From Reichenbachiella agarivorans (lineage in GTDB: Bacteria > Bacteroidota > Bacteroidia > Cytophagales > Cyclobacteriaceae), in contig NZ_CP106679.1 of assembly GCF_025502585.1 (NCBI RefSeq), positions 2,821,501-2,885,500 of the forward strand: a stretch of DNA of 64,000 nt, read 5' to 3'. Below, one piece after another: positions 1-64,000 of this stretch. Within the stretch, counting starts at the first letter, position 1, and each line of letters starts with the position of its first letter. The notes beneath the pieces are model-generated. The model saw nothing but the letters and a program-made list of their open reading frames with translations. It did not search any database and was not told the DNA's origin. The position numbers were made by a program, and so were the translations under genes.

Positions 1-770
1 GCAGAGTTATTTGGAACTTCGGTTTTCAAGACATCTAGACTCTCGTTGATTGCAGATGCATCATCTGCAGAGATTCTTTTGATACCATAATCACCAGAGA
101 CAATGTCTTTTTGCCCTTTGACAGTTACTGTCAAGATGACCAATCTCTCATTAGATAGATTCTCATCATCAAAATTGATTGGCATGCTTGTTTTATCTGT
201 TTCACCTTTAAAAATTTCTTCGTCGAAGATGTTTTTGATGCTTACCACATATTTTGGGTTTTCTACCTCTGGTGCTGCAGACCATCTGATGATCGCATCT
301 GGGTTAAGAATATCCACAGAGCTTGGGAGCATTACTTTGAGAGCGTTGCTGCTGCTTGCTCTTGTTACCGCTCCAGTCGCCTTCATGTTTTGGCGATAGT
401 TGCTGTTGATGTCACCGTCTCCTTCGTTCATTTTGTTCATCACAAACTGAGCATACTTATTAGCCACGTCATTTTGCGTTTTTGCTAATTTTGATTCCAA
501 ATCTGTGATTTTGGTGATGCCAGAGTTTCTGACTTCAATCGTTCTCCCAGTTTTGTGCATTAATCCAATGTAGGCTCCGTTGGCGGCAATGAGTTCATCT
601 CCGCTCATTAGGGTAGCCCCTGTTTTTAGAGGAACTGTTTCCCCGTTTGCACCTTTTTTTACTTGATTGGCACCCTTACTCGCCAATACTCTAAACACAA
701 ATCCTTGTCCAAAGCTGGTATTGACTAGAAAGAATATCAAAAGAGTTGAAAATATTAGTTTAGTTCTCAT
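1..770 (-). CDS. FecR-like secreted protein (C-terminus outside window)
   Basis: The 5' part of a gene that continues past the left edge. The protein opens with a typical signal peptide of about 20 residues ending near SFG. Residues 25-85 have the look of a FecR/SH3-like fold: a run of short strands with LKTGATLMSGDELI and a closing GRTIEV. A longer region after residue 125 has beta-rich spacing like an Ig or fibronectin-type domain. It starts 27 bases after the stop of the CHASE2 gene on the same strand, so the two are probably co-transcribed. FecR-like and CHASE2 proteins are often neighbours in other bacteria (family knowledge); their joint role here is unknown. The FecR match is by pattern only. 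Confidence 0.6.
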   Translation of the reverse strand, partial: MRTKLIFSTLLIFFLVNTSFGQGFVFRVLASKGANQVKKGANGETVPLKTGATLMSGDELIAANGAYIGLMHKTGRTIEVRNSGITKITDLESKLAKTQNDVANKYAQFVMNKMNEGDGDINSNYRQNMKATGAVTRASSSNALKVMLPSSVDILNPDAIIRWSAAPEVENPKYVVSIKNIFDEEIFKGETDKTSMPINFDDENLSNERLVILTVTVKGQKDIVSGDYGIKRISADDASAINESLDVLKTEVPNNS

Positions 771-797
771 GATATAATTATTAATGAATTTACAAAA

Positions 798-2042
798 TTA
801 CAATTTATTTAATTCAGTTAGTTCTCTTCTTCCTTCTTTAGTAAAAAGATTCTTAACCACTCCAAAATACACCTCTAAGGCATCTCCTGCTATCAGAACC
901 CCCAAAATCATCCATGTCGTATCGATTTTATAATTATAGACATTGAATATGATGAGTCCTAAGCTAAATAACGAAAAAGCTTCTATTAATTGTATAAGTT
1001 TTGTCAAACCGTCATACCATTTTGGTAAGGAATGATAAATGAAGGCAAACAAAGCAACATTCAAGTAAAGTAGCACGATCGCAATGATGGTTTCAATATT
1101 GTCATTCATCTCATCAATGTAGTCTTCTGCTAAGATCATAGAGATGATGTTGGCATGTATCACACCCCCAAACATGTCCGCATGGCCTTTGCCAGCATAG
1201 TGTGTGTTGAGCGGAGTGAAATATTTATCCTCAAGTGCTTGTCTATCACCGAGTTCTTTTCCTAGGAAACAGAAAAGAACACATTTGTCTTTGATCAATT
1301 CAGGGTCAAATTGACCATCAAATACCTGGTACCAATCTAATGCAAAATAAGTTATGGGAGCCTGCGTGGCTCCATAATCGAAGATGTTGCCCCGGTAGTT
1401 GATGACCTCTACATCTTTGTTTCTATCTAGAAAGTTGAGGGTCTTTACAGAGTCCATGTAGTAGGCCAATTTGATCGATAATGAATATTCTAATTCACCT
1501 TTTGCATATTCTTTGGGAGCGAAAGTCCTACAAACTTTGATGTCATCCTGATCGGCGGCACCTGTGATAAAATTGGCATAGGCAGTTTCGGCATATTGAT
1601 TGAACAGTTCGTTGGAGACTGCCAGAGAGTCAAAGGATTCATTCTCATTAGGTAGTTCTAGTTTGCTCACCAATACCAAGTTCTCAACTTGTGAAAAAGC
1701 ATAAGCGAGTGCCAAATCTCCTAAAGTATCTGGTTTAAGGTCAGGAAAAAACATATCCATGCCGATTACTCTGGGCTCTGAAGCAGATATAATGTTGACC
1801 AAGTCAGCGATTCCTTGGCGGTTGAGGTTACCGACGTTGACAATGACGATTTCTTCTTCACCCAAGGGGTCTTCTCTCAATTGTGAGAACACAATGTCTG
1901 TACTCTCCATATCAGCAAATGCGTCACCAATAGGGTCAAAAACATCAAATATCTTGAAGGCAAAGGCTTGGGTTACAACAAATCCTAAGAGTAGGATGAA
2001 TACTAATGCGTAAATTGTGTCTAACCAGAATTTTTTAAACAT
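798..2042 (-). CDS. CHASE2-domain membrane protein without output domain
   Basis: A 414-residue membrane protein. One hydrophobic segment lies at residues 8-28, then a large extracytoplasmic region (about 35-300) with the CHASE2 pattern: EEEIVIVNVG near 62-71, a following helix, and GMDMFFPD near 94-101. Three more hydrophobic segments fill the C-terminus, about 315-400. CHASE2 is normally the sensor part of adenylate cyclases, histidine kinases or kinase-like receptors (family knowledge). Here nothing follows the last membrane segment except a tail of about 20 residues, so the protein must signal through a partner or act as a membrane sensor or scaffold. The downstream FecR-like gene is the obvious candidate partner. 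The ATG start sits directly before the first hydrophobic segment. Confidence 0.8.
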   Translation of the reverse strand: MFKKFWLDTIYALVFILLLGFVVTQAFAFKIFDVFDPIGDAFADMESTDIVFSQLREDPLGEEEIVIVNVGNLNRQGIADLVNIISASEPRVIGMDMFFPDLKPDTLGDLALAYAFSQVENLVLVSKLELPNENESFDSLAVSNELFNQYAETAYANFITGAADQDDIKVCRTFAPKEYAKGELEYSLSIKLAYYMDSVKTLNFLDRNKDVEVINYRGNIFDYGATQAPITYFALDWYQVFDGQFDPELIKDKCVLFCFLGKELGDRQALEDKYFTPLNTHYAGKGHADMFGGVIHANIISMILAEDYIDEMNDNIETIIAIVLLYLNVALFAFIYHSLPKWYDGLTKLIQLIEAFSLFSLGLIIFNVYNYKIDTTWMILGVLIAGDALEVYFGVVKNLFTKEGRRELTELNKL

Positions 2043-2260
2043 TCAGATTTTCTTTAAGGTCAAGTTCGATTATTTATCAGGCTAAGTGCTTAATTGTAAC
2101 CTATGATTGTAAAATTAGATGAAATAGAATTACTTGAACTAACATCCGTCTATTACTCGATGAATGCCCCGATACAAAGTATAAACATAAGCATTCTGTA
2201 GAGAAGATACCTAATTATTACCTAGGAAGACAGGTAGATTTATAGTAACAAGGATTGAAA

Positions 2261-3241
2261 ATGAATAGAAAAGACGCTACATATTATGTGGATGCAATTA
2301 GAAGTGGTGATAGAAAAGTCTTGTCTAGGGCGATTTCTATTGTAGAAAGTACTCGCAGTAGTGATATGGAACTGTCTCAGCGGATATTGACTCAGCTCGG
2401 ACACGTGGATTCTACATCCCTTAGGATTGGAATCACAGGTTCACCAGGGGTGGGGAAGAGTACTTTTATCGAGTCGATCGGTCAAATCATGACGAAAGAG
2501 CATCAATTGGCCATCTTGGCGATAGATCCTAGTAGTCCTGAGACTGGCGGGAGTATTCTGGGTGACAAGACCCGGATGAATGAATTGAGTAGGAATCCTA
2601 AAGTGTACATAAGACCCAGTGCCACCTACAATTACTATGGTGGTGTGAATCAAAGTACCTACAAAACAATCCTGTTGTGCGAGGCTGCGGGTTTTGATCG
2701 TGTCATCATCGAAACAGTGGGTGTTGGACAATCGGAATACATGGTCAGGGGAATGGTAGATTTTTTTCTGTTACTGGCTCAACCTGCAGCTGGTGATGAG
2801 TTGCAGGGAATCAAAAAGGGAGTGATGGAAATGGTGGATGGTATAGTAGTCAATAAATGTGACGGGGAGCTGGTGCAAAAGGCGATGACCACCCAATCAC
2901 AATTGAAAGAGGCGCTGCATTATTCTCAAGACAAAGGGAAACAAGCACCTGTACTATGCTGCTCGGCAGTGACGGGAGAGAAAATCCATGATGTGTACCA
3001 AATGATAGAAAAGGCTTGTGCAGCGCAAAAGTATTCAGGTTTGTTTGATCAAAATCGAACCAGTCAGCGCAGCAATTATTTTGTTAAATCAATAGAAGTA
3101 GTCATGCTGAAACGATTGCTCAATAATCCCGAAATCTCTGCTGAGCGAACTGAACTTTTAGAGAAGTTGGCTGAGGGAACTTTGGATACATTTACTGCTG
3201 TGGATGAATTTATGCGTTGGTTTGAGAACCGCTATTTGTAG
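2261..3241 (+). CDS. meaB: Methylmalonyl-CoA mutase-associated GTPase MeaB
   Basis: A G3E-family GTPase that protects and loads the B12-dependent methylmalonyl-CoA mutase. The P-loop GITGSPGVGKSTF lies near residues 57-69, the switch region ETVGVGQSE follows in the middle, and the base-recognition motif is NKCD. The length, about 326 residues, is normal for MeaB/ArgK. An ATG at 2261 is preferred; a TTG six bases upstream is also in frame. The gene converges on a cobalamin nucleotide-loop operon, which fits a B12 theme, although the mutase genes are not in this window. No strong terminator is visible in the 63-base gap to the convergent neighbour. Confidence 0.93.
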   Translation: MNRKDATYYVDAIRSGDRKVLSRAISIVESTRSSDMELSQRILTQLGHVDSTSLRIGITGSPGVGKSTFIESIGQIMTKEHQLAILAIDPSSPETGGSILGDKTRMNELSRNPKVYIRPSATYNYYGGVNQSTYKTILLCEAAGFDRVIIETVGVGQSEYMVRGMVDFFLLLAQPAAGDELQGIKKGVMEMVDGIVVNKCDGELVQKAMTTQSQLKEALHYSQDKGKQAPVLCCSAVTGEKIHDVYQMIEKACAAQKYSGLFDQNRTSQRSNYFVKSIEVVMLKRLLNNPEISAERTELLEKLAEGTLDTFTAVDEFMRWFENRYL

Positions 3242-3304
3242 TCTGGAGAAAAGTACGAAGTAGATAATACAAAGTATTGAGGTAGAGATAACGATCAATT
3301 ATCC

Positions 3305-4018
3305 TCATTTGACTTGTGCAAGCACTAAATCAGCAAATTCAAATACGACTTCTAGATTTTGGTTATCTACTTGGTATTGGTAGGACCTTTCGATTGTGGG
3401 GAGTTGATTGCATACGATGGCCTTTTTGAATATCGGACCATCGAACGCAAAGGTATGGAACTCACCATTTTCACCACAAGGATCGACTGTAGGAGGGAGA
3501 TTTAATACAAAGTCTCTGTTCATGACTTTGCCACATATCGATGACTCATACAATTCTTTCTTGGCGGCACAGATCATCGTTTGGAATCCCAAATCCAAAA
3601 ATTGATTGACCAACTCAGTCGTATCTTTCTGCCATAGGGGATAGATACCTGAGATTTCAGATTGTGTCAGCAATTTGTCTCTATAGATTTTTAAATCCTC
3701 CAAGAAGATATCTCCATAGGCTACATGGTAGATATTTCTGCTTCGTATGTCAGAGAAGTATGCTGTTAGCTTTGTCTCGTAGCTCAGGTTGGAACTGTCC
3801 GCTGGAATCTCAATAAACACCAGCGGAATACCGATAGATTGTGCCTGTGCTGCAATGAGTTCACGAGAGATGCCATGGAGTGAAACGCGACCTGTCTCTT
3901 CTGAGATACCCGTGTGCAGCTCTACTACTTCGTAGCGATTGTCTTGCAACAAGTGATAGAGCATGAGGGATGAGTCTTTGCCTCCACTCCAACTCACAGA
4001 TATGGGGATTTTGGTCAT
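3305..4018 (-). CDS. Dph6-like ATP pyrophosphatase-domain protein
   Basis: A 237-residue protein of the adenine-nucleotide alpha-hydrolase type. The PP-loop motif SWSGGKDSS is at residues 8-16, and the C-terminal half has the EFHTFAFDGPIF pattern typical of the COG2102/Dph6-like group, the archaeal and eukaryotic diphthine-ammonia ligases. Bacteria do not make diphthamide, so an ATP-dependent amide- or thio-forming reaction on another substrate is more likely (inference). Its start overlaps the end of cobC by four bases (ATGA), which makes it the last gene of the cobT-cobS-cobC operon and hints at a role in corrinoid metabolism, but the sequence alone does not prove it. Confidence 0.75.
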   Translation of the reverse strand: MTKIPISVSWSGGKDSSLMLYHLLQDNRYEVVELHTGISEETGRVSLHGISRELIAAQAQSIGIPLVFIEIPADSSNLSYETKLTAYFSDIRSRNIYHVAYGDIFLEDLKIYRDKLLTQSEISGIYPLWQKDTTELVNQFLDLGFQTMICAAKKELYESSICGKVMNRDFVLNLPPTVDPCGENGEFHTFAFDGPIFKKAIVCNQLPTIERSYQYQVDNQNLEVVFEFADLVLAQVK

Positions 4019-4575
4019 GTCTTGTTGATGTATTTTATGCTGAAATGCCCTTGATTAATATCGACTCGACTGACACTACCGTAGTCTAGTACGAGTTTGA
4101 AACTATCTTGTAAGTCCAAATTGAGCACATGGGCTAATAGAGCACGAATAGGACCAGCATGGCACACGATGGCTATTTGCTCGTGCTGCGTTTGGATGGT
4201 CTCATTCCAAAAACTCAGGACTCTCTCTGCGAGTGCCTTGTAGGACTCTCCTTTGGGGGGAGCTGAATCCACATAGTTTTCCATCCAGTGATCTAAGTCA
4301 TTTTGCGCGATGTTTTTCCACTCTATCAGTTCCCAATCACCAAAGTTTAGCTCCAATAATCGCTGATCTACGATGTTGTTTTCGGACAATTCGAAAGCGA
4401 AGGTACGGCACCTCACGAGCGGGCTGGTATATACAGCGTCCAGTTTTTGGGGAAGTAAATCCATGGTGACAGCCATTTCTTTTTGGTAGCCTTTGGCCAG
4501 AGGTAGATTGCTTTGTCCATAGCAAATTCCCTTGCCGATCGAGGGAGTAGTATGTCTGACTAGATATATTTCCAT
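4015..4575 (-). CDS. cobC: Alpha-ribazole phosphatase-like histidine phosphatase
   Basis: A histidine (phosphoglycerate mutase-type) phosphatase of 186 residues. It starts MEIYLVRHTTP, with the catalytic histidine in LVRH at residues 4-7; the second conserved histidine is in VCHAGPIRALLAH near residue 140. The GKGICYGQSNLPL stretch is typical of CobC, which removes the 5'-phosphate of alpha-ribazole phosphate or of adenosylcobalamin phosphate. A longer open frame upstream reads through cobS; I chose the ATG at 4575 because the fold begins there. The gene overlaps the end of cobS by 16 bases and the next gene by 4, so translation is likely coupled. Confidence 0.87.
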   Translation of the reverse strand: MEIYLVRHTTPSIGKGICYGQSNLPLAKGYQKEMAVTMDLLPQKLDAVYTSPLVRCRTFAFELSENNIVDQRLLELNFGDWELIEWKNIAQNDLDHWMENYVDSAPPKGESYKALAERVLSFWNETIQTQHEQIAIVCHAGPIRALLAHVLNLDLQDSFKLVLDYGSVSRVDINQGHFSIKYINKT

Positions 4576-5336
4576 ATCACGAATATGCTGAGGTAAATGC
4601 TCAATTCGGCGACTTGTTGTACTGCGCCGAGACAATCGCCCGTATAGCCACCGATCCATTTTTTGAAGTAGCGAGAAAAATAGATTTTGACTAAGAGCAA
4701 AACAGGTACAATAAGCATAATTTTGAAATCCCATAGAAATACCAGAGGTACAAAACCAAAAATATTGGCTGTGATGAAACTACCAAGTGTCATTTTTTTG
4801 GCAATGGGTTTGGCTTTGGCGTCCTCGTTTTCTCTCACATATTGATCGGTGAAAATCATCCAGACTGAAGTGGTTCTGCTCATTGCATGAGCGATCACGA
4901 GCATCATACACACCGTCAATAGATCAAATTGCTGTGTGAGTTGAGAAATACTGAGGTATTTGAGTAGGAGCAGAAGCATGATGCCAATCACACCATATGC
5001 GCCTAATACCGAATCTTTCATGATCGTTAGGATTTTCTCTTTGGTCCATCCCCCACCAAAACCATCACATACATCTGCAAATCCATCTTCATGAAAAGCT
5101 CCTGTCAGTAATATCCCCACTACCATGGAAAGGACTACTGAGATGCTGATGGGTAAAATCATGCTGAACCCATACAAAAAGGCAGCACTGACTCCACCTA
5201 CTATCCATCCAATAAATGGAAAGTAGCGTGTGGCCTTGTTGAGATTGTCTGCTGCGTGATCGATCCAAGATGGGCACGGGATGCGTGTGTAGAACATGAG
5301 TGCCGTGAAGAAAATCTGAAGTTCTTTTTTGATCAT
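4560..5336 (-). CDS. cobS: Adenosylcobinamide-GDP ribazoletransferase CobS
   Basis: A 258-residue integral membrane protein that joins adenosylcobinamide-GDP to alpha-ribazole in the last step of cobalamin assembly. The conserved motif EDGFADVCDGFGGGWTKE lies near residues 82-99, followed by the family helix with DSVLGAYG. Several hydrophobic segments (about 35-60, 60-80, 115-150, 185-235) match the family. Its start overlaps the end of cobT by four bases. No cobU (adenosylcobinamide kinase) is seen next to it, so that step must be encoded elsewhere. Confidence 0.93.
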   Translation of the reverse strand: MIKKELQIFFTALMFYTRIPCPSWIDHAADNLNKATRYFPFIGWIVGGVSAAFLYGFSMILPISISVVLSMVVGILLTGAFHEDGFADVCDGFGGGWTKEKILTIMKDSVLGAYGVIGIMLLLLLKYLSISQLTQQFDLLTVCMMLVIAHAMSRTTSVWMIFTDQYVRENEDAKAKPIAKKMTLGSFITANIFGFVPLVFLWDFKIMLIVPVLLLVKIYFSRYFKKWIGGYTGDCLGAVQQVAELSIYLSIFVIWKYI

Positions 5337-6373
5337 GATTTTTGAGATACTGCAGCACTTTCGAAGCTTGCCATGTCGTTGATGAAGGCCACACTAGACT
5401 GGATCAGGGGATAGGCTAGGGCACAGCCTGTGCCTTCACCCAACCTCAGGTCAAGATGTAAAATAGAGTTGGCAGAGACAGATTCCAGCATTTTGCTATG
5501 TCCTTGTTCGTTGGATTGGTGGCAGAATATCGCGTAAGCCTCTATGGCAGGATACAGTCGATGGGCCATCAGGTACACCGAACTGGCAATGAAACCATCC
5601 ACCAGCAGTATCATCTTGCTCTCGGCTGCCTGAAGCATTGCACCGAGCATCATCGCCATCTCGTATCCGGCCACACTTCTGAAAAATGCCATTGGGTCTG
5701 AGGTTTTGTCTTGGTGATGGTCATACACGGCTTGGAGTATTTTGACTTTGTGCGCGAGACCCTTTTCGTCTACGCCTGTTCCTCGACCGATGCAGTCGTT
5801 GATACTGATACCAGTGAGTGCCGCCATAAGTAGGCTGGCCGCCGAGGTGTTGCCGATACCCATTTCGCCAAAGCCAATGATGTTGCATCCTGATTCACGT
5901 TGTTGCAGGACTAGTTGAGTTCCAGCCTGGATTGCTTGTTCCAGTTCTTGGGGAGTCATGGCTTCTTCGGTCAAGGAATTTTTGGTGCCATATCCCACTT
6001 TTTTATTGATCAGGTTAGGGAGAGTCTCAAAAGTATAATTGACACCTGCGTCGATGATTTGCAAATTCAACTGATGGAGTTTGCAAAAAACGCTAATAGC
6101 AGCACCTCCTGCTAGGAAGTTCATGACCATTTGGTGAGTGACTTCTTGAGGAAAAGCACTGACACCTTCTCGTGCCAATCCATGATCACCTGCAAAAACC
6201 AAGATTGTAGGGTGAGTCAACTCAGGAGTGGTGGTCTGCTGAATGAGGCATATTTTTTTGGAGAGATCTTCCAGTCTGCCTAGGGCACCTAAAGGTTTGG
6301 TTTTGAAATCAATCTTGTGTTTGATGGCCTCCAAGAGGGAAGAGTCAGGTTGGTGGATATGGAAGTCTAGCAT
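5333..6373 (-). CDS. cobT: Nicotinate-nucleotide-dimethylbenzimidazole phosphoribosyltransferase CobT
   Basis: A 346-residue enzyme that makes alpha-ribazole phosphate from dimethylbenzimidazole (or another lower base) and nicotinate mononucleotide. Landmarks are FAGDHGLAREGVSAFP near residues 60-75, GFGEMGIGNTSAASLL near 168-183, GRGTGVDEKGLAHK near 195-210 and the catalytic-glutamate motif LRLGEGTGCAL near 313-323. The length is normal for the family. It is the first gene of the four-gene cob operon. The 79 bases between batA and cobT are too short for a complete cobalamin riboswitch, and I see none. Confidence 0.95.
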   Translation of the reverse strand: MLDFHIHQPDSSLLEAIKHKIDFKTKPLGALGRLEDLSKKICLIQQTTTPELTHPTILVFAGDHGLAREGVSAFPQEVTHQMVMNFLAGGAAISVFCKLHQLNLQIIDAGVNYTFETLPNLINKKVGYGTKNSLTEEAMTPQELEQAIQAGTQLVLQQRESGCNIIGFGEMGIGNTSAASLLMAALTGISINDCIGRGTGVDEKGLAHKVKILQAVYDHHQDKTSDPMAFFRSVAGYEMAMMLGAMLQAAESKMILLVDGFIASSVYLMAHRLYPAIEAYAIFCHQSNEQGHSKMLESVSANSILHLDLRLGEGTGCALAYPLIQSSVAFINDMASFESAAVSQKS

Positions 6374-6424
6374 TTTTTTGGTTTTGCTGGTTTCTTGTTG
6401 ACCAGTATTCTATTTTATCTTGGT

Positions 6425-6452
6425 TCTAAAAATCTAGAATCTAAAATCTAGA
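6425..6452. repeat. Short tandem intergenic repeat (TCTAAAAATCTAGA-like)
   Basis: Two nearly identical units, tctaaaaatctaga and tctaaaatctaga, lie head to tail in the gap between batA and cobT, directly after the batA stop. The core atctaga is nearly self-complementary. This could be a scattered intergenic micro-repeat; with one site in the window this cannot be confirmed. Confidence 0.4.
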
Positions 6453-7502
6453 TCAATCCTGTAGGATATTGCTGATGAAGGTCGACTTCAATAGCAACCA
6501 GAGCAGAAACAGTATCATTCCCCAGATGAGGTAGACGGTGTAAAAATCTGTGGTGTCTTTGAATCTGTTTTCTTTGATTTCGGCTTTTTCGTATTTGTCG
6601 ATTAGCTCAAATACTTGCTCCAAGGCTTGATTGTCTGATACTCTAAAGAATCGTCCATGGCCTATTTCTGCGATTTTGCGAAGCGTGGTTTCGTTGAGGG
6701 TGTTTTCTACATAGCGTGTGCGTCCGAAAAAATCCTGTCCGAATGGTACTTTCCCTTCCTTGCCGATGGCGATTGTGTAGATTTTGATATCGTAGGCATC
6801 AGCCAGTTCTGCGGCAATGATTGGGTCGATGTTTCCTGCAGTGTTGTCTCCATCACTAAGTAGGATCATGACTTTGGTCTTCGATTCTGATTCCCTCATG
6901 CGATTGGTCCCTACCGCAATGGCTGAGCCGATGGCAGTACCGCTCTTTTCGATCAAGTCGAAGTTGATGTCGTCAATGTAAGTATTGAGCAGCTCATAGT
7001 CTGAGGTGAGCGGTGAGCGAGAGTAGGCCTCACCTGAAAATACGACCAAACCGATTCTATCTTGGAATCGCCCCATGACGAAGTTGCGTGCTACGTCTTT
7101 GGCAGCCTCCAATCTGTTGGGTCTGAAATCTTCGATTTGCATGGACTCAGAGATGTCGATCAGCATCATGATATCGATCCCTTCTGTCCATTGTTCCACT
7201 TTTTCGTTGGTTTTTTGTGGTCTGGCTAGTGCCAAGAGCAACAATGTAAATGTTAACAACAAGATGATGTTGGGCACATGACGCAGGATACTAATTGGAC
7301 TCCATTTGATGTCTTTCTCCGTCAGTGCTATGGCGAGACTTTGTCTTTTCAATCGATCGATGAGTATCCATACCAAGAGGATCAAAGGAAAAGCATAGAA
7401 GGCATAAAAAACGATAGGAAACTCCCATTGGAAGCTTTGCAGCGTTTCCCATGTAAACCATTTTAGGGACAACCATTGCGTTTCTGCCATTTGTTTAAGC
7501 AT
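6453..7502 (-). CDS. batA: BatA-type VWA-domain membrane protein
   Basis: A 349-residue protein with two hydrophobic segments near residues 30-48 and 75-92, then a von Willebrand A domain with an intact MIDAS: DISES at about 116-120 and LLSDGDNTAG further on. A C-terminal membrane segment covers about 322-342. This is the BatA layout (aerotolerance-related Bat proteins of Bacteroidota), in which the VWA domain faces the periplasm. The start overlaps the upstream gene by eight bases; MAETQW four codons later is an alternative start. It is the last gene of a three-gene cluster with a BatD-like and a DUF58 protein. batB, batC and the MoxR ATPase are not adjacent. Confidence 0.85.
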   Translation of the reverse strand: MLKQMAETQWLSLKWFTWETLQSFQWEFPIVFYAFYAFPLILLVWILIDRLKRQSLAIALTEKDIKWSPISILRHVPNIILLLTFTLLLLALARPQKTNEKVEQWTEGIDIMMLIDISESMQIEDFRPNRLEAAKDVARNFVMGRFQDRIGLVVFSGEAYSRSPLTSDYELLNTYIDDINFDLIEKSGTAIGSAIAVGTNRMRESESKTKVMILLSDGDNTAGNIDPIIAAELADAYDIKIYTIAIGKEGKVPFGQDFFGRTRYVENTLNETTLRKIAEIGHGRFFRVSDNQALEQVFELIDKYEKAEIKENRFKDTTDFYTVYLIWGMILFLLWLLLKSTFISNILQD

Positions 7503-8388
7503 GCTTTACCTCCTCTCTTTTGAGTTCGTATCTTTCTGCCGTGTAGTGGTTCAATGCCTCTAGGTTGCTGTGTATGTCATCAATGGCTACTTTACCATAA
7601 ATGGACTGATCAATTTTCTTTAATACATCTTTAAGTCCATCGCCATATCCTGCCAATAGGATTTCTTTGGAAGTATATTTGGTGAAGGGACGATCCTCTA
7701 ATCTCTCCATAAATTTTTTCCACAAGAGAACTGCCGCTTCGATGGTGTGTGTGTTGTCATGATTGGCTTTGACCTGATTGACGGCATTTTCAAATTGTAG
7801 CACGAATCGCTCATAGTCCTTTTTGAGCAAGTACAGTCTGTATTTTGCACGTAGGTTTTTCCCGAATAGGAAATAACTGCCTACCAATAAAATCAACAAA
7901 ATGGCTGCACCAATACCTATATACAAGTAGTTCCAGTCATAATGCAGGGCTTGAAAATCAAGGTTGTTTCGGAGTATGATGCTATCTGGCAGTACCGCAA
8001 CCATCTCTTGCAAGTACACCGAATCAAAATTGGACAGGATTTCGATGCTGTCATTTTGTTGGATGATGTACATGGGCAATTGTAGTCGTTGAATCAGGTC
8101 GATTTCAAAACTACTGATGGTGTAGATAACACTGTCATAAGCCAAAGTACTGTCTGCGTGCGTGGGGCTGTATTTTTTCTTGCTGAACTCAAAAGGTGAG
8201 AAGTCGAAAGTAGAATCTGGGAAGATTACCTGCCAGTTTTTGGGGTATTGCACAGCCAGGCTGAATTGGATTTCTTCGCCAATTTTTAGACTGTCTTGCA
8301 GGAATTGTCCTCTTGGTTGGATGTCTTGACTATGTACAGCCTGTCCTAGCATCACTGCTGTCCACAATAAGATGATACGCTTACCCAC
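7495..8388 (-). CDS. Membrane-anchored BatD/DUF4381-like protein
   Basis: A 297-residue protein with an N-terminal signal peptide ending near VHSQD, an exported beta-rich part of about 130 residues, one membrane segment at about 155-172 and a cytoplasmic helical tail containing LLWKKFMERLEDRPFTKYTS. This tail resembles the DUF4381-type partner proteins found between DUF58 and VWA genes in Bat-type clusters. It overlaps both neighbours by eight bases, so it is part of one translation-coupled unit. Assignment to a named family is by context and pattern. Confidence 0.65.
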   Translation of the reverse strand: MGKRIILLWTAVMLGQAVHSQDIQPRGQFLQDSLKIGEEIQFSLAVQYPKNWQVIFPDSTFDFSPFEFSKKKYSPTHADSTLAYDSVIYTISSFEIDLIQRLQLPMYIIQQNDSIEILSNFDSVYLQEMVAVLPDSIILRNNLDFQALHYDWNYLYIGIGAAILLILLVGSYFLFGKNLRAKYRLYLLKKDYERFVLQFENAVNQVKANHDNTHTIEAAVLLWKKFMERLEDRPFTKYTSKEILLAGYGDGLKDVLKKIDQSIYGKVAIDDIHSNLEALNHYTAERYELKREEVKHA

Positions 8389-9259
8389 TCTTTCTCATTT
8401 TATTTCTGACTTTAAACATTTTGATCAATTGGGGGACATAATCCTCATCTGTTCTGATCTTGAGGTAGTTGGCTTGATTCTTTCTGCAAAATTGTTCCAA
8501 TTCGATCTGCTTTTCTCCAAACGTCTGGTTGAGAATGTTGCGAAACTCGGCAGAAGAGGTGTTTCTCCAAAGTGTTTTGCCAGATTCTTGGTCTTTGAGC
8601 GGTATGATGCCAAGATTAGGAAAAGTCGTCTCTCTGATGTCGGTGATGTGTATCACGACCAAGTCATGCAATCTAGCCAAACCTTTGAGATCATGGTGGT
8701 AATTTTCATCAATGAAATCTGAAATGAGGATCACCACACTCTTTCTTTTGAGGAGGTCGAGAGTGAATCTAAAGGCTTTGCTCAGGTTGGTTCTAACCGA
8801 AACAGGCACCAATTTGAAAATCTCAGTGACCAAATGAAAGGAATGTTTCATGCCTTTGCCTGGCTTTACATATTTTTCTTTCTGATCTGAAAAACAAATA
8901 AGACCTACTTGGTTATTTTCTTTGATGGCTGACATGGCCAAAAGGGCACAAATTTCTTTACTGATGTCAATTTTTTGTTGGCCCTCATTGCCTATTTTTT
9001 GTGAAGCACTGACGTCTAGGATCAAAAATATACTTTGCTCTTTTTCTTCCTTAAACGTCTTGATAAAGGTGCCGTGACCCTTGGCGGACACATTCCAGTC
9101 GATGGTACGCACGTCATCCCCATACTGATATGACCTGACGTCATCGTATTCTAGGCCCGACCCCTTGAAGATCGAATGAAAATCTCCCTGCATTTGGGAG
9201 TTTAAGGCCTTCCTAATTCTAATCTCGTATTTCCTTAGCTTTTTGAGGATGTCCTTCAT
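8381..9259 (-). CDS. DUF58 domain protein (VWA-like, Bat cluster)
   Basis: A 292-residue soluble protein with the DUF58 signature: GLEYDDVRSYQYGDD near residues 35-49, then VRTIDWNVSA, and a VWA-like core with LILDVSAS near 80-87. DUF58 proteins normally work with a MoxR-type AAA ATPase and membrane VWA proteins. Here the gene is the first of its operon and is divergent from a lipoprotein gene with only 47 bases between. The usual upstream moxR is therefore missing from this locus. Confidence 0.87.
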   Translation of the reverse strand: MKDILKKLRKYEIRIRKALNSQMQGDFHSIFKGSGLEYDDVRSYQYGDDVRTIDWNVSAKGHGTFIKTFKEEKEQSIFLILDVSASQKIGNEGQQKIDISKEICALLAMSAIKENNQVGLICFSDQKEKYVKPGKGMKHSFHLVTEIFKLVPVSVRTNLSKAFRFTLDLLKRKSVVILISDFIDENYHHDLKGLARLHDLVVIHITDIRETTFPNLGIIPLKDQESGKTLWRNTSSAEFRNILNQTFGEKQIELEQFCRKNQANYLKIRTDEDYVPQLIKMFKVRNKMRKSG

Positions 9260-9306
9260 TCATTGTACTTTTGGAAGCCTAAAATTAAGCGAATCTTAAA
9301 ATTTAT

Positions 9307-9981
9307 ATGAGACACAAAATTATTTTTTTCCTAGCAGTGGGAACATTAACATTTCTTAACGCTTGTAAGCGCTCTGATAGTGAAAACCTGATCTCAAAAA
9401 GTAAGATGACAGAAATCTTGATTGACCAGCATGTCTTGGAAGCCAAAGTACTCATGCTCAAACTAAAGTCCGACTCGGCTACCAAAGTGTACAATTCGCT
9501 AGAAAAGGAACTCCTGGAGTCTCATGGTGTGAATAAAAAAATGTTTGAGAAGAGTTTTGGGTACTACATGGCTAGACCAGAGCTGCTGGACAAAATCTAC
9601 GAAGTAGTGGTAGACAGTCTCAATGTGTACGATCAAAATGCGACCTTGGCAGAGGAAGAGTATGAAAAGGCACTGGCAGCTGAGAAAGAAAGAAAAAAGG
9701 CCGAGGCAGATTCAATTGCCAAAGCGCTAAGTGATACTTTGACTACAGCAGCACGTGATTCATTGATCCTGTTGTTGCAGACGGATTCTTTGGGGTTGTT
9801 GAATGGGGATTCATTGTATCAGCTACTGAGTAGGGACTCCTTGCTCAAAGCGAGCCATATGGATACGACAAAAACCGTCAGTGAACAGCCTGCCAAAACC
9901 AAGGCGAAGACAAATAGTGCAAAGATTGGAGACTTGAAGAAGAGAGCTGCGCTAGACAAGAAATTACAACCCAAGAATTAA
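9307..9981 (+). CDS. DUF4296 domain lipoprotein
   Basis: A 224-residue lipoprotein. The lipobox LNAC puts the acylated cysteine at residue 20. The following region has the DUF4296 pattern: an aspartate- and histidine-containing helix (ILIDQHVLEAKV) and FGYYMARPELLDKIYEVV near 78-95. The C-terminal half is low-complexity, rich in Asp/Ser/Leu repeats (such as SLILLLQTDSLG) and ends in a lysine-rich tail. DUF4296 proteins occur across Bacteroidota and their function is unknown. The mutS2 start codon follows six bases after the stop. Confidence 0.83.
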   Translation: MRHKIIFFLAVGTLTFLNACKRSDSENLISKSKMTEILIDQHVLEAKVLMLKLKSDSATKVYNSLEKELLESHGVNKKMFEKSFGYYMARPELLDKIYEVVVDSLNVYDQNATLAEEEYEKALAAEKERKKAEADSIAKALSDTLTTAARDSLILLLQTDSLGLLNGDSLYQLLSRDSLLKASHMDTTKTVSEQPAKTKAKTNSAKIGDLKKRAALDKKLQPKN

Positions 9982-9987
9982 TATCCT

Positions 9988-12393
9988 TTGAATTTATATC
10001 CGAAAGAAATCGAACTCAAACTGAGTTTTGACAAGGTAAAAGAAATCATCTCTTCCTATTGTCTCGGACCTCTAGGGGAGGATTTTGTGTACAAACTGAG
10101 TTTTAGTACGCAAGTAGACAAGATCAACGAATGGCTGGGGCAGACGAGGGAGTTTATTTATATACTGACCAGTGGAGCTGGTTTCCCGTCAGCGGTATAT
10201 AGTGACATCAGTCCAGATCTCAAACAGGCAGAGGTGCCAGGTAGTTTCTTGGATATAGACCAGCTGTATGAGATCAAAGCAGTCATTGAGACTCTGGGCA
10301 AGATTCATAACTTTTTCATCAGTCATCCCGAAGATTTCCCTGTATTGTATCAGCGCTTTGGAGGAGTCGAAGTTGATGGCAAGTTGTTGGCAGCTTTGGA
10401 ATCCAAAATCGATGAAAAGGGAGAGTTGAGAGACAACGCCAGTCCAGAGCTCATGCGCATCCGCTCTGCGATCTCCAAGAGTCAGATCAGAGCGAGGACT
10501 GCCGTCAACAAGATATTGAAGCAAGCAGGGGATCATGGCTATACGCCTGAAGGCGCATCCTTGACTATTAGAGATGGACGTCTAGTGATCCCAGTTTTGG
10601 CGGAGCACAAGCGACATGTGAGAGGTTTTGTGCATGACGAGTCTGCTACAGGACAGACAGTCTATTTGGAACCTGCCGAAGCATTGGAGATCAACAATGA
10701 GCTGCGAGAGTTGAAGTACGCAGAGCGCCGTGAGATCATCAGGATTCTGACGGAGTTGACCAACCTGGTGCGTCTCAACCGAGAGGATATCGAGCGCGGC
10801 TTGCGCATGTTGGGCGTATTGGATTTTATCCAAGCCAAGGCGAGGTTTGCACAGGATTTTGATTGTTTATGTCCTGTGGTGGAGAAGACGCAGAAGATAG
10901 AATGGAAGCAAGCACGACATCCGATCCTCGAACAAGCCCTCAAAGAGCAAGGAAGAAAGATCAAGCCTTTGGATATAGTACTGTCCCCATCTGACAGGAT
11001 ACTGTTGGTGTCGGGTCCCAATGCAGGAGGGAAATCTGTGTGTCTCAAAACTATCGGCTTGATCCAATACATGATCCAATGTGGTGTGCCAGTCGCGGTG
11101 GATGAAGAGTCCAAATTTGGTGTCTTTCATTCCATCTTGATAGATATCGGCGATGAACAGTCGATAGAGAACGATCTGAGTACATACAGTTCGCATTTGA
11201 CGAACATGAAGTTTTTTCTCGAAAATACGAATGGGAAAACGCTCTTTTTGATAGACGAATTTGGTACGGGTACCGAGCCGCAATTTGGTGGAGCGATTGC
11301 CGAGGTGGTGTTGATCGAATTGGCCAAAACCAAGGCCTTTGGTGCAATTACCACCCACTATGGGAATTTGAAAAAGTTGGCTGACAATGTCAATGGAATC
11401 GTCAACGCAGCGATGAAATATGATGTGAAAATTCTTGAACCACTTTACGAACTGGAGATTGGCAAACCAGGAAGTTCCTTTGCGCTGGAGATAGCAGGAA
11501 AAATCGGTTTGGACAAGCAAATGCTCGAAAGAGCCAAGAAAAAGGCCGGTGTATCACATGTGCAGTTTGATCGATTGCTGAGTGAACTAGAGTCTGAGAA
11601 AAACACCATCCTCAAGGAGAAAAAGGAGATAGAGGCCAAGAACAAGCGACTCAATGATGTCATCAAGGACTATGAGGAACTAAAAGCTCACTTGGAGAAA
11701 AAGAAGACCGAGGTACTCAATGAAGCTAAAAAGGAGGCGGCTCGTGTCATTGAGGCCTCCAACAAAAAAGTAGAATCTACCATCAAGCAAATCCAAGAGT
11801 CTAAAGCTGATAAAAAGCGTGTGCAGTTGGCACGGGAGCAGCTCAAAACTCACAAAGACCACCTTACTGATGCGGTCAAGAAGGAGGAAAAAAAGCAGGT
11901 GGTAAAAATCACTGAGCCTATCGATCCAGTATTGAGAGTAGGTGACAAGGTCAAGATTGTCACGTCGGGTGCAGCAGGAGAGGTGGTGTCCATCAAAGGC
12001 AACCAGGTGGAACTGACTCTAGGTGGCTTGACCTCTCGTGTCAAGCTGAAAGACATTGAAAAAATATCGAGTAAATCGTTTAAGCAAACCACAGATGACC
12101 GTGTCAAACAAATGACAGGCATTGATCTCAATTCCAAGATGGCCAATTTCAACATCACTCTTGATATCAGAGGCGTGAGAGCAGAAGAGGCAATCGGCAA
12201 AGTGGAAGACTATATTGACGAGGCGATACTACTGGGATACAATGAAGTAAGAATCTTGCACGGCAAGGGGCATGGGGTGCTCCGCGACTTGGTCAGGAAT
12301 GTCCTCAGACAAAACCGAAAGATTATCAAAGCAGCAGACGAGCATATCGAAAGAGGCGGTGCGGGGATTACCGTCGTGACGCTGGAGGATTGA
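9988..12393 (+). CDS. mutS2: MutS2-type ATPase/endonuclease with Smr domain
   Basis: An 801-residue protein. The MutS core carries Walker A SGPNAGGKSVCLKT near residues 337-350 and Walker B LIDEFGTGTEPQFGG near 419-433. Long coiled-coil helices (about 515-640) and a KOW-like segment (about 650-700) follow. The C-terminal Smr nuclease domain shows LDIRG near 729 and the HGKGHGVL signature. MutS2 proteins suppress recombination or act on collided ribosomes. The start must be the TTG at 9988, because the in-frame stop of the previous gene lies six bases before it and no ATG matches the conserved N-terminus (YPKEIELKLSFDKVKEI). Confidence 0.95.
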   Translation: MNLYPKEIELKLSFDKVKEIISSYCLGPLGEDFVYKLSFSTQVDKINEWLGQTREFIYILTSGAGFPSAVYSDISPDLKQAEVPGSFLDIDQLYEIKAVIETLGKIHNFFISHPEDFPVLYQRFGGVEVDGKLLAALESKIDEKGELRDNASPELMRIRSAISKSQIRARTAVNKILKQAGDHGYTPEGASLTIRDGRLVIPVLAEHKRHVRGFVHDESATGQTVYLEPAEALEINNELRELKYAERREIIRILTELTNLVRLNREDIERGLRMLGVLDFIQAKARFAQDFDCLCPVVEKTQKIEWKQARHPILEQALKEQGRKIKPLDIVLSPSDRILLVSGPNAGGKSVCLKTIGLIQYMIQCGVPVAVDEESKFGVFHSILIDIGDEQSIENDLSTYSSHLTNMKFFLENTNGKTLFLIDEFGTGTEPQFGGAIAEVVLIELAKTKAFGAITTHYGNLKKLADNVNGIVNAAMKYDVKILEPLYELEIGKPGSSFALEIAGKIGLDKQMLERAKKKAGVSHVQFDRLLSELESEKNTILKEKKEIEAKNKRLNDVIKDYEELKAHLEKKKTEVLNEAKKEAARVIEASNKKVESTIKQIQESKADKKRVQLAREQLKTHKDHLTDAVKKEEKKQVVKITEPIDPVLRVGDKVKIVTSGAAGEVVSIKGNQVELTLGGLTSRVKLKDIEKISSKSFKQTTDDRVKQMTGIDLNSKMANFNITLDIRGVRAEEAIGKVEDYIDEAILLGYNEVRILHGKGHGVLRDLVRNVLRQNRKIIKAADEHIERGGAGITVVTLED

Positions 12394-12404
12394 TTTGTTA
12401 ATAG

Positions 12405-12425
12405 CCGACGGTCTACAGTTCATGG
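12405..12425. repeat. Degenerate intergenic repeat, copy A
   Basis: The sequence ccgacggtctacagttcatg resembles a second intergenic stretch at 13587-13619 (ccgtcgatggtcgacag followed by attatgg), allowing a three-base insertion. Both sit just after a stop codon. They may be copies of a small dispersed intergenic element; two weak copies are thin evidence. Confidence 0.35.
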
Positions 12426-12453
12426 CTAAATCGAAATTTGAGTGAATAACGAA

Positions 12454-12687
12454 ATGAAAATATATACTCGCCAACAATTGGCCTTGCGCAATGGTCAGGA
12501 CAGAGATGAAATATGGGTGGCTTTCAAGGGAGATATCTATGATGTAGGCAGTTCTAGGCTTTGGCGAGATGGCAAGCATTATGAACATTGGGCGGGACAA
12601 GATTTGACGCCAGAACTCAAAGATGCGCCACATACTGACAAAGTTTTTGATAAATTCACCATCATTGGACGTTTAGAAACTGATTAA
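12454..12687 (+). CDS. Small cytochrome b5-like heme-binding domain protein
   Basis: A 77-residue soluble protein that consists of one domain. The pattern YTRQQLALRNGQDRDEIWVA, then KGDIYDVGSSRLWRDGKHYEH and AGQDLTPELKDAPH, is that of the short prokaryotic cytochrome b5-like family, which lacks the classical HPGG. Histidines in GKHYEH and APH are the probable heme ligands. A GTG four codons upstream is in frame; the ATG at 12454 is preferred because the domain begins at MKIYT. No partner reductase is adjacent. Confidence 0.8.
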   Translation: MKIYTRQQLALRNGQDRDEIWVAFKGDIYDVGSSRLWRDGKHYEHWAGQDLTPELKDAPHTDKVFDKFTIIGRLETD

Positions 12688-12742
12688 AGTATCGGGCAAT
12701 TATCAGTATCGAAATTTGGACAAGAACAAGAACTAAAAAATC

Positions 12743-13579
12743 ATGATGCTAATCGCTGACAGTGGATCAACCAAAACTGCTTGGAGAATAATAGATCCAA
12801 AAGGAAAAATCTCACAGGCCGTATCCAAGGGAATCAATCCCTATTATATGAAAAGTGCCGACATAGCAGCTTCTATTCAGGAGGGTTTGAGTGAGTATTT
12901 GGATGCAAAGATCACCGAAGTATTCTTCTACGGGGCAGGTTGTTCGTCTGACAAAAACAAAGAAACAATCTCCGATGCGATCTCCAGATTATATTCTGAT
13001 GCTACGATTACCATCAATCACGATCTAATGGCAGCTGCGCGTGCGCTTTGTGGCCATCAGAAAGGCATCGCATGTATCCTAGGCACTGGGTCTAACTCCT
13101 GTCTCTATGATGGAGAGTCGATAGTGGAGAATGTCACTTCGATGGGTTACTTGTTGGGAGATGAAGGGAGTGGCAACATGCTTGGTAGGATGCTCATCAA
13201 GCGCTACTTCAAACAGCAATTGCCCGATGAACTCAAAGCTAAGTTTGATGAACGATTTCAATTGTCCAAGAGTGAAATACTAGAACGTATCTATCAGGGG
13301 GAAATGCCGATTCGTTTTCTGGCGAGCTTTGCCAAATTCATCTTTCAGCACATCCAACATCCCTATTTCTATCAAATGGTCTACGATTGTTTTCAAGAAT
13401 TCTTCGAAGAGAACGTATGCAAATACACTGGATACAAGGAAGTACCAGTGCATTTTACGGGTTCGGTAGCTTTTTATTTCTCTAATATTCTTCGCAAAGT
13501 GGGTGCTGAATTGGGAATCACAGTTGGAATCATCAGTGAAGACCCAATTGCTGGTTTGGCGTTGTATCATAGCAAGTGA
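12743..13579 (+). CDS. BadF/BadG-family sugar kinase (GlcNAc/MurNAc kinase-like)
   Basis: A 278-residue ASKHA-fold kinase. The phosphate-1 loop LIADSGSTKTAW is at residues 3-14, and the phosphate-2 and adenosine regions (ACILGTGSNSCLYDG, LLGDEGSGN) follow. The size and motifs fit the Bacteroidota N-acetylglucosamine kinase group, which includes MurK enzymes that phosphorylate both GlcNAc and MurNAc. The next gene on the same strand, 136 bases away, is the MurNAc-6-phosphate etherase murQ. A role in peptidoglycan amino-sugar recycling is therefore likely (inference). Two ATG codons stand in tandem at the start. Confidence 0.83.
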   Translation: MMLIADSGSTKTAWRIIDPKGKISQAVSKGINPYYMKSADIAASIQEGLSEYLDAKITEVFFYGAGCSSDKNKETISDAISRLYSDATITINHDLMAAARALCGHQKGIACILGTGSNSCLYDGESIVENVTSMGYLLGDEGSGNMLGRMLIKRYFKQQLPDELKAKFDERFQLSKSEILERIYQGEMPIRFLASFAKFIFQHIQHPYFYQMVYDCFQEFFEENVCKYTGYKEVPVHFTGSVAFYFSNILRKVGAELGITVGIISEDPIAGLALYHSK

Positions 13580-13586
13580 TATTAAA

Positions 13587-13619
13587 CCGTCGATGGTCGA
13601 CAGATTATGGATCATGGAC
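13587..13619. repeat. Degenerate intergenic repeat, copy B
   Basis: This stretch after the sugar-kinase stop contains ccgtcgatggtcgacag, with the palindrome gtcgac, followed by attatggatcatgg. It resembles the stretch at 12405-12425. It lies in a 136-base gap before murQ. Confidence 0.35.
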
Positions 13620-13715
13620 TACCTCGTATGAATGAAAGGTTAAATAATGTCATTTTGCATGATATTTATAGGACGATTATTTTCTATAATCAGCGAATAA
13701 GATAACCTTTGAATC

Positions 13716-14522
13716 ATGACTACTACCGAAGCTACCTCCCATTACGACAATCTCCAGGAGATGAGTGTGGAAGCCCTATTGACCTCCATCAACAAAGAAG
13801 ATCAAACAGTACCTATGGCAGTTGCTAAGGCCATCCCATCGATCATTCCGCTCGTCGAAGAGATCGTGGCTAAGATGAGTGCAGGAGGTCGATTGTTCTA
13901 TATAGGAGCAGGTACCAGTGGACGGCTCGGTGTGGTAGACGCGTCAGAGATTCCTCCTACCTATGGCGTGGCTTTTGATCAGGTGATCGGCATCATGGCA
14001 GGGGGAGATGGAGCCATCCGAAAGGCAGTTGAAAATGCCGAAGATGATCAGAATCAAGCCTGGAAAGATATGGAAGCTTTTGGTGCAAACGAAGGTGATG
14101 CCTTGATTGGTATTGCAGCTTCTGGCAGGACGCCTTATGTCTTGGGAGGAGTACAGGCAGCCATGGCAAAGGGGCTGACCACTGGCTGTATCGTATGCAA
14201 CCAAGCTTCGCCAATCGCCCATTCGGTCAAGTACCCAATAGAGGTGGTGGTAGGACCAGAGTTTGTCACAGGAAGTACTCGTATGAAAGCAGGTACCGCC
14301 AGCAAATTGGTCTTGAACATGATTTCCACATCTGTGATGATCAAACTAGGACATGTCAAAGGCAATAAAATGATCGATATGAAACTCAGCAATGCCAAGC
14401 TAGTAGAGCGAGCCATCAATATGCTGATGTCTGAGATGGAAATAGATCGTAAAGTAGCTGAGCGTATGATTCAGGAGCATGGATCTGTCCGTCAAGCCAT
14501 TGACCACTTTCAAGCACACTGA
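13716..14522 (+). CDS. murQ: N-acetylmuramic acid 6-phosphate etherase MurQ
   Basis: A 268-residue SIS-fold enzyme that splits the D-lactyl ether of MurNAc-6-phosphate to give GlcNAc-6-phosphate in cell-wall recycling. The family landmarks are GRLFYIGAGTSGRLGVVDAS near residues 57-76, GIAASGRTPYVLG in the middle, and EFVTGSTRMKAGTASKLVLN near 184-203. It is a little shorter than the E. coli protein because the C-terminal tail is reduced. The kinase upstream could supply its substrate. Three bases separate it from the next gene. Confidence 0.94.
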   Translation: MTTTEATSHYDNLQEMSVEALLTSINKEDQTVPMAVAKAIPSIIPLVEEIVAKMSAGGRLFYIGAGTSGRLGVVDASEIPPTYGVAFDQVIGIMAGGDGAIRKAVENAEDDQNQAWKDMEAFGANEGDALIGIAASGRTPYVLGGVQAAMAKGLTTGCIVCNQASPIAHSVKYPIEVVVGPEFVTGSTRMKAGTASKLVLNMISTSVMIKLGHVKGNKMIDMKLSNAKLVERAINMLMSEMEIDRKVAERMIQEHGSVRQAIDHFQAH

Positions 14523-14525
14523 TGC

Positions 14526-15095
14526 ATGCACAATATTGAGCCCTTCTATGGTTGGTTGAAGTATTATGATTCGTCTCAGGATGAATACTCACCCTTTCAT
14601 GGCAAGGAATACAACTATGATCTCTACTCAGAGACTATCTATGGCTACTACATAGACCCAGGGTGGGATTTTATCGGCTCGGAGACACTCTACATCAAAA
14701 TCCTCTATCTCGACTATGAACAGGGCTATGCTGTGATTGAGTTCATCGGAGAGTGGAATGATGCCTTGCACAATGACGTGATGCATCTGAAGCGCAACAT
14801 TGTCGACGAACTGTTGGCAGCAGGATTTACCAAATACATATTGATCGGGGAGAATGTGCTCAACTTTCATGGATCTGATGATAGCTACTACGAAGAGTGG
14901 TTTGAGGATGTAGAAGACGGTTGGGTGACTGCTATCGGATTCCGCGATTTTGTACTCAGTGAGATGAACCTCTACAACATCGATACCTATGTCAACTCTG
15001 GCGGTAACCTAGAGATCATCAACTGGCGCACCATGAAACCTGATATTTTCTGTCAACTAGTTGATAGCTTGATTCAGAAGAGACTAGGGATGTGA
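14526..15095 (+). CDS. Conserved hypothetical protein, acidic and aromatic-rich
   Basis: A 189-residue soluble protein I cannot assign. It is very rich in Tyr, Asp and Glu (for example YDLYSETIYGYYIDPGWDF), has no signal peptide or membrane segment and shows no catalytic motif I recognise. It starts three bases after the murQ stop, so the two are probably co-transcribed. Codon use looks like its neighbours. The 205 bases after it hold nothing I can identify. Confidence 0.7.
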   Translation: MHNIEPFYGWLKYYDSSQDEYSPFHGKEYNYDLYSETIYGYYIDPGWDFIGSETLYIKILYLDYEQGYAVIEFIGEWNDALHNDVMHLKRNIVDELLAAGFTKYILIGENVLNFHGSDDSYYEEWFEDVEDGWVTAIGFRDFVLSEMNLYNIDTYVNSGGNLEIINWRTMKPDIFCQLVDSLIQKRLGM

Positions 15096-15300
15096 AATCA
15101 CCTACGGGGCATGGCTACACAAATAGAGTTTCAAAAAAGGAATTGAACTGCTAGATTTGGTAAAAGGTATATGATGCTAACCATATTCCCAATCTAAATG
15201 ATCATGAAAATTTCAGAGGAATCTGTATCCTAGCAGGACTCAAATTCAGTTAGAAAGAATAGCAAATAATCCAGATAATTTACAGCTCTGGATAGTAAAA

Positions 15301-15675
15301 TTACAAACACTCATTACATGTTCCAGTCAGAAGACAATTTGCATTGTGAACTTCGTATCCATTTGGGACAGAATAATGAACGGGGGTTTCTAGACATTCA
15401 ATCGTGTCACATGATAAGCAGCGAAAGTGAAAGTGATACTGCATTGCTTTGGGTTTCTCGCATTTTTTGCAGAGGGCAAAATATTGCTTACCATCTTCAG
15501 CTATAATCTTATGAACTAACTCATCTTCACAAAACCTATTCAGTACTCTATAAATCGTTGCTCTATTGATATCAATGTCCAACTGCCGTTCGATAGCGTC
15601 TTGACTCAAAGCTTTCTTTGAATGTAAAAGTAGGTTTAAGACAGCTTCCTTGGTAGGTGTATTTCTTCTTTGCAT
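15301..15675 (-). CDS. Fur-family metalloregulator
   Basis: A 124-residue Fur-type repressor. The winged helix occupies residues 1-65, with the recognition helix region INRATIYRVLNRF. The dimer and metal part carries YHFHFRCLSC, supplying His ligands and the first structural-zinc CxxC, and a C-terminal GTCNEC. An extra CxxC in ALCKKCEK near residue 70 is unusual for classical Fur. Which metal or signal it senses (Zn, Fe or peroxide) cannot be read from the sequence. The gene is divergent from a flavoprotein gene, and the spacer holds two dyad sites that are probably its operators, so autoregulation is likely. Confidence 0.86.
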   Translation of the reverse strand: MQRRNTPTKEAVLNLLLHSKKALSQDAIERQLDIDINRATIYRVLNRFCEDELVHKIIAEDGKQYFALCKKCEKPKAMQYHFHFRCLSCDTIECLETPVHYSVPNGYEVHNANCLLTGTCNECL

Positions 15676-15678
15676 TCT

Positions 15679-15701
15679 TTATTGCGATTGTTTCGCAATA
15701 A
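15679..15701. promoter_or_regulatory. Dyad operator 1, next to the Fur-family gene start
   Basis: A perfect 9-base inverted repeat, ttattgcga and tcgcaataa, with a 5-base spacer, ends four bases before the start codon of the Fur-family gene. Its core TTGCGA-N5-TCGCAA matches the core of the second dyad in the same intergenic region. The placement fits repression of the regulator's own transcription. Confidence 0.65.
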
Positions 15702-15721
15702 TATAAAAAATCATTTACATT

Positions 15722-15756
15722 TACTCATAAATGCGATTATGTCGCATTTATGAGTA
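15722..15756. promoter_or_regulatory. Dyad operator 2, upstream of the flavoprotein gene
   Basis: A perfect 15-base inverted repeat: arms tactcataaatgcga and tcgcatttatgagta around a 5-base spacer. The inner core ATGCGA-N5-TCGCAT has the same half-sites and spacing as dyad 1. It lies where a promoter for the rightward flavoprotein gene would be expected. A long dyad of this kind could also form a hairpin, but there is no T-tract, so an operator is the better reading. Confidence 0.65.
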
Positions 15757-15849
15757 GCAATGACGGGAAGAGAAATAATTAAACTATTTGAAGTGGTAGG
15801 ACTGGTACTAGTAAGACCTTTGCCGCCCTTCGCTAAATACAATGAGAAA

Positions 15850-16755
15850 ATGGATAAGAATGAATTTGAAGTAATCATCATAGGCGGAAGCTATGCAGGA
15901 CTTTCCGCTGCCTTAACTTTAGGGCGTTCACTCCGAAAAACTTTGGTCATAGATGGAGGTGAGCCTTGCAACCGTCAGACTCCACATTCTCATAATTTTC
16001 TTACCCAAGATGGAAGTACGCCAAGTCAAATTTCACATGTCGCCAAAAGCCAAGTAGCCAAATATGACAGTGTGAAATTTTATGAAGGGCTAGCTATAGA
16101 TGGGATGAGGATTTCGGAGGGTTTTGAAATCACTACCTCAAATGGAGATGTGTTTACCACCAAAAAGTTGGTTCTTGCCACAGGAATTAAAGATATAATG
16201 CCAGATATAAAGGGCTTTTCTGAATGCTGGGGGATTTCGGTAGTGCATTGTCCATATTGCCACGGTTATGAAATACGAAACAAAAAGACAGCCATTATTG
16301 CGAATGGAGATAGAGCATATCACCTTGTGTCTTTGGTAAATAACTTGAGCAAAGACATTACCTTATTGACTTCAGGGATAAAGGAATTTGAAGAAAACCA
16401 ATTTGAAAAATTACAACGACACAAGATTCACATCATTGAGAAGAAAATTGTAGCGATTGAACACAGTAATGGTCAAGTGGAAAGGGTAGTTTTTAAAGAT
16501 GGTAGTGTGGAAAATTATGAATGTGTGTACGCTTCAATTCCATTCGAACAAAATTCGGCTTTGCCCAAAAAACTGGGTTGTAAACTCACCGAGCATGGAC
16601 ATATTGAAGTGAATCTGATGCAAAAAACCTCGGAAGAAGGAATTTTTTCCTGTGGAGACAACAGTTCAATGATGCGTTCGGTTGCTACTGCGGTGTATGG
16701 AGGAACTATAACAGGTGCAATGATTAACAATGAACTTACACAAGAATATTTTTGA
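15850..16755 (+). CDS. Thioredoxin reductase-like FAD/NAD(P)H oxidoreductase
   Basis: A 301-residue two-dinucleotide-binding flavoprotein. The FAD motif EVIIIGGSYAGLSAALTLG is near residues 6-24, the redox-active CPYC lies in VVHCPYCHGYE at about 135-145, and the second FAD contact is SCGDN near the C-terminus. CPYCHGYE marks a thioredoxin-reductase-like group distinct from true TrxB (CAVC in this genome at 44.3 kb); the electron acceptor is unknown. I chose the ATG at 15850 because homology starts there. An in-frame ATG at 15760 would abut the operator and add 30 unlikely residues. Control by the divergent Fur-family regulator is likely. Confidence 0.83.
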   Translation: MDKNEFEVIIIGGSYAGLSAALTLGRSLRKTLVIDGGEPCNRQTPHSHNFLTQDGSTPSQISHVAKSQVAKYDSVKFYEGLAIDGMRISEGFEITTSNGDVFTTKKLVLATGIKDIMPDIKGFSECWGISVVHCPYCHGYEIRNKKTAIIANGDRAYHLVSLVNNLSKDITLLTSGIKEFEENQFEKLQRHKIHIIEKKIVAIEHSNGQVERVVFKDGSVENYECVYASIPFEQNSALPKKLGCKLTEHGHIEVNLMQKTSEEGIFSCGDNSSMMRSVATAVYGGTITGAMINNELTQEYF

Positions 16756-17117
16756 TATAGTCAAAGTATGTTTGGATCTACATCCTTCAAATCATTCCTT
16801 ACATCGTCCTCTGTATTTTGTTAAGCAATTTGTCTGCCGTGATCACATTTTGTACCAATAAGTTGTAAGAGCCTAATTATTCTAAGGGTTAATAGGGACG
16901 CAAAGCTTGATTGCAGTAGTTGGCTTGTGGCACACAAACCAAGTTGAGGAAGATGAGGGATTACATCCAATAAGAATGGGAAAGGAAGTTAAAGACATGG
17001 ACATGACAATAGCAGGTCTGTTTTAGGAGTTTGATTGGCAAGACAGACTCTGTTACCGAGTTATTACTTGGCAGAGGGAAAAACGTGAGATACTAGAGGA
17101 TAAAATATGTAAGTAGA
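16756..17117. other. 362-base intergenic stretch, nothing recognised
   Basis: No gene, terminator or repeat that I can support. A startless open frame of about 45 codons on the + strand ends at a stop near 17027 and could be a decayed fragment, but it has no recognisable similarity. Confidence 0.5.
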
Positions 17118-17720
17118 ATGGCAGAATTTTGGGAAGAAGCATTTAGCAATAAAAAGGAAATGTGGGGCATGGCTCCTGCAAAGTCGGCTTGGTTGACAAA
17201 AGATTTCTTTATTAAAAACTCCATAAAGAAGGTCCTCATTCCAGGGATTGGGTATGGGCGAAATGCCCAGCCATTTTTAGAAACTGGAATGACAATAACT
17301 GGGATTGAGATTTCCAAAACAGCTATTGAGCTCGCGCAAAATCATTATGGAACTGAAATGACCATTTATCACGGTTCGGTAACTGATATGCCTTTTGATA
17401 GCGAAAAGTATGAAGGGGTTTATTGTTATGCACTTATACATTTATTGGACAATAAAGAAAGGAAAAAACTCATCCTCAACTGCTATAACCAACTCACTGA
17501 AAATGGATGTATGGTTTTTACGGCGATAACTAAGAAAGCACCGAATTTTAGAAAAGGCGAATTTATCAGTAAAGATCGATATGAATTTCATAAAGGAGTT
17601 CAAATATTCTATTACGACGAGGAATCGGTAAAAGAAGAATTTGAAAAGTATGGACTTATCGAAATGACAGAAATTGATGAAAATCAGCCAATGTATCTGA
17701 TCAAATGTCAAAAAGTATAA
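17118..17720 (+). CDS. Class I SAM-dependent methyltransferase
   Basis: A 200-residue methyltransferase. The SAM-binding motif I is VLIPGIGYGRNA near residues 39-50, motif II with the acidic residue is TGIEISKTAIELA near 59-71, and YEGVYCYALIHLL corresponds to motif IV. The short N-terminal FWEEAFSNKKEMWG suggests the thiopurine methyltransferase/TehB-like group of small-molecule or metalloid methyltransferases. The substrate is not clear. The gene stands alone, convergent with bioB. Confidence 0.83.
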   Translation: MAEFWEEAFSNKKEMWGMAPAKSAWLTKDFFIKNSIKKVLIPGIGYGRNAQPFLETGMTITGIEISKTAIELAQNHYGTEMTIYHGSVTDMPFDSEKYEGVYCYALIHLLDNKERKKLILNCYNQLTENGCMVFTAITKKAPNFRKGEFISKDRYEFHKGVQIFYYDEESVKEEFEKYGLIEMTEIDENQPMYLIKCQKV

Positions 17721-17816
17721 AAGCATGCTGGACACAACGCAGTATGATTCATATAGCATGTACCACCAGCTTAGTTTTACACATGGGCAAAAGTCAGATC
17801 AATCTACAAGACAAAA

Positions 17817-17842
17817 AAAGGGTCAGCTTGTGCTGACCCTTT
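17817..17842. terminator. Bidirectional rho-independent terminator
   Basis: A perfect 11-base stem, aaagggtcagc and gctgacccttt, with a TTGT loop lies between the convergent methyltransferase and bioB genes. The run of seven A on the left gives a T-tract for the bioB transcript; the rightward T-tract is short. It mainly serves bioB. Confidence 0.85.
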
Positions 17843-17863
17843 CAATATTGTAAATGCTATGGA

Positions 17864-18871
17864 TTAAGCTTCCTCGTGCTGAGGGATTTGCTTGAATTCT
17901 ACGGGTGCTTCTTTGTCTTTGAATGACGCTCTCGGCTTCAAGTTCAAAGTCTGGAACATTTGTTTGTCGCTGTCTACTTCTGGGTTGGGGGTAGTCAGGA
18001 GTTTGTCTCCAGCGAAGATAGAGTTTGCCCCTGCCAGAAAACACAGTGCTTGTTCTTCGATGGTCATCTTGACACGACCAGCAGACAATCTCACCATGGC
18101 ATTGGGCATGATGATCCTAGCTGTAGCGATCATTCGGAGCATTTCCCAGATAGATACCCTAGGCTGATCTTCTAGTGGTGTGCCTTCTACTGGTACCAGC
18201 GCATTGACAGGGACAGATTCAGGATGCTCCTCCATAGTCGCAAGGGTATGTAGCATACCGACTCTGTCGTCGTGATTTTCTCCCAATCCGATGATTCCAC
18301 CTGAGCAAACCGATATTTTGGCTTTTCTTACGTTTTTGATCGTATCCAATCTGTCGTCGTAGGTACGTGTAGAGATGATCTCTTCGTAGTGTTCCTCTGA
18401 GGTGTCCAGGTTGTGGTTGTAGGCATATAGACCTGCGTCTTTGAGTTTTTCTGCTTGATCTTCGGTCAGCATCCCTAGTGTACAGCAGACTTCCATACCC
18501 ATGCTATTGACTCCTTTGACCATGTCGAGCACTTTGTCAAAATCTCTGTTGTCACGCACTTCTCTCCAAGCCGCACCCATACAAAACCTTGTGCTACCCG
18601 CTTCTTTGGCATCCAAAGCTGCTTTGAGTACCGTATCTACTTCCATCAGTTTCTCAACTTTTACATCCGTGTGGTACCTGGCAGCTTGTGGGCAGTAGGC
18701 ACAATCTTCAGGACAGCCACCTGTCTTGACAGACAGCAAAGTACACACTTGCACTTCATTGGGATCATGGTAGGCTCTGTGTACGGTGGCAGCACGGTAT
18801 ATGAGATCCATGACAGGTGTATTGTATATTTCAGTGATTTCTTCTCTCGTCCAGTTGTTTCTTGCGATCAT
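17864..18871 (-). CDS. bioB: Biotin synthase BioB
   Basis: A radical-SAM enzyme of 335 residues that inserts sulfur into dethiobiotin. The [4Fe-4S] motif CPEDCAYC is near residues 53-60. Further family stretches are [24 protein letters not shown]-like ([11 protein letters not shown]) and VRLSAGRV, the last holding the arginine and serine of the second cluster region. The ATG at 18871 matches the usual N-terminus ([12 protein letters not shown]); an upstream in-frame ATG would add ten unconserved residues. No other bio genes are next to it. Confidence 0.96.
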
Positions 18872-18929
18872 TAGTATTGAAATTTTATGCTTGGACCCCA
18901 AAAGGGTAAAACGCTTTCTGGTTGTAAAA

Positions 18930-20684
18930 CTATTTAATTTCTAAATCAAATGGCATTCTCGCCTGAATACCTTTGTAAGATTCCAGTTCTTTTATCTTGT
19001 CAATGTAGTCGGCCATGATGCCGTACTTATTGTGTAGGATTCTACTTTCTGCTTCATTGGCCATTGATCCGAGCAATTCTTCCCACTTGTTTTTGAGCTC
19101 TGGGTAGTAGGTCACCATGTAGTCACCATCTAGATGGGCGGCTGTGGCAGCTATTTCTATTGCATCGTTGTAGCTACCTAGTACATCTACCAAGCCTTTT
19201 TCTTTGGCTTGCGTACCTGTCCAAACTCTACCAGAAGCTACTGCTTTGAGGTCGTCGATGTTCATGTTTCGACCTTGTGCAGCTTTGGAGGTAAAGGTTT
19301 CATAGCCTTGCTCTACCATGGATTGGATGATGTGCTTTTCTTTTTCGTTGAGTGGACTGGATACTCTGTATAGATCAGAGAATTCACCAGTGGATACACC
19401 ATCATTGGTGATCCCGAGTTTGTTTTCTAGAAATCCTTCCATGTTAGGGATCATACCAAAGATACCAATGGAGCCAGTGATGGTCATGGGCTGTGCGACG
19501 ATGGTGTCGCAGGGCATCGCCATGTAGTAGCCCCCAGAGGCAGCGACTGTGGACATACTGGCAATCACAGGTTTTACTGCTTTGGTCAGCATGATTTCGT
19601 TCCACATCACGTCAGATGCCAATGCTGATCCTCCTGGAGAGTTGATTCGTATCACGATGGCTTTGACTCGGTCACTTTTGCGGGCATCACGGATGGCTTT
19701 GACGAATTTGTCAGAACCCACATTGTCCGTGCCGCCATTGCCAGAGACAATTTCGCCTTCTGCTACGATGACTGCTATTCTGTTGGATGAATAGGTCGAG
19801 CTGATAGATTTGGAATAGCCTGATAGGCTTACACTGTTGATTTTGTCGTCTTCACCCAGTCCAAGAGCTTCCTTTATTCTGTCTTGCATGTTGTTTTCGT
19901 ATCCTACAGCGGTGACGAGTTTCATGACAAGTGCGTCCTCTGGTTCTCTGGCTTCCATCTGGTCTGAGATAGTTCTGAGTTCCTCCAGTTCTATGCCTCT
20001 CGACTGGCTGACGTTCACTAGGTAATTGTCATAGATGTCATTGACGAAAGAGGTCATTTGCTCTCTGTTGGCCTCACTGAGGTCTTTTCTGATGAATGGC
20101 TCTATGGCACTTTTGTAGGTTCCTACACGGAAAATTTGGGCTTCTATTTCTAGTTTATCCAATAGACCTTTGAAGAAAGAAACATTGGCACTCAAGCCAT
20201 TTAACTCCATCGCACCAGCAGGATTGAGGAAGATCTCGTCTGCAACCGACGCAATGTAATAGTTAGCCTCTGTCATGTATTCCGCATAGCTGTAGACAAA
20301 TTTTCCGCTCTCTTTAAAATCCTCAAGGGCTGTTCTGAGTTCGTGAAACGAAGAATACCCACCTGATATACTGCCATGCTTGAGATAAATACCTTTGATG
20401 TTGTCATCTACTTTGGCAGCAGCTATTGCTTCTATGGCTGACAGTAGCGCCAATTTGTTGTCGGCAGCTTCTGGAAATAGCTCTGCAAAGGGGTCTTCTG
20501 CCAGGCGCTCAAAGATTTGTCCATTTAGATTGATGGAGAGGACAGAGTTAGGTTTTACCTCAGGTGTTTGTTCAGAACTCAATGCTATGATTCCAACAAT
20601 GGTGAAGAAGAAAAACAGTCCTGCAATCAGACTAAAAACGAAGAGTCCGACGATGGTCGAGAGTACAGATTTAAAAAAATTCAT
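18930..20684 (-). CDS. sppA: Signal peptide peptidase SppA, 67K type
   Basis: A 584-residue membrane-anchored serine protease of the tandem SppA type that degrades released signal peptides. A membrane segment covers about residues 8-32. The N-terminal repeat carries the general-base lysine in [12 protein letters not shown] near residue 205, and the C-terminal repeat carries the nucleophilic serine in [12 protein letters not shown] near residues 356-367. The length is normal for the long form. A good -10/-7 box lies on this strand in the gap to folK. Confidence 0.93.
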
Positions 20685-20712
20685 ATGTTTGATTCAATAA
20701 TTTCTGATATTG

Positions 20713-20720
20713 CAAAGCTA
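20713..20720 (-). promoter_or_regulatory. Possible -7 box of the sppA promoter
   Basis: TAGCTTTG on the minus strand matches the Bacteroidota consensus TAnnTTTG and lies 29 bases before the sppA start. I see no convincing -33 TTTG partner at the usual distance of 19-21 bases, so this is tentative. Confidence 0.3.
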
Positions 20721-20762
20721 TTCATTTCGGCTTCACACGATTAAAAATACAAAATAATATTC

Positions 20763-21242
20763 ATGAGTGTATGCTTCTTGCTGCTAGGTACCAATATGGG
20801 TGATAAAGTTACCAATTTGCGCCTTGCATCTGATCACATCAGTAGCCAAATTGGTCCTGTTATTACAAGTTCATCGGTTTATACTACATCTGCTTGGGGA
20901 AAGGAGGATCAAGATGATTTCCTCAATCAGGTATTGAAGGTCTATACTGACAAAACCCCCGCTCAATTGCTGCAATGCTGTCTGTCCATAGAAAGGGATC
21001 TGGGCAGGGTGCGTTTCGAGAAATGGGGACAGCGTCTTATTGATATAGATGTGTTGTATTATGATGATTTGATACTTGATGACGAAGATTTGAAAATCCC
21101 GCATCCTGAGATTCAAAATAGAAGGTTTACTTTGGTTCCTTTGGTGGAGATAGCCGCAGATTGGGTGCATCCTGAAATAGGGAAATCTCAAAGAGAGTTG
21201 CTCGATGTGTGTGGTGACAGTTTGGAAGTTAAAGTTTGTTAG
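20763..21242 (+). CDS. folK: Hydroxymethyl-dihydropterin pyrophosphokinase FolK
   Basis: A 159-residue enzyme of folate synthesis. It shows LLLGTNMGDK at residues 6-15, SVYTTSAWGKEDQDDFLNQV near 37-56, the ATP-binding RVRFEKWGQRLIDIDVLYYD near 80-99 and the closing PHPEIQNRRFTLVPLVEI. It is divergent from sppA and three bases from the TauE gene. pabB and pabC of the same pathway are at 50-51.6 kb. Confidence 0.95.
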   Translation: MSVCFLLLGTNMGDKVTNLRLASDHISSQIGPVITSSSVYTTSAWGKEDQDDFLNQVLKVYTDKTPAQLLQCCLSIERDLGRVRFEKWGQRLIDIDVLYYDDLILDDEDLKIPHPEIQNRRFTLVPLVEIAADWVHPEIGKSQRELLDVCGDSLEVKVC

Positions 21243-21245
21243 TCA

Positions 21246-21998
21246 ATGGAGGTTTATCATTATTTATTGGTTTTTGGGGTTGGTGTTTTGTGTGGGTTTA
21301 TCAATGTCGTAGCAGGAGGGGGCTCTTTGCTGACACTGCCTGTTTTGATCTTCATGGGGTTGCCTCCGTCAGTCGCCAATGGTACCAATCGTGTAGGTAT
21401 TTTTATGCAAAATGTCTTTGCGGTGAAGGGATTCAAGAGCAAAGGTGTTTCTGCTTTCCCTTTTGCGATATGGCTGTCGATCACTTCGGTGATCGGTGCG
21501 ATCATTGGTGCCAAAGTCGCCATAGATATCAGTGCAGAATTATTCAATAGAATATTGGCTATTGTGATGGTGGTCGTACTGCTGATGACTTTTTTTGGGA
21601 CAGCCAAATCCAGAGAAGGAATAGAAGAGGATATGTCCAAAAAGAAGCGAATCACCAGCATCATTCTATTCTTCTTTATTGGCATATATGGAGGTTTTAT
21701 CCATGCAGGAATAGGTTTTGTGATCATGGCGGTACTCAGCATGGTCAACAAAATGAGCCTCGTCAAAGTCAATAGTATCAAAGTATTTGTCGCCTTGGTT
21801 TATACTTTCTTTTCACTGATTGTTTTTATCTGGGAGGGACAAATTGATTGGATCATTGGTTTGACGCTAGGGGCTGGGTCAGCTTTGGGAGGATGGTCCG
21901 CGAGTCAGTGGAGTGTCGCCAAGGGAGACAAGTGGATTCGCTATTTTCTAATCGTCGCTGTATCTGGTATGGCTATCAAGCTTTGGTTCTTTTCATAA
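21246..21998 (+). CDS. TauE/SafE-family sulfite/anion exporter
   Basis: A 250-residue integral membrane protein with about eight hydrophobic segments. The family signature GFINVVAGGGSLLTLPVL near residues 17-34 and its repeat GGFIHAGIGFVIMAVLS near 144-160 are clear. TauE/SafE proteins move sulfite, sulfonates or organic anions; the substrate here is unknown. It starts three bases after folK, so it may be co-transcribed with it without being functionally linked. Confidence 0.88.
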   Translation: MEVYHYLLVFGVGVLCGFINVVAGGGSLLTLPVLIFMGLPPSVANGTNRVGIFMQNVFAVKGFKSKGVSAFPFAIWLSITSVIGAIIGAKVAIDISAELFNRILAIVMVVVLLMTFFGTAKSREGIEEDMSKKKRITSIILFFFIGIYGGFIHAGIGFVIMAVLSMVNKMSLVKVNSIKVFVALVYTFFSLIVFIWEGQIDWIIGLTLGAGSALGGWSASQWSVAKGDKWIRYFLIVAVSGMAIKLWFFS

Positions 21999-22126
21999 AT
22001 AGTTCTCTGGGTTGCTAGTTTTTTGGTTTGGCTTGTAATCATGTTAGATAATTGAAAACAAAGAAATGATTCAGCCTCAATTTGTATAATATTACGACCT
22101 GAAAAATTTCAATTCCTATTCAGTCC

Positions 22127-24565
22127 ATGAAGAATTTTGAACCCAAAAAGGATTTATACCCTCATCTGATCGCTGTATTCGTTTTTTTGATCGTCACAGT
22201 TGTATTTTACTCACCGGTATTTTTTGAGAACAAGGAGCTGCCGCAGCATGATATCCTACAGTGGAAAGGTAGCGCACAGGAACTCGCTGCTCATCGTGAA
22301 CAGACAGGAGAGGAGGGGCTTTGGACCAATTCCATGTTTGGGGGTATGCCAGGTTATTTAGTCAATGTGGAGTTTTCTGGCGAGTTGACCAAGAATATCC
22401 AGCGCTTGCTTTCGCTCTATTTGCCACATCCTACGGGTATTATATTGGTGGCATTTATATCCTGCTACATCATGTTGCTATCCTTTGGTGTCAGATCATG
22501 GATCGCTATAGCAGGAGCCTTGGCCTTTGGCTTGACTTCTTTCAATATTATTTCGATCGGAGCGGGACACAATGCAAAAGTATCTGCTGTGGCCTACATG
22601 CCATTGGTATTGGCAGGTGTTCATGCTGCATTCACGAATAGAAAATTTTTAGGGTTTATCTTGACCGCTTTGGGTTTGGCACTACAGCTCAGAGTCAATC
22701 ACTTGCAGATCACATATTACCTGCTGTTGATGGTGCTGGTGTATGGCTTGTTTGAATTGATTCAAAGTATCAAAGCTAAAACACTTCCTGAGTTTGCCAA
22801 GACTGTGAGTGTACTGGTCGCAGCTGTACTCATTGCTGTGGGCGCCAACTTTGGCAAACTCTGGACTACTATCGAATACGGAACTTATACCATGCGTGGC
22901 AAATCTGAGCTGACTGTAGATGGGGTAGATGCAAAAAGTGGGTTGGAAAAGGATTATGCCTTTCAATACAGCAATGGTATTTTTGAGCCATTGGTAATGT
23001 TCATTCCCAATTTCTTTGGTGGTACCTCGCAACAGAACTTGGGAAAGAATTCCAACCTAGAACAAGCCTTGAAAAAACAAGGAGCTAACCGCCAGCAAAT
23101 CCAACAACAAGTGCAAGCAGCCCCTGCCTATTGGGGAGACCAGCCATTGACAGCACCTTATTACGCAGGAGCGATCGTGGTATTTTTGTTTGTATTGAGT
23201 CTTTTGGTTTTGGATCGAAAATACACGATGTGGCTTTGGGTGTTGGTTTTGGTCTCTATTGTTTTGAGTTGGGGCAAGAATTTCGAGAGCTTCAATTACT
23301 TGGTTTTCGATTATTTACCAGGTTACAACAAGTTTAGATCCGTGACCTTTGTGATTATCATCGCAGTGTTTTCAATGATCTTGTCTGGGTTTGTCGGATT
23401 GGAAAAAGTGTTGTCCAGCACTTGGGACAAGACCTTGCAGAAGAAATTCATGATTGCCATAGGGATCGTAGGAGGTTTTGCACTGTTGGCTGCAGTGTTG
23501 GCAGGAATGGGTTCGTATCGAGGAGCGATTGATGAGCGGTTGGCTTCTTACCCCGCTTGGTTCTTGGATGCTTTGAGAGCAGATAGGGCTTCATTGTTGA
23601 GAGTGGATGCTTTTAGGTCGCTATTTTTTGTGTTGGCTGCTGCAGCAGTGATATGGTTCTTTGCCAAGAATAAACTATCCAAGCCCCTGGCTTACACACT
23701 GATTATTGCATTGGTATTGATCGATATGTTTGGAGTGGACAAGCGCTATCTCAATGGTGATAATTTTGTCGCAGCAACAAGAAGTGATTTTATTGCGTCA
23801 GATGCAGACAAAAGAATACTGAAGGATACAGATCCTAATTACAGAGTACTCAATCTCATGAATCCATTCAATGATGCGGAAACTTCATATTTTCACAAAT
23901 CTGTCGGTGGCTACCATGGAGCCAAGATGAGAAGGTATCAAGACCTGATCGAAGCGTCAATTTCACCAGAGATCGCAGGAGTCATTGAAAATTTGCAAGC
24001 AGGTGAATTTGACTTCAAAGATGCAGAGGTGCTGAATATGCTCAATACCAAATACCTAAAAGCAGGTGAAACGGCCAATGCCGTGATCCCTAATCCAGCT
24101 GCCAATGGCAATGCATGGTTTGTAAGGGATGTTGTGGAGGTCAATAATACAGACGATGAATTGATGGCAATGGCGTCCATTGATAGCAAGTTGGAAGCTG
24201 TCGTCAATGTCGAAGAGTTCGTGCTGGGAGAATTGGGTTATGACTCGACAGCACAGGTGAACCTCACTTCTTATGCTCCTAACAAATTGACGTATCAATC
24301 CAATTCGGATCAGTCAGGATTGGTGGTCTTTTCAGAGATTTATTATCCGAAGGGCTGGTCAGCGACCATCGACGGACAAGCATCAGAAATCTTGCGCGCC
24401 AATTATGTGCTGAGGGCTTTGAAAGTTCCTTCGGGTAGCCACGAGATTGTTTTCGAGTTCAGACCCCAATCATATTACACTGGCAACACTGTTACTTGGA
24501 TTTTTAATGTGATTTTGGTACTAAGCTGTGTGGCATATGTGGTGGTGAGTGTCAGAAGACAGTAA
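22127..24565 (+). CDS. YfhO-family large membrane protein
   Basis: An 812-residue polytopic protein with about 12-13 hydrophobic segments, beginning at residues 13-32, and a large exported C-terminal part (about 550-780) before a last membrane segment. The early motif NSMFGGMPGYL and the C-terminal SEIYYPKGWSATIDG are typical of YfhO proteins of Bacteroidota. The GT-C-like layout suggests transfer of a sugar or other group from a lipid carrier to an exported glycan or teichoic acid (family knowledge, weak for this phylum). It precedes a glycosyltransferase gene by 41 bases. Confidence 0.87.
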   Translation: MKNFEPKKDLYPHLIAVFVFLIVTVVFYSPVFFENKELPQHDILQWKGSAQELAAHREQTGEEGLWTNSMFGGMPGYLVNVEFSGELTKNIQRLLSLYLPHPTGIILVAFISCYIMLLSFGVRSWIAIAGALAFGLTSFNIISIGAGHNAKVSAVAYMPLVLAGVHAAFTNRKFLGFILTALGLALQLRVNHLQITYYLLLMVLVYGLFELIQSIKAKTLPEFAKTVSVLVAAVLIAVGANFGKLWTTIEYGTYTMRGKSELTVDGVDAKSGLEKDYAFQYSNGIFEPLVMFIPNFFGGTSQQNLGKNSNLEQALKKQGANRQQIQQQVQAAPAYWGDQPLTAPYYAGAIVVFLFVLSLLVLDRKYTMWLWVLVLVSIVLSWGKNFESFNYLVFDYLPGYNKFRSVTFVIIIAVFSMILSGFVGLEKVLSSTWDKTLQKKFMIAIGIVGGFALLAAVLAGMGSYRGAIDERLASYPAWFLDALRADRASLLRVDAFRSLFFVLAAAAVIWFFAKNKLSKPLAYTLIIALVLIDMFGVDKRYLNGDNFVAATRSDFIASDADKRILKDTDPNYRVLNLMNPFNDAETSYFHKSVGGYHGAKMRRYQDLIEASISPEIAGVIENLQAGEFDFKDAEVLNMLNTKYLKAGETANAVIPNPAANGNAWFVRDVVEVNNTDDELMAMASIDSKLEAVVNVEEFVLGELGYDSTAQVNLTSYAPNKLTYQSNSDQSGLVVFSEIYYPKGWSATIDGQASEILRANYVLRALKVPSGSHEIVFEFRPQSYYTGNTVTWIFNVILVLSCVAYVVVSVRRQ

Positions 24566-24606
24566 ATGTAAGATTAACAATGGCAGCTTGATAGCGTGCT
24601 CCATGT

Positions 24607-25851
24607 ATGAGTAGACAGAATACAGTTGTTTTATTTACTTTGAGTTTTCCATACGGCAAAGGGGAAGCTTTTTTGGAATCGGAGCTGCCAGTTTTGCTGC
24701 AAAGTTTCCAAAGGGTTGTCATTGTGCCTAGAGATGCGGTTGGGACGCTTAGACCAATACCAGATCAGGTAGAGGTCGATGCGAGTTTTTCTGAGCGGAT
24801 ACCCTCTGGCCTTGGGATGGTTTTTTCTGTGTCCAAACGACTCAGTTGGGATAAAGTCATCCATCGTGAGCTGCGTCACAATAAACAGGTACGGTTTCAT
24901 TTCAAATCACTCAAACTGTTGATTTATTACCGCATCATTCGTGATGTAATCAAGCTTTGGTACGAAACAAAGCATTTTGATTCTCACACCATTTTTTACA
25001 CTTATTGGCTTGAGTCGTTTACCTATGGACTCGGTAGTCTCAAGACAGAACATCCGCTTACATTGGTTTCAAGAGCACATCGCTATGATTTGTATGAGGA
25101 GCCTTATAATAGACCCTATTTTCCCTTTCGGAAAACAATGTTTGATAGCATTGATCAGGTCTTTCCTATCTCCAAACATGGTGAGCAATATTTACATTCT
25201 AAATATGCTTTGGGAGAAGACAAGGTGACTTTGTCACGCCTCGGAGTGAAGGATGGCAGATTTACCACACTAAACTCCAGAGACGGTGTGTTTAGGGTGG
25301 TTTCTTGCTCCAGTTTCATGAAGCAGAAACGTGTCGATCTGATTCTAAACAGTATAGCCCAAATGGCAGATAGGTATGACAAGCCCATCGAATGGACGCA
25401 TATTGGCGATGGGGAGTTTCGTCAGGAGGTACAGCAACTAGGAGAAAGACTATTGCCCGACCATGTCAAATGGACCTTTTTGGGTAGTATAGACAATTCA
25501 TCGGTCATCGCATATTACCAAAGCAACTACGTAGATGTTTTTGTGAACCTCAGTAGCAGTGAGGGGTTGCCTGTTTCTATGATGGAGGTGTTGGGGTGTG
25601 GTATCCCGATAGTTGCCACAGATGTCGGTGGGGTAGACGAAATAGTCAACAATCATACGGGTGTTCTTTTGGATCAAAATGTACTGCCTCAAGAGGTTGC
25701 AACCCAATTGCTCAGGTTTGCTCCTGATAGTACACCCGATCTTGGGTTAAAAGCTAGCGCAAGAGCGTATTGGGAATCAGCTTTTAGATCTGACTACAAT
25801 TATGAGCACTTTGTTAGCGTACTGCAATCCATGATTTCAGACCAGCTATGA
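24607..25851 (+). CDS. Family 4 glycosyltransferase
   Basis: A 414-residue GT-B enzyme. The N-terminal half has LSFPYGKGEAFLESEL near residues 13-28. The C-terminal half has the nucleotide-sugar site: WTHIGDGEFRQEV near 262-274 and SSSEGLPVSMMEVLGCGIP near 317-335, with the EGLPVSMMEVL glutamate typical of GT4. The acceptor and donor are unknown. Its stop codon touches the stop of the convergent pyruvyl transferase gene with no base between (TGATCA). Confidence 0.9.
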   Translation: MSRQNTVVLFTLSFPYGKGEAFLESELPVLLQSFQRVVIVPRDAVGTLRPIPDQVEVDASFSERIPSGLGMVFSVSKRLSWDKVIHRELRHNKQVRFHFKSLKLLIYYRIIRDVIKLWYETKHFDSHTIFYTYWLESFTYGLGSLKTEHPLTLVSRAHRYDLYEEPYNRPYFPFRKTMFDSIDQVFPISKHGEQYLHSKYALGEDKVTLSRLGVKDGRFTTLNSRDGVFRVVSCSSFMKQKRVDLILNSIAQMADRYDKPIEWTHIGDGEFRQEVQQLGERLLPDHVKWTFLGSIDNSSVIAYYQSNYVDVFVNLSSSEGLPVSMMEVLGCGIPIVATDVGGVDEIVNNHTGVLLDQNVLPQEVATQLLRFAPDSTPDLGLKASARAYWESAFRSDYNYEHFVSVLQSMISDQL

Positions 25852-26805
25852 TCAGTTAAGTCCAAATTCATCTGAAACTCTCTTCTTTATTTTATCGGCT
25901 ATTTGTTGATACTCCGTTGGGTTTTGCAGCGGGTTCTCCCAATCAATCTTTAGTTTTTTGATGAAAGGAAAAAACAGTCGGTGCAGTCCGAAAAACTTAA
26001 CTATTTTTTCTAGTCTGGTGTTTTCGTGAAAGGGGATCGTAGGTCTCACCACATGCATTAAATCCAAAATACCATCAAACCTGTCTCTGTTGGATTTTCT
26101 TACATAGCCAAAGTCTAAAAAGTAAACTGGCGTACCCAATGCCAAACAAGGCAAAGCACAGTGGATTCTAGAAGTGACCACCAATTTGGCCTGCGCATAT
26201 TCATCCAGCAATGCTTGAGAATCTTTTAATCTATCCGCTACAGAGACATTTCCATGCGGTCTCACATGGGTTCTCAGTTTGACATATTTGTGGTATTTTT
26301 CAGGGATCAATTTGTAGGAGACTTTTTTTGCATAGTCGCCAGTGAGTATGTCGTTGATGAACAGATCGGTGATGATGATGTCGTTGGATCGTTTTTTTTC
26401 GCTCTTGGGCAAGGTGAGTGTGAGACAGCCTGAAAAGTAGGTGTTTATCCCAATGTTGTTGAACAAAGTGACCGTCTCGTGATCCCTACAGCCGATTGGT
26501 TCGAATTGTTGGTAGTAGGGCACCAGCTTGGGATCCAGCATCAGTTTTCTGATTTTGGGGTATTTGGCCACATGAAAGGAGATGAAATAAGGATGCACAT
26601 TTTTGGCTGGAGGCCAATTTTCAGCATAATCCATGAACCATCCATTGCATAGCAATTTTAAGTCTTCTGTTTCTTCGGGTTGAGAGAGGTTTTCTCGGTC
26701 GAGAATGACTGTTTCAGGGTCGTTGAGCAGGGTCAAAGCAGCCAAACCTTGAATGTCATCACCAATATTTTTGCTTTTCTTGTATAGAAGGACTGCCTTT
26801 TTCAT
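25852..26805 (-). CDS. Polysaccharide pyruvyl transferase family protein
   Basis: A 317-residue protein with the pyruvyl transferase pattern: NIGDDIQGLAALTLL near residues 13-27, GCRDHETVTLF near 104-114 and, in the C-terminal half, KLVVTSRIHCALPCLALGTP near 207-226, holding the conserved RIH. These enzymes add ketal pyruvate to exopolysaccharide sugars; some members have other roles. It lies just downstream of a TylF-like methyltransferase (20-base gap), so both may decorate the same glycan (inference). Confidence 0.83.
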   Translation of the reverse strand: MKKAVLLYKKSKNIGDDIQGLAALTLLNDPETVILDRENLSQPEETEDLKLLCNGWFMDYAENWPPAKNVHPYFISFHVAKYPKIRKLMLDPKLVPYYQQFEPIGCRDHETVTLFNNIGINTYFSGCLTLTLPKSEKKRSNDIIITDLFINDILTGDYAKKVSYKLIPEKYHKYVKLRTHVRPHGNVSVADRLKDSQALLDEYAQAKLVVTSRIHCALPCLALGTPVYFLDFGYVRKSNRDRFDGILDLMHVVRPTIPFHENTRLEKIVKFFGLHRLFFPFIKKLKIDWENPLQNPTEYQQIADKIKKRVSDEFGLN

Positions 26806-26825
26806 AAATCGGGATAATACTTGGT

Positions 26826-27575
26826 TTAGCTGTTTTTGGTGATGATGAGTTTGCTGTTTTTTTCTGCGAAGGTGAAATCGCTTTTTTTGTCTCTGAAATA
26901 GTCATCAATGGCTTTTCGACATCCTGACCAATCATAATAATCGTCAATGACCAATATGCCCTGCGGAACCAGGTGTGGTACTATTTGATTGAGGCAGGTC
27001 ATGACAGAATCATACCAATCACAGTCTATATGCGCGAATGCAACAGGTTCATTGATACGGAGGGTGTTTTCATACAATCCTTCGACCAGTTCGATATTGT
27101 CCTGATCAGGTGATAGCCCGAAGGTAGCGAGATTGTTTACCACGACCTGCTTCAAGTCCTTTTTGTAGCCATAATACTCATCGCCTCTGATGCCTTTGGA
27201 TTTCCCTTCTTTGATCGTATCGAATCGTTCGATGATGTCTTGATCATCCCGCTCAGACGGAGGAGGGATCATGCCAAACACATCGTAGGCTTTGAATTTG
27301 CGTTCTTTTTGTTTGACCAAGCCAATCTGAATGGTGCTACCACCCAACGCACAACCTGTTTCGATGAATAGACCGGGGATGTTTTTTTTGTCTAGCTGGA
27401 TTACGGCATCTCTGAGATTGTTGAGAGCGCCTATTCTGAGATAGGTGAGTTTTAGTTTGATGATTTTCCATCCATCCATGTTGGATAGCAACTGGAAGGA
27501 TTCTTTTATTTTTTGCACAAAAGGATTTTTCATTGACTCTGATTTCCGCTTGGCCGTTTCATTTTTAGAAAGCAA
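26826..27575 (-). CDS. TylF/MycF-family O-methyltransferase
   Basis: A 249-residue methyltransferase. GLFIETGCALGGSTIQIG is the SAM-binding region near residues 68-85, AFAHIDCDWYDSVMTCL near 178-194 contains metal-binding aspartates, and VIDDYYDWSGCRKAIDDY follows. This matches the TylF (macrocin O-methyltransferase) group, which methylates sugar hydroxyls. An internal ATG 14 codons later (27533) is also a reasonable start. Together with the downstream pyruvyl transferase and the nearby GT4 and YfhO genes it suggests glycan decoration. Confidence 0.83.
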   Translation of the reverse strand: MLSKNETAKRKSESMKNPFVQKIKESFQLLSNMDGWKIIKLKLTYLRIGALNNLRDAVIQLDKKNIPGLFIETGCALGGSTIQIGLVKQKERKFKAYDVFGMIPPPSERDDQDIIERFDTIKEGKSKGIRGDEYYGYKKDLKQVVVNNLATFGLSPDQDNIELVEGLYENTLRINEPVAFAHIDCDWYDSVMTCLNQIVPHLVPQGILVIDDYYDWSGCRKAIDDYFRDKKSDFTFAEKNSKLIITKNS

Positions 27576-27746
27576 CCTTTTTTCTGATCGACCGCAAGTT
27601 ATGCTATCCAGTTATTCATATTTTATAAAAATGTAAACTTTTTAGCGTGGACGGGGATAAGAAATGAAGTAATCGTGCCAGATGATTTCGACACTCCTAT
27701 GAAGCTAAGATTCCTAGTAATCTTGTTATAAAGGAGGAAAGAGAAC

Positions 27747-27768
27747 TAGGAGAAGGGTATTTCTCCTA
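27747..27768 (-). terminator. Probable terminator of the SRPBCC gene
   Basis: An 8-base perfect stem, taggagaa and ttctccta, with a 6-base loop lies just past the stop of the leftward SRPBCC gene. The following bases are pyrimidine-rich but not a clean T-run, so its strength is uncertain. Confidence 0.4.
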
Positions 27769-27777
27769 TTATCGTGT

Positions 27778-28389
27778 CTACATAGTCTGAGTACTGTCTA
27801 CAGCTATCGAATCCTTGTCTATCGACATGTCTAGCTCTTCGGCTTCTATGGGCATGGATTCTACGGTTTGTTTGAGATTGGCTAGGCCTTCTTCAAATGT
27901 AGATCCCAACATGCTATCCATAAATAAAGAAAAGTAGTGAAAAAACGGATTGGATCCGTAGTCTGTTTCAAACACCCATTTTACTTCAGTATTTCCTTCA
28001 AATTCATTGAGAATGAAGGTAGCGTAACTAGGTGCGTCAAAGCCTCCAAACATCATTTTGGTTTTGACATAAGAAGGAAATCTGGTTTCTATGATCTCTT
28101 GACTGCCCGTGCCCACCTCTTTGTGTTCGCTCGCCCAATTCATTTTTGATCCTATACCAGCTGCTGGTCCTTCGAAGGTGTAGGTGGTGCCATCGGGATC
28201 TATTTTGTGCCAAGGAGACCAACTGTTCATTTGAGTCATATCATTGACTACAGCATAGACTTGTTCCATGGGAGCATGGATGGTGGTTTCTCGGTAGACT
28301 TCTACCTCACGGGGTAGAAACCAACCTACGATAGCTATCAACAGTGTCAAGATCACGATTGTTTGAATAATAATCTTCAGTATTTTCAT
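27778..28389 (-). CDS. SRPBCC-fold protein with N-terminal membrane anchor
   Basis: A 203-residue protein with one hydrophobic segment at residues 4-25, followed by a polyketide-cyclase/START-like fold: TTIHAPMEQVYAVVNDMTQ near 36-54, then NSWSPWHKIDPDG and NEFEGNTEVKW. It probably binds a hydrophobic ligand in the periplasm or at the membrane; no enzymatic residues stand out. The ATG at 28389 is preferred because it leads straight into the anchor; a longer frame adds 16 residues toward the divergent gene. Confidence 0.78.
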   Translation of the reverse strand: MKILKIIIQTIVILTLLIAIVGWFLPREVEVYRETTIHAPMEQVYAVVNDMTQMNSWSPWHKIDPDGTTYTFEGPAAGIGSKMNWASEHKEVGTGSQEIIETRFPSYVKTKMMFGGFDAPSYATFILNEFEGNTEVKWVFETDYGSNPFFHYFSLFMDSMLGSTFEEGLANLKQTVESMPIEAEELDMSIDKDSIAVDSTQTM

Positions 28390-28491
28390 CAGGTGTAGAT
28401 TTTGTTTGGATGAAGATAGAGAATATGATCTTTTCAATCAATAAATTTGAAATCTTATCCAATCAGCGGATCCCGAGTCAACCATACATTT

Positions 28492-28887
28492 ATGCTTTTA
28501 TCAGATCATCAGCGTGCTGGTTTTTCCAAAAGACTGTTTGCCTACAATCTAGACATCACAGTGATGTTGCTCGTGATTTGGCCAGTTTCACTATTTATTC
28601 CTCAGAATGAATTTTTTTATCCATTGGCGGTAGCCTTGGTATCTTTGTATCATGCTTTGATGGAGAGTTCTTCATGGCAGGGGACATTGGGCAAGCGCTA
28701 CGCCCAATTGGTAGTGACAGACGAACATGGAGCTCCCATCGGCTTTGGACAGGCACTGCTGCGAATAGTTGCCAAATTTCTGTCCTTGGCAGTGTTGTTC
28801 ATTGGTTTTTTTATGATTTACTTTCGCAAAGACCGAAAGGGCTTGCATGATATGATCGCAAAGACCAAGGTGCTAATTAGAAATTGA
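28492..28887 (+). CDS. RDD-family membrane protein
   Basis: A 131-residue protein with the RDD-type start AGFSKRLFAYNLDITVML, a pair of hydrophobic helices (about 20-60), GTLGKRYAQLVVTDEHG in the middle and a third hydrophobic segment near 95-115, closing in DRKGLHDMIAKTKV. This is the usual RDD layout; the second D of the name-giving R-D-D is replaced by other residues. The function of the family is mostly unknown, with some members linked to ion or metabolite transport. A TTG 15 codons upstream is possible, but ATG at 28492 is closer to the family start. Confidence 0.8.
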   Translation: MLLSDHQRAGFSKRLFAYNLDITVMLLVIWPVSLFIPQNEFFYPLAVALVSLYHALMESSSWQGTLGKRYAQLVVTDEHGAPIGFGQALLRIVAKFLSLAVLFIGFFMIYFRKDRKGLHDMIAKTKVLIRN

Positions 28888-29084
28888 GTTCATAAACCAA
28901 ATAGTTGTGTCAATTCTAAGGTTTTTATTTTCTCCCCAGTTTGTTTCATGATTCTCAAAATCTTGTTTCAAAATTGAGTTAACAGAATCAAAATATAAAA
29001 TTGAAGGCTACATGTGTTGAAAAATGAAAATTAGTCTTAATTTTAGCCTTATATTGAAAACAGATAATCTGCAATTAAGAAATT

Positions 29085-29660
29085 ATGGCACGAAAGGTTA
29101 AAGCGTTTGGTTGGTTCGAAAATACGTTTGAGGGGATCATATTTTGGAGTAGATGGGTACAAGCACCTATGTACGGAGGTTTGATCGTAGGAGCCTTCCT
29201 TTATTTGGGTAAATTCTTCCAAGAATTGGCTCACATGTATCATGATCTTTTTGACAAGCCAGAGACAGCTGTGATGTTGGGTTTATTGAGTTTAGTAGAT
29301 ATTACAATGGTGATGAACCTTGTCGTCATGGTTGCGATTGGAGGTTATTCGATTTTTACCAGTAGAATAGACGTAGATATGCACGATGACAAGCCTCTAT
29401 GGTTAGAAGGTCTGGATGCTGGTATGTTGAAGATCAAATTGGCGACTTCTTTGGCTTCTATCTCTGGGGTTCAATTGTTGAAAACCTTTGTCGATTATCG
29501 AGAGGCAGCAGACAAAGCAGGAGCTGAGGGGATTATCATAGAGATTGTGATTCACATGGTGTTCATTTTCTCTGCTTTGCTATTGGCTGTGACAGAAAAA
29601 ACAATCCACTCGTATGGTCATCATGGACCAAAGCCATTGGAAATAATAGAAGAACATTAA
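29085..29660 (+). CDS. UPF0114 (YqhA/TIGR00645) membrane protein
   Basis: A 191-residue protein with four hydrophobic segments. WFENTFEGIIFWSRWVQAPM at residues 10-29 and LVDITMVMNLVVMVAIGGYS near 66-85 are the family landmarks. The role of YqhA proteins is unknown. A good terminator follows, so the gene is probably a single transcription unit. The 197 bases upstream contain nothing I can identify beyond AT-rich sequence. Confidence 0.87.
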   Translation: MARKVKAFGWFENTFEGIIFWSRWVQAPMYGGLIVGAFLYLGKFFQELAHMYHDLFDKPETAVMLGLLSLVDITMVMNLVVMVAIGGYSIFTSRIDVDMHDDKPLWLEGLDAGMLKIKLATSLASISGVQLLKTFVDYREAADKAGAEGIIIEIVIHMVFIFSALLLAVTEKTIHSYGHHGPKPLEIIEEH

Positions 29661-29682
29661 GACTTTGAAAATATATACATTC

Positions 29683-29709
29683 AAGGCGCCTTTAGGTGCC
29701 TTTTTTTTT
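29683..29709 (+). terminator. Rho-independent terminator after the UPF0114 gene
   Basis: Stem aaggcgcc and ggtgcctt (one G-T pair) with loop TTTA, followed by a run of nine or more T. It lies 22 bases past the stop and directly before the NUDIX gene. Confidence 0.85.
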
Positions 29710-29717
29710 GACTGAAT

Positions 29718-30266
29718 ATGAGAAACCCTTGGACTAAACTCAATAGCAGAGAAATATATTCAAATCCATGGATTCATGTAGAGGAGCATGAGGTGATTAA
29801 TCCCCGAGGAGGAAAGGGGATTTATGGAAAGGTTCATTTTAAGAACAAAGCTATTGCCATTATCCCCATCGATGAAGAAGGAAATACTTGGTTGGTAGGA
29901 CAGTATCGCTACACGTTGGATGAATACTCGTGGGAGATTCCTATGGGGGGAGGACCTTTGCATGAAGATGTCTTGGATGCTGCCAAACGAGAGCTCAAAG
30001 AGGAAACAGGGCTGACTGCTAAGGAATGGATCAGAATTGCTAGAATTCATACTTCTAATTCCGTAACGGATGAAGAGGGATTCATCTTTGTGGCCAGAGA
30101 CTTGACTTTCGGTTCTACAGAATTTGACGAAACGGAAGACCTGGCTATCAAAAAAATTCCCTTGACAACTGCCGTCGAGATGGTGATGTCAGGGGAAATA
30201 ACAGATAGCTTGAGTATGGCGGGACTGCTCAAAGCCAATATGATGCTGTCATCTGGTCAACTTTGA
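29718..30266 (+). CDS. NUDIX hydrolase (ADP-ribose pyrophosphatase-like)
   Basis: A 182-residue NUDIX enzyme. The complete Nudix box spans about residues 76-98, with GGGPLHE and the catalytic REL-KEETGL part (RELKEETGL). The preceding GQYRYTLDEYSWEIPMGG is the ADP-sugar pyrophosphatase pattern. It probably hydrolyses ADP-ribose or a related nucleotide sugar. It starts within ten bases of the terminator of the previous gene, so its promoter must lie within or before that terminator. Confidence 0.9.
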   Translation: MRNPWTKLNSREIYSNPWIHVEEHEVINPRGGKGIYGKVHFKNKAIAIIPIDEEGNTWLVGQYRYTLDEYSWEIPMGGGPLHEDVLDAAKRELKEETGLTAKEWIRIARIHTSNSVTDEEGFIFVARDLTFGSTEFDETEDLAIKKIPLTTAVEMVMSGEITDSLSMAGLLKANMMLSSGQL

Positions 30267-30277
30267 GCGTACATGAT

Positions 30278-30460
30278 TTAGAAGTTCATGGTGTTTTGGA
30301 ATTGTGAAATGATTTTCTTAGCCAAATTGACTTCTGAGTAATCTAGAATATGGAGTACAGAAATATCCTGCTGGTCATGTGTTTTGTATTCCTCTTTCAA
30401 CATATCTCTATGTCCCATTTTTATCTCCTTCTTCTCGCTATTGTGCCACAAATAGATCAT
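30278..30460 (-). CDS. Possible small hypothetical protein
   Basis: A 60-codon open frame on the minus strand, with a charged composition and no recognisable motif. It lies in a 530-base stretch without a clear gene. It ends 11 bases from the NUDIX stop. An internal ATG (at MGHRDM) gives a 46-residue version. It could be spurious. Confidence 0.25.
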   Translation of the reverse strand: MIYLWHNSEKKEIKMGHRDMLKEEYKTHDQQDISVLHILDYSEVNLAKKIISQFQNTMNF

Positions 30461-30498
30461 TTCCTTCTTGTTTTAGTTAATATGCTATACAGTACTTT

Positions 30499-30662
30499 AT
30501 GGGGTTTTTAGATGAGTATGAGTCTAGAGTATATGAAATAGCTTCGATGATACTTTTGACTTACCGCCACATAGTATAGATGAGTTGAATGATGGTCTTT
30601 TGAGTTGCAATGATTGGGATTTGACAAAAGTTGTACCAATATCAAATGTTTGGATTACTTAG
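30499..30662 (+). pseudogene. Possible frameshifted gene remnant
   Basis: From the ATG at 30499 the frame reads MGFLDEYESRVYEIAS and stops at 30579. Another frame, open from 30537 to the stop at 30660-30662, continues with FDDTFDLPPHSIDELNDG and DWDLTKVVPISNVW. Joined by a single shift near 30540 the two give a protein-like sequence of about 55 residues. I do not recognise the family and the two pieces may be coincidental. The rest of the 30267-30796 stretch holds nothing else I can support. Confidence 0.25.
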
Positions 30663-30796
30663 TCCTTTTGGATGCTACCAATGTCGCATAGCGTACATAT
30701 CAAGGCCAGTCAAACTGAGAGATGAATGACCTAGACGAACGGTTTTGTTGGATTAAATTAAGCAAAGAAAATTAGCATATTGTGTGTGACATATAG

Positions 30797-31555
30797 CTAG
30801 ATGTACCCAACTATCTTGTATGTCACCAATCCCACCCATTCCTTGATCAGAATCGACCAGAGTTGCAAACTGTATAGTTTCGGAATAAGTAGATCGTCTG
30901 GGGTTGCTTGCAAAGGTCCCCCATAGTAGTCAGTTGGGAAAATATCTACTGGCATCCCTGTTTTTTCAAAGCATGAAGCAGCTCGCTTTGTGTGAAAGGC
31001 AGAGGTGAATAGGATACAATGGGTTTGATTACCCAGTGCTTTTTGGGAGAAAAGGGCATTTTCATGGGTGTTTCGAGATTGATCTTCGATCTGAACATCC
31101 TCTGGTTTTACGCCGCAGAGCAATGCAAAATCTCTCAGGGCGTGACTTTCTTTTTTTCCTTCGAAAGTCAGAATGCCAGATCCTCCTGAGACCAATATTT
31201 TTTTAACTTTCCCCAGTTTGTACATTTCTATGGCATGGATGATGCGGTCTGCACCTTTGTTGAAATGTACCCGGTCAAAAGGTGGACGGTTGGGTTCTGT
31301 GATGCCAGCAAGTACAATCCCCCAATCGTAATCCGATGACAAAGCGTTGTATGGTACGGCATCTGGTTCCCAGAGATTCATCGTCCATCTCGCAATGAGG
31401 GGATTGGAAAAGAATAGGAGTAACCCAATACCTGCGTAGCGCAGCAATTTTTTGGCTTTTGATTGCTTCACCACGAGAGAAGCAAGCAGAAGTAGCACGA
31501 TCATATTGATAGGCATGATCAGCCAGTAGAGGATTTTGGATGCGATAAAAAACAT
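30797..31555 (-). CDS. YdcF/SanA-like DUF218 protein
   Basis: A 252-residue protein with two hydrophobic segments in the first 55 residues and a cytoplasmic or exported DUF218 domain: WGIVLAGITE near 80-89, KKILVSGGSGIL in the middle, and the conserved acidic and Asn/Thr site in IEDQSRNTHENALFS near 165-179. Members of the family (ElyC, SanA, YdcF) affect envelope integrity or polyisoprenoid-phosphate use. The ATG at 31555 avoids overlap with the upstream ABC gene; a longer form would overlap it by 31 bases. It is probably co-transcribed with that transporter. Confidence 0.82.
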   Translation of the reverse strand: MFFIASKILYWLIMPINMIVLLLLASLVVKQSKAKKLLRYAGIGLLLFFSNPLIARWTMNLWEPDAVPYNALSSDYDWGIVLAGITEPNRPPFDRVHFNKGADRIIHAIEMYKLGKVKKILVSGGSGILTFEGKKESHALRDFALLCGVKPEDVQIEDQSRNTHENALFSQKALGNQTHCILFTSAFHTKRAASCFEKTGMPVDIFPTDYYGGPLQATPDDLLIPKLYSLQLWSILIKEWVGLVTYKIVGYI

Positions 31556-31566
31556 AGTAGCTATCC

Positions 31567-34500
31567 TCAGAAACTCCTGACCAGTTTTTTCATCCAATCA
31601 AAATACAATGCTATGAAGAGAAATAGTGACATGATCCAAATGATAATCACGTTGAACCCTAAAGTCTCATAATATTCTCCTAAAAAGTGCTTTTGAGGAG
31701 CATAGAAATGTGACCGTATATCCCATGCGCTACTAGGTACAGGATTGTTGTAGATGGGGTAGATTTTTTGAATCATTTCATCTTCTGTTATCAACAGTCG
31801 ATTTTTGGTGGTTGTGTTTTTTAAGAAAAATGAAATGGCCTCATTTTCATGCTCATCACGCAGTTTGAGCAATTCTTTTGATTTTTCTGGTGTGTCAGAC
31901 ATGGACTGTGCGAGCTGATCTCTTTCATTTGACGCAGCTTTCATCTTGCCGTTCTGCACATGCTTCATGATCTTGATGAATTTAACTGTTTCATCATATA
32001 CATTTTGATTGAATTTGTCTAGGGTCAATTCAGAGAGTACCGTGTATTTTCCATCTGGCACGTGATTAGATTTTATCTCTTGAGCCAAGGTGTTTTGAAC
32101 CAATCGAAGTGCTGTAGCAGCGTCTTTTTGGATTTCTGGATTGGTGGATTGATAATGTTTGATTGCAAAATCAATGGAGTTTTGTACGTTGGGGTATAAA
32201 TAGATGGTTTTAAATTCTGAATTGGCTAAGACTTGGTCGTACTCAAAAAAGTTTCTTTCATATGCGTTGTTCTTAAACTGATCCACTACCAGAGCCTCAT
32301 ATCCCCATTTGGAAGCCATCATTTCACCGATGACAGGTACTTTGCTCGAATTACTCAGCACAGGATTTAGTTTATCAAAATCCACCACCACACCGCTGAG
32401 TATCAACTGAGGGATGATTAGCAGAGGAATCAGAATATAAATAGTCACTGCGGAATTGAAGGCAGAAGAGATGTTGAGTCCTAGGATGTTGGCAAAGCAT
32501 GAGATAGAAAATAGGACTAACCAAAAAGAGAAAGTCATTCCTTTGATCTCTAAAATCAAATCACCTATCAATACGAACATCAAAGTCTGAACAGCAGAAA
32601 GTGTAAAGAGGATCAGCATTTTGGAAATCAAATAGCTGTATCGACTCAGGTTGAGAAAGGATTCTCGCTTGAGGATTTTTCTATCCTTGAATATCTCCTC
32701 GGCACTGACTGTCAGTCCCATGAATAGCGCCACAATAATGGACATAAAAAAGAAAGCAGGGATGTTAGGATTCTGACTGAAGGAATAATCCTGATCAGCG
32801 GTAGAGTAACGAATGATAAAAGCCAACAATCCCGCCAATACGGGAGCTTCGAGTAGATTGATAAATAAGTATTGCTTGTTGCTTAGTTTTGCAGATAAAT
32901 CTCGTTTAGAAAAGATCAATAGTTGCTTGATCTTGTTGGGTATTTTGAGTGTTTTTTCAGGTTTGTCAGTAGCTTCTTCTACGGGGGGGATTTTTATTTT
33001 GACATTGAAGAGCATGTTCCAATCCTTGGGGCTCAATTTTCGAGTGTCAGTCAGTTGTCCATATTCATCTACTATTTTGGTTTCGATGATGTTGAAAATT
33101 TGTTCGGAATTCACATTGCCACATTCGATACAGGATCCTCCATCTTTGTCAATCAACTTGACGATATTTTTGAAATAGATCACACCCTCAACTGGATTGC
33201 CATAATAAATTTGATAACCTCCCACATCCAAGATGACCAGTTTGTCAAACATCTTGAAAATCTCAGAAGAGGGTTGGTGAATGACCACAAAGATCATTTT
33301 TCCCCTCAGAGACAATTCTTTGAGTAGATCCATGATGTTTTCGGAATCTCGTGACGAAAGCCCAGAAGTAGGTTCATCTACGAACATTACCGATGGTTCT
33401 CTTAGCAATTCCAAACCAATATTTAAGCGTTTTCTTTGACCACCGCTGATGGTTTTTTCCATCACAGAGCCGACCTTTAGGTTTTTGGTAGCCATCAATC
33501 CCAATGATGAGAGCGTGCCTTCTACCAGTTCGTTGAGCTGTTGCGCATTTTGGTCTTTGAAGCACAATTGCGCCGCAAAATAGAGATTTTCGTAGACCGT
33601 GAGTTCCTCGATCAATAGGTCATCTTGTGGTACATAGCCGATGATACCTTCGATTTTGTCTTTATCCTTATGAATATCAATTCCATTGATACGAACTGAC
33701 CCAGATGAAGGTGTATCGTTTCCATTGAGTACATTGAGTAGTGTAGATTTGCCTGCGCCACTGCCTCCCATCAATCCGATGAGCTTGCCAGAGCTTTCGG
33801 CAATGTCTATTCCCCTGAGTCCTAGATGGCCATTGGGGAATGCGAATTCTACTTTCTCTGCGACGAAGGATATTTTGGTTTCATTGGTTTCTTTTCTATA
33901 ATGAGAAATGATGTCACTGTAGAAAACCGGTTTGATTTTAGGACCTCTGATAGAGCTGCCAGCAGAGAAGACGATGATTTTATTTTCTCTGAAAGGGGCA
34001 CCATTGTAGGTCAAGTGGTCTTGTCCTATGTATTTGGCAAAATAAATATCTAGATTGGTGACTCTGTAGAATGCAATCAAATCAGGCAAACTCTCTCTTT
34101 GCAAATGCTTGGCATGAGTGAGCCCCTCTTTGGTTCCCTCATCTATGATGAGGATGTGATCATAGTCCAATGCACGTCTGTCACGACTCATGACAAAGGC
34201 TTTGATGTCGGCAATCAAATCTGCTGTAAAGTGAAACGCTTCGCCTATTTGGTTGAGTATGATGGTTTCTCTATCTGATACTTCCCCATCTGCCACTATC
34301 AGTTCGATGACCTTGAGAATCACCACAATTTTTTGTTGTTGTGTCAATTCTTGGTTGACTTGCTGAGCCAGTATGCTGATTTCTTTTTCTTCACTGAAAG
34401 TGACATTGCGACCATTGGCCATGTTGGTCGTCATTTCATCAAACAACTTCAAGTACCTGGCAGAGTCGTCTTTGTTGAGGTTTTCCAATAGGAATTCATG

Positions 34501-34590
34501 GATGGCTCTTCTTTCATCTTCGGTCACGTCATCTTCTTTTGCTACGATAGCTAATAGATGAATGATGGCTCTTAGTAGTTGTTCACTCAT
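31567..34590 (-). CDS. TerB-like / ABC ATPase / ABC2 permease fusion transporter
   Basis: A 1007-residue protein with three parts. Residues 1-145 are an all-helical acidic region with two TerB-like repeats (IIHLLAIVAKEDDVTEDE and KVIELIVADGEVSDRE). Residues about 230-480 are an ABCG-type ATPase: Walker A GLMGGSGAGKSTLLN, Q-loop GYVPQDDLL, signature ISGGQRKRLN and Walker B SVMFVDEPTSGLSS. The C-terminal half has about six membrane segments of the ABC2 type and a long extracytoplasmic loop (about 720-930). A CIECGN motif follows the ATPase. This layout occurs in Bacteroidota; the cargo is unknown. Confidence 0.87.
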   Translation of the reverse strand: MSEQLLRAIIHLLAIVAKEDDVTEDERRAIHEFLLENLNKDDSARYLKLFDEMTTNMANGRNVTFSEEKEISILAQQVNQELTQQQKIVVILKVIELIVADGEVSDRETIILNQIGEAFHFTADLIADIKAFVMSRDRRALDYDHILIIDEGTKEGLTHAKHLQRESLPDLIAFYRVTNLDIYFAKYIGQDHLTYNGAPFRENKIIVFSAGSSIRGPKIKPVFYSDIISHYRKETNETKISFVAEKVEFAFPNGHLGLRGIDIAESSGKLIGLMGGSGAGKSTLLNVLNGNDTPSSGSVRINGIDIHKDKDKIEGIIGYVPQDDLLIEELTVYENLYFAAQLCFKDQNAQQLNELVEGTLSSLGLMATKNLKVGSVMEKTISGGQRKRLNIGLELLREPSVMFVDEPTSGLSSRDSENIMDLLKELSLRGKMIFVVIHQPSSEIFKMFDKLVILDVGGYQIYYGNPVEGVIYFKNIVKLIDKDGGSCIECGNVNSEQIFNIIETKIVDEYGQLTDTRKLSPKDWNMLFNVKIKIPPVEEATDKPEKTLKIPNKIKQLLIFSKRDLSAKLSNKQYLFINLLEAPVLAGLLAFIIRYSTADQDYSFSQNPNIPAFFFMSIIVALFMGLTVSAEEIFKDRKILKRESFLNLSRYSYLISKMLILFTLSAVQTLMFVLIGDLILEIKGMTFSFWLVLFSISCFANILGLNISSAFNSAVTIYILIPLLIIPQLILSGVVVDFDKLNPVLSNSSKVPVIGEMMASKWGYEALVVDQFKNNAYERNFFEYDQVLANSEFKTIYLYPNVQNSIDFAIKHYQSTNPEIQKDAATALRLVQNTLAQEIKSNHVPDGKYTVLSELTLDKFNQNVYDETVKFIKIMKHVQNGKMKAASNERDQLAQSMSDTPEKSKELLKLRDEHENEAISFFLKNTTTKNRLLITEDEMIQKIYPIYNNPVPSSAWDIRSHFYAPQKHFLGEYYETLGFNVIIIWIMSLFLFIALYFDWMKKLVRSF

Positions 34591-34642
34591 GGGTTTAGGT
34601 CAATTAGATTTTTGAATAAATATAGGACATTGGGCTGCATAT

Positions 34643-34677
34643 AAAAAAAGCATTGAGTAAGAATACCCAATGCTTTT
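34643..34677 (-). terminator. Terminator of the lipoprotein gene
   Basis: A 10-base perfect stem, aaaagcattg and caatgctttt, with a 12-base loop lies after the stop of the leftward lipoprotein gene. The A-run on its left gives seven T in the transcript. Confidence 0.8.
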
Positions 34678-34697
34678 GTGAGGTGAGAGGTGGAGGA

Positions 34698-35609
34698 CTA
34701 TTCTACCATTTCACTTCTGATTCTTTTTACTTCTTTGATGATATCAACCAACAATGCTTTGTTGAGCTTCAAAGTAGGGTCTTGATCAGCGATTCTTTGA
34801 TGTACATTGGCCAAGTCTTGTTTGTACAATACATTCAGAATGTCAAATTCAGAGATAACTTCTGCAATGATTGGATCACTGTCGAGATCTTTTAGCATTA
34901 TGATTACATCTTCCAAAGATTTGCTTTGATCAATGATCAATCTGACGATAGGCTCAAGGATCAAGTCTCTGCTAGCTGCTGGTAGCAAATCCTCAGGATA
35001 AGTATCCAACACCATTACTGAAAGATACAGACCTTCGATATAGCTGCCAGAGAGAACCAAAGCCACCATTTGCAATCTGTCAGTTTCTTCTAGTTTCTTC
35101 TCGGCCACTTTCATGGCGTAGTTGATCAAATTGGCTAGAGAATCCTTGTTGCCAAGGTTGCTTTCGAATCTTTCCATCAACTCCAACTCGAATGCAGAAG
35201 AGATACCTATTTGATCAGCTAGTTTTTGACTAGTTTCCATGTATTTCAATGCATCCTGCACTTTGTCATAGGATGACAAGTATGCAATGTCAGAGGCATA
35301 CGCTCCCAAGTTCATTGCAGCTTTGTCTGCAGAGTTGTAGTATTTTGACGCATTGTCTATTGGATTGATGATGCTGCCGTTGAAGTCAGCTCCAGTTGCC
35401 ATCAGTAAATAAGGGATTTCTGACGGAGGAGGCATGTCATGTACGACTTTGTCTATCTCAGCTATTACCTTGTTTTCTGCTTCTTGGTAAACTTCTGCTT
35501 CTGCGGCTAGCTCACCTTTCGATTTCTTTTTGTCATCTCCACATGCAAATGCCAAAAAAGCGATGGCAACTACAGCGAAAAGGTTCAATGTATGTCTTAC
35601 GTTGATCAT
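34698..35609 (-). CDS. Helical lipoprotein of unknown function
   Basis: A 303-residue lipoprotein: signal peptide with lipobox LAFAC (cysteine at 23), a charged linker and then an almost entirely helical mature part with no cysteine or catalytic motif. DMPPPSEIPYLLMATGADFN near 58-77 is the most distinctive stretch and resembles a group of Bacteroidota lipoproteins of unknown function. It has its own terminator and probably forms a single-gene unit. Confidence 0.72.
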   Translation of the reverse strand: MINVRHTLNLFAVVAIAFLAFACGDDKKKSKGELAAEAEVYQEAENKVIAEIDKVVHDMPPPSEIPYLLMATGADFNGSIINPIDNASKYYNSADKAAMNLGAYASDIAYLSSYDKVQDALKYMETSQKLADQIGISSAFELELMERFESNLGNKDSLANLINYAMKVAEKKLEETDRLQMVALVLSGSYIEGLYLSVMVLDTYPEDLLPAASRDLILEPIVRLIIDQSKSLEDVIIMLKDLDSDPIIAEVISEFDILNVLYKQDLANVHQRIADQDPTLKLNKALLVDIIKEVKRIRSEMVE

Positions 35610-35738
35610 TGTTTAGTTATGAATTTTCCTAACATCAATTTTAACGTATTTTTATAAAGTAATAAAACTCTCACTGTTTTATTTGGGCTTTAAATTGGCC
35701 TTTTTTGCTTTTGATCGAATTCAAAATAGAAACCTGAT

Positions 35739-36410
35739 ATGATTCACAAACGAGATTGCTTTGGAGCTGAGACTGCATGTTTGGCGACCACCATCAAATG
35801 GACAGGACTGATGGGGTTAATGTTGTTTTGTAGTGAGGTTCAGTCGCAGCGGGTGGAGCAACTTTATGCTGACGGTGGACTAAAAATCACGGGAGTGATG
35901 GATGAAGAGGGTAAACAGGGTAGGTGGGAATTTTTTTATCCTCATGGACAATTGAATGCATCCGAAATATACCAAAACGACCAATTGGAAGGTGAATCTC
36001 TTACTTACTATCCGAATGGGAAATTGCAGAGTAGAGAGTCTTATCATGCTGATATCCCATCAGACAGTGGTTTCTATTATTTCTCAAATGGAAATTTGAA
36101 AAGGAAGGGGCTGTATGAAAATGGATTGTATGCAGGGATTTGGTTGTCATACTATGAAAGTGGCGCTTTGAAGAGCGAAGGAACATACCATGATGGTTTG
36201 CCTCATGGGAAGTGGGTAGTGTATCATGACAATGGAATTGTGTCTCAAAAAGGGGAATATTACCAAGGAGTAGAAGATGGTTTTTGGCAATTCTACAATG
36301 ATGAGGGGAAGTTGAATTATGAAGGGCAGTATGAGCGGGGAAAAGAAATTGGGGTTTGGTATGAGTACACCAAAAAGGGGAAAAAGAAAGTGTACAAGAA
36401 TTATCAGTAA
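35739..36410 (+). CDS. MORN_2/YwqK-type repeat protein, exported
   Basis: A 223-residue protein with an N-terminal hydrophobic segment (about 18-38), then seven or so repeats of about 23 residues of the form G-x-W-x-x-Y-x-x-x-G-x-L-x-x-x-G-x-Y, for example GKWVVYHDNGIVSQKGEYYQ. These are MORN_2 repeats, common in secreted or surface proteins of Bacteroidota and often labelled YwqK antitoxin by homology only; no toxin gene is adjacent. The 3' end overlaps the convergent histidine kinase gene by seven bases. Confidence 0.82.
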   Translation: MIHKRDCFGAETACLATTIKWTGLMGLMLFCSEVQSQRVEQLYADGGLKITGVMDEEGKQGRWEFFYPHGQLNASEIYQNDQLEGESLTYYPNGKLQSRESYHADIPSDSGFYYFSNGNLKRKGLYENGLYAGIWLSYYESGALKSEGTYHDGLPHGKWVVYHDNGIVSQKGEYYQGVEDGFWQFYNDEGKLNYEGQYERGKEIGVWYEYTKKGKKKVYKNYQ

Positions 36411-38143
36411 GGTAAAATAATTTTGAAGGTAGTGCCAACACCAATCTCACTCTCAAAAGCAATTTGACCCTCTAGCTTTTCTACGGCGGACTTCAATAGG
36501 TACAGTCCCAGCCCTGTTCCTTTGGTGTCATTGTGTGCCCTAAAGAACATGTCGAAAATTTTGTTTTGGTTGCGTTCTTCGATACCAATACCCGTGTCAT
36601 GTACCAAGACGATGATGTCACGTTTTCTACCATATATCTTGATATTGATTACTCCTTTCTCATCTGGTTTTGAATACTTGATAGCATTTTCAATGAGGTT
36701 TTGGATAATGGTAGTAATTGTGCTTTCGTCTGTGTAGAAATCTAGTGTTTTGTCTATTTTGATTCTGAATTCCAAGTGCTCAAATTTGTCCATGTACCGG
36801 TACGAGTTGATGATTTCGTCCACCAGAGGCTCAAAGGAGATTTGGGTCTTTTCTAGTTTCTTTTCTTTGATTTGGGTGAGGCTGATAAAATCGAGAACAA
36901 TGTTATTGAGTCTATTGATTTCTTTGTTGTAGATGTCAAAATACCCTAGCGATTTTTCTTCGGATATTTCATGCTCTACAATGGAGTACAATCCCATCAG
37001 AGAGGAAATAGGACCTCTCAGGTCATGCGCCACTTTGTACACAAAAGTGTCTAATTCTTTGTTTTTTCTTTCTACACTTTCATTGATTGCTTTTTGCCAA
37101 ATTGCTTCTTTTTCGAGAAGTTCCATTTCGGACAAAGACTTGATACTGCTGATTACATTTTGGGTTTCTTTGTTGTCAACGATTGTTTTGTAATGAGTGT
37201 AAGATTCTAAGTATTGTAGTGCCTCTTCAGCTCTGCCTTCGGATTTGGCTATTTGGTACAGGACGTTGTAGGCCTTGTACATGATCAGGTAGTGCTTGGA
37301 TAATTCGCCGATGATGAGACTCTCGTGTAGTGAGATTTTTGCTTTCCTGATTTCGTTGTTGCGGAAATAGAGTACACCCAATTTATTGAGAGCCATCATT
37401 TGGCCTATTTGGTCACCTTTTTCCGTGTGTATGTTTTTGCTGAGATTGAATAGCTGCTCGGCACGATCATATTCTTCTCTAGCCAAGGCAACTTTTGCCT
37501 CTCCATAATAGGCGTATGCTAACCCTCGCTTGTCTTTGGTTTGCTTTTTGAGCTCAATACTCTTGAGTATGGTTGCTTCAGCCAGTTCTATCTCTCCTCT
37601 TTTGAGATAGATGCCAGACAGAGGGTTGTAGGCATTGGATATGCCGTTGATGTCTTCATTGCTCTCTGCGATTTCGATACACTTGAGGTAAGTTTCCTCT
37701 GCTTTGGAGTAGTCATTGAATACCTCGTAGATAGAAGCAATGGATTTGAGTGACCTGGCCTGTCCAAACAAGTCTTCGCTGTTTTTGAACAGTTCAAGAC
37801 TTTCGAGTAGGTATTTTAGCGCCTTGTGGTAATTGTCTGTTTTGTAAAGAATACTACCCAAGGTATAATAACACATCCCAAGTCCAGAGTCTATTCTGTG
37901 ATGCTCAAAATAATGAATGGCTTTGTTGGTGTATAACTCACTTTGAGCAGTATCGCTCAATATCATGTAGTAGTAGCCTAGGTAGCAGTTGGCATAGGCT
38001 TGATGGTAATCATCGTAGTTGAGAGCACATCGATTGATGACTTTTCTCGCAATATTGATAGCATCAGGAAGATCACTCACCCGCTTTGCAAAAGATTTTT
38101 TGAGCAGAGTGCCTAGTTTCCTATTGGATGATATGGAAGTCAT
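36404..38143 (-). CDS. Soluble TPR-containing sensor histidine kinase
   Basis: A 579-residue kinase without signal peptide or membrane segment. Residues about 40-330 form tetratricopeptide repeats (for example AYYGEAKVALAREEYDRAEQ). The dimerisation helix carries the phospho-accepting histidine in YKVAHDLRGPISS near residue 370. The HATPase domain has NLIENAIKYSK (N box), VHDTGIGIEE (G1) and GTGLGLYLLKSAVE (G2). No response regulator is adjacent, so it is an orphan. TPR kinases of this phylum usually have a membrane helix between TPRs and kinase; its absence suggests cytosolic signal input. Confidence 0.88.
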   Translation of the reverse strand: MTSISSNRKLGTLLKKSFAKRVSDLPDAINIARKVINRCALNYDDYHQAYANCYLGYYYMILSDTAQSELYTNKAIHYFEHHRIDSGLGMCYYTLGSILYKTDNYHKALKYLLESLELFKNSEDLFGQARSLKSIASIYEVFNDYSKAEETYLKCIEIAESNEDINGISNAYNPLSGIYLKRGEIELAEATILKSIELKKQTKDKRGLAYAYYGEAKVALAREEYDRAEQLFNLSKNIHTEKGDQIGQMMALNKLGVLYFRNNEIRKAKISLHESLIIGELSKHYLIMYKAYNVLYQIAKSEGRAEEALQYLESYTHYKTIVDNKETQNVISSIKSLSEMELLEKEAIWQKAINESVERKNKELDTFVYKVAHDLRGPISSLMGLYSIVEHEISEEKSLGYFDIYNKEINRLNNIVLDFISLTQIKEKKLEKTQISFEPLVDEIINSYRYMDKFEHLEFRIKIDKTLDFYTDESTITTIIQNLIENAIKYSKPDEKGVINIKIYGRKRDIIVLVHDTGIGIEERNQNKIFDMFFRAHNDTKGTGLGLYLLKSAVEKLEGQIAFESEIGVGTTFKIILPY

Positions 38144-38580
38144 TCAGGTAGATGTAATTAATTTTTCTCAAATTAGTGCTGCTTGCAATCCCAAATATAA
38201 TCAGCTATTTGAATTATGCACTATTTTCTCTAAAGTCGACTGATATTTTCAAAGTTTTATTAAAATGATTAAACAAAATAAGGTTCGTGGTTCTTATTAA
38301 GTCGTCAGAATCAGAGAGGTGGGAGACTGTGGTGGGTGGTTAAATGAATTGAAAATCAATTGTTTATAACTTGCGGAATTGTGGTTGTGTGGATGAATTA
38401 GGTATAAATGGCTTCTATTTAAGTTCCTTTCGTAAGATCAATTATGGTTTACTTATCTGTTATTTTTGTTAAATCCCCTGATTTGTCAGGGTATAATTTT
38501 GGTTTGAGCATTAGATCAATTGATGTTTCATTTTTCGATTAATAAATGAGAGATTTGCCTGCAAATTCATAGAAGTTGGA
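38144..38580. other. 437-base intergenic stretch
   Basis: AT-rich sequence between the divergent kinase gene and the small membrane protein gene. A -7-like box TAATTTTG lies at 38494-38501, 80 bases before the small gene, but without a -33 partner at the expected distance. Nothing else is recognised. Confidence 0.4.
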
Positions 38581-38712
38581 ATGAATCGCTCAAAAAAAAT
38601 ATTTTTAATTATCGCTATTCTGTTTTTGATTGTCCTTCTCTTTTTTGTCATGGATTTTGCCAAAAGGACAACTTTTAGAAAGCACACAGGTATGATATCT
38701 GTGGTACAATAA
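38581..38712 (+). CDS. 43-residue single-pass membrane protein
   Basis: A short open frame: a basic start (MNRSKK), one long hydrophobic helix of about 18 residues and a basic tail with FAKRTTFRKH. It ends 12 bases before the LptF/LptG-family gene on the same strand, and its layout (short basic N-terminus, helix, D-x-x-x-RTTF) is like small membrane proteins of Bacteroidota. The spacing suggests co-transcription with the permease. Function unknown. Confidence 0.65.
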   Translation: MNRSKKIFLIIAILFLIVLLFFVMDFAKRTTFRKHTGMISVVQ

Positions 38713-38724
38713 GACTGATTATCG

Positions 38725-40494
38725 ATGAAAAAGCTGGATAAGCTCATACTCCAATCCTTTATTGGACCTTTCATTCTTACATTTCTGGTCGCAGTATTTA
38801 TACTTTTGATCCAGTACATGCTCAAGTATTTCGATGATTTTATCGGAAAGGATCTTGGTTTGGGGGTTTTTGGAGAGTTGATGATGTACTTTAGTCTCAA
38901 CATGGTGCCTATGGCATTGCCACTGGCTATTCTGATTTCTTCCTTGATGACTTATGGCAAGCTAGGGGAGCATTTTGAGTTGACAGCAATCAAAAGCGCG
39001 GGGATTTCATTGCCTAGGGTTCTGCTTCCTACTTTTGTCTTTGTGTTCTTCCTTGCCATAGGAGCATTCTTCTTTAACAATTATTTGGTGCCATACGCCA
39101 ATCTTAGGGCTTATAGCCTACTGTATGATATCAAGCAGCAGAAACCAGCGCTTGACTTGAAAGAGGGTCAGTTTTATGCTGGGATTCCCAACTTTAGTAT
39201 CAAAATCAGGAAAAAGCACAAGGACGGCATTGCCATGTCTGATATTGTGATTTATGATCATACCAACTCGAATGGAAACAAAAAGGTGATTTTAGCAGAT
39301 TCTTGTCGGATGTACACTTTTATCAATGATCGCTACCTGATGATGGAGTTGTACCGTGGCAATTATTATGTAGAAGAGGAAAACCCCTCTACTGGTAAGC
39401 AGGATATCCCTCAGTTTGTACGGACCAATTTCAGTAGGATGGACTTGGTTTTTAGTTTGTCTTCATTTGATTTGGACAGAACTGACATGGATTTGTTTTC
39501 TGGGAATCGCTACATGAAAAGTGTCCATGAGTTGACTGAGAGTGTAGATTCTATGCGGATGGAGAGGTCGGAGGTGCATTTCAAATTGTACAATTCAGTT
39601 GCATCTAGTTATCGTATGATTTTGGGAGGTTTCGTGCCCCCTACGGATGATTTGCTGCAAGCCCAATATAGAATTGATTCCATTCGTGAAGCCAAGGCAC
39701 AAAGGGATAGTGCAGTGATGAACAATAGGCGTAGGGTAGTGGAAGATACTTTGGTCGCGGATAATGCAGAGGACAGAGCTAGGAGCAATAGAGAGTTGGG
39801 TCAGGGCAGGGTAAGATCGGATTCAACTCCTTCGATGCTTCAAAAACCAAATTTGTTTGGCAGTGCAAATAGCCAATCTTTCAAAAGCACGCTGAATCTC
39901 TTAGAATCTAAGAAAAAAGAAAAAATTGAGAATGATACTTTGTTCGTGTCCTCACTGATGTTGGATTCACTGAAGACCGAAGTAGATAGTTTTTTTGTGG
40001 ATTTGAAAAAAAGCAAGCAAGTGTTTACCAAAGCACTGGGCAATGCTCGCGGAATCAAATCGACGTTGAATAGCGCGATCAATCGTCAGACCTATTTTGA
40101 TCGATCGATTGATTCTCATGTGGTAGAGAAGTATAAAAAATATGCGCAGGCCTTTGCCTGTATCATTATGTTTTTGATCGGAGCGCCATTAGGCGCCATC
40201 ATCAAAAGAGGAGGATTGGGCATGCCAGTGATAGTAGGGGTGATATTCTTTATTATTTTCTATGTATTCACCAGTGCGAGTGATAAATGGGCGAAGGGAG
40301 GATTGGTCGATGGTATGTTGGCAGCATGGATAGCCAATATGGTTTTATTGCCCTTTGGTGTGTTTTTCATGATCCAAGCCTGGAAGGATGCCAAGCTTTT
40401 TGATACTGATTTTTACAATGTAATACTGGAGAGAGCCAAAAAGATGTGGGAGAACAGAAAGGATTTGCTCGTGAAATTACCATTCTCTAAGTAG
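38725..40494 (+). CDS. LptF/LptG-family LPS export permease
   Basis: A 589-residue inner-membrane protein of the lipopolysaccharide transport complex. Three hydrophobic segments lie in the first 120 residues (beginning FIGPFILTFLVAVFILLIQY) and three near the C-terminus (about 470-570). The periplasmic beta-jellyroll (about 125-270) follows GQFYAGIPNFSIKIRKK. At 589 residues it is much longer than the usual 350-400 because of a charged, low-complexity insertion of about 200 residues (about 270-465) before the last membrane segments. Whether it is LptF or LptG cannot be decided. Confidence 0.88.
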   Translation: MKKLDKLILQSFIGPFILTFLVAVFILLIQYMLKYFDDFIGKDLGLGVFGELMMYFSLNMVPMALPLAILISSLMTYGKLGEHFELTAIKSAGISLPRVLLPTFVFVFFLAIGAFFFNNYLVPYANLRAYSLLYDIKQQKPALDLKEGQFYAGIPNFSIKIRKKHKDGIAMSDIVIYDHTNSNGNKKVILADSCRMYTFINDRYLMMELYRGNYYVEEENPSTGKQDIPQFVRTNFSRMDLVFSLSSFDLDRTDMDLFSGNRYMKSVHELTESVDSMRMERSEVHFKLYNSVASSYRMILGGFVPPTDDLLQAQYRIDSIREAKAQRDSAVMNNRRRVVEDTLVADNAEDRARSNRELGQGRVRSDSTPSMLQKPNLFGSANSQSFKSTLNLLESKKKEKIENDTLFVSSLMLDSLKTEVDSFFVDLKKSKQVFTKALGNARGIKSTLNSAINRQTYFDRSIDSHVVEKYKKYAQAFACIIMFLIGAPLGAIIKRGGLGMPVIVGVIFFIIFYVFTSASDKWAKGGLVDGMLAAWIANMVLLPFGVFFMIQAWKDAKLFDTDFYNVILERAKKMWENRKDLLVKLPFSK

Positions 40495-40514
40495 GTAGTT
40501 GTTCAATATTTGTA

Positions 40515-40522
40515 TAGCTTTG
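40515..40522 (+). promoter_or_regulatory. Possible -7 box of the rpsO promoter
   Basis: TAGCTTTG matches the consensus TAnnTTTG exactly and lies 29 bases before the rpsO start. No clear -33 box is visible at the normal distance. Confidence 0.35.
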
Positions 40523-40551
40523 CAGCTCATTTAATAAATTATTTACTAGTC

Positions 40552-40827
40552 ATGTATTTAGAAACAGAAAAAAAACAGTCTTTGTTCGAAAATCATGGTC
40601 GGTTAAAGTCTAAAGCAGATACGGGATCACCAGAGTCTCAAATCGCACTTTTTTCTTTCCGTATCAGCCATTTGACAGAGCATTTGAAGCAACACAAACA
40701 AGATCACTCTACAAGATTGGGTCTTTTGAAGTTGGTAGGTAAGAGAAGAAAATTGTTGGATTACCTATACAAAAACGATATCGAACGCTATAGAGCAGTA
40801 ATTGCTGATCTTGGTTTAAGAAAATAA
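40552..40827 (+). CDS. rpsO: 30S ribosomal protein S15
   Basis: A 91-residue protein with the S15 core: [20 protein letters not shown] near residues 24-43, the rRNA-contacting [19 protein letters not shown], and [13 protein letters not shown] at the C-terminus. The ATG at 40552 gives the normal start ([12 protein letters not shown]); the frame is open 14 codons further up without conservation. rpsO directly before pnp is a widely conserved order. Confidence 0.97.
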
Positions 40828-40838
40828 AATATGCGCAA

Positions 40839-40869
40839 AAAGGGAATTCATAAAAGATGGGTTCCCTTT
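40839..40869 (+). terminator. Weak hairpin between rpsO and pnp
   Basis: An 8-base stem, aaagggaa and ttcccttt, encloses a 15-base loop, followed by a pyrimidine-rich but mixed tail. It may be a partial terminator or a processing site of the rpsO-pnp transcript. Confidence 0.4.
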
Positions 40870-40952
40870 CTTGTTACTTTCTCACTCCTTTTATTACAAA
40901 TTTTGACATTCACTCACACTCAATCATTTAGTCAAAATTTAAAACTTTATTT

Positions 40953-43094
40953 ATGTCACTAAACGTAGTAAGTAAATCCGTCAAACTAAGTGATGGAAGA
41001 GAGATTACTATTGAAACCGGTAAATTGGCCAAGCAGGCAGACGGATCAGTAGTATTGAAAATGGGCAACACCATGTTGCTAGCAACGATTGTATCTGCAA
41101 CAGATGCAAAGGAAGATGTAGATTTCTTGCCTCTTTCTGTAGACTACCAAGAGAAATTCGCTTCAGCAGGTAAGATTCCTGGTGGCTTTTTGAAAAGAGA
41201 AGGCAGACTTTCGGATCAGGAAGTACTGATTTCTAGATTAGTAGATAGAGCTTTGAGACCTTTGTTTCCAGAGGATTATCACGCAGACACACAGGTATTC
41301 ATTCAGTTGATTTCTTTGGGTGACGATGATTTGCCAGATGCATTGGCAGCATTTGCTGCTTCTGCTGCATTGGCAGTGTCTGATATTCCATTCAATGGAC
41401 CTATCTCAGAGGTAAGAGTTATCTATAAGGAAGGTCAATATTTGATCAATCCTACCAAGACACAATTGGTAGGTGCAGATTTGGATATGATTATTGCTGG
41501 TACATCTACTGACATCATGATGGTAGAGGGTGAGCTTCAAGAAGTGTCCGAAGAAGTAATGATCGGAGCGATCAAAGCGGCACACACTGCTATCATTGAG
41601 CAATGTGCGCTACAAGTAGAGTTGGCTGCTGCTGTAGGGTCAACTGTAAAAAGAGAATACTCTCATGAAGATCATGACGAGGCATTGGCTGCTGATATCA
41701 AAGCAAAAACTTATGATCAAGTTTATGCGGTTGCCAAAGAAGGTCTTGCTGACAAGAACCTAAGAAAACAAAAATTTGGAGCGATCTACGATGCTTATGT
41801 AGAGACACTTCCTGAATTGCCAGAAGGTGAAGTTTACAGCAAATTCTTGTTGAAAAAATATTACCACGATGTGGAGAAGGAAGCCATCAGAAACTGTGTC
41901 TTGGATACAAGAGTAAGATTGGATGGACGTCAATTGGACGAAATCAGACCTATATGGAGTGAAGTAGATTACTTGCCATCAGCTCACGGTTCTGCAATCT
42001 TTACAAGAGGAGAAACTCAGTCATTGACATCTGTGACTTTGGGTACCAAGATGGATCAGCAAATGATCGATGGTGCTGTACACTCAGGATATAGCAAGTT
42101 TATCTTGCACTACAACTTTCCAGGTTTTTCGACTGGTGAAGTAAGACCAAACAGAGGCCCAGGACGTAGAGAAGTAGGACATGGCAACTTGGCATGGAGA
42201 GCGTTGAAACCGATGCTTCCTCCTGATGAGGATAACCCCTATACAATCAGAGTGGTTTCTGACATCTTGGAGTCAAACGGATCATCATCTATGGCGACTG
42301 TTTGTGCTGGCTCGCTGGCATTGATGGATGCAGGTGTGTCGTTGAAGAGACCTGTGTCAGGTATCGCAATGGGTATGATTTCTGACCCAGTGACTGGCAA
42401 GTATGCAGTTCTTTCTGATATTCTGGGAGATGAAGATCACCTAGGTGATATGGACTTTAAAGTGACGGGTACTGACCAAGGTATTACTGCTTGTCAGATG
42501 GATATCAAAGTTGATGGTTTGTCATACGAAGTATTGACGGAAGCATTGATGCAAGCAAAAGCAGGTCGCGAGCATATTTTGAACAAGATCAAAGAAACTC
42601 TGTCTGAGACAAGAGCGGACTTGAAATCTCATGCACCGAGATCTACTACCCTCAGAATACCTAAGGAGTTGATTGGAGCGGTAATCGGACCAGGTGGTAA
42701 GATCATCCAAGAGATTCAAAAGGAATCAGGAGCTACGATATCTATAGAAGAAGACGATCGCAACGGTATCGTGACGATTTTCGCGACAGATGGTGGTGCG
42801 ATGGCAGAAGCACTCAGAAGAGTCAACAACATCACTGCTATGCCTGAGGAAGGTGAAGTATATGTGGGTAAAGTGAAATCTATCCAGCCATTTGGGGCAT
42901 TCGTAGAGTTCATGCCGGGCAAAGATGGATTGCTTCACATCTCTGAAATCAAGTGGGAAAGAGTTGAGAAAATGGACGGAGTACTTGAAGTAGGTGAAGA
43001 GGTGAAGGTTAAATTGATAGAAATAGACAAGAAAACTGGTAAATACAGATTGTCTAGAAAAGCAATTATTCCTAAGCCTGAAAAACAAGCTTAA
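40953..43094 (+). CDS. pnp: Polyribonucleotide nucleotidyltransferase (PNPase)
   Basis: A 713-residue 3'-5' exoribonuclease. Two RNase PH-like halves (about 1-230 and 310-545) include [20 protein letters not shown] near 50-69 and the catalytic-region [17 protein letters not shown] near 349-365. A KH domain carries [15 protein letters not shown] near 575-589, and the S1 domain begins [20 protein letters not shown] near 633-652. Length and order are normal. Confidence 0.97.
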
Positions 43095-43114
43095 GAGCAA
43101 TTTGATATAACAAT

Positions 43115-43151
43115 AAAAAGGTCATTCATCGAAAGATGAATGACCTTTTTT
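43115..43151 (+). terminator. Rho-independent terminator after pnp
   Basis: A 16-base perfect stem, aaaaaggtcattcatc and gatgaatgaccttttt, closed by a GAAA tetraloop and followed by T. It lies 20 bases past the pnp stop. Confidence 0.9.
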
Positions 43152-43297
43152 GTTTCCTGCGTATTCACAGGTATTAAGTTGACGGTAGTCTAATCTTTGA
43201 TTGTTTTATTTATTTTCGATCTCTTTGAATTCAGGAAATTTATTAGATTACTGCAAAATCCTTGATACCTAAGTTTTTAACATCAAAACCAGCGTAG

Positions 43298-44161
43298 ATG
43301 CGTCAACTTAAAATCACCAAACAAATAACCAACCGTGAGAGTCCTAGTCTTGAAAAGTACCTTTCTGAAATTAGTCGTGTTGAGTTAATTACGGCTGATC
43401 AAGAAGTAATCCTCGCCAAAAAGATCAGAGAAGGTGATACGGTGGCTTTGGAGCGGTTGATCAAGGCAAATTTACGATTTGTAATTTCTGTAGCCAAGCA
43501 ATACCAAAACCAAGGATTGACCCTTGGTGATTTGATCAATGAGGGGAATTTGGGGTTGATCAAGGCTGCTCAGAGATTTGATGAGACCAGAGGTTTCAAG
43601 TTTATATCTTATGCTGTTTGGTGGATTAGACAATCTATTTTGCAGGCATTGGCAGAGCAAGCTCGCATTGTTCGGTTGCCTCTCAACAGAGTGGGGTCTA
43701 TTTCCAAAATCACCAAAGCGTTTGCAACCTTGGAGCAAAAATATGAGCGAGAACCTACCAATGAGGAGATTGCCAATTTGCTAGAGCTGCCAATCGACGA
43801 TGTGATTCTGGCAGTGAGGAATTCGGGTAGACACGTATCTGTAGATGCACCATTTTCCAATGGAGAAGAAAGCAGTTTGCTGGATGTACTCATTGATGAT
43901 TCTGAAAAGGATCCTGACGATGGACTAGAATATGATTCCATGAAAAGCGAAGTGAAAAGGGTGCTATCGACCTTGACGCATCGTGAATCACTGGTGCTCA
44001 ATTACTATTTTGGTTTGGAAGATGGGCATCCATTGACACTGGACGAAATAGGGCATAGAATCGAATTGACAAGGGAAAGAGTCAGACAAATCAAAGAAAA
44101 GGCAATCAGACGATTGAGACATACGACAAAAGCTCAAAACCTAAGAGTCTTTTTAGGATAA
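43298..44161 (+). CDS. rpoD: Primary RNA polymerase sigma factor (RpoD/SigA type)
   Basis: A 287-residue sigma-70 factor. Region 1.2 starts at [20 protein letters not shown]; region 2 has [20 protein letters not shown] and [15 protein letters not shown]; region 3 has [17 protein letters not shown]; region 4 has [20 protein letters not shown]. There is no region 1.1, as in the housekeeping sigma factor of Bacteroidota, which recognises TTTG/TAnnTTTG promoters. It is most likely the main sigma factor of the cell. Confidence 0.95.
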
Positions 44162-44212
44162 TATCTTATCAATAAATTCAATTTCATCTAAACTTTTTTT
44201 GATCGAAAATGT

Positions 44213-44244
44213 TCTGCTATTGGGGAACGGAAAATCTATATTTG
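44213..44244 (+). promoter_or_regulatory. Probable trxB promoter
   Basis: TATATTTG at 44237-44244 is a perfect TAnnTTTG -7 box, and TCTG at 44213-44216 is a three-of-four match to the -33 TTTG with a 20-base spacer. The start codon of trxB is 34 bases further on. Confidence 0.5.
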
Positions 44245-44278
44245 CGTTCATCAAGAGTGACAATTCAAGATTATTAAA

Positions 44279-45226
44279 ATGACAGAGGAAAAAGTAAAAG
44301 TACTAATCATAGGTTCGGGTCCTGCAGGTTATACTGCAGCTATTTATGCTTCTAGAGCTGGTTTAAATCCAGTTTTGTACACAGGAGGTGAGCCAGGGGG
44401 ACAATTGACCACTACCAACGACGTAGAAAACTTCCCAGGCTATCCTGAAGGAATCAATGGCCCAGCGATGATGATGGATTTGCAAAAGCAAGCAGAGCGC
44501 TTCGGGACAGATATCAGATATGGCTTGGCTACATCTGTTGATTTTTCATCCTACCCACATAAAGTAATAATCGACGAAAAGCATGAAATCACTGCTGGGG
44601 CGGTGATAATTTCTACAGGTGCTAGCGCACAGTATTTGGGTCTTGAGTCTGAAAAAAGACTGTTGAATTTTGGTGTGTCGGCTTGTGCGGTATGTGACGG
44701 CTTTTTCTACAAAGGAAAAGTAGTAGCTGTCGTAGGTGGAGGAGATACTGCTGCAGAGGAGGCTACTTATTTGGCTAACATTTGCCCAAAAGTTTACTTG
44801 TTGGTCAGAAGAGACGAAATGCGTGCCTCTAAGATCATGCAAGAACGAGTAAAAAAGACACCAAACATAGAGATTCTATGGAATACCTCAGCAGAAGAGA
44901 TCTTGGGAGAGAGTGAAGTAGAAGGTATGAGAGTGGTCAATAATGTAACAGGAGAGAAAAAAGAGATTCCTCTCAGTGGATTTTTTGTAGCCATAGGCCA
45001 TAAACCTAACACAGAAATATTTAAAAAGTATCTTGATACAGATGAGGCAGGATATTTGCTAGTACAGCCAGGAACCAGTAAAACAAAAATCGAAGGGGTA
45101 TTTGTCACTGGGGATGCAGCGGATCGAGTGTACAGACAAGCAGTGACTGCAGCAGGTACAGGCTGTATGGGTGCTTTGGATGCAGAGCGGTTTTTGGCTG
45201 CAAAGGAGTTTGAATTAGCAGAATAA
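44279..45226 (+). CDS. trxB: Thioredoxin-disulfide reductase
   Basis: A 315-residue flavoprotein. VLIIGSGPAGYTAAIYASRA at residues 8-27 binds FAD, the redox-active CAVC is at 136-139, the NADPH loop is VVGGGDTAAEEATYL, and VFVTGDAADRVYRQAVTAAG closes the FAD site. It is the normal low-molecular-weight TrxB and clearly distinct from the CPYC flavoprotein at 15.85 kb. The M23 peptidase gene follows after 20 bases, with bshB1 beyond; with bacillithiol also in play this neighbourhood contributes to thiol redox balance. Confidence 0.96.
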   Translation: MTEEKVKVLIIGSGPAGYTAAIYASRAGLNPVLYTGGEPGGQLTTTNDVENFPGYPEGINGPAMMMDLQKQAERFGTDIRYGLATSVDFSSYPHKVIIDEKHEITAGAVIISTGASAQYLGLESEKRLLNFGVSACAVCDGFFYKGKVVAVVGGGDTAAEEATYLANICPKVYLLVRRDEMRASKIMQERVKKTPNIEILWNTSAEEILGESEVEGMRVVNNVTGEKKEIPLSGFFVAIGHKPNTEIFKKYLDTDEAGYLLVQPGTSKTKIEGVFVTGDAADRVYRQAVTAAGTGCMGALDAERFLAAKEFELAE

Positions 45227-45246
45227 TTAATTGACGATTTAACAGA

Positions 45247-46281
45247 ATGAGAAGAAGCATGGTTGTAGGCTTCTTTCTATTCTTATTGATATCTTCAGAA
45301 TCCTTTTGTCAGGAAAAGAGACGAAAGGATTTTTTACGTTTCAGGGATAAGAAAATAGAAAGCAAGTTTGATCTTGACACGATCAATGTAGTAGAAGAAA
45401 ATTGGTTTTCACTGGATGATACCTATCTCGATAGTCTAGCTTGGGAGGAGCAGCAGTTTCTAGAATCAGAGATGAGAGAAGAGCAGATGGACTCAGCAGA
45501 GATGAGTCAAATGGTACTGTTCTATAATACACCCGTGGAGGTATCGGAGCAGTTGCTCATCGATTCAGTTTGGGTTACGATCAGGGAGTATTATAGCATT
45601 TGGAGCTCTACCAAAGTCAATCCCTATGAGTTGGACGGAGAGCAATTTCAAGATACGGTTCGGTTGCCTTTGACTTTTCAGAACCCACAGTTGGATTGGG
45701 CCATGCCATTGGAGCAAATGACCATCACCTCACCATTTGGGTTGCGACACTGGAAGTGGCACTATGGGGACGACCTTCGCCTCAATACTGGGGACTCAGT
45801 GAAGGTAGCTTTTGACGGTATCGTCAGATTGGCTATGTATGATCGCTATGGCTATGGCAATTATGTCTTAGTGAGGCATTACAATGGCCTTGAAACCCTG
45901 TATGGGCATCTTAGCAAGCGTTTGGTAGTGGCAGGAGATGTGCTCAAGGCAGGAGATGTATTGGGGCTAGGAGGGAGCACGGGACGTAGCTCTGGGCCTC
46001 ATTTGCATTTTGAAGTGCGCTATCAGGGCAATGCAATCAGACCTACAGAAGTGTTTAATTTTGAAACAATGAGCCTCAATACTGAGGAACTAGAGATCAA
46101 TGCTTCTACATTTGATTACTTGAAGGAAGCCCGGATGATCAGGTTTCACAAGGTCAGAAGTGGTGATACCTTGAGTGGAATCAGTCAGCGCTATGGTGTT
46201 TCTATCAATAAAATATGTAGTTTGAATGGAATAAGTAGGAAATCCATCCTCAGAATAGGACAGAGGTTGAGGATTACTTAA
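45247..46281 (+). CDS. M23 peptidase with C-terminal LysM domain
   Basis: A 344-residue exported protein. The signal peptide ends near SFCQE. The peptidase domain (about 155-280) has the zinc-site motifs: LRHWKWHYGDDL (first His and Asp) and the HLHFE motif at about 256-260. A LysM module (about 298-344) begins HKVRSGDTLSGISQRYGV. It probably cuts peptidoglycan cross-links or activates an amidase in the periplasm. The order (LysM after the peptidase) is a common Bacteroidota variant. Confidence 0.9.
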   Translation: MRRSMVVGFFLFLLISSESFCQEKRRKDFLRFRDKKIESKFDLDTINVVEENWFSLDDTYLDSLAWEEQQFLESEMREEQMDSAEMSQMVLFYNTPVEVSEQLLIDSVWVTIREYYSIWSSTKVNPYELDGEQFQDTVRLPLTFQNPQLDWAMPLEQMTITSPFGLRHWKWHYGDDLRLNTGDSVKVAFDGIVRLAMYDRYGYGNYVLVRHYNGLETLYGHLSKRLVVAGDVLKAGDVLGLGGSTGRSSGPHLHFEVRYQGNAIRPTEVFNFETMSLNTEELEINASTFDYLKEARMIRFHKVRSGDTLSGISQRYGVSINKICSLNGISRKSILRIGQRLRIT

Positions 46282-46303
46282 GGAATTCTAAAGTCAAATA
46301 AGT

Positions 46304-47020
46304 ATGAAATTAGATGTTTTGGTATTTGCCGCTCACCCTGATGATGCAGAATTAACTTGTGGAGGAACCATACTGTCATTGGTGGCATCTGGAAAGAAAG
46401 TAGGAATTGTAGATTTTACCAGAGGAGAGATGGGTACACGTGGTACGCCGGAAATCCGTGATGCTGAGGCTGCCAAAGCAGCAGAGATTTTAGGGTTGAG
46501 TATTCGATACAACTTGAGATTTAGAGATGTGTTTTTTCAAAATGATGATGAACACGTACTCAAAGTGGTAGAACAAATCAGGAGATTTCAACCCACTACG
46601 ATTTTGGCGAATGCCCTCTCTGATAGGCATCCAGATCATGGAAAAGCCGCTGCTCTGGTTAAAAGAGCCTTGTTTTTAGCTGGATTGAGGAAAATTGAAA
46701 CCCAATGGGAGGGAAAAGCACAAGAGTATTGGCATGCCAAAAACTTGTATCACTACATTCAAACCGATTGGCATCAACCAGATTTTGTGGTGGATGTATC
46801 TGATTTTTGGGAGCAGAGAATGAAAGCTGTTAAAGCCTTTCAGTCTCAATTTTTTGATCCCAAGGGTGCTGCATCAAACACCTTAATTTCTTCACCAGAT
46901 TTTATGGAGCTGTTGGAAGCCAGAGGGAGAGAGTTTGGTATGGCGATTCGTTCTCAATATGGAGAAGGGTTCGTCTCAGATCGGATGGTAGGTGTGGCAG
47001 ATTTGTCCTCCTTGCTTTGA
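46304..47020 (+). CDS. bshB1: Bacillithiol biosynthesis deacetylase BshB1
   Basis: A 238-residue zinc deacetylase of the LmbE-like fold that removes the acetyl group from GlcNAc-malate in bacillithiol synthesis. AAHPDDAELTCGGTI near residues 9-23 carries the metal ligands; DFTRGEMGTRGTPEIRDAEA and SDRHPDHGKAAALV (third ligand) follow, and the C-terminus YGEGFVSDRMVGVADL is the BshB1 ending. The last 67 bases overlap the convergent M50 protease gene. bshA and bshC are not in the window. Confidence 0.94.
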   Translation: MKLDVLVFAAHPDDAELTCGGTILSLVASGKKVGIVDFTRGEMGTRGTPEIRDAEAAKAAEILGLSIRYNLRFRDVFFQNDDEHVLKVVEQIRRFQPTTILANALSDRHPDHGKAAALVKRALFLAGLRKIETQWEGKAQEYWHAKNLYHYIQTDWHQPDFVVDVSDFWEQRMKAVKAFQSQFFDPKGAASNTLISSPDFMELLEARGREFGMAIRSQYGEGFVSDRMVGVADLSSLL

Positions 47021-48153
47021 GTTTCAACAATATCAAAGGGTTTAGGACTAAAGCACAAGACAAAGACGACCAAAGCCATCCATCCCAGTACTTTTCGCTT
47101 GAGATTTAGTGGGGTGTCAATAAGGACTGGTGGGTGATAAATGCCCATCACTCTGCCAAGAATGAATGAAAATAGCAGCCATCCCGTGTAACCCTCTGCC
47201 AGTGGAAAGAAATAAACCGTCACGAGTTGTGCTGCAAATATCCCCAAAGCATACATGAGCCGTTCTCTTTTTTCTGATGAAAAGTGATGTAGACTGAGGT
47301 AAAGGAATCCCACATACAATGCCTCATCCATCATCCAATTGGACAGTTGATAGGGAGAAGCAATTCCCAATCCAGCATAATAGACGAAAATCAGGAAAAA
47401 CACTTTTGAAAACAGACGATGCTTTGTCGGTCCAATCAGACCATATAGTATATGTCCACCATCGAGTTGGCCTATAGGTAGCAGATTGAGTGCAGTAAAA
47501 AATAGTGCCAAATACCCTGCGAATAAATAAGGGTAATGGATCATTTCGTAGGCGTGAGGAATCAGTTTTGGGTCTGAGACCACATAGTTTTCAAAAAAGG
47601 AAAATAGCAGGTTTGGACCTAAGACAAATACCAAAGAACCTTCATCGTACGCGTGCTCAGCATAGTTTTCTCCCCACTGCTCGTACTCAGGGTGGATCTG
47701 ATAGATGTAATCCAAAGAAGGAAGCGTAGCAAAACCATACCAAATGACAAAGAATGCTACTACGAATCCAGCTAAAGGACCTGCAATTCCAATATCAAAG
47801 TATTTTTTACGGCTATCTACTCTTTCCTTGATTTTGATGAAGGCTCCCATGGTACCAATGGATGGACTACCTATGAATCCCAGCCAGAGCGGGATGTAGT
47901 AGGGGAGGGTGACTTTGACTTTGTGGTATTGGGCAGTGAAGTAATGCCCAAACTCATGAACAGTAAGTATGAGTAAGAAAGGGATAGAAAAGGTAAATCC
48001 AGTCATGAATTCAGTCCAACCGACTGTTTCTTCTCCAAATAGCAAGGACTTGCCGCTGATCCATTCTGCACCTGAAATCGTCGTAGTAATGATTGTCAAG
48101 ATGAAAAGGGAAATTTGTATGTAGAGCTGTTTGTTGCTTTTGTGATCAGACAT
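46954..48153 (-). CDS. Site-2 protease-family membrane metallopeptidase (M50)
   Basis: A 399-residue polytopic membrane protein. The zinc motif HEFGH (in LTVHEFGHYFTAQYH) is near residues 75-79, and the third ligand lies in LLPIGQLDGGHILYG near 230-244. About eight membrane segments are visible. The family cuts membrane-bound substrates; the target is unknown. The ATG at 48153 fits better than the upstream one at 48177. The last 22 or so codons lie antisense to the conserved end of bshB1. Confidence 0.88.
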   Translation of the reverse strand: MSDHKSNKQLYIQISLFILTIITTTISGAEWISGKSLLFGEETVGWTEFMTGFTFSIPFLLILTVHEFGHYFTAQYHKVKVTLPYYIPLWLGFIGSPSIGTMGAFIKIKERVDSRKKYFDIGIAGPLAGFVVAFFVIWYGFATLPSLDYIYQIHPEYEQWGENYAEHAYDEGSLVFVLGPNLLFSFFENYVVSDPKLIPHAYEMIHYPYLFAGYLALFFTALNLLPIGQLDGGHILYGLIGPTKHRLFSKVFFLIFVYYAGLGIASPYQLSNWMMDEALYVGFLYLSLHHFSSEKRERLMYALGIFAAQLVTVYFFPLAEGYTGWLLFSFILGRVMGIYHPPVLIDTPLNLKRKVLGWMALVVFVLCFSPKPFDIVETQSKEDKSATPTIRSETNPSPY

Positions 48154-48790
48154 GTGATTTGATTTTGAATACATCATCAGGCGTGGTGATGTGGAGGGTG
48201 TTGATACCTACTGATTTTGCTCCCTCTAGATTTTCTAGTTTGTCATCAAGGAAGATAGCATTTTCTGCTTGAATACCACTCGTAGCTAATAGGTTGAGAT
48301 AGATGTCTGCATTGGGCTTTCGGAGATGTATGCGATGAGAAAAAAACACGTCATGTGCAAAATCATGCAGCGAGTTTTTACCACTCACTTGCTGCAATAT
48401 CTGATTAAAAGCAGTTTCATGTATCTCATTGGTATTGCTCAGAATCATCACACGGTAGTTTTTTTGTAAATCTAATAGCAATTCAAGTCTTTGAATAGGG
48501 ATTTCACCCAGCATGGCGTTCCAAGCTCTATCAATGGTTGCATCGTCAGACTGTGTATCAATCATTTTTCTGACCTCTTCGCGAAAGACAGTACTAGAGA
48601 TATTGCCCATCTCATATTGTTTGAAAACCTCAGATTGTTGGTAGAGCTGGATTACCTCTTGGTAGGGGTGACCAGATAGTGCCGCAAAAGCACTGACAGT
48701 GGCTAATTCATCTAGATTGATGATTACCCCGCCGAGATCGAAAATTATTGTATTGATATTCAAAAGAAATGTTTGTGTAATATTAGGCAA
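48146..48790 (-). CDS. HAD-family hydrolase (YihX-like phosphatase)
   Basis: A 214-residue HAD phosphatase. Motif I is IIFDLGGVIINLD near residues 15-27, motif II VMILSNTNEIHE near 113-124, and motif III/IV HLRKPNADIYL with AIFLDDKLENLEGA. The cap between motifs I and II is helical, as in YihX-type sugar or nucleotide phosphatases. No ATG fits the conserved start; TTG at 48790 or TTG at 48763 (just before NINTIIFDL) must be used, the latter being closer to the usual N-terminus. It overlaps the M50 gene start by eight bases. Confidence 0.86.
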   Translation of the reverse strand: MPNITQTFLLNINTIIFDLGGVIINLDELATVSAFAALSGHPYQEVIQLYQQSEVFKQYEMGNISSTVFREEVRKMIDTQSDDATIDRAWNAMLGEIPIQRLELLLDLQKNYRVMILSNTNEIHETAFNQILQQVSGKNSLHDFAHDVFFSHRIHLRKPNADIYLNLLATSGIQAENAIFLDDKLENLEGAKSVGINTLHITTPDDVFKIKSHV

Positions 48791-48842
48791 ATATGTAACA
48801 TTGCACTCCCAAATTCAAGGTGGTCTTCAAGACAATTTTGAA

Positions 48843-48916
48843 GGGCCTATAGCTCAGTTGGTTAGAGCACCTGACTCATAATCAGGTGGTCCCTGGTTCG
48901 AGCCCAGGTGGGCCCA
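48843..48916 (+). tRNA. tRNA with CAU anticodon (Ile2 or elongator Met)
   Basis: A complete 74-base cloverleaf: acceptor stem GGGCCTA with TGGGCCC, D arm GCTC/GAGC, anticodon stem CCTGA/TCAGG with loop CTCATAA, a five-base variable loop and T arm CCTGG/CCAGG. The discriminator is A and CCA is not encoded. C4-G69 and C5-G68 in the acceptor stem are the pairs used by TilS, which favours an isoleucine tRNA with lysidine at the wobble position, but the elongator methionine tRNA cannot be excluded. Confidence 0.9.
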
Positions 48917-48918
48917 CA

Positions 48919-48953
48919 AAAAGCTCCTATATGACAAGTATAGGAGCTTTTTT
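48919..48953 (+). terminator. Rho-independent terminator of the tRNA
   Basis: A 13-base perfect stem, aaaagctcctata and tataggagctttt, with a seven-base loop and a run of six T. It begins two bases after the tRNA. Confidence 0.92.
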
Positions 48954-49068
48954 GTTTTCGTTCTCATCGCAGGTGTGCTGCATGGGATGGGGCATTCCGT
49001 ATTTCAGAGAATTAAATAAACAACCTACCGCTGATGAGCTCTCAGCTATTTTAGTTTTCTTTGCAGCC

Positions 49069-49806
49069 ATGTCAAAACCATTTTTTTCGATATACGAGGA
49101 TAATCATCTGCTCATAGTGGACAAGTCTCCTGGCATCTTGGTTCAGGGAGATAAAACGGGGGATAAACCTCTCTTGGATCACTGCAAGGACTACATCAAG
49201 AAAAAGTATGACAAACCTGGGGCGGTATTTTTAGGTACAGTTCATCGGTTGGATAGACCTGTCAGTGGTTTGGTGGTGTTTGCCCGAACTTCTAAGAGTT
49301 TAGAGCGAATGAATAAGTTATTCAAGGAGCGTAAGATCAAAAAGGTCTATTGGGCCATTGTCAAAAAAAAGCCACCTAAGAGTGAAGACAAACTGGTACA
49401 TTGGTTGAAAAAGGATGAATCCATCAACAAGACCACGGCTCATGACAAAGAAGTAGAGGGATCGCAGCGAGCAGAATTGAAATACAAGATTTTGGGACAT
49501 CTCAATGACCATTACCTATTGGAAGTACAGCCCCTGACTGGCAGACCTCATCAGATCCGTGTGCAGTTGGCAAGCATGGGATGTCCGATCAGAGGAGACA
49601 TCAAGTATGGTTTTGCCAAGCCCAACCCAGATGGCAATATCAATCTCCATGCTCGATCGCTTGATTTTATTCACCCAGTCAGTGCGGAGCCTGTCAAGGT
49701 TGTGGCAGGTGTACCAAGCAATGAATTTTGGGAGCAGTATTTGGTCTTGGACAAAAAGTCAGCTAAGATTAAAAGTAAGGATAAATACATGGACAAACTG
49801 CAGTAA
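49069..49806 (+). CDS. RluA-family pseudouridine synthase
   Basis: A 245-residue enzyme that isomerises uridines in rRNA or tRNA. The catalytic aspartate lies in HRLDRPVSGLVVFA near residues 61-74; LTGRPHQIRVQLA near 157-169 and the closing LHARSLDFIHP are family landmarks. There is no S4 domain. The open frame extends upstream to 48886, inside the tRNA, but the family start is MSKPFFSIYEDNHLLI at 49069. The next gene begins on the base after the stop codon. Confidence 0.91.
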   Translation: MSKPFFSIYEDNHLLIVDKSPGILVQGDKTGDKPLLDHCKDYIKKKYDKPGAVFLGTVHRLDRPVSGLVVFARTSKSLERMNKLFKERKIKKVYWAIVKKKPPKSEDKLVHWLKKDESINKTTAHDKEVEGSQRAELKYKILGHLNDHYLLEVQPLTGRPHQIRVQLASMGCPIRGDIKYGFAKPNPDGNINLHARSLDFIHPVSAEPVKVVAGVPSNEFWEQYLVLDKKSAKIKSKDKYMDKLQ

Positions 49807-50121
49807 ATGAGTTTTCTGAATAGGTTGCAGGATAGGTGGAAACTGAAAAGTATCAGGCAAGTCATAGTTGTTTTGATTGTTTTTGCTTGTACAGGTTTTT
49901 CAGTGATGTTTTTAAAGAAGCCCATCATGGGTTTCATTCTGACTTCTGATGAGTATCAGGTAGTCTTTACAGTTCTGTATTATATTCTTATTCTACCTAT
50001 TTACTTCGTTATTTTGTTGTTCTATGGTTTTTTATTTGGTCAATTCAATTTTTTCTGGACATTCGTCAAAAGAACCTGGTACCGTATGACGGCTCAAAAA
50101 TCAAAAATTGATGCTAAGTAA
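49807..50121 (+). CDS. Small two-helix membrane protein (DUF6787-like)
   Basis: A 104-residue protein with two hydrophobic segments (about 20-37 and 52-78) and basic ends (FLNRLQDRWKLKSIRQ, WYRMTAQKSK). It resembles the DUF6787 group, small membrane proteins of Bacteroidota sometimes mislabelled as prolipoprotein transferases. It sits between rlu and pabB with no gap on the left and an 11-base overlap on the right. Function unknown. Confidence 0.7.
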   Translation: MSFLNRLQDRWKLKSIRQVIVVLIVFACTGFSVMFLKKPIMGFILTSDEYQVVFTVLYYILILPIYFVILLFYGFLFGQFNFFWTFVKRTWYRMTAQKSKIDAK

Positions 50122-51079
50122 AGTGGAAGCCATTGATCGTATCAACGATCTCTCTTCCAATCATATTCCATTCTTATTTATCTCCGATTTTAAAAGTGAG
50201 AATAATGAGGTGCTGATCATGGAAGAAATAGATCCAAAACAAATTCTTTATCAAATCAATGGATATGGTAATGTGTCCAAAGTAGAGGATGGAGAGGTAT
50301 CTACCCAATTGATCAAATCTCCGATGTCTTTTGACGCCTATCAACACAAGTTTGATGCAGTCATGGGTCATTTAGAAAAGGGCAATGCATACCTTCTCAA
50401 TCTGACTTGCCCTACTCCCGTGGTAGGGTCATGTAGTTTGAAAGATATTTTCCATCAAAGCACAGCCAAATACAAGCTGTGGTACAAAGGTCAATTTGTA
50501 GTTTTTTCACCAGAAATATTCGTTCAGATCAAGGATGGACAAATCACTTCTCATCCGATGAAGGGCACCATAGACGCATCAATTCCTAATGCAGAGAATA
50601 TACTGTTGTCCAGTGACAAAGAGATGGCGGAGCATGCGACCATTGTTGATTTGATCCGAAATGATATGAGTATCCATGCTGATCATGTAATGGTGGAGCA
50701 GTTTAGGTATGTGGATGAAATCCGTACCAATCACAAGCACTTGTTGCAGGTGAGTTCTAAAATCACGGGGCAATTGAAAGAAGGATATCAGCTCGGTGAA
50801 GTGATTTTCTCGCTATTGCCAGCTGGGTCGATCACTGGGGCTCCTAAACCTAGGACACTTGAGATCATCTCAGAGGTAGAGGGTTATGAGCGTGGGTTCT
50901 ATACAGGAGTGGTGGGATATTTTGATGGCAACAACTTTGACAGTGGCGTGATGATTCGCTTCATCGAGCAACAAGGCGAGCAGTGGATTTACAAGAGCGG
51001 CGGAGGAATTCACTCCCTTAGCAATGCTGCATCTGAGTATCAAGAAATGATAGATAAAGTATATGTACCTATTTATTGA
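50111..51079 (+). CDS. pabB: Aminodeoxychorismate synthase component I
   Basis: A 322-residue chorismate-binding enzyme that makes aminodeoxychorismate for folate. The family stretches are SHPMKGTID (PIKGT-type motif) near 156-164, AEHATIVDLIRNDMS near 177-191, LLPAGSITGAPKPRT near 236-250 and YKSGGGIHSLSNAASEY near 296-312. It lacks the N-terminal domain of larger PabB/TrpE proteins, as is common in this phylum. It overlaps pabC by 17 bases. pabA is not adjacent. Confidence 0.9.
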   Translation: MLSKVEAIDRINDLSSNHIPFLFISDFKSENNEVLIMEEIDPKQILYQINGYGNVSKVEDGEVSTQLIKSPMSFDAYQHKFDAVMGHLEKGNAYLLNLTCPTPVVGSCSLKDIFHQSTAKYKLWYKGQFVVFSPEIFVQIKDGQITSHPMKGTIDASIPNAENILLSSDKEMAEHATIVDLIRNDMSIHADHVMVEQFRYVDEIRTNHKHLLQVSSKITGQLKEGYQLGEVIFSLLPAGSITGAPKPRTLEIISEVEGYERGFYTGVVGYFDGNNFDSGVMIRFIEQQGEQWIYKSGGGIHSLSNAASEYQEMIDKVYVPIY

Positions 51080-51656
51080 AACTGTCTGCTATTTGGATGG
51101 ACAACCTACAATGTTGGCACTGCATCAGCAGCGGTTGGATCGTACGTTTCAATCCTATTTCCCAGAGGCAAAACCACATCAGTTGCATCAGTTGTTACCA
51201 GAGATTCCAGATGATAGCAGGTTCAAGTGTCGAGTAGTTTATGATGGAGATAGTATTTCGGTAGAATATACCCCCTACCTCATACCAAAAATCAAATCGC
51301 TTCGTGTAGTAATATGTGATGATGCAGCATATGCCTACAAGTCTGAAGATAGGAGTAAACTGGTAGAGTTATTTGAAAGGAGAGGTGCTGCAGATGATGT
51401 GTTGATTGTGAAAAATGGGATGGTGACGGATAGTTATTTCGCCAATGTTGCTTTTTATGATGGCAATGAGTGGTTTACGCCAGAGACCTGTTTGCTAGAG
51501 GGAGTGAAAAGAAAATCCTTGATCATGCAGGGACTCCTAAAAGTAAGAGCTATTTCACTTCAAGATATTTCACGATATGAAAAGGTCTCTCTCATCAATG
51601 CCATGCTTGATTTGGGGGAAGTAGAAATTAATGTTAATAGTATTATTTTAAACTGA
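51063..51656 (+). CDS. pabC: Aminotransferase class IV (aminodeoxychorismate lyase-like)
   Basis: A 197-residue PLP fold-type IV protein. The start FIETVCYLDGQP, the lysine region AYKSEDRSKLVELFERRGA near 96-114 and DDVLIVKNGMVTDSYFANVA near 117-136 fit PabC, which converts aminodeoxychorismate to p-aminobenzoate. It is shorter than typical PabC (about 270). The overlap with pabB supports the pathway assignment. Confidence 0.85.
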   Translation: MYLFIETVCYLDGQPTMLALHQQRLDRTFQSYFPEAKPHQLHQLLPEIPDDSRFKCRVVYDGDSISVEYTPYLIPKIKSLRVVICDDAAYAYKSEDRSKLVELFERRGAADDVLIVKNGMVTDSYFANVAFYDGNEWFTPETCLLEGVKRKSLIMQGLLKVRAISLQDISRYEKVSLINAMLDLGEVEINVNSIILN

Positions 51657-51705
51657 AATAGATTTATTTTAATATTGAGTTTAAATAGGGCAATCCGTCA
51701 AGGTT

Positions 51706-52332
51706 ATGATCAGAAAATCAAAAAGTAGAAGCAAGCAAGCCAATCAGCTTAATCACCTGAAAAACATCATCACGTTTAGCAACTTGATGAAGGAATCTGA
51801 TGCCAATATAGTGTATTTGGGTAAAGTGACTCAGTCAACCATAGATGGGATCACCGATATGATGGAAGAGAGCATGATCGATCGTCAGGAAAGTAAGCAG
51901 ACGACCAAGCGTGTCTATCACGTGATGATCGAAGCACTACAAAATATATGCAAGCATGCCGATAGCACGGCTGAATACGCGTCCAACAGTTTGGAACAGG
52001 GCTTAGCCAAGGACGGTATTTTCCTTATTGGTCACAATGAAGAAGAATATTACGTCACTACGGGTAACCAAATCACTACTGAAAACACGATTCGCCTCAG
52101 AGATACACTGGATAAGATCAACGCACTGGATAAAGAGGGTTTGCGAGAGATGCACAAACAAGCCATGGCGCAAGGTGATATCTCTAATGTAGGAGGCGCG
52201 GGACTAGGTTTTATCGACATCAAGAAAAAAACAGGGACGGAGTATGAGTACTATTTTGATCCCGTGAGCGCAGATCACTGCTACTTTATTCTCACCATCA
52301 GAATCCTCAAAGAAGACGTAAAGGATTTTTAA
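51706..52332 (+). CDS. siaB: SiaB-family protein kinase
   Basis: A 208-residue protein with a GHKL-like kinase fold and no transmitter or membrane part. The ATP-binding N box is VMIEALQNICKHAD near residues 73-86, and the G2-like glycine loop is SNVGGAGLGFIDIKKK near 160-175. This is the SiaB (DUF6272) layout. SiaB of Pseudomonas aeruginosa phosphorylates the regulator SiaC (family knowledge). The next gene, 158 bases on, is SiaC-like. It heads the signalling cluster; no SiaD-type diguanylate cyclase is present. Confidence 0.87.
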   Translation: MIRKSKSRSKQANQLNHLKNIITFSNLMKESDANIVYLGKVTQSTIDGITDMMEESMIDRQESKQTTKRVYHVMIEALQNICKHADSTAEYASNSLEQGLAKDGIFLIGHNEEEYYVTTGNQITTENTIRLRDTLDKINALDKEGLREMHKQAMAQGDISNVGGAGLGFIDIKKKTGTEYEYYFDPVSADHCYFILTIRILKEDVKDF

Positions 52333-52401
52333 ATCCTATTCAAGCTATATTTTAGACACCTTACGAGAATTTCTTAATAGGAAAAATAGGTAAAAAAGCT
52401 G

Positions 52402-52433
52402 GTTGTTTGCGGTGCGATAGTTCTCTACATTTG
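52402..52433 (+). promoter_or_regulatory. Probable promoter upstream of siaC
   Basis: TACATTTG at 52426-52433 is a perfect -7 box, with GTTG at 52402-52405 as a -33 box (20-base spacer); the adjacent TTTG at 52406-52409 would give a spacer of 16. It suggests that siaC and the genes after it can be transcribed independently of siaB. Confidence 0.5.
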
Positions 52434-52490
52434 TAACAGCAGTAGAATAGAATGTTTCACAGTAGGCATGTCCTACACAATCGAGCCGCT

Positions 52491-52895
52491 ATGGATGGAT
52501 ATTTCATTAGAGCTACAGGTTCTACCCCTTCAATAGAATTTAATCCTGCAAAAGGACTTCTGGAGATTACAGGGGTGTCAACACCAGATGACCCATTGAG
52601 TTTTTATGGGCATATATTTAGTCTTTTGCATGAATTTGAAAGTGCAAACAAGAAGGAAATCGTAGTGAATTTTGGATTAAAGAATATGACTGGTTCTACC
52701 ACTTATATTTATATTTTGGTCAAAAAATTGATCTCACTACAAAATGATACTAGAAAAGTCGTTTTCAATTGGTACTATGAAAAGAACAATGAAAAAATTC
52801 TTGAAGTAGGCAAAGAGATCAGTCAGCATTATCAGCATCCTTTCAATTACATAGGTGTTTTTAAAATAAAACAGTCTTTGAGGCAAGCGAGCTAA
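52491..52895 (+). CDS. siaC: SiaC-family regulatory phosphoprotein
   Basis: A 134-residue protein of the DUF1987/SiaC family. IRATGSTPSIEFNPAKGLLE near residues 6-25 and ITGVSTPDDPLSFYG are the family start. A Thr/Ser-rich stretch (NMTGSTTYIYI, about 65-75) lies where SiaC of Pseudomonas carries its phosphorylated threonine, so T67, S69 or T70 are candidate sites. An upstream ATG at 52452 would add 13 residues without similarity. SiaC normally activates the diguanylate cyclase SiaD when unphosphorylated; that partner is absent here. Confidence 0.86.
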   Translation: MDGYFIRATGSTPSIEFNPAKGLLEITGVSTPDDPLSFYGHIFSLLHEFESANKKEIVVNFGLKNMTGSTTYIYILVKKLISLQNDTRKVVFNWYYEKNNEKILEVGKEISQHYQHPFNYIGVFKIKQSLRQAS

Positions 52896-52959
52896 AACAA
52901 TTGCCTGTAAGTGTGAATATTTTTCTTTCTGCTGCTATATTTAAGAAAAGAAAAGTATT

Positions 52960-54276
52960 GTGAATAGAAAGAAGTACCTGTCAATTTTTATTATATCTCT
53001 TCTGCTTTGTACAGAAGGGATTGCCCAAAAAATCACCAGTGATGAGCTGAATCAATTACGAGATCAAGCTGCATCTTCTACGGTGTATTTAGTCACTAGT
53101 ATAGTTTTATTGCTTGCACTCATAGTCGGAGCTTTGATTGCTTTCAGCAAATTGAAGAATACCCAAAAGGCACAAGAGGAACTTGACAAGCTCAAGGGGA
53201 TGTACCAAAATCAAATCGATGAGCTGAATGAGGATTTAAAAGATGCCAGAGTTCAGGGCCAAGGTCTCTATCAAAAGCTTCAAGTCCTAAATAATAAGAA
53301 CAAAGAGATTAAAAAGGTGTTCAAAGAAGCCTATGACAAGGTGTTGGCACAGAATGCGGAGTTGAAAGGGAGACTGGGTGATAGCCAAAAAAGTGGCAAC
53401 CAATCCGAACTGGAAAAGATCTACGACAAGTTGGAAGATGCGCAAGCCATGGTGTTGCATTCTGAGAAAATGGCCTCTTTGGGTCAGTTGACTGCCGGCA
53501 TTGCACATGAGATTAACAATCCAGTCAATTTTGTATCCAATGGAGTCAACTCCATCAAAGAGAACTTTGAAAAATACCAATTGTTCATCCAAAACTATCG
53601 CACGATATGTGAGCAACAGACGATAGAGGAGGTCAAGAAACTCTACAAATCGATCCGTGAAGATGACAAAGAATACGAAGAATTAAGAACCCTTACAGAA
53701 GAATCAATCGACGATGTGAGCTATGGTACCAACCGGATCACCGAGATTGTCAATGGATTGAGGATTTTCTCTCGTCAGGACGAGCATGAAGTCAAAGAAG
53801 CCGAAATAGAGACTATTATTGACAATGCATTGCTTATTTTGAAGCCTAAGTACAAAAAGAAGGCAAAGATTCTCAAAGATTATGATCATGGACTCAAAGC
53901 GATCAAATGCCTACCTGGTCAACTGAACCAAGCTCTGGTTAATTTGATTGGAAATGCAGCGGATGCTATAGATTTCAAAGGAACAATTACAATCAGAACC
54001 ATCGATGTAGATGCGGATACTGTGCAGATTCAAGTGCAGGATGATGGCAAGGGTATTCCAGAAGATGTACGCAAGAAAATATTTGATCCATTCTTTACTA
54101 CAAAACCAGTAGGCAAGGGGACTGGTTTGGGCTTGTCCATTACATACAGTATCATTGACAAACATGGAGGGACTATTACTGTAGATAGTACCTTAGGCAA
54201 GGGGACTATTTTTACTGTGACCATTCCCAAAGTGATTAAATTGAAAAAAACCAGAAACGAGAATAAATTCATATAG
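52960..54276 (+). CDS. Membrane sensor histidine kinase
   Basis: A 438-residue kinase. A signal peptide (to about IAQKI) is followed by a membrane segment near 44-62, so the sensor part is only about 20 residues. A long coiled coil (about 65-160) leads to the H box SLGQLTAGIAHEINNPVNF near 171-189. The HATPase domain has NLIGNAADAIDF (N), DDGKGIPEDV (G1), FDPFFTTKPVGKGTGLGLS (F/G2). GTG at 52960 is the start because the signal peptide follows immediately. It is three bases from the response regulator gene, so the two form a pair. Confidence 0.9.
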   Translation: MNRKKYLSIFIISLLLCTEGIAQKITSDELNQLRDQAASSTVYLVTSIVLLLALIVGALIAFSKLKNTQKAQEELDKLKGMYQNQIDELNEDLKDARVQGQGLYQKLQVLNNKNKEIKKVFKEAYDKVLAQNAELKGRLGDSQKSGNQSELEKIYDKLEDAQAMVLHSEKMASLGQLTAGIAHEINNPVNFVSNGVNSIKENFEKYQLFIQNYRTICEQQTIEEVKKLYKSIREDDKEYEELRTLTEESIDDVSYGTNRITEIVNGLRIFSRQDEHEVKEAEIETIIDNALLILKPKYKKKAKILKDYDHGLKAIKCLPGQLNQALVNLIGNAADAIDFKGTITIRTIDVDADTVQIQVQDDGKGIPEDVRKKIFDPFFTTKPVGKGTGLGLSITYSIIDKHGGTITVDSTLGKGTIFTVTIPKVIKLKKTRNENKFI

Positions 54277-54279
54277 ACT

Positions 54280-55560
54280 GTGGAAGACTTGCTAAACCGA
54301 TCATATAAAACCGAAGTTGAAAAAAAGTACACTGTATTGTATGTGGATGATGAAGAAGTGAATCTTCGCGTCTTTAATAGGAATTTTAGCAAGTTTTATC
54401 ATGTATTGACAGCTATAGATGCTTTTGAGGCACAGACGATTTTGTCTCAAAATGAAGTAGACTTGATCATCACCGATCAATGTATGCCTCGGATGAATGG
54501 CTCGGAATTGTTGCTCAAAATAGTGCCACTCTACCCTGATATTATTCGTATGATCATGACTGGTTTTAGTGATGAAAATGATATCAGTGAAGTGAAGCAA
54601 AAAGTGGGGCTTCATAAATTTTTGAAAAAGCCATGGGATCCTGCACAGTTGCAGAAGGAATTTGACCATGCTTTTGTGCAACGTGAAGACCTGATTATCG
54701 AGAGACGTTTGGCCAAAGCACCTAAAAGAGTAATTCCACGCAAAGAAGAGAATTTGGATTTGCTGGAATCTACCATGTCACTGGTCGAAACGAGTGAGAC
54801 CAAACAGCTCAAAAAGGACATTAACAACCTGGTCAAAGAATCAAAGACTAAAAAGGCTGAATTCATGGATGGAGGAATCAATTTTCTTCAAAATTTGAAA
54901 GACGCCATGTTGCCTATTCAGCAGGAGTTGAAACTGTACACGGAGGATGCATTCATCGTGTATGACAAAAACCGAGTCAATCAAAATGGTTATTGGTTTG
55001 GAGAGACCAATGATTGTCTGGTAATCGCTTCGTTTCATTCCAATACCCATACTAGAGAATCTTTGGCACTCAACTCTTTTGTCAGCGCTATGTTGACAGA
55101 GATAGTTTACAAAGAAAAACGTACGAAAACCCATGAAATTCTCAACAGGCTTTCCACCAAAATTCACGTGAGATTTTTGGACAAGAGCAATGAGAGCTCA
55201 TGTCCACTGGAAATTGCCGTGTTGGTATATGACCGTGCTACAGACAAAGTATCACATTCGGGCGCTTATCACAATGCCTTTTTTCTCAATGAGAGAAATG
55301 ATTTTAAAACCTTGGTAGGCAATCAAGAAGTAATTGTACCAGGCAAGGACATGCAGTTTGATATCAATGCCGTCAATGTAGAGAACATCAAAGCTCTATA
55401 CATAGTACCTTTCAATATTCTAGAGGAAACCAATGACAACCGTGGAGATTCTGAGGCTTTGAGACTATTGTTGGAAGAGATGAGAAAGGTTCCTTTTGGA
55501 ATGCAGGCAAAAATGTTTGAAGAATATGGGTATAGGAGTGTGATTGCTCTTAAACTCTGA
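54280..55560 (+). CDS. Response regulator with degenerate SpoIIE/PP2C-like output domain
   Basis: A 426-residue protein. The receiver (about 15-130) is complete: D23/D24, phospho-acceptor D66 in IITDQCMP, T94 and K116/K117. A helical linker (about 135-200) leads to a C-terminal half aligning by pattern with SpoIIE-type PP2C phosphatases (AMLPIQQEL, NGYWFGETND, SHSGAYHNAFFL). Where the fold has its metal-binding aspartates (GDFYW and DxTGHG) this protein has QNGYW and HSNTHT, so catalysis is doubtful. A binding role toward SiaB or SiaC is possible (inference). The start is GTG at 54280. Confidence 0.82.
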   Translation: MEDLLNRSYKTEVEKKYTVLYVDDEEVNLRVFNRNFSKFYHVLTAIDAFEAQTILSQNEVDLIITDQCMPRMNGSELLLKIVPLYPDIIRMIMTGFSDENDISEVKQKVGLHKFLKKPWDPAQLQKEFDHAFVQREDLIIERRLAKAPKRVIPRKEENLDLLESTMSLVETSETKQLKKDINNLVKESKTKKAEFMDGGINFLQNLKDAMLPIQQELKLYTEDAFIVYDKNRVNQNGYWFGETNDCLVIASFHSNTHTRESLALNSFVSAMLTEIVYKEKRTKTHEILNRLSTKIHVRFLDKSNESSCPLEIAVLVYDRATDKVSHSGAYHNAFFLNERNDFKTLVGNQEVIVPGKDMQFDINAVNVENIKALYIVPFNILEETNDNRGDSEALRLLLEEMRKVPFGMQAKMFEEYGYRSVIALKL

Positions 55561-55590
55561 TAAATACGACAACACCCAAACGGAATATAA

Positions 55591-56175
55591 ATGCAAGAAA
55601 TCGCAGTACAAGATAAAGCCAACAAAACAAAACTTTCTGAATCAGAAAGAATGAAATTGATCAATGACACTGCCAATGCAGTCAAAGAGGTCAATCAAAT
55701 GGCAGGTGAAAGTAGCACCAAAGAAGCCCATGAAGAAACGATCATGCTGGTTGCTTTTAGTGTGGGAAAAGAGGTTTATGCTGTCTCTATCGACCAGATC
55801 AAGGAGGTTGTTTCCTGTCCAGATATTGCTCCGATTCCACAGGTACCTCCTTTTGTAAAGGGTGTAGCCAATGTGAGAGGCAATGTGTTGGCAATCATAG
55901 ATCTGGCCATACGGTTTGGGTTGGCTCACGAAGGAGAGCAAGGCAGGTTTGTATTGGTAATGAAGAGTGAGGAACTCAAGTTTGCCATCAGTGTAAATGC
56001 AGTGCCTAATACCATGATGATCAAAAGAAGTCAAGTGACACAAGCAACTAACATAATTAACCAATCGACACTAGGGCTTAATTATGTGAAAGGCATCATA
56101 CGCCGAGATGATAACATCGTCGTTTGGGTTGATATATTAAGTTTGATGGAAAACGAGGTTTTTGGAGAGATTTAA
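55591..56175 (+). CDS. cheW: CheW coupling protein with N-terminal extension
   Basis: A 194-residue CheW. The first 48 residues are a charged extension (QDKANKTKLSESERMKLIND). The CheW fold (about 49-190) begins IMLVAFSVGKEVYAVSIDQI and has the arginine-containing PPFVKGVANVRGNVLAIIDL. It links receptors to CheA. It lies 30 bases after the regulator gene and 9 before the receptor gene. Confidence 0.92.
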   Translation: MQEIAVQDKANKTKLSESERMKLINDTANAVKEVNQMAGESSTKEAHEETIMLVAFSVGKEVYAVSIDQIKEVVSCPDIAPIPQVPPFVKGVANVRGNVLAIIDLAIRFGLAHEGEQGRFVLVMKSEELKFAISVNAVPNTMMIKRSQVTQATNIINQSTLGLNYVKGIIRRDDNIVVWVDILSLMENEVFGEI

Positions 56176-56184
56176 AAAGAGTCT

Positions 56185-59127
56185 ATGTTAAGAGATATGA
56201 ACATAAGGAGGAAGATGATCTTTCTCGTATTGGGTGTCGCGATATTAATTTATGCGGTAGCATTGGGGTATGCTGGATACAGCATGCGAGAAAAATCCAT
56301 TCATGATGCCGAGCAGTTAGTCAATTCAGTGGCTATTCAAAAATCTAATGAAATTAAGGCTACTTTGGATGATTACATGTCGTCTATTCGGGCTATGGCT
56401 GTGATTGTTCGTGATTATGTCAATTACCCCACCGAAGAGCGTGTTCGTTTGCAAGAAGATTTATTGTTCAATGTACTCGAAGAGTATGATATATATGAAT
56501 CCACCTGGATGAGTTGGGAATTGAGTGCGATTGATTCGTCTTGGGAGAAAACCTATGGACGAGAGCGTACCACTTGTTATTTAGAGAACGGCGAAAGAAA
56601 GACGACTATCACACAATTGAATCTCGATGGTGATGTGATAGGAGGATTGTACCTGGATACCAAAATCAAACAGAAGGAAACCATTTCGCCACCTTATACT
56701 TATGATGATTATGATGTGAACTCCACCAAAGTAATATTGGGAACATCTCCTATCGTACCTATTCTATCAAAGGATGGAGAATATCTAGGTCAGATTGGTT
56801 CAGATCTTTCGTTGGATGGTTTCAAGAAACTTACGCAATTTGATAGTTTTGATCAAGGGTATACGTTTTTGGCTGCCTATGACGGCACGATTGTTTCGCA
56901 TCCAGACGAAACCTTAATCAATACCAATATTAGTGCGCTGGAGATTAATCAGTCATTAGATTTTAACCTCATAGACAAAGTTCAAGCTGCTGAGTTTGCC
57001 AATTTCACGGTGTATGATAAAGTACTGGGAGACAAAGTTTACGTAGCACTTTCTCCGATTCAGGTAGGGAGGTCAGTGAATCCTTGGCTGGTAGGTACCG
57101 TGGTACCCTATTCAGCAATTACACAATCTTTTAGACAGACATTGACCAATACGATCATAGTTGGGATTATTGGATTGATCATCTTGAGCTACATTGTTTA
57201 CAATTATTCCAATCAGATCACGGTTGCTATTGAGAGAACTCACCGAGTATTGCAGAGTTTGTCAGTTGGCAATTTAGATACAAGCGAGTTAGAGTTGGAT
57301 GAGAAAAACAACGAACTTAGTCAGATGCAGTCATTGATGAACAAGTTGATTTTTGATCTAAGAGACAAAACTAAGTTTGCTCAAGAAATCGGTGAAGGTA
57401 AACTCAATTCAAATTTTACTCCCTCTAGCGAGGATGATGAGCTTGGATTGGCATTGGTCAGAATGAGAGACAATCTCAGTTCGGTACTTGACGATACAAG
57501 GGAGGTGATAGTCCAAGCTGGAGATGAGGGTAAGCTGTCTTCAAGAATCAATGTGGAAGGAAAAGACGGAGCATGGTCTGATCTTGGGGATTCAATTAAT
57601 AGCTTGATAGAGTCCTTCTATATGCCTCTGATGAGATTCAATAGGATTCTGAGTGCTATGTCGACAGGAGATCTCACGATGAGGTATTCGGAGGATGCCA
57701 AGGGGGATATCCAAATAATGGCCAATAATCTCAATCTTGCTTTGGACAACCTAGATGGATTGATTCAGCAGATTGCTTTGAGTGCTGCGATTGTAGATGA
57801 GTCATCGGTAGAGATGAAAGTGTCTAGCGAGGAGATGAGTACCAATACACGAGAAATCGCATCTGCTATTTCTCAAATGAGTCATGGTGCTCAGACACAA
57901 GTATCCAAAGTAGACGAATCATCAAATCTCATCGAAGCAATATTGGCCTCATCCAATGAGATGGGACAGAAAGCTGAGACAATCAATGAAGCAGCGAAAT
58001 CTGGATTGGCCAGTAGTCAGAAGGGTATGGAAATGGTCAATAAGGTTATGTTCAATATGGGAGATATATCGGCATTTTCAAGTCAGACCAATGACTCCAT
58101 CAAGATATTGGCGCAGCGATCAAAAGAGATAGCTAGGGTACTGGGAGTGATTACTGATATTGCTTCTCAAACCAACCTTTTGGCATTGAATGCTGCGATA
58201 GAAGCAGCCCAAGCAGGTGATGCTGGACGTGGATTTGCGGTAGTTGCCGAGGAAATTAGGAAACTAGCAGAGGGCTCTAGAAAATCAGCACAAGAGATTG
58301 AAAAGCTGGTAACTGATGTACAGGCGGATACTCTGGACGCAACTAAGGTCATCGAGATAATGATGACAAGCGTAAAAAGTGGAGAAGAGACTTCCAAAGA
58401 GGCAACCCATGTCTTTAAGGATATTTTGGAAGCATCCAATGCTACTTTGAGTTATTCAGAAGAGATTCTGAATTCTGCCAAAGGACAGACCGATGGCATC
58501 AACAATGTGGTGACGATCATCGAAGGAGTAGTAGTGATCGCAGAGCAAACAGCAGCAGGGACAGAAGAGGTGGCTAGTTCGGCTACTGAGCTTTCGTCCG
58601 GTATGGAGACCTACAATGACAAATCTCAAAAACTGGCAGAGATAGCAGAGAAATTGAAAGAAGGAGTGAGTATGGTCAAGTTGACAGGTGCTGCTAATCA
58701 AAATACTGCTATCTTCAATATGAAAGAGGCCTATGAAAAAGAAAAGTCTTTGCTAGACTCGCTTTTGGATTTTATGCCTGATGCAATTTATTTCAAGGAT
58801 TTGGATAGCAAATTTATCAAGGCTAGTAAGTCCGTAGCAAAGTTGTTTGGAATAGCCGATAGGTCTGAAATGATTGGAAAATCCGATTTTGACTTCTATG
58901 ATAAAGAAGTGGCTGAAAAGTTGTTTCAGAGCGAGCAGGAAATAGTAAAAACAGGTAATGGTATATTAAATGATGTGAGCGAAAATAGATTATCTAATGG
59001 GGAGGTAGTATATTTTTCAAATACAAAAGTACAACTTACCGACAGTGAAGGCAATGTCATTGGCACTATGGGAATATCAAGAGATATTACCGATAAGATG
59101 AAAAGCGAAAGAAGAAGTAATAATTAG
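56185..59127 (+). CDS. Methyl-accepting chemotaxis protein with HAMP chain and C-terminal PAS
   Basis: A 980-residue receptor. Membrane segments are near residues 12-30 and 315-335, enclosing a Cache-like sensor (about 35-310) with SPPYTYDDYDVNSTKVI. Several HAMP-like units follow (about 338-390, 403-440, 445-480, 488-530; for example SAMSTGDLTMRYSED). The signalling hairpin near 652-700 contains ASQTNLLALNAAIEAAQAGD and GFAVVAEEIRKLAE. A PAS domain occupies about 850-975 (DFMPDAIYFKDLDSKFIKAS), after the signalling domain rather than before it. It has no CheR-tethering pentapeptide; the end is SERRSNN. Confidence 0.92.
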   Translation: MLRDMNIRRKMIFLVLGVAILIYAVALGYAGYSMREKSIHDAEQLVNSVAIQKSNEIKATLDDYMSSIRAMAVIVRDYVNYPTEERVRLQEDLLFNVLEEYDIYESTWMSWELSAIDSSWEKTYGRERTTCYLENGERKTTITQLNLDGDVIGGLYLDTKIKQKETISPPYTYDDYDVNSTKVILGTSPIVPILSKDGEYLGQIGSDLSLDGFKKLTQFDSFDQGYTFLAAYDGTIVSHPDETLINTNISALEINQSLDFNLIDKVQAAEFANFTVYDKVLGDKVYVALSPIQVGRSVNPWLVGTVVPYSAITQSFRQTLTNTIIVGIIGLIILSYIVYNYSNQITVAIERTHRVLQSLSVGNLDTSELELDEKNNELSQMQSLMNKLIFDLRDKTKFAQEIGEGKLNSNFTPSSEDDELGLALVRMRDNLSSVLDDTREVIVQAGDEGKLSSRINVEGKDGAWSDLGDSINSLIESFYMPLMRFNRILSAMSTGDLTMRYSEDAKGDIQIMANNLNLALDNLDGLIQQIALSAAIVDESSVEMKVSSEEMSTNTREIASAISQMSHGAQTQVSKVDESSNLIEAILASSNEMGQKAETINEAAKSGLASSQKGMEMVNKVMFNMGDISAFSSQTNDSIKILAQRSKEIARVLGVITDIASQTNLLALNAAIEAAQAGDAGRGFAVVAEEIRKLAEGSRKSAQEIEKLVTDVQADTLDATKVIEIMMTSVKSGEETSKEATHVFKDILEASNATLSYSEEILNSAKGQTDGINNVVTIIEGVVVIAEQTAAGTEEVASSATELSSGMETYNDKSQKLAEIAEKLKEGVSMVKLTGAANQNTAIFNMKEAYEKEKSLLDSLLDFMPDAIYFKDLDSKFIKASKSVAKLFGIADRSEMIGKSDFDFYDKEVAEKLFQSEQEIVKTGNGILNDVSENRLSNGEVVYFSNTKVQLTDSEGNVIGTMGISRDITDKMKSERRSNN

Positions 59128-59130
59128 ACC

Positions 59131-59886
59131 ATGATCATCACAGTTATAAACCAAAAAGGTGGGACAGGAAAGACCACAACATCAGTCAATTTGGGTTGTG
59201 CCTTGGCAGAAGCTAAAAAGAAAGTGTTGATGATAGACCTGGATCCGCAGGGCAACCTTAGCTACTGGCTGGGTATTGGCGAAGTGGACAAAACCATGGC
59301 GGATGTGATGATGCTGGATAATAAGATCACGGATGTGATTGTGAAAAAGGAAGGGGTCTCAATTGCTCCGTCAGATGTGAGTCTGTCAGATGTGGAGATC
59401 AACATCGCCAGCATGAATCAGCGTGAGTCTATTTTAAAAAATGCCCTGAGTGAGGTAGAGTCAGATTATGATTATGTAATCATTGACTGTCCTCCTTCAT
59501 TGTCATTGCTCACAGTCAATGCCTTGACAGCTACAGATAGGGTCATTGTCCCCCTACAGATGGAGGTGTTGAGTTTGCAAGGTTTGGATCAGATCGTAGG
59601 CAGTATAGCACGAATCAAAAGTGTGTTGAATAGCAATTTGGAGATTCTGGGTTTGCTGCCTGTGATGGTAGATCGAAGAAGGAATTTGAGTAGAGAAATC
59701 TACGAATACATAGAAGAGAACTATGACTTAAAGCTATTTGAAAGTAGCATTAGAAGCAACGTTCGCGTGAGTGAAGCTCCATCGTTTGGTGTGAGTGTGA
59801 TGAGCTACTCTCCGAATTCTACAGGAGCTACTGACTACAGAGCCTTTGCCAAAGAGATATTGAAGTTAACCAAGAATAAGAAATAA
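59131..59886 (+). CDS. ParA-family ATPase (array positioning, ParC/PpfA-like)
   Basis: A 251-residue P-loop ATPase. The deviant Walker A is NQKGGTGKTTTSVNLG at residues 7-22; LMIDLDPQGNLSYWLG and DYVIIDCPPSLSLLTVNAL are Walker A' and B. There is no N-terminal DNA-binding extension and no parB follows, so plasmid or chromosome segregation is less likely. Its place between a chemoreceptor and a CheW gene is that of ParC/PpfA proteins, which position chemosensory arrays (inference from context). It is 3 bases from mcp and 4 from the next cheW. Confidence 0.9.
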   Translation: MIITVINQKGGTGKTTTSVNLGCALAEAKKKVLMIDLDPQGNLSYWLGIGEVDKTMADVMMLDNKITDVIVKKEGVSIAPSDVSLSDVEINIASMNQRESILKNALSEVESDYDYVIIDCPPSLSLLTVNALTATDRVIVPLQMEVLSLQGLDQIVGSIARIKSVLNSNLEILGLLPVMVDRRRNLSREIYEYIEENYDLKLFESSIRSNVRVSEAPSFGVSVMSYSPNSTGATDYRAFAKEILKLTKNKK

Positions 59887-59890
59887 GAAC

Positions 59891-60874
59891 ATGCCACTAG
59901 GAAAGAATTTGAAAAAGGATACTTTGATACCTACTGAAAAGAAGGAGAAAGAACCTGTGGCTAAGAAAACCATCGTTAGCCAAGCGAAGAAAAAACCAGC
60001 GAAGAAGGTAGAGAAACCTAAGGCCGAAAAAATCACGAAGGCAAGTCCTCCGAAAAAGGTCGCGCAAAAAAAATCGCAACCCAAAACTGAGCCCAAAAAG
60101 GTAGTAGCCATAGAAAAAAAGCAGGAATTGAAATCTGTTTCTCTTCCAACACCAAATGAATTGGAAGAGAAACAGCTATCAGCAACTGCTATAAACGAGA
60201 TAGATCAAGTCGAAGATGCCGAGTCGATTGATACCGATGAGGTGCCAGCAGTGATTTTACCTACTGAGAGACAGCATGTCACCGCACCAAAGGCACAAGC
60301 ACAAGAATTGCTTAGAAAGAAAATAGGGACAGTAAAATACCTAACAGAAGAAGAATATCAGGAAAAGAAGCGACTCAAAGAGAAATTTGACCAAGAAATC
60401 AAAGCATATGCAGGCAAGGATGTCCAATTAATTGTATTCAAAATGGGTCAAGAACGCTATGCTATTGAAATTGACCGTGTCAGAGAAGTGGTACACACAC
60501 CTAGAATTTCTAAAATCCCTCATGCACCTAATTTTATCAAGGGTGTCAGCAATGTGAGAGGGTCTGTGATGGTTGTGTTAGACTTAGGGTTAAAGTTTGG
60601 AATAGATAATCAAGAAGAATCCAAAGAATTCATCTTGGTGATTCACCATGATGAATTCAAAGCAGGAATTCTAGTCAATGAGGTTCCTTTGACCGTCAAA
60701 GTAGCAGGAGATAACATTGTGAGTTCTGCTGGTATATTAAGAAATACTTCCCTAGATGAGACTTATATCAAAGGAATAATAAAGACAGATGAGGATATGA
60801 TCATATTTATTGATATAGCAGAGCTCATCCAAGAAGACGAAGTAAGTATCATTTCCCAATCAATACTTGGGTAA
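59891..60874 (+). CDS. CheW-domain protein with long Lys/Pro-rich N-terminus (ParP-like)
   Basis: A 327-residue protein. Residues 1-85 are extremely rich in Lys, Ala and Pro (for example KKPAKKVEKPKAEKITK), 85-170 are acidic and then helical, and 177-320 form a CheW fold starting VQLIVFKMGQERYAIEIDRV with PNFIKGVSNVRGSVMVVLDL. The layout (disordered region, then CheW-like domain, directly after a parA) is that of ParP in Vibrio, which links ParC to the array. The lysine-rich tail could alternatively bind DNA or the ParA partner. Confidence 0.85.
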   Translation: MPLGKNLKKDTLIPTEKKEKEPVAKKTIVSQAKKKPAKKVEKPKAEKITKASPPKKVAQKKSQPKTEPKKVVAIEKKQELKSVSLPTPNELEEKQLSATAINEIDQVEDAESIDTDEVPAVILPTERQHVTAPKAQAQELLRKKIGTVKYLTEEEYQEKKRLKEKFDQEIKAYAGKDVQLIVFKMGQERYAIEIDRVREVVHTPRISKIPHAPNFIKGVSNVRGSVMVVLDLGLKFGIDNQEESKEFILVIHHDEFKAGILVNEVPLTVKVAGDNIVSSAGILRNTSLDETYIKGIIKTDEDMIIFIDIAELIQEDEVSIISQSILG

Positions 60875-60891
60875 GCTTAAAGGGAAGGAAA

Positions 60892-61926
60892 TTGGATAAA
60901 GTTAGAGTAGTAGTAGCAGATGATTCAGGTTTTATGAGGTTATTGATCTCAGACATATTGACCGAAAACGGAAGCGTAGAAGTGATTGGCACTGCGGTAG
61001 ATGGCAAGGACGCCGCTATTAAAGTTGCTGAACTCAGACCTGACGTGCTGTTGCTAGACATGAATATGGGGGAGTACGATGGCTTGTATGCTGTCAAGCG
61101 AATCATGAGTGAAAATCCATTGCCGATTCTTATTTTAAGTTCAATTGGCAATACCAATCTACAGCCGATATTTGATGCGCTAGATTTGGGTGCTGTGGAT
61201 TATTTGAATAAACCTGAAAAGGGTAATTCTAAGCTCCGAAATATTGAGGTGGAGTTGATCCAAAAGATCAAGAATGCTAAGCGTGCCAACACCAAGGCGA
61301 TTCCAGATCCTAAAATCAACGCCAATACCTATGAGCATACTTTTAATGAAAAGAGCAAATATGACGTCATTGTCATAGGAGCTTCGACAGGTGGGCCAAG
61401 TGCAATTGAAAAAGTGATCAATTCCCTGCCTGGAAACCTGAATGTACCTGTACTGATTTGCCAGCACATGCCACCTAACTTTATAGGGTCTTTTGTCAAA
61501 CGGCTCAATGCCATGTCACCGCTGCAGATTGAGGTAGGAAGAGAAAATATGAGACCTAAGGCTGGTCATATCATCGTGGCGCCAGGAGAGTCCAACATGG
61601 TAGTGACTAAAAAGAGGAGCGGAGGGGTGTATATTGGGTTTACAGATCAAGTATTTCCCGAATATAACTGTCCCTCTATCAATGCATTGATGCTGTCAGT
61701 AGCTGAGGTGTACAAAGACCGCAGCATAGGAGTCGTCCTCACTGGCATGGGCAAGGATGGGATGCTCGGGATGAAACAGATAAAAGAGCAAGGTGGTTAT
61801 ACCATTGCACAAAGTGAAAAGTCTTGTGTCATCTATGGTATGCCCAAGGCAGCTGTAGAGTATCAAGCGGTTGATCGCTCTATAGACATCAATGAAATAG
61901 GAGGATTTTTAGTAAACAGCTTATAA
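60892..61926 (+). CDS. cheB: Chemotaxis response regulator protein-glutamate methylesterase CheB
   Basis: A 344-residue two-domain enzyme that removes methyl groups from receptors. The receiver has D10/D11 in VVADDSGF, phospho-acceptor D56 and K108. The esterase domain carries the triad: S165 in IGASTGGPS, H192 in CQHMPPNF and D289 in GMGKDGMLGM. The start is a TTG 17 bases after the previous gene, right before MDKVRVVVADD. Its partner methyltransferase cheR is not in the window. Confidence 0.95.
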   Translation: MDKVRVVVADDSGFMRLLISDILTENGSVEVIGTAVDGKDAAIKVAELRPDVLLLDMNMGEYDGLYAVKRIMSENPLPILILSSIGNTNLQPIFDALDLGAVDYLNKPEKGNSKLRNIEVELIQKIKNAKRANTKAIPDPKINANTYEHTFNEKSKYDVIVIGASTGGPSAIEKVINSLPGNLNVPVLICQHMPPNFIGSFVKRLNAMSPLQIEVGRENMRPKAGHIIVAPGESNMVVTKKRSGGVYIGFTDQVFPEYNCPSINALMLSVAEVYKDRSIGVVLTGMGKDGMLGMKQIKEQGGYTIAQSEKSCVIYGMPKAAVEYQAVDRSIDINEIGGFLVNSL

Positions 61927-61936
61927 CAACAAAGAC

Positions 61937-63718
61937 TTGGATTCTAAAGAACAACAATATCGAGATTTATTCCACCAAGAAGCCATCGAAAGCTTCGAGG
62001 AGCTCAATCGCTTATTTACCGATTTAGAAAAGGATCATGGCAACCAGAGTGCGATTGATTCTATTTTCAGAATCACCCACACCATCAAAGGAAACGCCAT
62101 GGGCATGGGCTTTGATGATATTGCCAAATTATCTCACGTCATGGAAGACGTCATGGGAGCTGTCAAGAGTGGTGACATGAGCTTGAACAAGGAGATATTC
62201 GATGCGCTATTTACAGCCAATGACAAATTAGGAGCATTGATCGAAGCACTCAAATCAGGTGCTAAAGTGAGTTATTTGGGGATCAAAACTAAATTGGGCG
62301 TGTTTTTTAAGAATGCGACTCAAGCACCTCAAATCAAAGAAACACAGGAAGAAAAGAAGACTCCAGACTCATCGGAACATTCTACTGCTATAGAATTAGA
62401 GTCCGTGGAGTCTTCTCCTTCTTATGATGGCGATAAAGATAACGAAAATGATGAAAGTATAGACGAAGTTGATGATCAACCTACCATCACTTTCACAGAT
62501 GTTATTCAGATTCCTGTCAAGAAAGTAGATGAGCTGATGAATCTCGTAGGACAGTTGATCATTGAGCGAGATCGATTGATCAGTATCAACAGCCAAAATG
62601 GAAGCCGTGCCACTGAGTTCGAAGGACTGCAACGGATTTCTTCAGATCTGCAGTACAGCGTCATGAACGCTCGGATGGTACAGGTTGGTTTTCTTTTCAA
62701 TAAGTTTCACAGGATCGTAAGAGATGTAGCGCATATTGAGAACAAAAATGTAGACTTGGTCATCAAAGGAACGGACGTCGAAATAGATAGGAATATCCTC
62801 AAAATTATGAGTGATTCCATGATCCACTTGGTGAGAAATGCTGTCAGTCACGGTATTGAGTCCGCAGAGAATAGAAAGGCCAAAGGCAAAAAGAAATCAG
62901 GGAAGATTACCCTCAATGCACGATATGAGCGTGATAGTGTAGTCATCGAAGTGAGTGATGATGGCAATGGTATAGATGCCAATGTCATCAGAAAAAAAGC
63001 GATAGAAAAAGGACTAGTCAAGAAGGAAGTGGCTGAAAAGCTGTCTGAGAATGAAGTGATTATGTTCATCTTCGAACCAGGCTTCTCCAATGCGGAAAAG
63101 ATCACAGAGATATCTGGTAGAGGAGTAGGTATGGATGTGGTCAAAAGAGCGACCGAGTCCATAGGAGGTCAGATATCGGTCAACACAGTAGTGGGACAAG
63201 GATCAACAATCAATTTGATCTTGCCTTCTTCCATGGCATTGAAAGGGGCACTGTTGTTTGAGGTCAATGAGCATGAATATGCCGTCCCTCTGACTTATAC
63301 GGATGCTGTGGTATCTATGCCAAAAACAGAAATCCATAAGATCGGTGATGGCCTCATGGCCAATTACCTAAGCGATACGATTTCCATCGTGTTTTTAAAG
63401 GACTTTTTGAATGTAGAGACACTCTCAGATTTGACAAAATCGGGTGCTTTGCACCAAAGCTTTGACGAAATAGAAGATAATGAGGTATTGGATGTAATAG
63501 TTGTGTCATATATGGGTAAATTAGTAGGACTCGTGGTTGACAAACTGTTGCAGCAAAAAGAGATATTAGAAAAATCATTGGCAAGACCACTCGACAATGT
63601 TAAGCTATTGAGCGGATCTACCATTTTAGGTAATGGTAAGGTATGTTTGATAGTAGATGTGGCGGCCATTACAGAGATATTGTTCAAAACAATGGCTCAA
63701 AGTGCAACAATGAAATAA
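61937..63718 (+). CDS. cheA: Chemotaxis histidine kinase CheA
   Basis: A 593-residue kinase. The HPt domain (about 1-110) has the phospho-accepting H48 in ITHTIKGNAMGMGF. An acidic linker of about 70 residues follows in place of a P2 domain. P3 (about 193-250) begins VIQIPVKKVDELMNLVGQLI, P4 has LVRNAVSHGIES (N box), VSDDGNGID (G1) and SGRGVGMDVV (G2), and the C-terminal CheW-like P5 starts near 435. The start is the TTG at 61937. The lack of P2 means that a CheY would dock elsewhere. Ten bases separate it from cheB. Confidence 0.95.
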   Translation: MDSKEQQYRDLFHQEAIESFEELNRLFTDLEKDHGNQSAIDSIFRITHTIKGNAMGMGFDDIAKLSHVMEDVMGAVKSGDMSLNKEIFDALFTANDKLGALIEALKSGAKVSYLGIKTKLGVFFKNATQAPQIKETQEEKKTPDSSEHSTAIELESVESSPSYDGDKDNENDESIDEVDDQPTITFTDVIQIPVKKVDELMNLVGQLIIERDRLISINSQNGSRATEFEGLQRISSDLQYSVMNARMVQVGFLFNKFHRIVRDVAHIENKNVDLVIKGTDVEIDRNILKIMSDSMIHLVRNAVSHGIESAENRKAKGKKKSGKITLNARYERDSVVIEVSDDGNGIDANVIRKKAIEKGLVKKEVAEKLSENEVIMFIFEPGFSNAEKITEISGRGVGMDVVKRATESIGGQISVNTVVGQGSTINLILPSSMALKGALLFEVNEHEYAVPLTYTDAVVSMPKTEIHKIGDGLMANYLSDTISIVFLKDFLNVETLSDLTKSGALHQSFDEIEDNEVLDVIVVSYMGKLVGLVVDKLLQQKEILEKSLARPLDNVKLLSGSTILGNGKVCLIVDVAAITEILFKTMAQSATMK

Positions 63719-63742
63719 TGTTTTACAAAAACCATAAACAGG

Positions 63743-64000
63743 ATGTTTAGCGATTTGACTGAAAATGAAAAAGGCATAGCAGAAAGGCTGATGAAGTTCG
63801 GGCTAGCCAAAGGAGCGTTATCCTTAGAAATGATGGTTGGCAGTCCGGTGGTGATGAAGAGTGTAGACCTAGGCATGTCTAGTGTCAAAGGTGTACATCA
63901 GTTTACCAACAAAGAAGACCACAAGCTTTATCTGTTAAAAACAGAGCTTGTAGGTGATCTAAAGGGATTTTGCCACCTTATCTTCACAGAGGATGATGTA
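63743..64000 (+). CDS. CheC/CheX-like protein, 3' end outside window
   Basis: The first 86 codons of a gene 24 bases after cheA. GLAKGALSLEMMVGSPVVMK near residues 20-39 and LVGDLKGFCHLIFTEDD near 69-85 follow the CheC/CheX pattern (a helix then the strand with G-x-x-x-G-x-x-x-L-x-F). The first ExxN active-site motif of CheC, normally just before the helix, is not present here; a second one could lie past the window. The family removes phosphate from CheY-P. Confidence 0.7.
   Translation, partial: MFSDLTENEKGIAERLMKFGLAKGALSLEMMVGSPVVMKSVDLGMSSVKGVHQFTNKEDHKLYLLKTELVGDLKGFCHLIFTEDDV

Follow-up and report, generated by a model that had tools for sequence, protein, structure and literature searches.

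A SiaB-SiaC module that has lost the SiaC phosphosite motif is conserved next to a chemosensory operon in Reichenbachiella

The window analyzed here is a 64,000-nucleotide stretch of Reichenbachiella agarivorans DNA. Open reading frames and Pfam matches place siaB, siaC, a histidine kinase (HK) gene, a gene for a receiver-PP2C-like response regulator, and a che operon on the plus strand (Table 1). The intergenic gaps from siaC to the cheC-like gene measure 64, 3, 30, 9, 3, 4, 17, 10, and 24 bases; coordinates and gaps alike bear out the initial annotation, which had put all of these genes on one strand with gaps of 3 to 64 bases from siaC onward. The operon runs beyond the window (locus L009), where cheC is followed by cheR (64418-65245) and cheY (65250-65612), and a terminator-like hairpin lies 3' of cheY at 65691-65717. 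The chemosensory set is complete, with CheA (Hpt and ATPase domains included), CheW, an MCP, CheB, CheR, and CheY. In relatives, the MCP gene occurs in 1 to 3 tandem copies.

Table 1. Features of the sia-che locus (window positions)
Feature	Positions	Strand	Basis
siaB, SiaB-family protein kinase (DUF6272)	51706..52332	+	Pfam, NCBIfam, motifs
Bacteroidota-type promoter TTG-N20-TACATTTG, ahead of siaC	52403..52433	+	Motif match
siaC, SiaC-family STAS-like protein	52491..52895 (listed ORF from 52452)	+	Pfam, Foldseek
Altered phosphosite/docking motif of SiaC	52689..52703	+	Alignment
Histidine kinase: signal/TM segment, coiled coil, HisKA and HATPase	52960..54276	+	Pfam
Response regulator: receiver, coiled coil, putative PP2C-fold pseudophosphatase domain	54280..55560	+	Pfam, Foldseek
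cheW (first)	55591..56175	+	Pfam CheW
MCP: Cache-like sensor region, HAMP, signaling domain, C-terminal PAS	56185..59127	+	Pfam
ParA-type ATPase (ParC/PpfA-like, array positioning)	59131..59886	+	Pfam AAA_31
Second CheW-like protein (ParP-like)	59891..60874	+	Pfam CheW, residues 179-316 only; position after parA
cheB (receiver and methylesterase)	60892..61926	+	Pfam
cheA (Hpt, dimerization, ATPase, CheW domains)	61937..63718	+	Pfam
cheC/cheX-like gene, then cheR, cheY	63743..64000, to 64378 past window	+	Weak CheX and weak CheC matches

The second CheW-like protein, encoded after parA, is 327 amino acids long and has a Lys/Ala/Pro-rich N-terminal extension of about 175 residues. To our knowledge, the Vibrio ParC/ParP system contains no sia genes. 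There, too, a che operon encodes a ParA-type ATPase and, after it, a CheW-domain protein whose N terminus carries a long extension (PMC5706961); the Vibrio system belongs to another phylum, and the likeness lies in gene order and the presence of an extension.

Translation of siaC probably starts at 52491 rather than 52452, since MDGYFIR is where its relatives begin, and in one of these relatives the ATG further upstream is not in frame. With this start, siaB and siaC are separated by 158 bases. The TTG-N20-TACATTTG promoter is found between the two genes in five of the eight Reichenbachiella genomes (the window holds 4 matches to the motif, against 1.5 expected). Its position suggests that siaC to cheY are likely to form a transcript and that siaB may have its own transcription start.

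SiaB matches Pfam DUF6272 at 124 bits and the NCBIfam SiaB_fam_kinase model at 140 bits (cut-off, 85) and is a relative of P. aeruginosa SiaB (6kko_A). Its ATP-site and catalytic motifs (MIEALQN...GN...GGAGLG) are intact in all eight genomes. SiaC scores 91 bits against Pfam SiaC, above the cut-off, and its AF2 model (pLDDT 83) returned the SiaC chains 7e6g, 6kko, and 6k4f as top Foldseek matches; against the NCBIfam SiaC equivalog the che-linked protein falls below the cut-off (54.6 versus 150). In Pseudomonas SiaC, the NT[SA] triad has two roles: SiaB phosphorylates it (at Thr68), and SiaC uses it to hold the SDRxQ stalk of SiaD. Residues N67, T68, and S69 are required for SiaD binding, contacting S82, D83, and Q86 of SiaD (PMC8457831). 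In the che-linked SiaC of all eight Reichenbachiella genomes aligned, NT[SA]S-x is replaced by TGSTT (or EDS[ST]T) with one residue deleted, and the Thr68 phosphoacceptor within the N-T-S motif is absent. The N-T motif is retained in all 49 other SiaC proteins of the alignment, same-genus paralogs included, and also in the 30 loci listed from a wider SiaC set. Near the old site and predicted helix alpha2, S82 and Thr84 (147-amino-acid numbering) are invariant in the eight che-linked proteins, and position 80 carries Thr in five of the genomes and Glu in the other three.

The HEINNP motif, N box, and G box of the HK are intact in 8/8 genomes, and the protein is roughly 40-46% identical to the 633-amino-acid HK found in the canonical SiaB module of the family. 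The response regulator has an intact receiver (D66, T94, K117). In its PP2C domain, SGDF, DCTGHG, SDG, and the C-terminal DD are all gone, again in 8/8, and no SpoIIE Pfam match was found in the protein even at E=10. A Foldseek search with its low-confidence model (pLDDT 54.5 overall, about 70-85 across much of the C-terminal domain) ranked RssB first, followed by the SiaA PP2C domain (6k4e, E=7.5e-9) and other PP2C structures. This suggests a receiver-pseudophosphatase, with the RssB adaptor class as the best fold match. E. coli RssB is a phospho-receiver adaptor with a PP2C domain that, as here, lacks the active-site residues (PMC7226468), and it and P. aeruginosa RssB (PDB 3EQ2, 3F7A) share with our protein the arrangement of receiver, coiled linker, and PP2C-fold domain. 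The sequences are distant (the fold match has an identity of about 15%), and the likeness concerns domain architecture and fold, not sigma factor or ClpX binding. A second copy in the same genome, RRPP_2, keeps its PP2C catalytic residues; locus L013, elsewhere in the genome, encodes an active receiver-PP2C. The initial annotation had suggested that SiaC phosphorylation reports to the chemosensory array; with both the NT[S/A] of che-linked SiaC (Thr68) and the catalytic residues of the partner PP2C missing in 8/8 genomes, that suggestion is not supported.

In Pseudomonas, the SiaABC switch, which acts in biofilm formation, controls the diguanylate cyclase SiaD. No siaD was found near the siaBC-che block, in keeping with the earlier statement that no diguanylate cyclase gene is present here, and the genome has a single GGDEF gene, which belongs to a CBASS-like cluster together with SMODS and Cap15. 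For this reason, a c-di-GMP output was rejected and the sia-che module is not considered a c-di-GMP switch. The SiaABCD system of P. aeruginosa (PMC7647112, PMC8457831; PDB 6K4E, 6K4F, 6KKO, 7E6G) has the SiaB kinase fold and motifs, the fold of SiaC, and a third partner with a PP2C fold in common with the Reichenbachiella module, which differs in that it has no SiaD, its SiaC has no N67/T68/S69, its PP2C is catalytically dead as judged by residues and is attached to a receiver rather than to a membrane sensor, and it is joined to che. The family membership of SiaB and SiaC would fit a standard SiaABCD system of the Pseudomonas kind, with a diguanylate cyclase under its control, but this reading, the least credible of all, is contradicted by the location of the sole GGDEF gene, the missing SiaD-binding triad, and the missing catalytic residues of the operon PP2C.

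Canonical modules of the family (L013, L048, L053, L055-L057, L063-L065) contain the same kinds of genes (siaB, siaC, HK, and receiver/PP2C), at L048 in the same siaB-siaC-HK-response regulator order. Unlike the che-linked copy, they have a SiaC with NTSSS, include a membrane-anchored SDRxQ stalk protein at most loci, and are not linked to che. The stalk-protein profile matches SiaD weakly (7e6g, E=0.79), yet the SiaC-binding SDRxQ motif is precisely where the two align. This motif is present in 13/13 stalk proteins of canonical modules but absent from all proteins of the operon, so that the motif search yielded no SDRxQ docking partner among them. In the tree, che-linked SiaC forms a long branch within the SiaC_2 clade of the genus itself (support 96/86), indicating that the motif loss is derived; che-linked SiaB, likewise on a long branch, clusters with SiaB of the CheR/CheB-linked type. 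Copying of the complete canonical module as a single event is only partly supported, because the SiaC and SiaB trees disagree and both branches are long. Three SiaC proteins of the canonical type and two further SiaB proteins are also encoded in the genome, and relatives of the HK-response regulator pair exist that have neither siaBC nor che (L061).

The siaB-siaC-HK-response regulator-che order is kept in 8/8 Reichenbachiella genomes, the last che genes of some loci lying outside the stretch examined. Since it persists although synonymous sites are saturated or nearly so, this order is, on sequence grounds, not due to chance. The genes upstream of the block vary between Reichenbachiella clades. 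No sia-che linkage was found in the other family members sampled, and in other genera, seven che operons of the parA type and three related ones have no siaBC, HK, or response regulator; a family-wide ancestral che linkage was rejected on this ground. A contig scan with the che-type SiaB returned three Reichenbachiella records only; its peptide patterns are narrow, and absence elsewhere rests mainly on the other searches. As judged from gene order, the linkage is genuine and Reichenbachiella specific. The association of siaB/siaC with che genes put forward in the initial annotation thus proved stable, with the same order in 8/8 genomes: in none of these close relatives does siaBC lie apart from che, and no siaD was found adjoining siaBC in them.

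SiaC is among the best-conserved proteins of the cluster. SiaC and SiaB are 94% and 92% identical, respectively, to their orthologs in genome G068 (dS saturated), compared with 81% for the HK, 74% for the response regulator, 73% for CheW, 77% for the MCP, 83% for CheA, and 88-91% for CheB, CheC, and CheR. The dN of SiaC to the nearest species is 0.04-0.06 at saturated or near-saturated dS, this saturation making the dN/dS ratio not computable for most pairs. By these measures, SiaC, SiaB, the HK, and the response regulator are under strong purifying selection. Such selection contradicts the notion of a decaying, functionless remnant, which might account for the loss of canonical residues in two of the three switch parts but is highly improbable given intact ORFs in eight genomes and so low a dN.

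We favor, at a probability of about 0.4, the interpretation that SiaC is a re-targeted, binding-based adaptor under HK/receiver-pseudophosphatase control that is wired to the chemosensory array. A strongly diverged SiaB-SiaC-HK-receiver/PP2C copy would have been placed before a ParA/ParP-type che operon in the Reichenbachiella ancestor, its chemistry being altered. The HK would set receiver phosphorylation, and the pseudo-PP2C, as an adaptor domain like that of E. coli RssB, would bind or release SiaC depending on the receiver, with SiaB as a rival holder of SiaC. Free SiaC would then serve as an adaptor that binds a new partner, with the cotranscribed array (CheW, the ParP-like CheW, the MCP, or CheA) as the likeliest place to find it, and the outcome would be a second, two-component input to array activity or position; we infer that SiaC contacts chemosensory array proteins. 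A narrower version, possible though doubtful, is a phosphorylation-independent partner switch in which the HK acts through the receiver-pseudophosphatase to exchange SiaC with SiaB, and the docking site of SiaC is the array or its ParA/ParP-like positioning proteins. Against a binding model stand the complete kinase site of SiaB, which is odd if nothing gets phosphorylated, the invariant S82 and Thr84 of SiaC, which could be new phosphosites, and the apparent exclusion of siaB from the promoter-defined siaC-cheY transcript in 5/8 genomes.

The intact SiaB motifs in 8/8 genomes and the invariant pair close to helix alpha2 would also be explained if the phosphosite had moved. SiaB would phosphorylate Ser82 or Thr84, an active PP2C elsewhere (e.g., RRPP_2) would remove the phosphate, and phosphorylation state would set array binding; the intact receiver-PP2C at L013 is consistent with this. 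We consider it unlikely, though with a real chance of being correct, as position 80 varies between Thr and Glu, the triad universal in other SiaC proteins has been lost, the neighboring PP2C is catalytically dead, and the linkage gives no sign of a trans-acting phosphatase. Rather unlikely, too, is that the sia, HK, and response regulator genes share only transcription with che and act elsewhere, on surface, adhesion, or gliding functions, with no array contact. The parts can evidently work apart, as the HK-response regulator relatives at L061 and the parA-type che operons without sia indicate, and siaB may be transcribed separately. However, the linkage has held in 8/8 genomes to saturated divergence while the upstream neighbors changed, the gaps are 3-64 bases, and the block contains no other candidate target gene. 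It is improbable that che-linked SiaC serves as a decoy or inhibitor, tuning the other SiaB-SiaC systems by competing for SiaB kinases with the three canonical SiaC proteins. Those SiaC proteins and two other SiaB proteins are indeed encoded, and che-linked SiaC, which in three genomes has Glu at the aligned position, resembles a nonphosphorylatable form, but a decoy would not need the dedicated SiaB present in 8/8 genomes and would leave the location in the che operon unexplained.

Partner switches of the SiaABC and SpoIIAB/AA types are described as phosphate driven. The sia-che copy has lost phosphosite and phosphatase, yet it is strongly conserved and fixed to the chemosensing operon of an entire marine genus. 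If the binding-based interpretation is true, an ordinary two-component system would gain a route into a chemoreceptor array, and the module would be a natural test of whether partner switches can run on binding alone, with the intact-motif SiaC paralogs of the same cells as built-in controls. Literature searches returned no description of the siaBC-che arrangement, in agreement with the earlier remark that no described system with this gene set was known; the SiaC papers found concern Pseudomonas. A cheR-cheB-GAF-PP2C-siaB-siaC-TerB/ABC cluster of Cytophagales (L196, L199, L204, L206, L207, and others) likewise has SiaB-SiaC beside chemotaxis-type methylation enzymes and no siaD. It differs from the sia-che locus in having no cheA, cheW, or mcp, in its active PP2C and intact SiaC motif, and in its apparent output, an ABC-type protein.

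The siaB-che block has the gene set and intergenic gaps ascribed to it in the initial annotation, and the siaBC-che linkage is real and conserved in the genus. All eight Reichenbachiella genomes, among them R. agariperforans, R. versicolor and R. faecimaris, carry the block in the same gene order, with one to three copies of mcp. The genes upstream of siaB are not alike in the two Reichenbachiella clades, so the block has been held constant amid changing surroundings. In the 4.47-Mb single-contig genome, the block extends beyond the window's end through cheC, cheR and cheY to a terminator-like hairpin, where it stops. siaC probably starts at window position 52491. A TTG-N20-TAnnTTTG promoter, containing the published Bacteroidota consensus TAnnTTTG, lies between siaB and siaC in 5/8 genomes; siaC to cheY would accordingly form one transcript, and siaB may be transcribed apart. 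None of seven parA-type and three close che operons from other genera of the family is preceded by siaBC, the histidine kinase or the response regulator, and several of the genomes with these siaBC-free operons hold the canonical module elsewhere. Across the 148 genomes sampled from the family, close homologs of the response regulator were confined to Reichenbachiella.

The canonical module, found in many genera of the family, groups siaB and siaC with genes for a 633-aa histidine kinase, a receiver-PP2C protein and a short membrane "stalk" protein with an invariant SDRxQ motif in its coiled coil. In Pseudomonas aeruginosa, the corresponding SiaD residues S82, D83 and Q86 bind SiaC at N67, T68 and S69 (PMC8457831). 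The stalk profile aligned with SiaD exactly at these SiaC-binding residues, at weak significance (E=0.79). Judging from the motif and from gene linkage, the module looks like a SiaABC switch working on a stalk that resembles that of SiaD but lacks a GGDEF domain. The receiver-PP2C protein beside canonical siaBC is partly degenerate in seven loci of other genera (L053, L055-L057 and L063-L065; SEEF, EFDGKG and SNG), where a separate, predicted active PP2C is encoded nearby.

The che-linked SiaC differs at the phosphosite. All 49 other aligned SiaC entries (47 distinct) contain an [FY]-N-T-[SA] motif, as does SiaC of the wider locus set, but the che-linked protein has TGSTT or EDS[ST]T there in 8/8 genomes, with one residue deleted. 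In the tree it is nested among the SiaC_2 proteins of Reichenbachiella itself, with a branch length of 2.2 changes per column, which makes the motif loss a derived state; its predicted structure still has the SiaC fold. Decay of the module was ruled out, since SiaC and SiaB are 94% and 92% identical to those of genome G068 at saturated dS, among the block's most conserved proteins. SiaB, the histidine kinase, CheA and CheB retain their catalytic motifs. The response regulator has an intact receiver but in 8/8 genomes has lost the PP2C motifs SGDF, DCTGHG and SDG and the C-terminal DD; its PP2C domain no longer has a Pfam match, and a fold search with a weak structure model returned RssB first and SiaA-PP2C next. 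Phosphatase activity may thus have been lost more than once among receiver-PP2C proteins. A second histidine kinase and receiver-pseudo-PP2C pair of Reichenbachiella, without siaBC or che, occurs at L061, with homologs in genomes G068 and G124.

The canonical switch depends on Thr68, on a phosphatase and on a stalk as target, and no recognisable form of any is present in the che-linked module; the SiaC phosphorylation switch initially proposed here is therefore unsupported. What is left, probably cotranscribed with the array and a ParA/ParP-like pair, is an intact two-component pair with an RssB-like pseudophosphatase end, plus SiaB, also intact, and a SiaC of altered shape. We suggest a re-targeted variant of a SiaABC-type switch with a putative mechanism. 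Most economically, SiaC would pass by binding between SiaB, the pseudo-PP2C under receiver control, and a component of the array; the main rival is relocation of the phosphosite to Ser82 or Thr84 of SiaC (147-aa numbering). The genome's sole GGDEF gene has no link to the window's sia or che genes and adjoins SMODS nucleotidyltransferase and Cap15 receptor genes in a CBASS-like cluster.

Elsewhere in the order, 23 of 35 other SiaB loci inspected, from 11 families as numbered in the analysis, have wholly or mostly the order cheR-cheB-GAF-PP2C-siaB-siaC-TerB/ABC, a proportion that is not unbiased, the loci having been chosen by similarity to the che-linked SiaB. SiaB-SiaC beside chemotaxis-type methylation enzymes is thus common in Cytophagales, and the peculiarity of Reichenbachiella is the combination of a full cheA operon with a lost phosphosite. 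The strongly conserved cluster, whose PP2C has a dCache/HAMP/GAF/PAS/SpoIIE architecture, contains no cheA, mcp or siaD. It appears to be a SiaABC system that has not been described, in which methylation may tune the PP2C sensor and the ABC-type protein may be the output.

Features at loci (L) of this genome or its relatives
Feature	Locus	Locus position	Genome position	Strand
Small membrane GGDEF protein gene cluster	L015	7452-9702	4158452-4160702	minus
Canonical SiaB-SiaC modules	L013, L048, L053, L055-L057, L063-L065			
Stalk protein gene (homologs in alignment A5)	L013	9148-9696		
Second kinase and receiver-pseudo-PP2C pair	L061	5937-9779		
cheR-cheB clusters, other Cytophagales	L196, L199, L204, L206, L207, L209, L212, L216-L220, L222-L224, L227, L228			
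Second chemosensory operon	L116	9869-19684	4142869-4152684	

The second chemosensory operon is of another type, with cheA, two cheW, mcp, cheR, cheB, a cheC-like gene and cheY; an adjoining 121-aa gene with an unannotated product is possibly STAS-like by eye.

Follow-up and report, generated by a model that had tools for sequence, protein, structure and literature searches.

Reichenbachiella is a group of marine bacteria. In the window, the 64,000-nucleotide stretch of the Reichenbachiella agarivorans genome analyzed here (assembly GCF_025502585.1, contig NZ_CP106679.1, positions 2,821,501 to 2,885,500), siaB and siaC are followed by a response regulator (RR) gene whose product carries a C-terminal domain with altered phosphatase motifs. 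This locus raises the questions of whether the domain descends from a SiaA-type phosphatase, whether it could still act as one, and what such a regulator might do beside SiaB and SiaC. The features concerned are listed in Table 1.

Table 1. Features of the operon, with coordinates counted from the first nucleotide of the window
Feature	Coordinates	Strand	Remarks
SiaB-family kinase (DUF6272)	51706..52332	+	NCBIfam SiaB_fam_kinase 4.6e-41; EALQN N-box and GGAGLGF motif kept
SiaC-like protein	52491..52895	+	134 aa; ATG at 52491 is the start shared by orthologs; Pfam SiaC 5.8e-26; N-T-S triad changed to (M)-TGS
Membrane-anchored histidine kinase, HisKA + HATPase_c	52960..54276	+	3 bp upstream of the RR gene; 8/8 genomes
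RR with degenerate SiaA-type PP2C domain	54280..55560	+	426 aa, GTG start
Receiver domain, residues 19-127	54334..54660	+	Pfam 4.2e-18; D23, D24, D66, T94, and K117 kept
Putative pseudo-PP2C (SpoIIE/SiaA-type) domain, residues 199-426	54874..55557	+	Profile homology, ligand alignment
CheW, next gene in the operon	55591..56175	+	Pfam; 8/8 genomes
MCP chemoreceptor (dCache, MCPsignal, PAS)	56185..59127	+	Family matches

Receiver and C-terminal domain of the response regulator

The R. agariperforans ortholog (L048) shares the GTG start with the window RR and is 75% identical to it; being 99.8% identical to the protein from another genome (G148), it was not taken as a ninth ortholog. The receiver matched Pfam Response_reg and, as the earlier note had claimed, contained the acidic pair, the phospho-acceptor Asp, the Thr/Ser, and the Lys. 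These five residues were intact in the window-type orthologs from all eight Reichenbachiella genomes searched and in all 24 proteins of the window type and of the par and intact types described below.

Pfam SpoIIE (PF07228), the profile by which the earlier note had proposed to check the C-terminal domain, gave no match to the window RR at E≤1, and the receiver was the sole Pfam domain above the cut-off. The intact RR-PP2C paralog scored 64 bits against the same profile. Since Pfam SpoIIE misses the window domain, homology had to rest on profile comparisons. By hhalign, the eight window-type domains were aligned with 50 SpoIIE domains from outside Reichenbachiella over 219 columns with a probability of 99.8 and an E-value of 4.6e-30, and the control profiles (SiaC, SiaB, kinase, and receiver) all remained below 1. 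The 50 comparison domains, including a few duplicates, were picked among the fetched loci by the motif GD-[FYCV]-[YF] and are thus active-looking by selection. Outside the genus, the window domain alone matched SpoIIE-type proteins in a search of 148 family genomes (up to 1.3e-15), and a profile built from seven domains, four of the window type and three of the par type, gave matches up to 1.7e-29 in 341 genomes of the order. Among 177,635 PDB sequences, the best match of the seven-domain profile was SiaA-PP2C (6k4e; E 0.0017); at E≤10, a DCP1 fragment was the only other match and RssB was not found. NCBIfam SiaA (NF038263) was absent for the window RR among the best 25 of 63 families, which reach down to 4.4e-06. 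The match to DCP1, an mRNA-decapping protein, spanned 50 residues around NGYWFG (Pfam 0.0026, PDB 0.054) and was rejected as chance because it lay below the Pfam cut-off and covered about one-fifth of a domain that aligns almost end to end with SpoIIE.

An AlphaFold2 model of the full-length RR, built with one ortholog, was poor (mean pLDDT 33.5) and was set aside. The domain alone gave a mean pLDDT of 48.5, with block means of 42-77 for residues 1-140 and below 40 thereafter. With this low-confidence model, Foldseek returned 3f79 as the best match at an E-value of 0.083, which is not significant, and VIA gave Z-scores of 8.1 for RssB and 7.0 for SiaA that were tied with unrelated entries. The profile comparisons argue that the C-terminal half is, by homology, a PP2C domain, and the SpoIIE/PP2C ancestry proposed earlier was borne out by the hhalign and PDB matches.

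Metal site of the window-type domain and its relatives

The metal site of SiaA is described as D457, D474, G477, D600, G601, and D653, with D534 and D604 for the third metal (PMC7647112). Aligned with these positions, the window RR has N236 at D457, H253 at D474, T256 at G477, E311 at D534, F378 at D600, N379 at G601, and Y418 at D653; the last assignment depends on the alignment, because the C-terminus is shortened by about 11 residues, which include the DD motif. The eight window-type proteins have Asn at 457, His, Phe, or Asn at 474, Thr or Ser at 477, Glu or Asp at 534, Phe, Val, Asn, or Lys at 600, Asn at 601, Glu, Asp, or Lys at 604, and Tyr at 653. D457, D474, D600, and D653 are thus replaced in all of them, and the eight intact paralogs of the same genomes keep every SiaA site residue. 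The motifs pointed out earlier, QNGYW where active phosphatases have GDFYW and HSNTHT where they have DCTGHG, were found at the claimed positions. The loss proved wider than had been claimed: it extends to all eight orthologs, and it includes the DD motif at the C-terminus and the Asp that serves as fourth ligand, where SDG has become PFN. A PP2C domain that cannot hold the catalytic metals would be a pseudophosphatase, and we infer from the replaced ligands that the window domain is inactive.

The window, par, and intact types were each found in all eight Reichenbachiella genomes searched. At E≤1e-35, the window/par profile retrieved, out of 295 family genomes, just these eight and, out of 395 class genomes, only the window's own; the type looks confined to Reichenbachiella within this sample. 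In comparison with the G148 ortholog, the window RR gave a pN of 0.16 and a pS of 0.72, and pN was far below pS in the closest pairs; a dN/dS ratio is left unquoted because dS is near or at saturation. The presence in 8/8 genomes and a non-synonymous divergence far below the synonymous one suggest that the metal-site loss is neither chance nor the decay of a single strain. If the receiver worked and the C-terminal domain were a functionless, decaying remnant, its faster divergence (mean identity 0.52 in the window type vs 0.74 in the intact paralogs) would be explained; however, the gene is full length in the same operon in every genome, pN lies far below pS, and 42 of 221 domain columns are invariant, and we regard decay as the least credible of the readings considered. 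An enzyme that still works through an unusual site, with another metal or substrate, might account for the fixation of N236, N379, and Y418 in 8/8 window-type proteins, as expected of a reshaped pocket. Against such residual activity stand the replacement of all four aspartates in every ortholog and the free variation at two of these positions (H/N/F and F/V/N/K), and we consider it very improbable.

The intact paralog (L042 5655-6941) matched NCBIfam SiaA over its PP2C part (5.8e-56; 190 bits, below the 700-bit cut-off) and SiaA-PP2C 6k4e (1.7e-37). It is preceded in 8/8 genomes by siaB, a gene for a membrane coiled-coil protein of 181-190 aa, and its own kinase. Membrane coiled-coil proteins of 171-182 aa, without a convincing Pfam family, are also encoded beside siaB or siaBC in several genera (L042 3149-3697, L177, and L178). 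In another genus (G042, locus L180), siaB, siaC, a kinase gene, and an RR-PP2C gene occur in the same order as in the window with all motifs intact, and the PP2C domain of G042 (spo_L028 in the tree) clusters with the intact paralogs (support 98/96). Twenty siaB surroundings in other genera, hand-picked from 66 matches listed, were inspected: 14 had a SpoIIE protein of 1121-1199 aa followed by siaB and siaC, one had a short PP2C gene before siaB and siaC, one was L180, and four had no PP2C gene adjoining siaB. A live-looking PP2C adjoining siaB is the usual state in this sample of 20, from which the window operon departs. The earlier expectation of a SiaA-type phosphatase at the position of the window RR was upheld by the SiaA-like intact paralog and by L180, which has the same order with a live site.

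The par type is a second dead RR-PP2C (L035 7640-8779, which is C1:3339639-3340778 of the window's own genome; L036, L037, and L153-L157). It consists of about 380 aa and follows a kinase of about 900 aa (TPR-bearing in L035, the sole one scanned), without siaBC beside it, in 8/8 genomes. Its metal site is lost, but D534 is kept in 8/8 proteins and D474 in one. The window and par types group together as a clade (support 100/99), and their metal site may have been lost once, ahead of the duplication that separated them. RR-PP2C proteins from two genomes of another genus of the family (L043 8749-9918, minus strand, and L044 14705-15859) lack D457, D534, and D600 and keep D474 and D653; this partial site is perhaps an intermediate or an independent loss. 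A loss common to them and the window type is not claimed, since the tree joins them weakly (78/45) with a long-branch warning.

Operon and SiaC phosphosite

The gene order given earlier was right, with one kinase gene separating siaC from the window RR gene, and the run siaB-siaC-histidine kinase-RR-cheW-MCP is kept in 8/8 Reichenbachiella genomes. In the window, genes for a ParA-like ATPase, CheW, CheB, and CheA follow the MCP gene, this CheW being the second of the operon. Beyond the window end, the run goes on with a weak match to CheX, then CheR and a stand-alone receiver; the operon lacks siaD. The CheX-like protein (L047 244-879, just 3′ of the window, between CheA and CheR) has 211 aa and matched at 0.00018, below the cut-off. 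The ParA-like ATPase and the second CheW, which has a long Lys/Pro-rich N-terminal extension (59131-60874, between MCP and cheB), are reminiscent of ParC/ParP array-positioning pairs. Three of the eight genomes (L144, L145, and L038) have a second MCP gene instead of the ParA-cheW2-cheB run, and the same three have Glu at the SiaC Thr site.

In Pseudomonas, T68 of SiaC is phosphorylated by SiaB and dephosphorylated by SiaA (PMC7647112). N67, T68, and S69 contribute to the surface that binds SiaD, and binding fails when all three are changed to alanine (PMC8457831). The SiaC encoded beside the window RR scored 91 bits against the SiaC family (PF09345; cut-off 24.5). The eight operon SiaCs were aligned with 22 others, namely the three SiaC paralogs encoded elsewhere in the window genome plus 19 from the 20 siaB surroundings, in which SiaC frames were taken at E≤1e-6 and two loci yielded none. 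All 22 of these others had FNT[SA]SS, with either Ser or Ala at position 69. The N67-T68-S69 triad was lost in all eight window-type SiaCs, the Asn by a one-residue deletion: five read M-TGST, and the other three read I-EDS, with Glu at the position of the phosphorylated Thr. The change of the SiaC triad beside a dead phosphatase is a new finding of this analysis: both co-occur in one lineage, and the joint change is to be counted as one evolutionary event or a few, not as eight independent ones. It suggests that canonical phospho-SiaC may be absent from the window module. Since the phosphosite itself is changed, the idea put forward in the earlier note, that the RR binds SiaC or SiaB instead of dephosphorylating it, may understate the change; the altered site makes the idea more specific, and binding appears plausible.

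The window genome encodes three other SiaCs with a canonical site and four SpoIIE-domain proteins over the Pfam cut-off. The sole GGDEF match in this genome (C1:4159971-4160438; L160 4945-5703, minus strand) is a protein of 252 aa encoded far from the operon. It has a SiaD-like size, scored 89.5 bits against NCBIfam SiaD, below the cut-off of 290, and is a possible target of the canonical SiaCs.

Proposed mechanism and known systems

The reading that we propose, to which we give an even chance, is that the window RR is a SiaA-derived pseudophosphatase whose binding is gated by phosphorylation, with SiaC or SiaB as the most likely partner and output to the chemosensory genes. The membrane histidine kinase encoded directly upstream, presumably paired with this RR, would phosphorylate D66. 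The PP2C domain would descend from a SiaA-type Ser/Thr phosphatase unable by now to hold the catalytic metals, and phosphorylation would alter the packing of the two domains and expose or hide a face for protein binding. SiaC from the same operon, alone or paired with SiaB, would be the likeliest ligand, in view of the accompanying change at N67-T68-S69. The drive of the partner switch would move from Thr phosphorylation to Asp phosphorylation, an enzyme-based switch probably having turned into a binding-based one, and the output would probably feed the adjacent chemosensory genes. In a more detailed version, which we put forward tentatively as possible but doubtful, the loss of the phosphatase went together with that of the phospho-acceptor site in its substrate, and a pseudophosphatase scaffold phosphorylated on Asp holds or releases SiaC and is wired to the chemosensory array.

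The par pair counts against SiaC as the partner: it is kept in 8/8 genomes without adjoining siaB or siaC, which implies that the pseudo-domain has a use independent of an adjacent SiaC. The ATP-site and kinase motifs kept by SiaB in the window-type operons also sit oddly with a SiaC that is never phosphorylated. A Thr aligned with T68 in five of the eight SiaCs and other Ser/Thr residues nearby in all eight, together with these SiaB motifs, leave room for phosphorylation of SiaC, there or elsewhere. The conserved par paralog, the lost switch site of SiaC, and the cheW and MCP genes after the window RR gene in every genome would also be expected if the pseudophosphatase partnered the chemosensory machinery (CheW, MCP, or CheA) and siaBC were leftover neighbors from an ancestral operon. 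However, SiaB and SiaC of the window share 88-94% identity with those of the three nearest genomes (G068, G148, and G151), which argues that they are no decaying leftovers, and the chemosensory genes beyond the MCP gene differ in three of the eight genomes; we consider this explanation rather unlikely. The canonical SiaCs and SpoIIE-domain proteins elsewhere in the genome would allow the window RR to act as a competitor or anchor that binds the phospho-SiaC of the three paralogs without dephosphorylating it and tunes live phosphatases. This appears improbable: the substrate-facing pocket is widely changed, all window-type proteins keep only 8 of the 118 columns that do not vary among the intact paralogs, and synteny favors the adjacent SiaC.

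The pseudophosphatase reading with SiaC or SiaB as partner can be set beside several known systems. Pseudoenzymes are well described in eukaryotic signaling; to our knowledge, few PP2C pseudophosphatases of bacteria can be traced to a clear ancestor. The open-licence literature searched yielded nothing on SpoIIE-type pseudophosphatase RRs, Bacteroidetes RR-PP2C partner switches, or DUF1987 with SpoIIE; on chemotaxis in Reichenbachiella, it listed two papers, both about epiphytic communities. The intact paralog of the same genomes and L180 of another genus likewise combine a receiver with a SiaA-type PP2C domain, with a kinase directly upstream and siaB in the operon; unlike the window RR, the paralog keeps all ligands and L180 keeps the motifs, and in the paralog's operon the membrane coiled-coil gene stands in the place of siaC. 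SiaA of Pseudomonas aeruginosa is an active phosphatase with all ligands (PMC7647112). The window RR belongs to the same PP2C subfamily and its gene lies beside those of SiaB and SiaC, as in SiaABCD; unlike in that system, the site would be dead judging from its residues, a receiver, with its kinase encoded separately, makes up the sensor part, the N-T-S triad is missing from SiaC, and the operon has no siaD. HsbR/CrsR and P. aeruginosa RssB are described as active receiver-PP2C phosphatases on an anti-anti-sigma-type partner (PMC6482189, PMC12143880). They resemble the window RR in joining a receiver to a PP2C domain and, on the proposed reading, in receiver control and the type of partner, and differ from it in being active and, for HsbR, in carrying the kinase domain in cis.

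The likeness in mechanism is to RssB of Escherichia coli, the adaptor that delivers sigma-S to ClpXP and the one bacterial PP2C pseudophosphatase met in the open-licence literature. It consists of a receiver and a PP2C fold without active-site residues and with a shortened C-terminus, and works through protein binding that its receiver controls (PMC7226468, PMC12143880). The window RR likewise joins a receiver to a PP2C-derived domain without ligands and with a shortened C-terminus, and is predicted to be inactive. Unlike E. coli RssB, its C-terminal domain has SiaA as its sequence kin, without detected kinship to RssB in the PDB profile search, and its gene sits with that of its own kinase, with siaB and siaC, and with chemotaxis genes. 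The resemblance would be mechanistic; by sequence, the window RR falls on the SiaA branch and would be a case apart. The same genomes still encode the live ancestor type, the dead copy has become fixed in the genus, and the phosphosite of the substrate is changed, and the steps from enzyme to adaptor are thus testable with the proteins of one organism. If the more detailed version holds, the window RR would have arisen from the SiaA type independently of its E. coli counterpart RssB and would offer a natural experiment on the turning of an enzymatic switch into a binding one.
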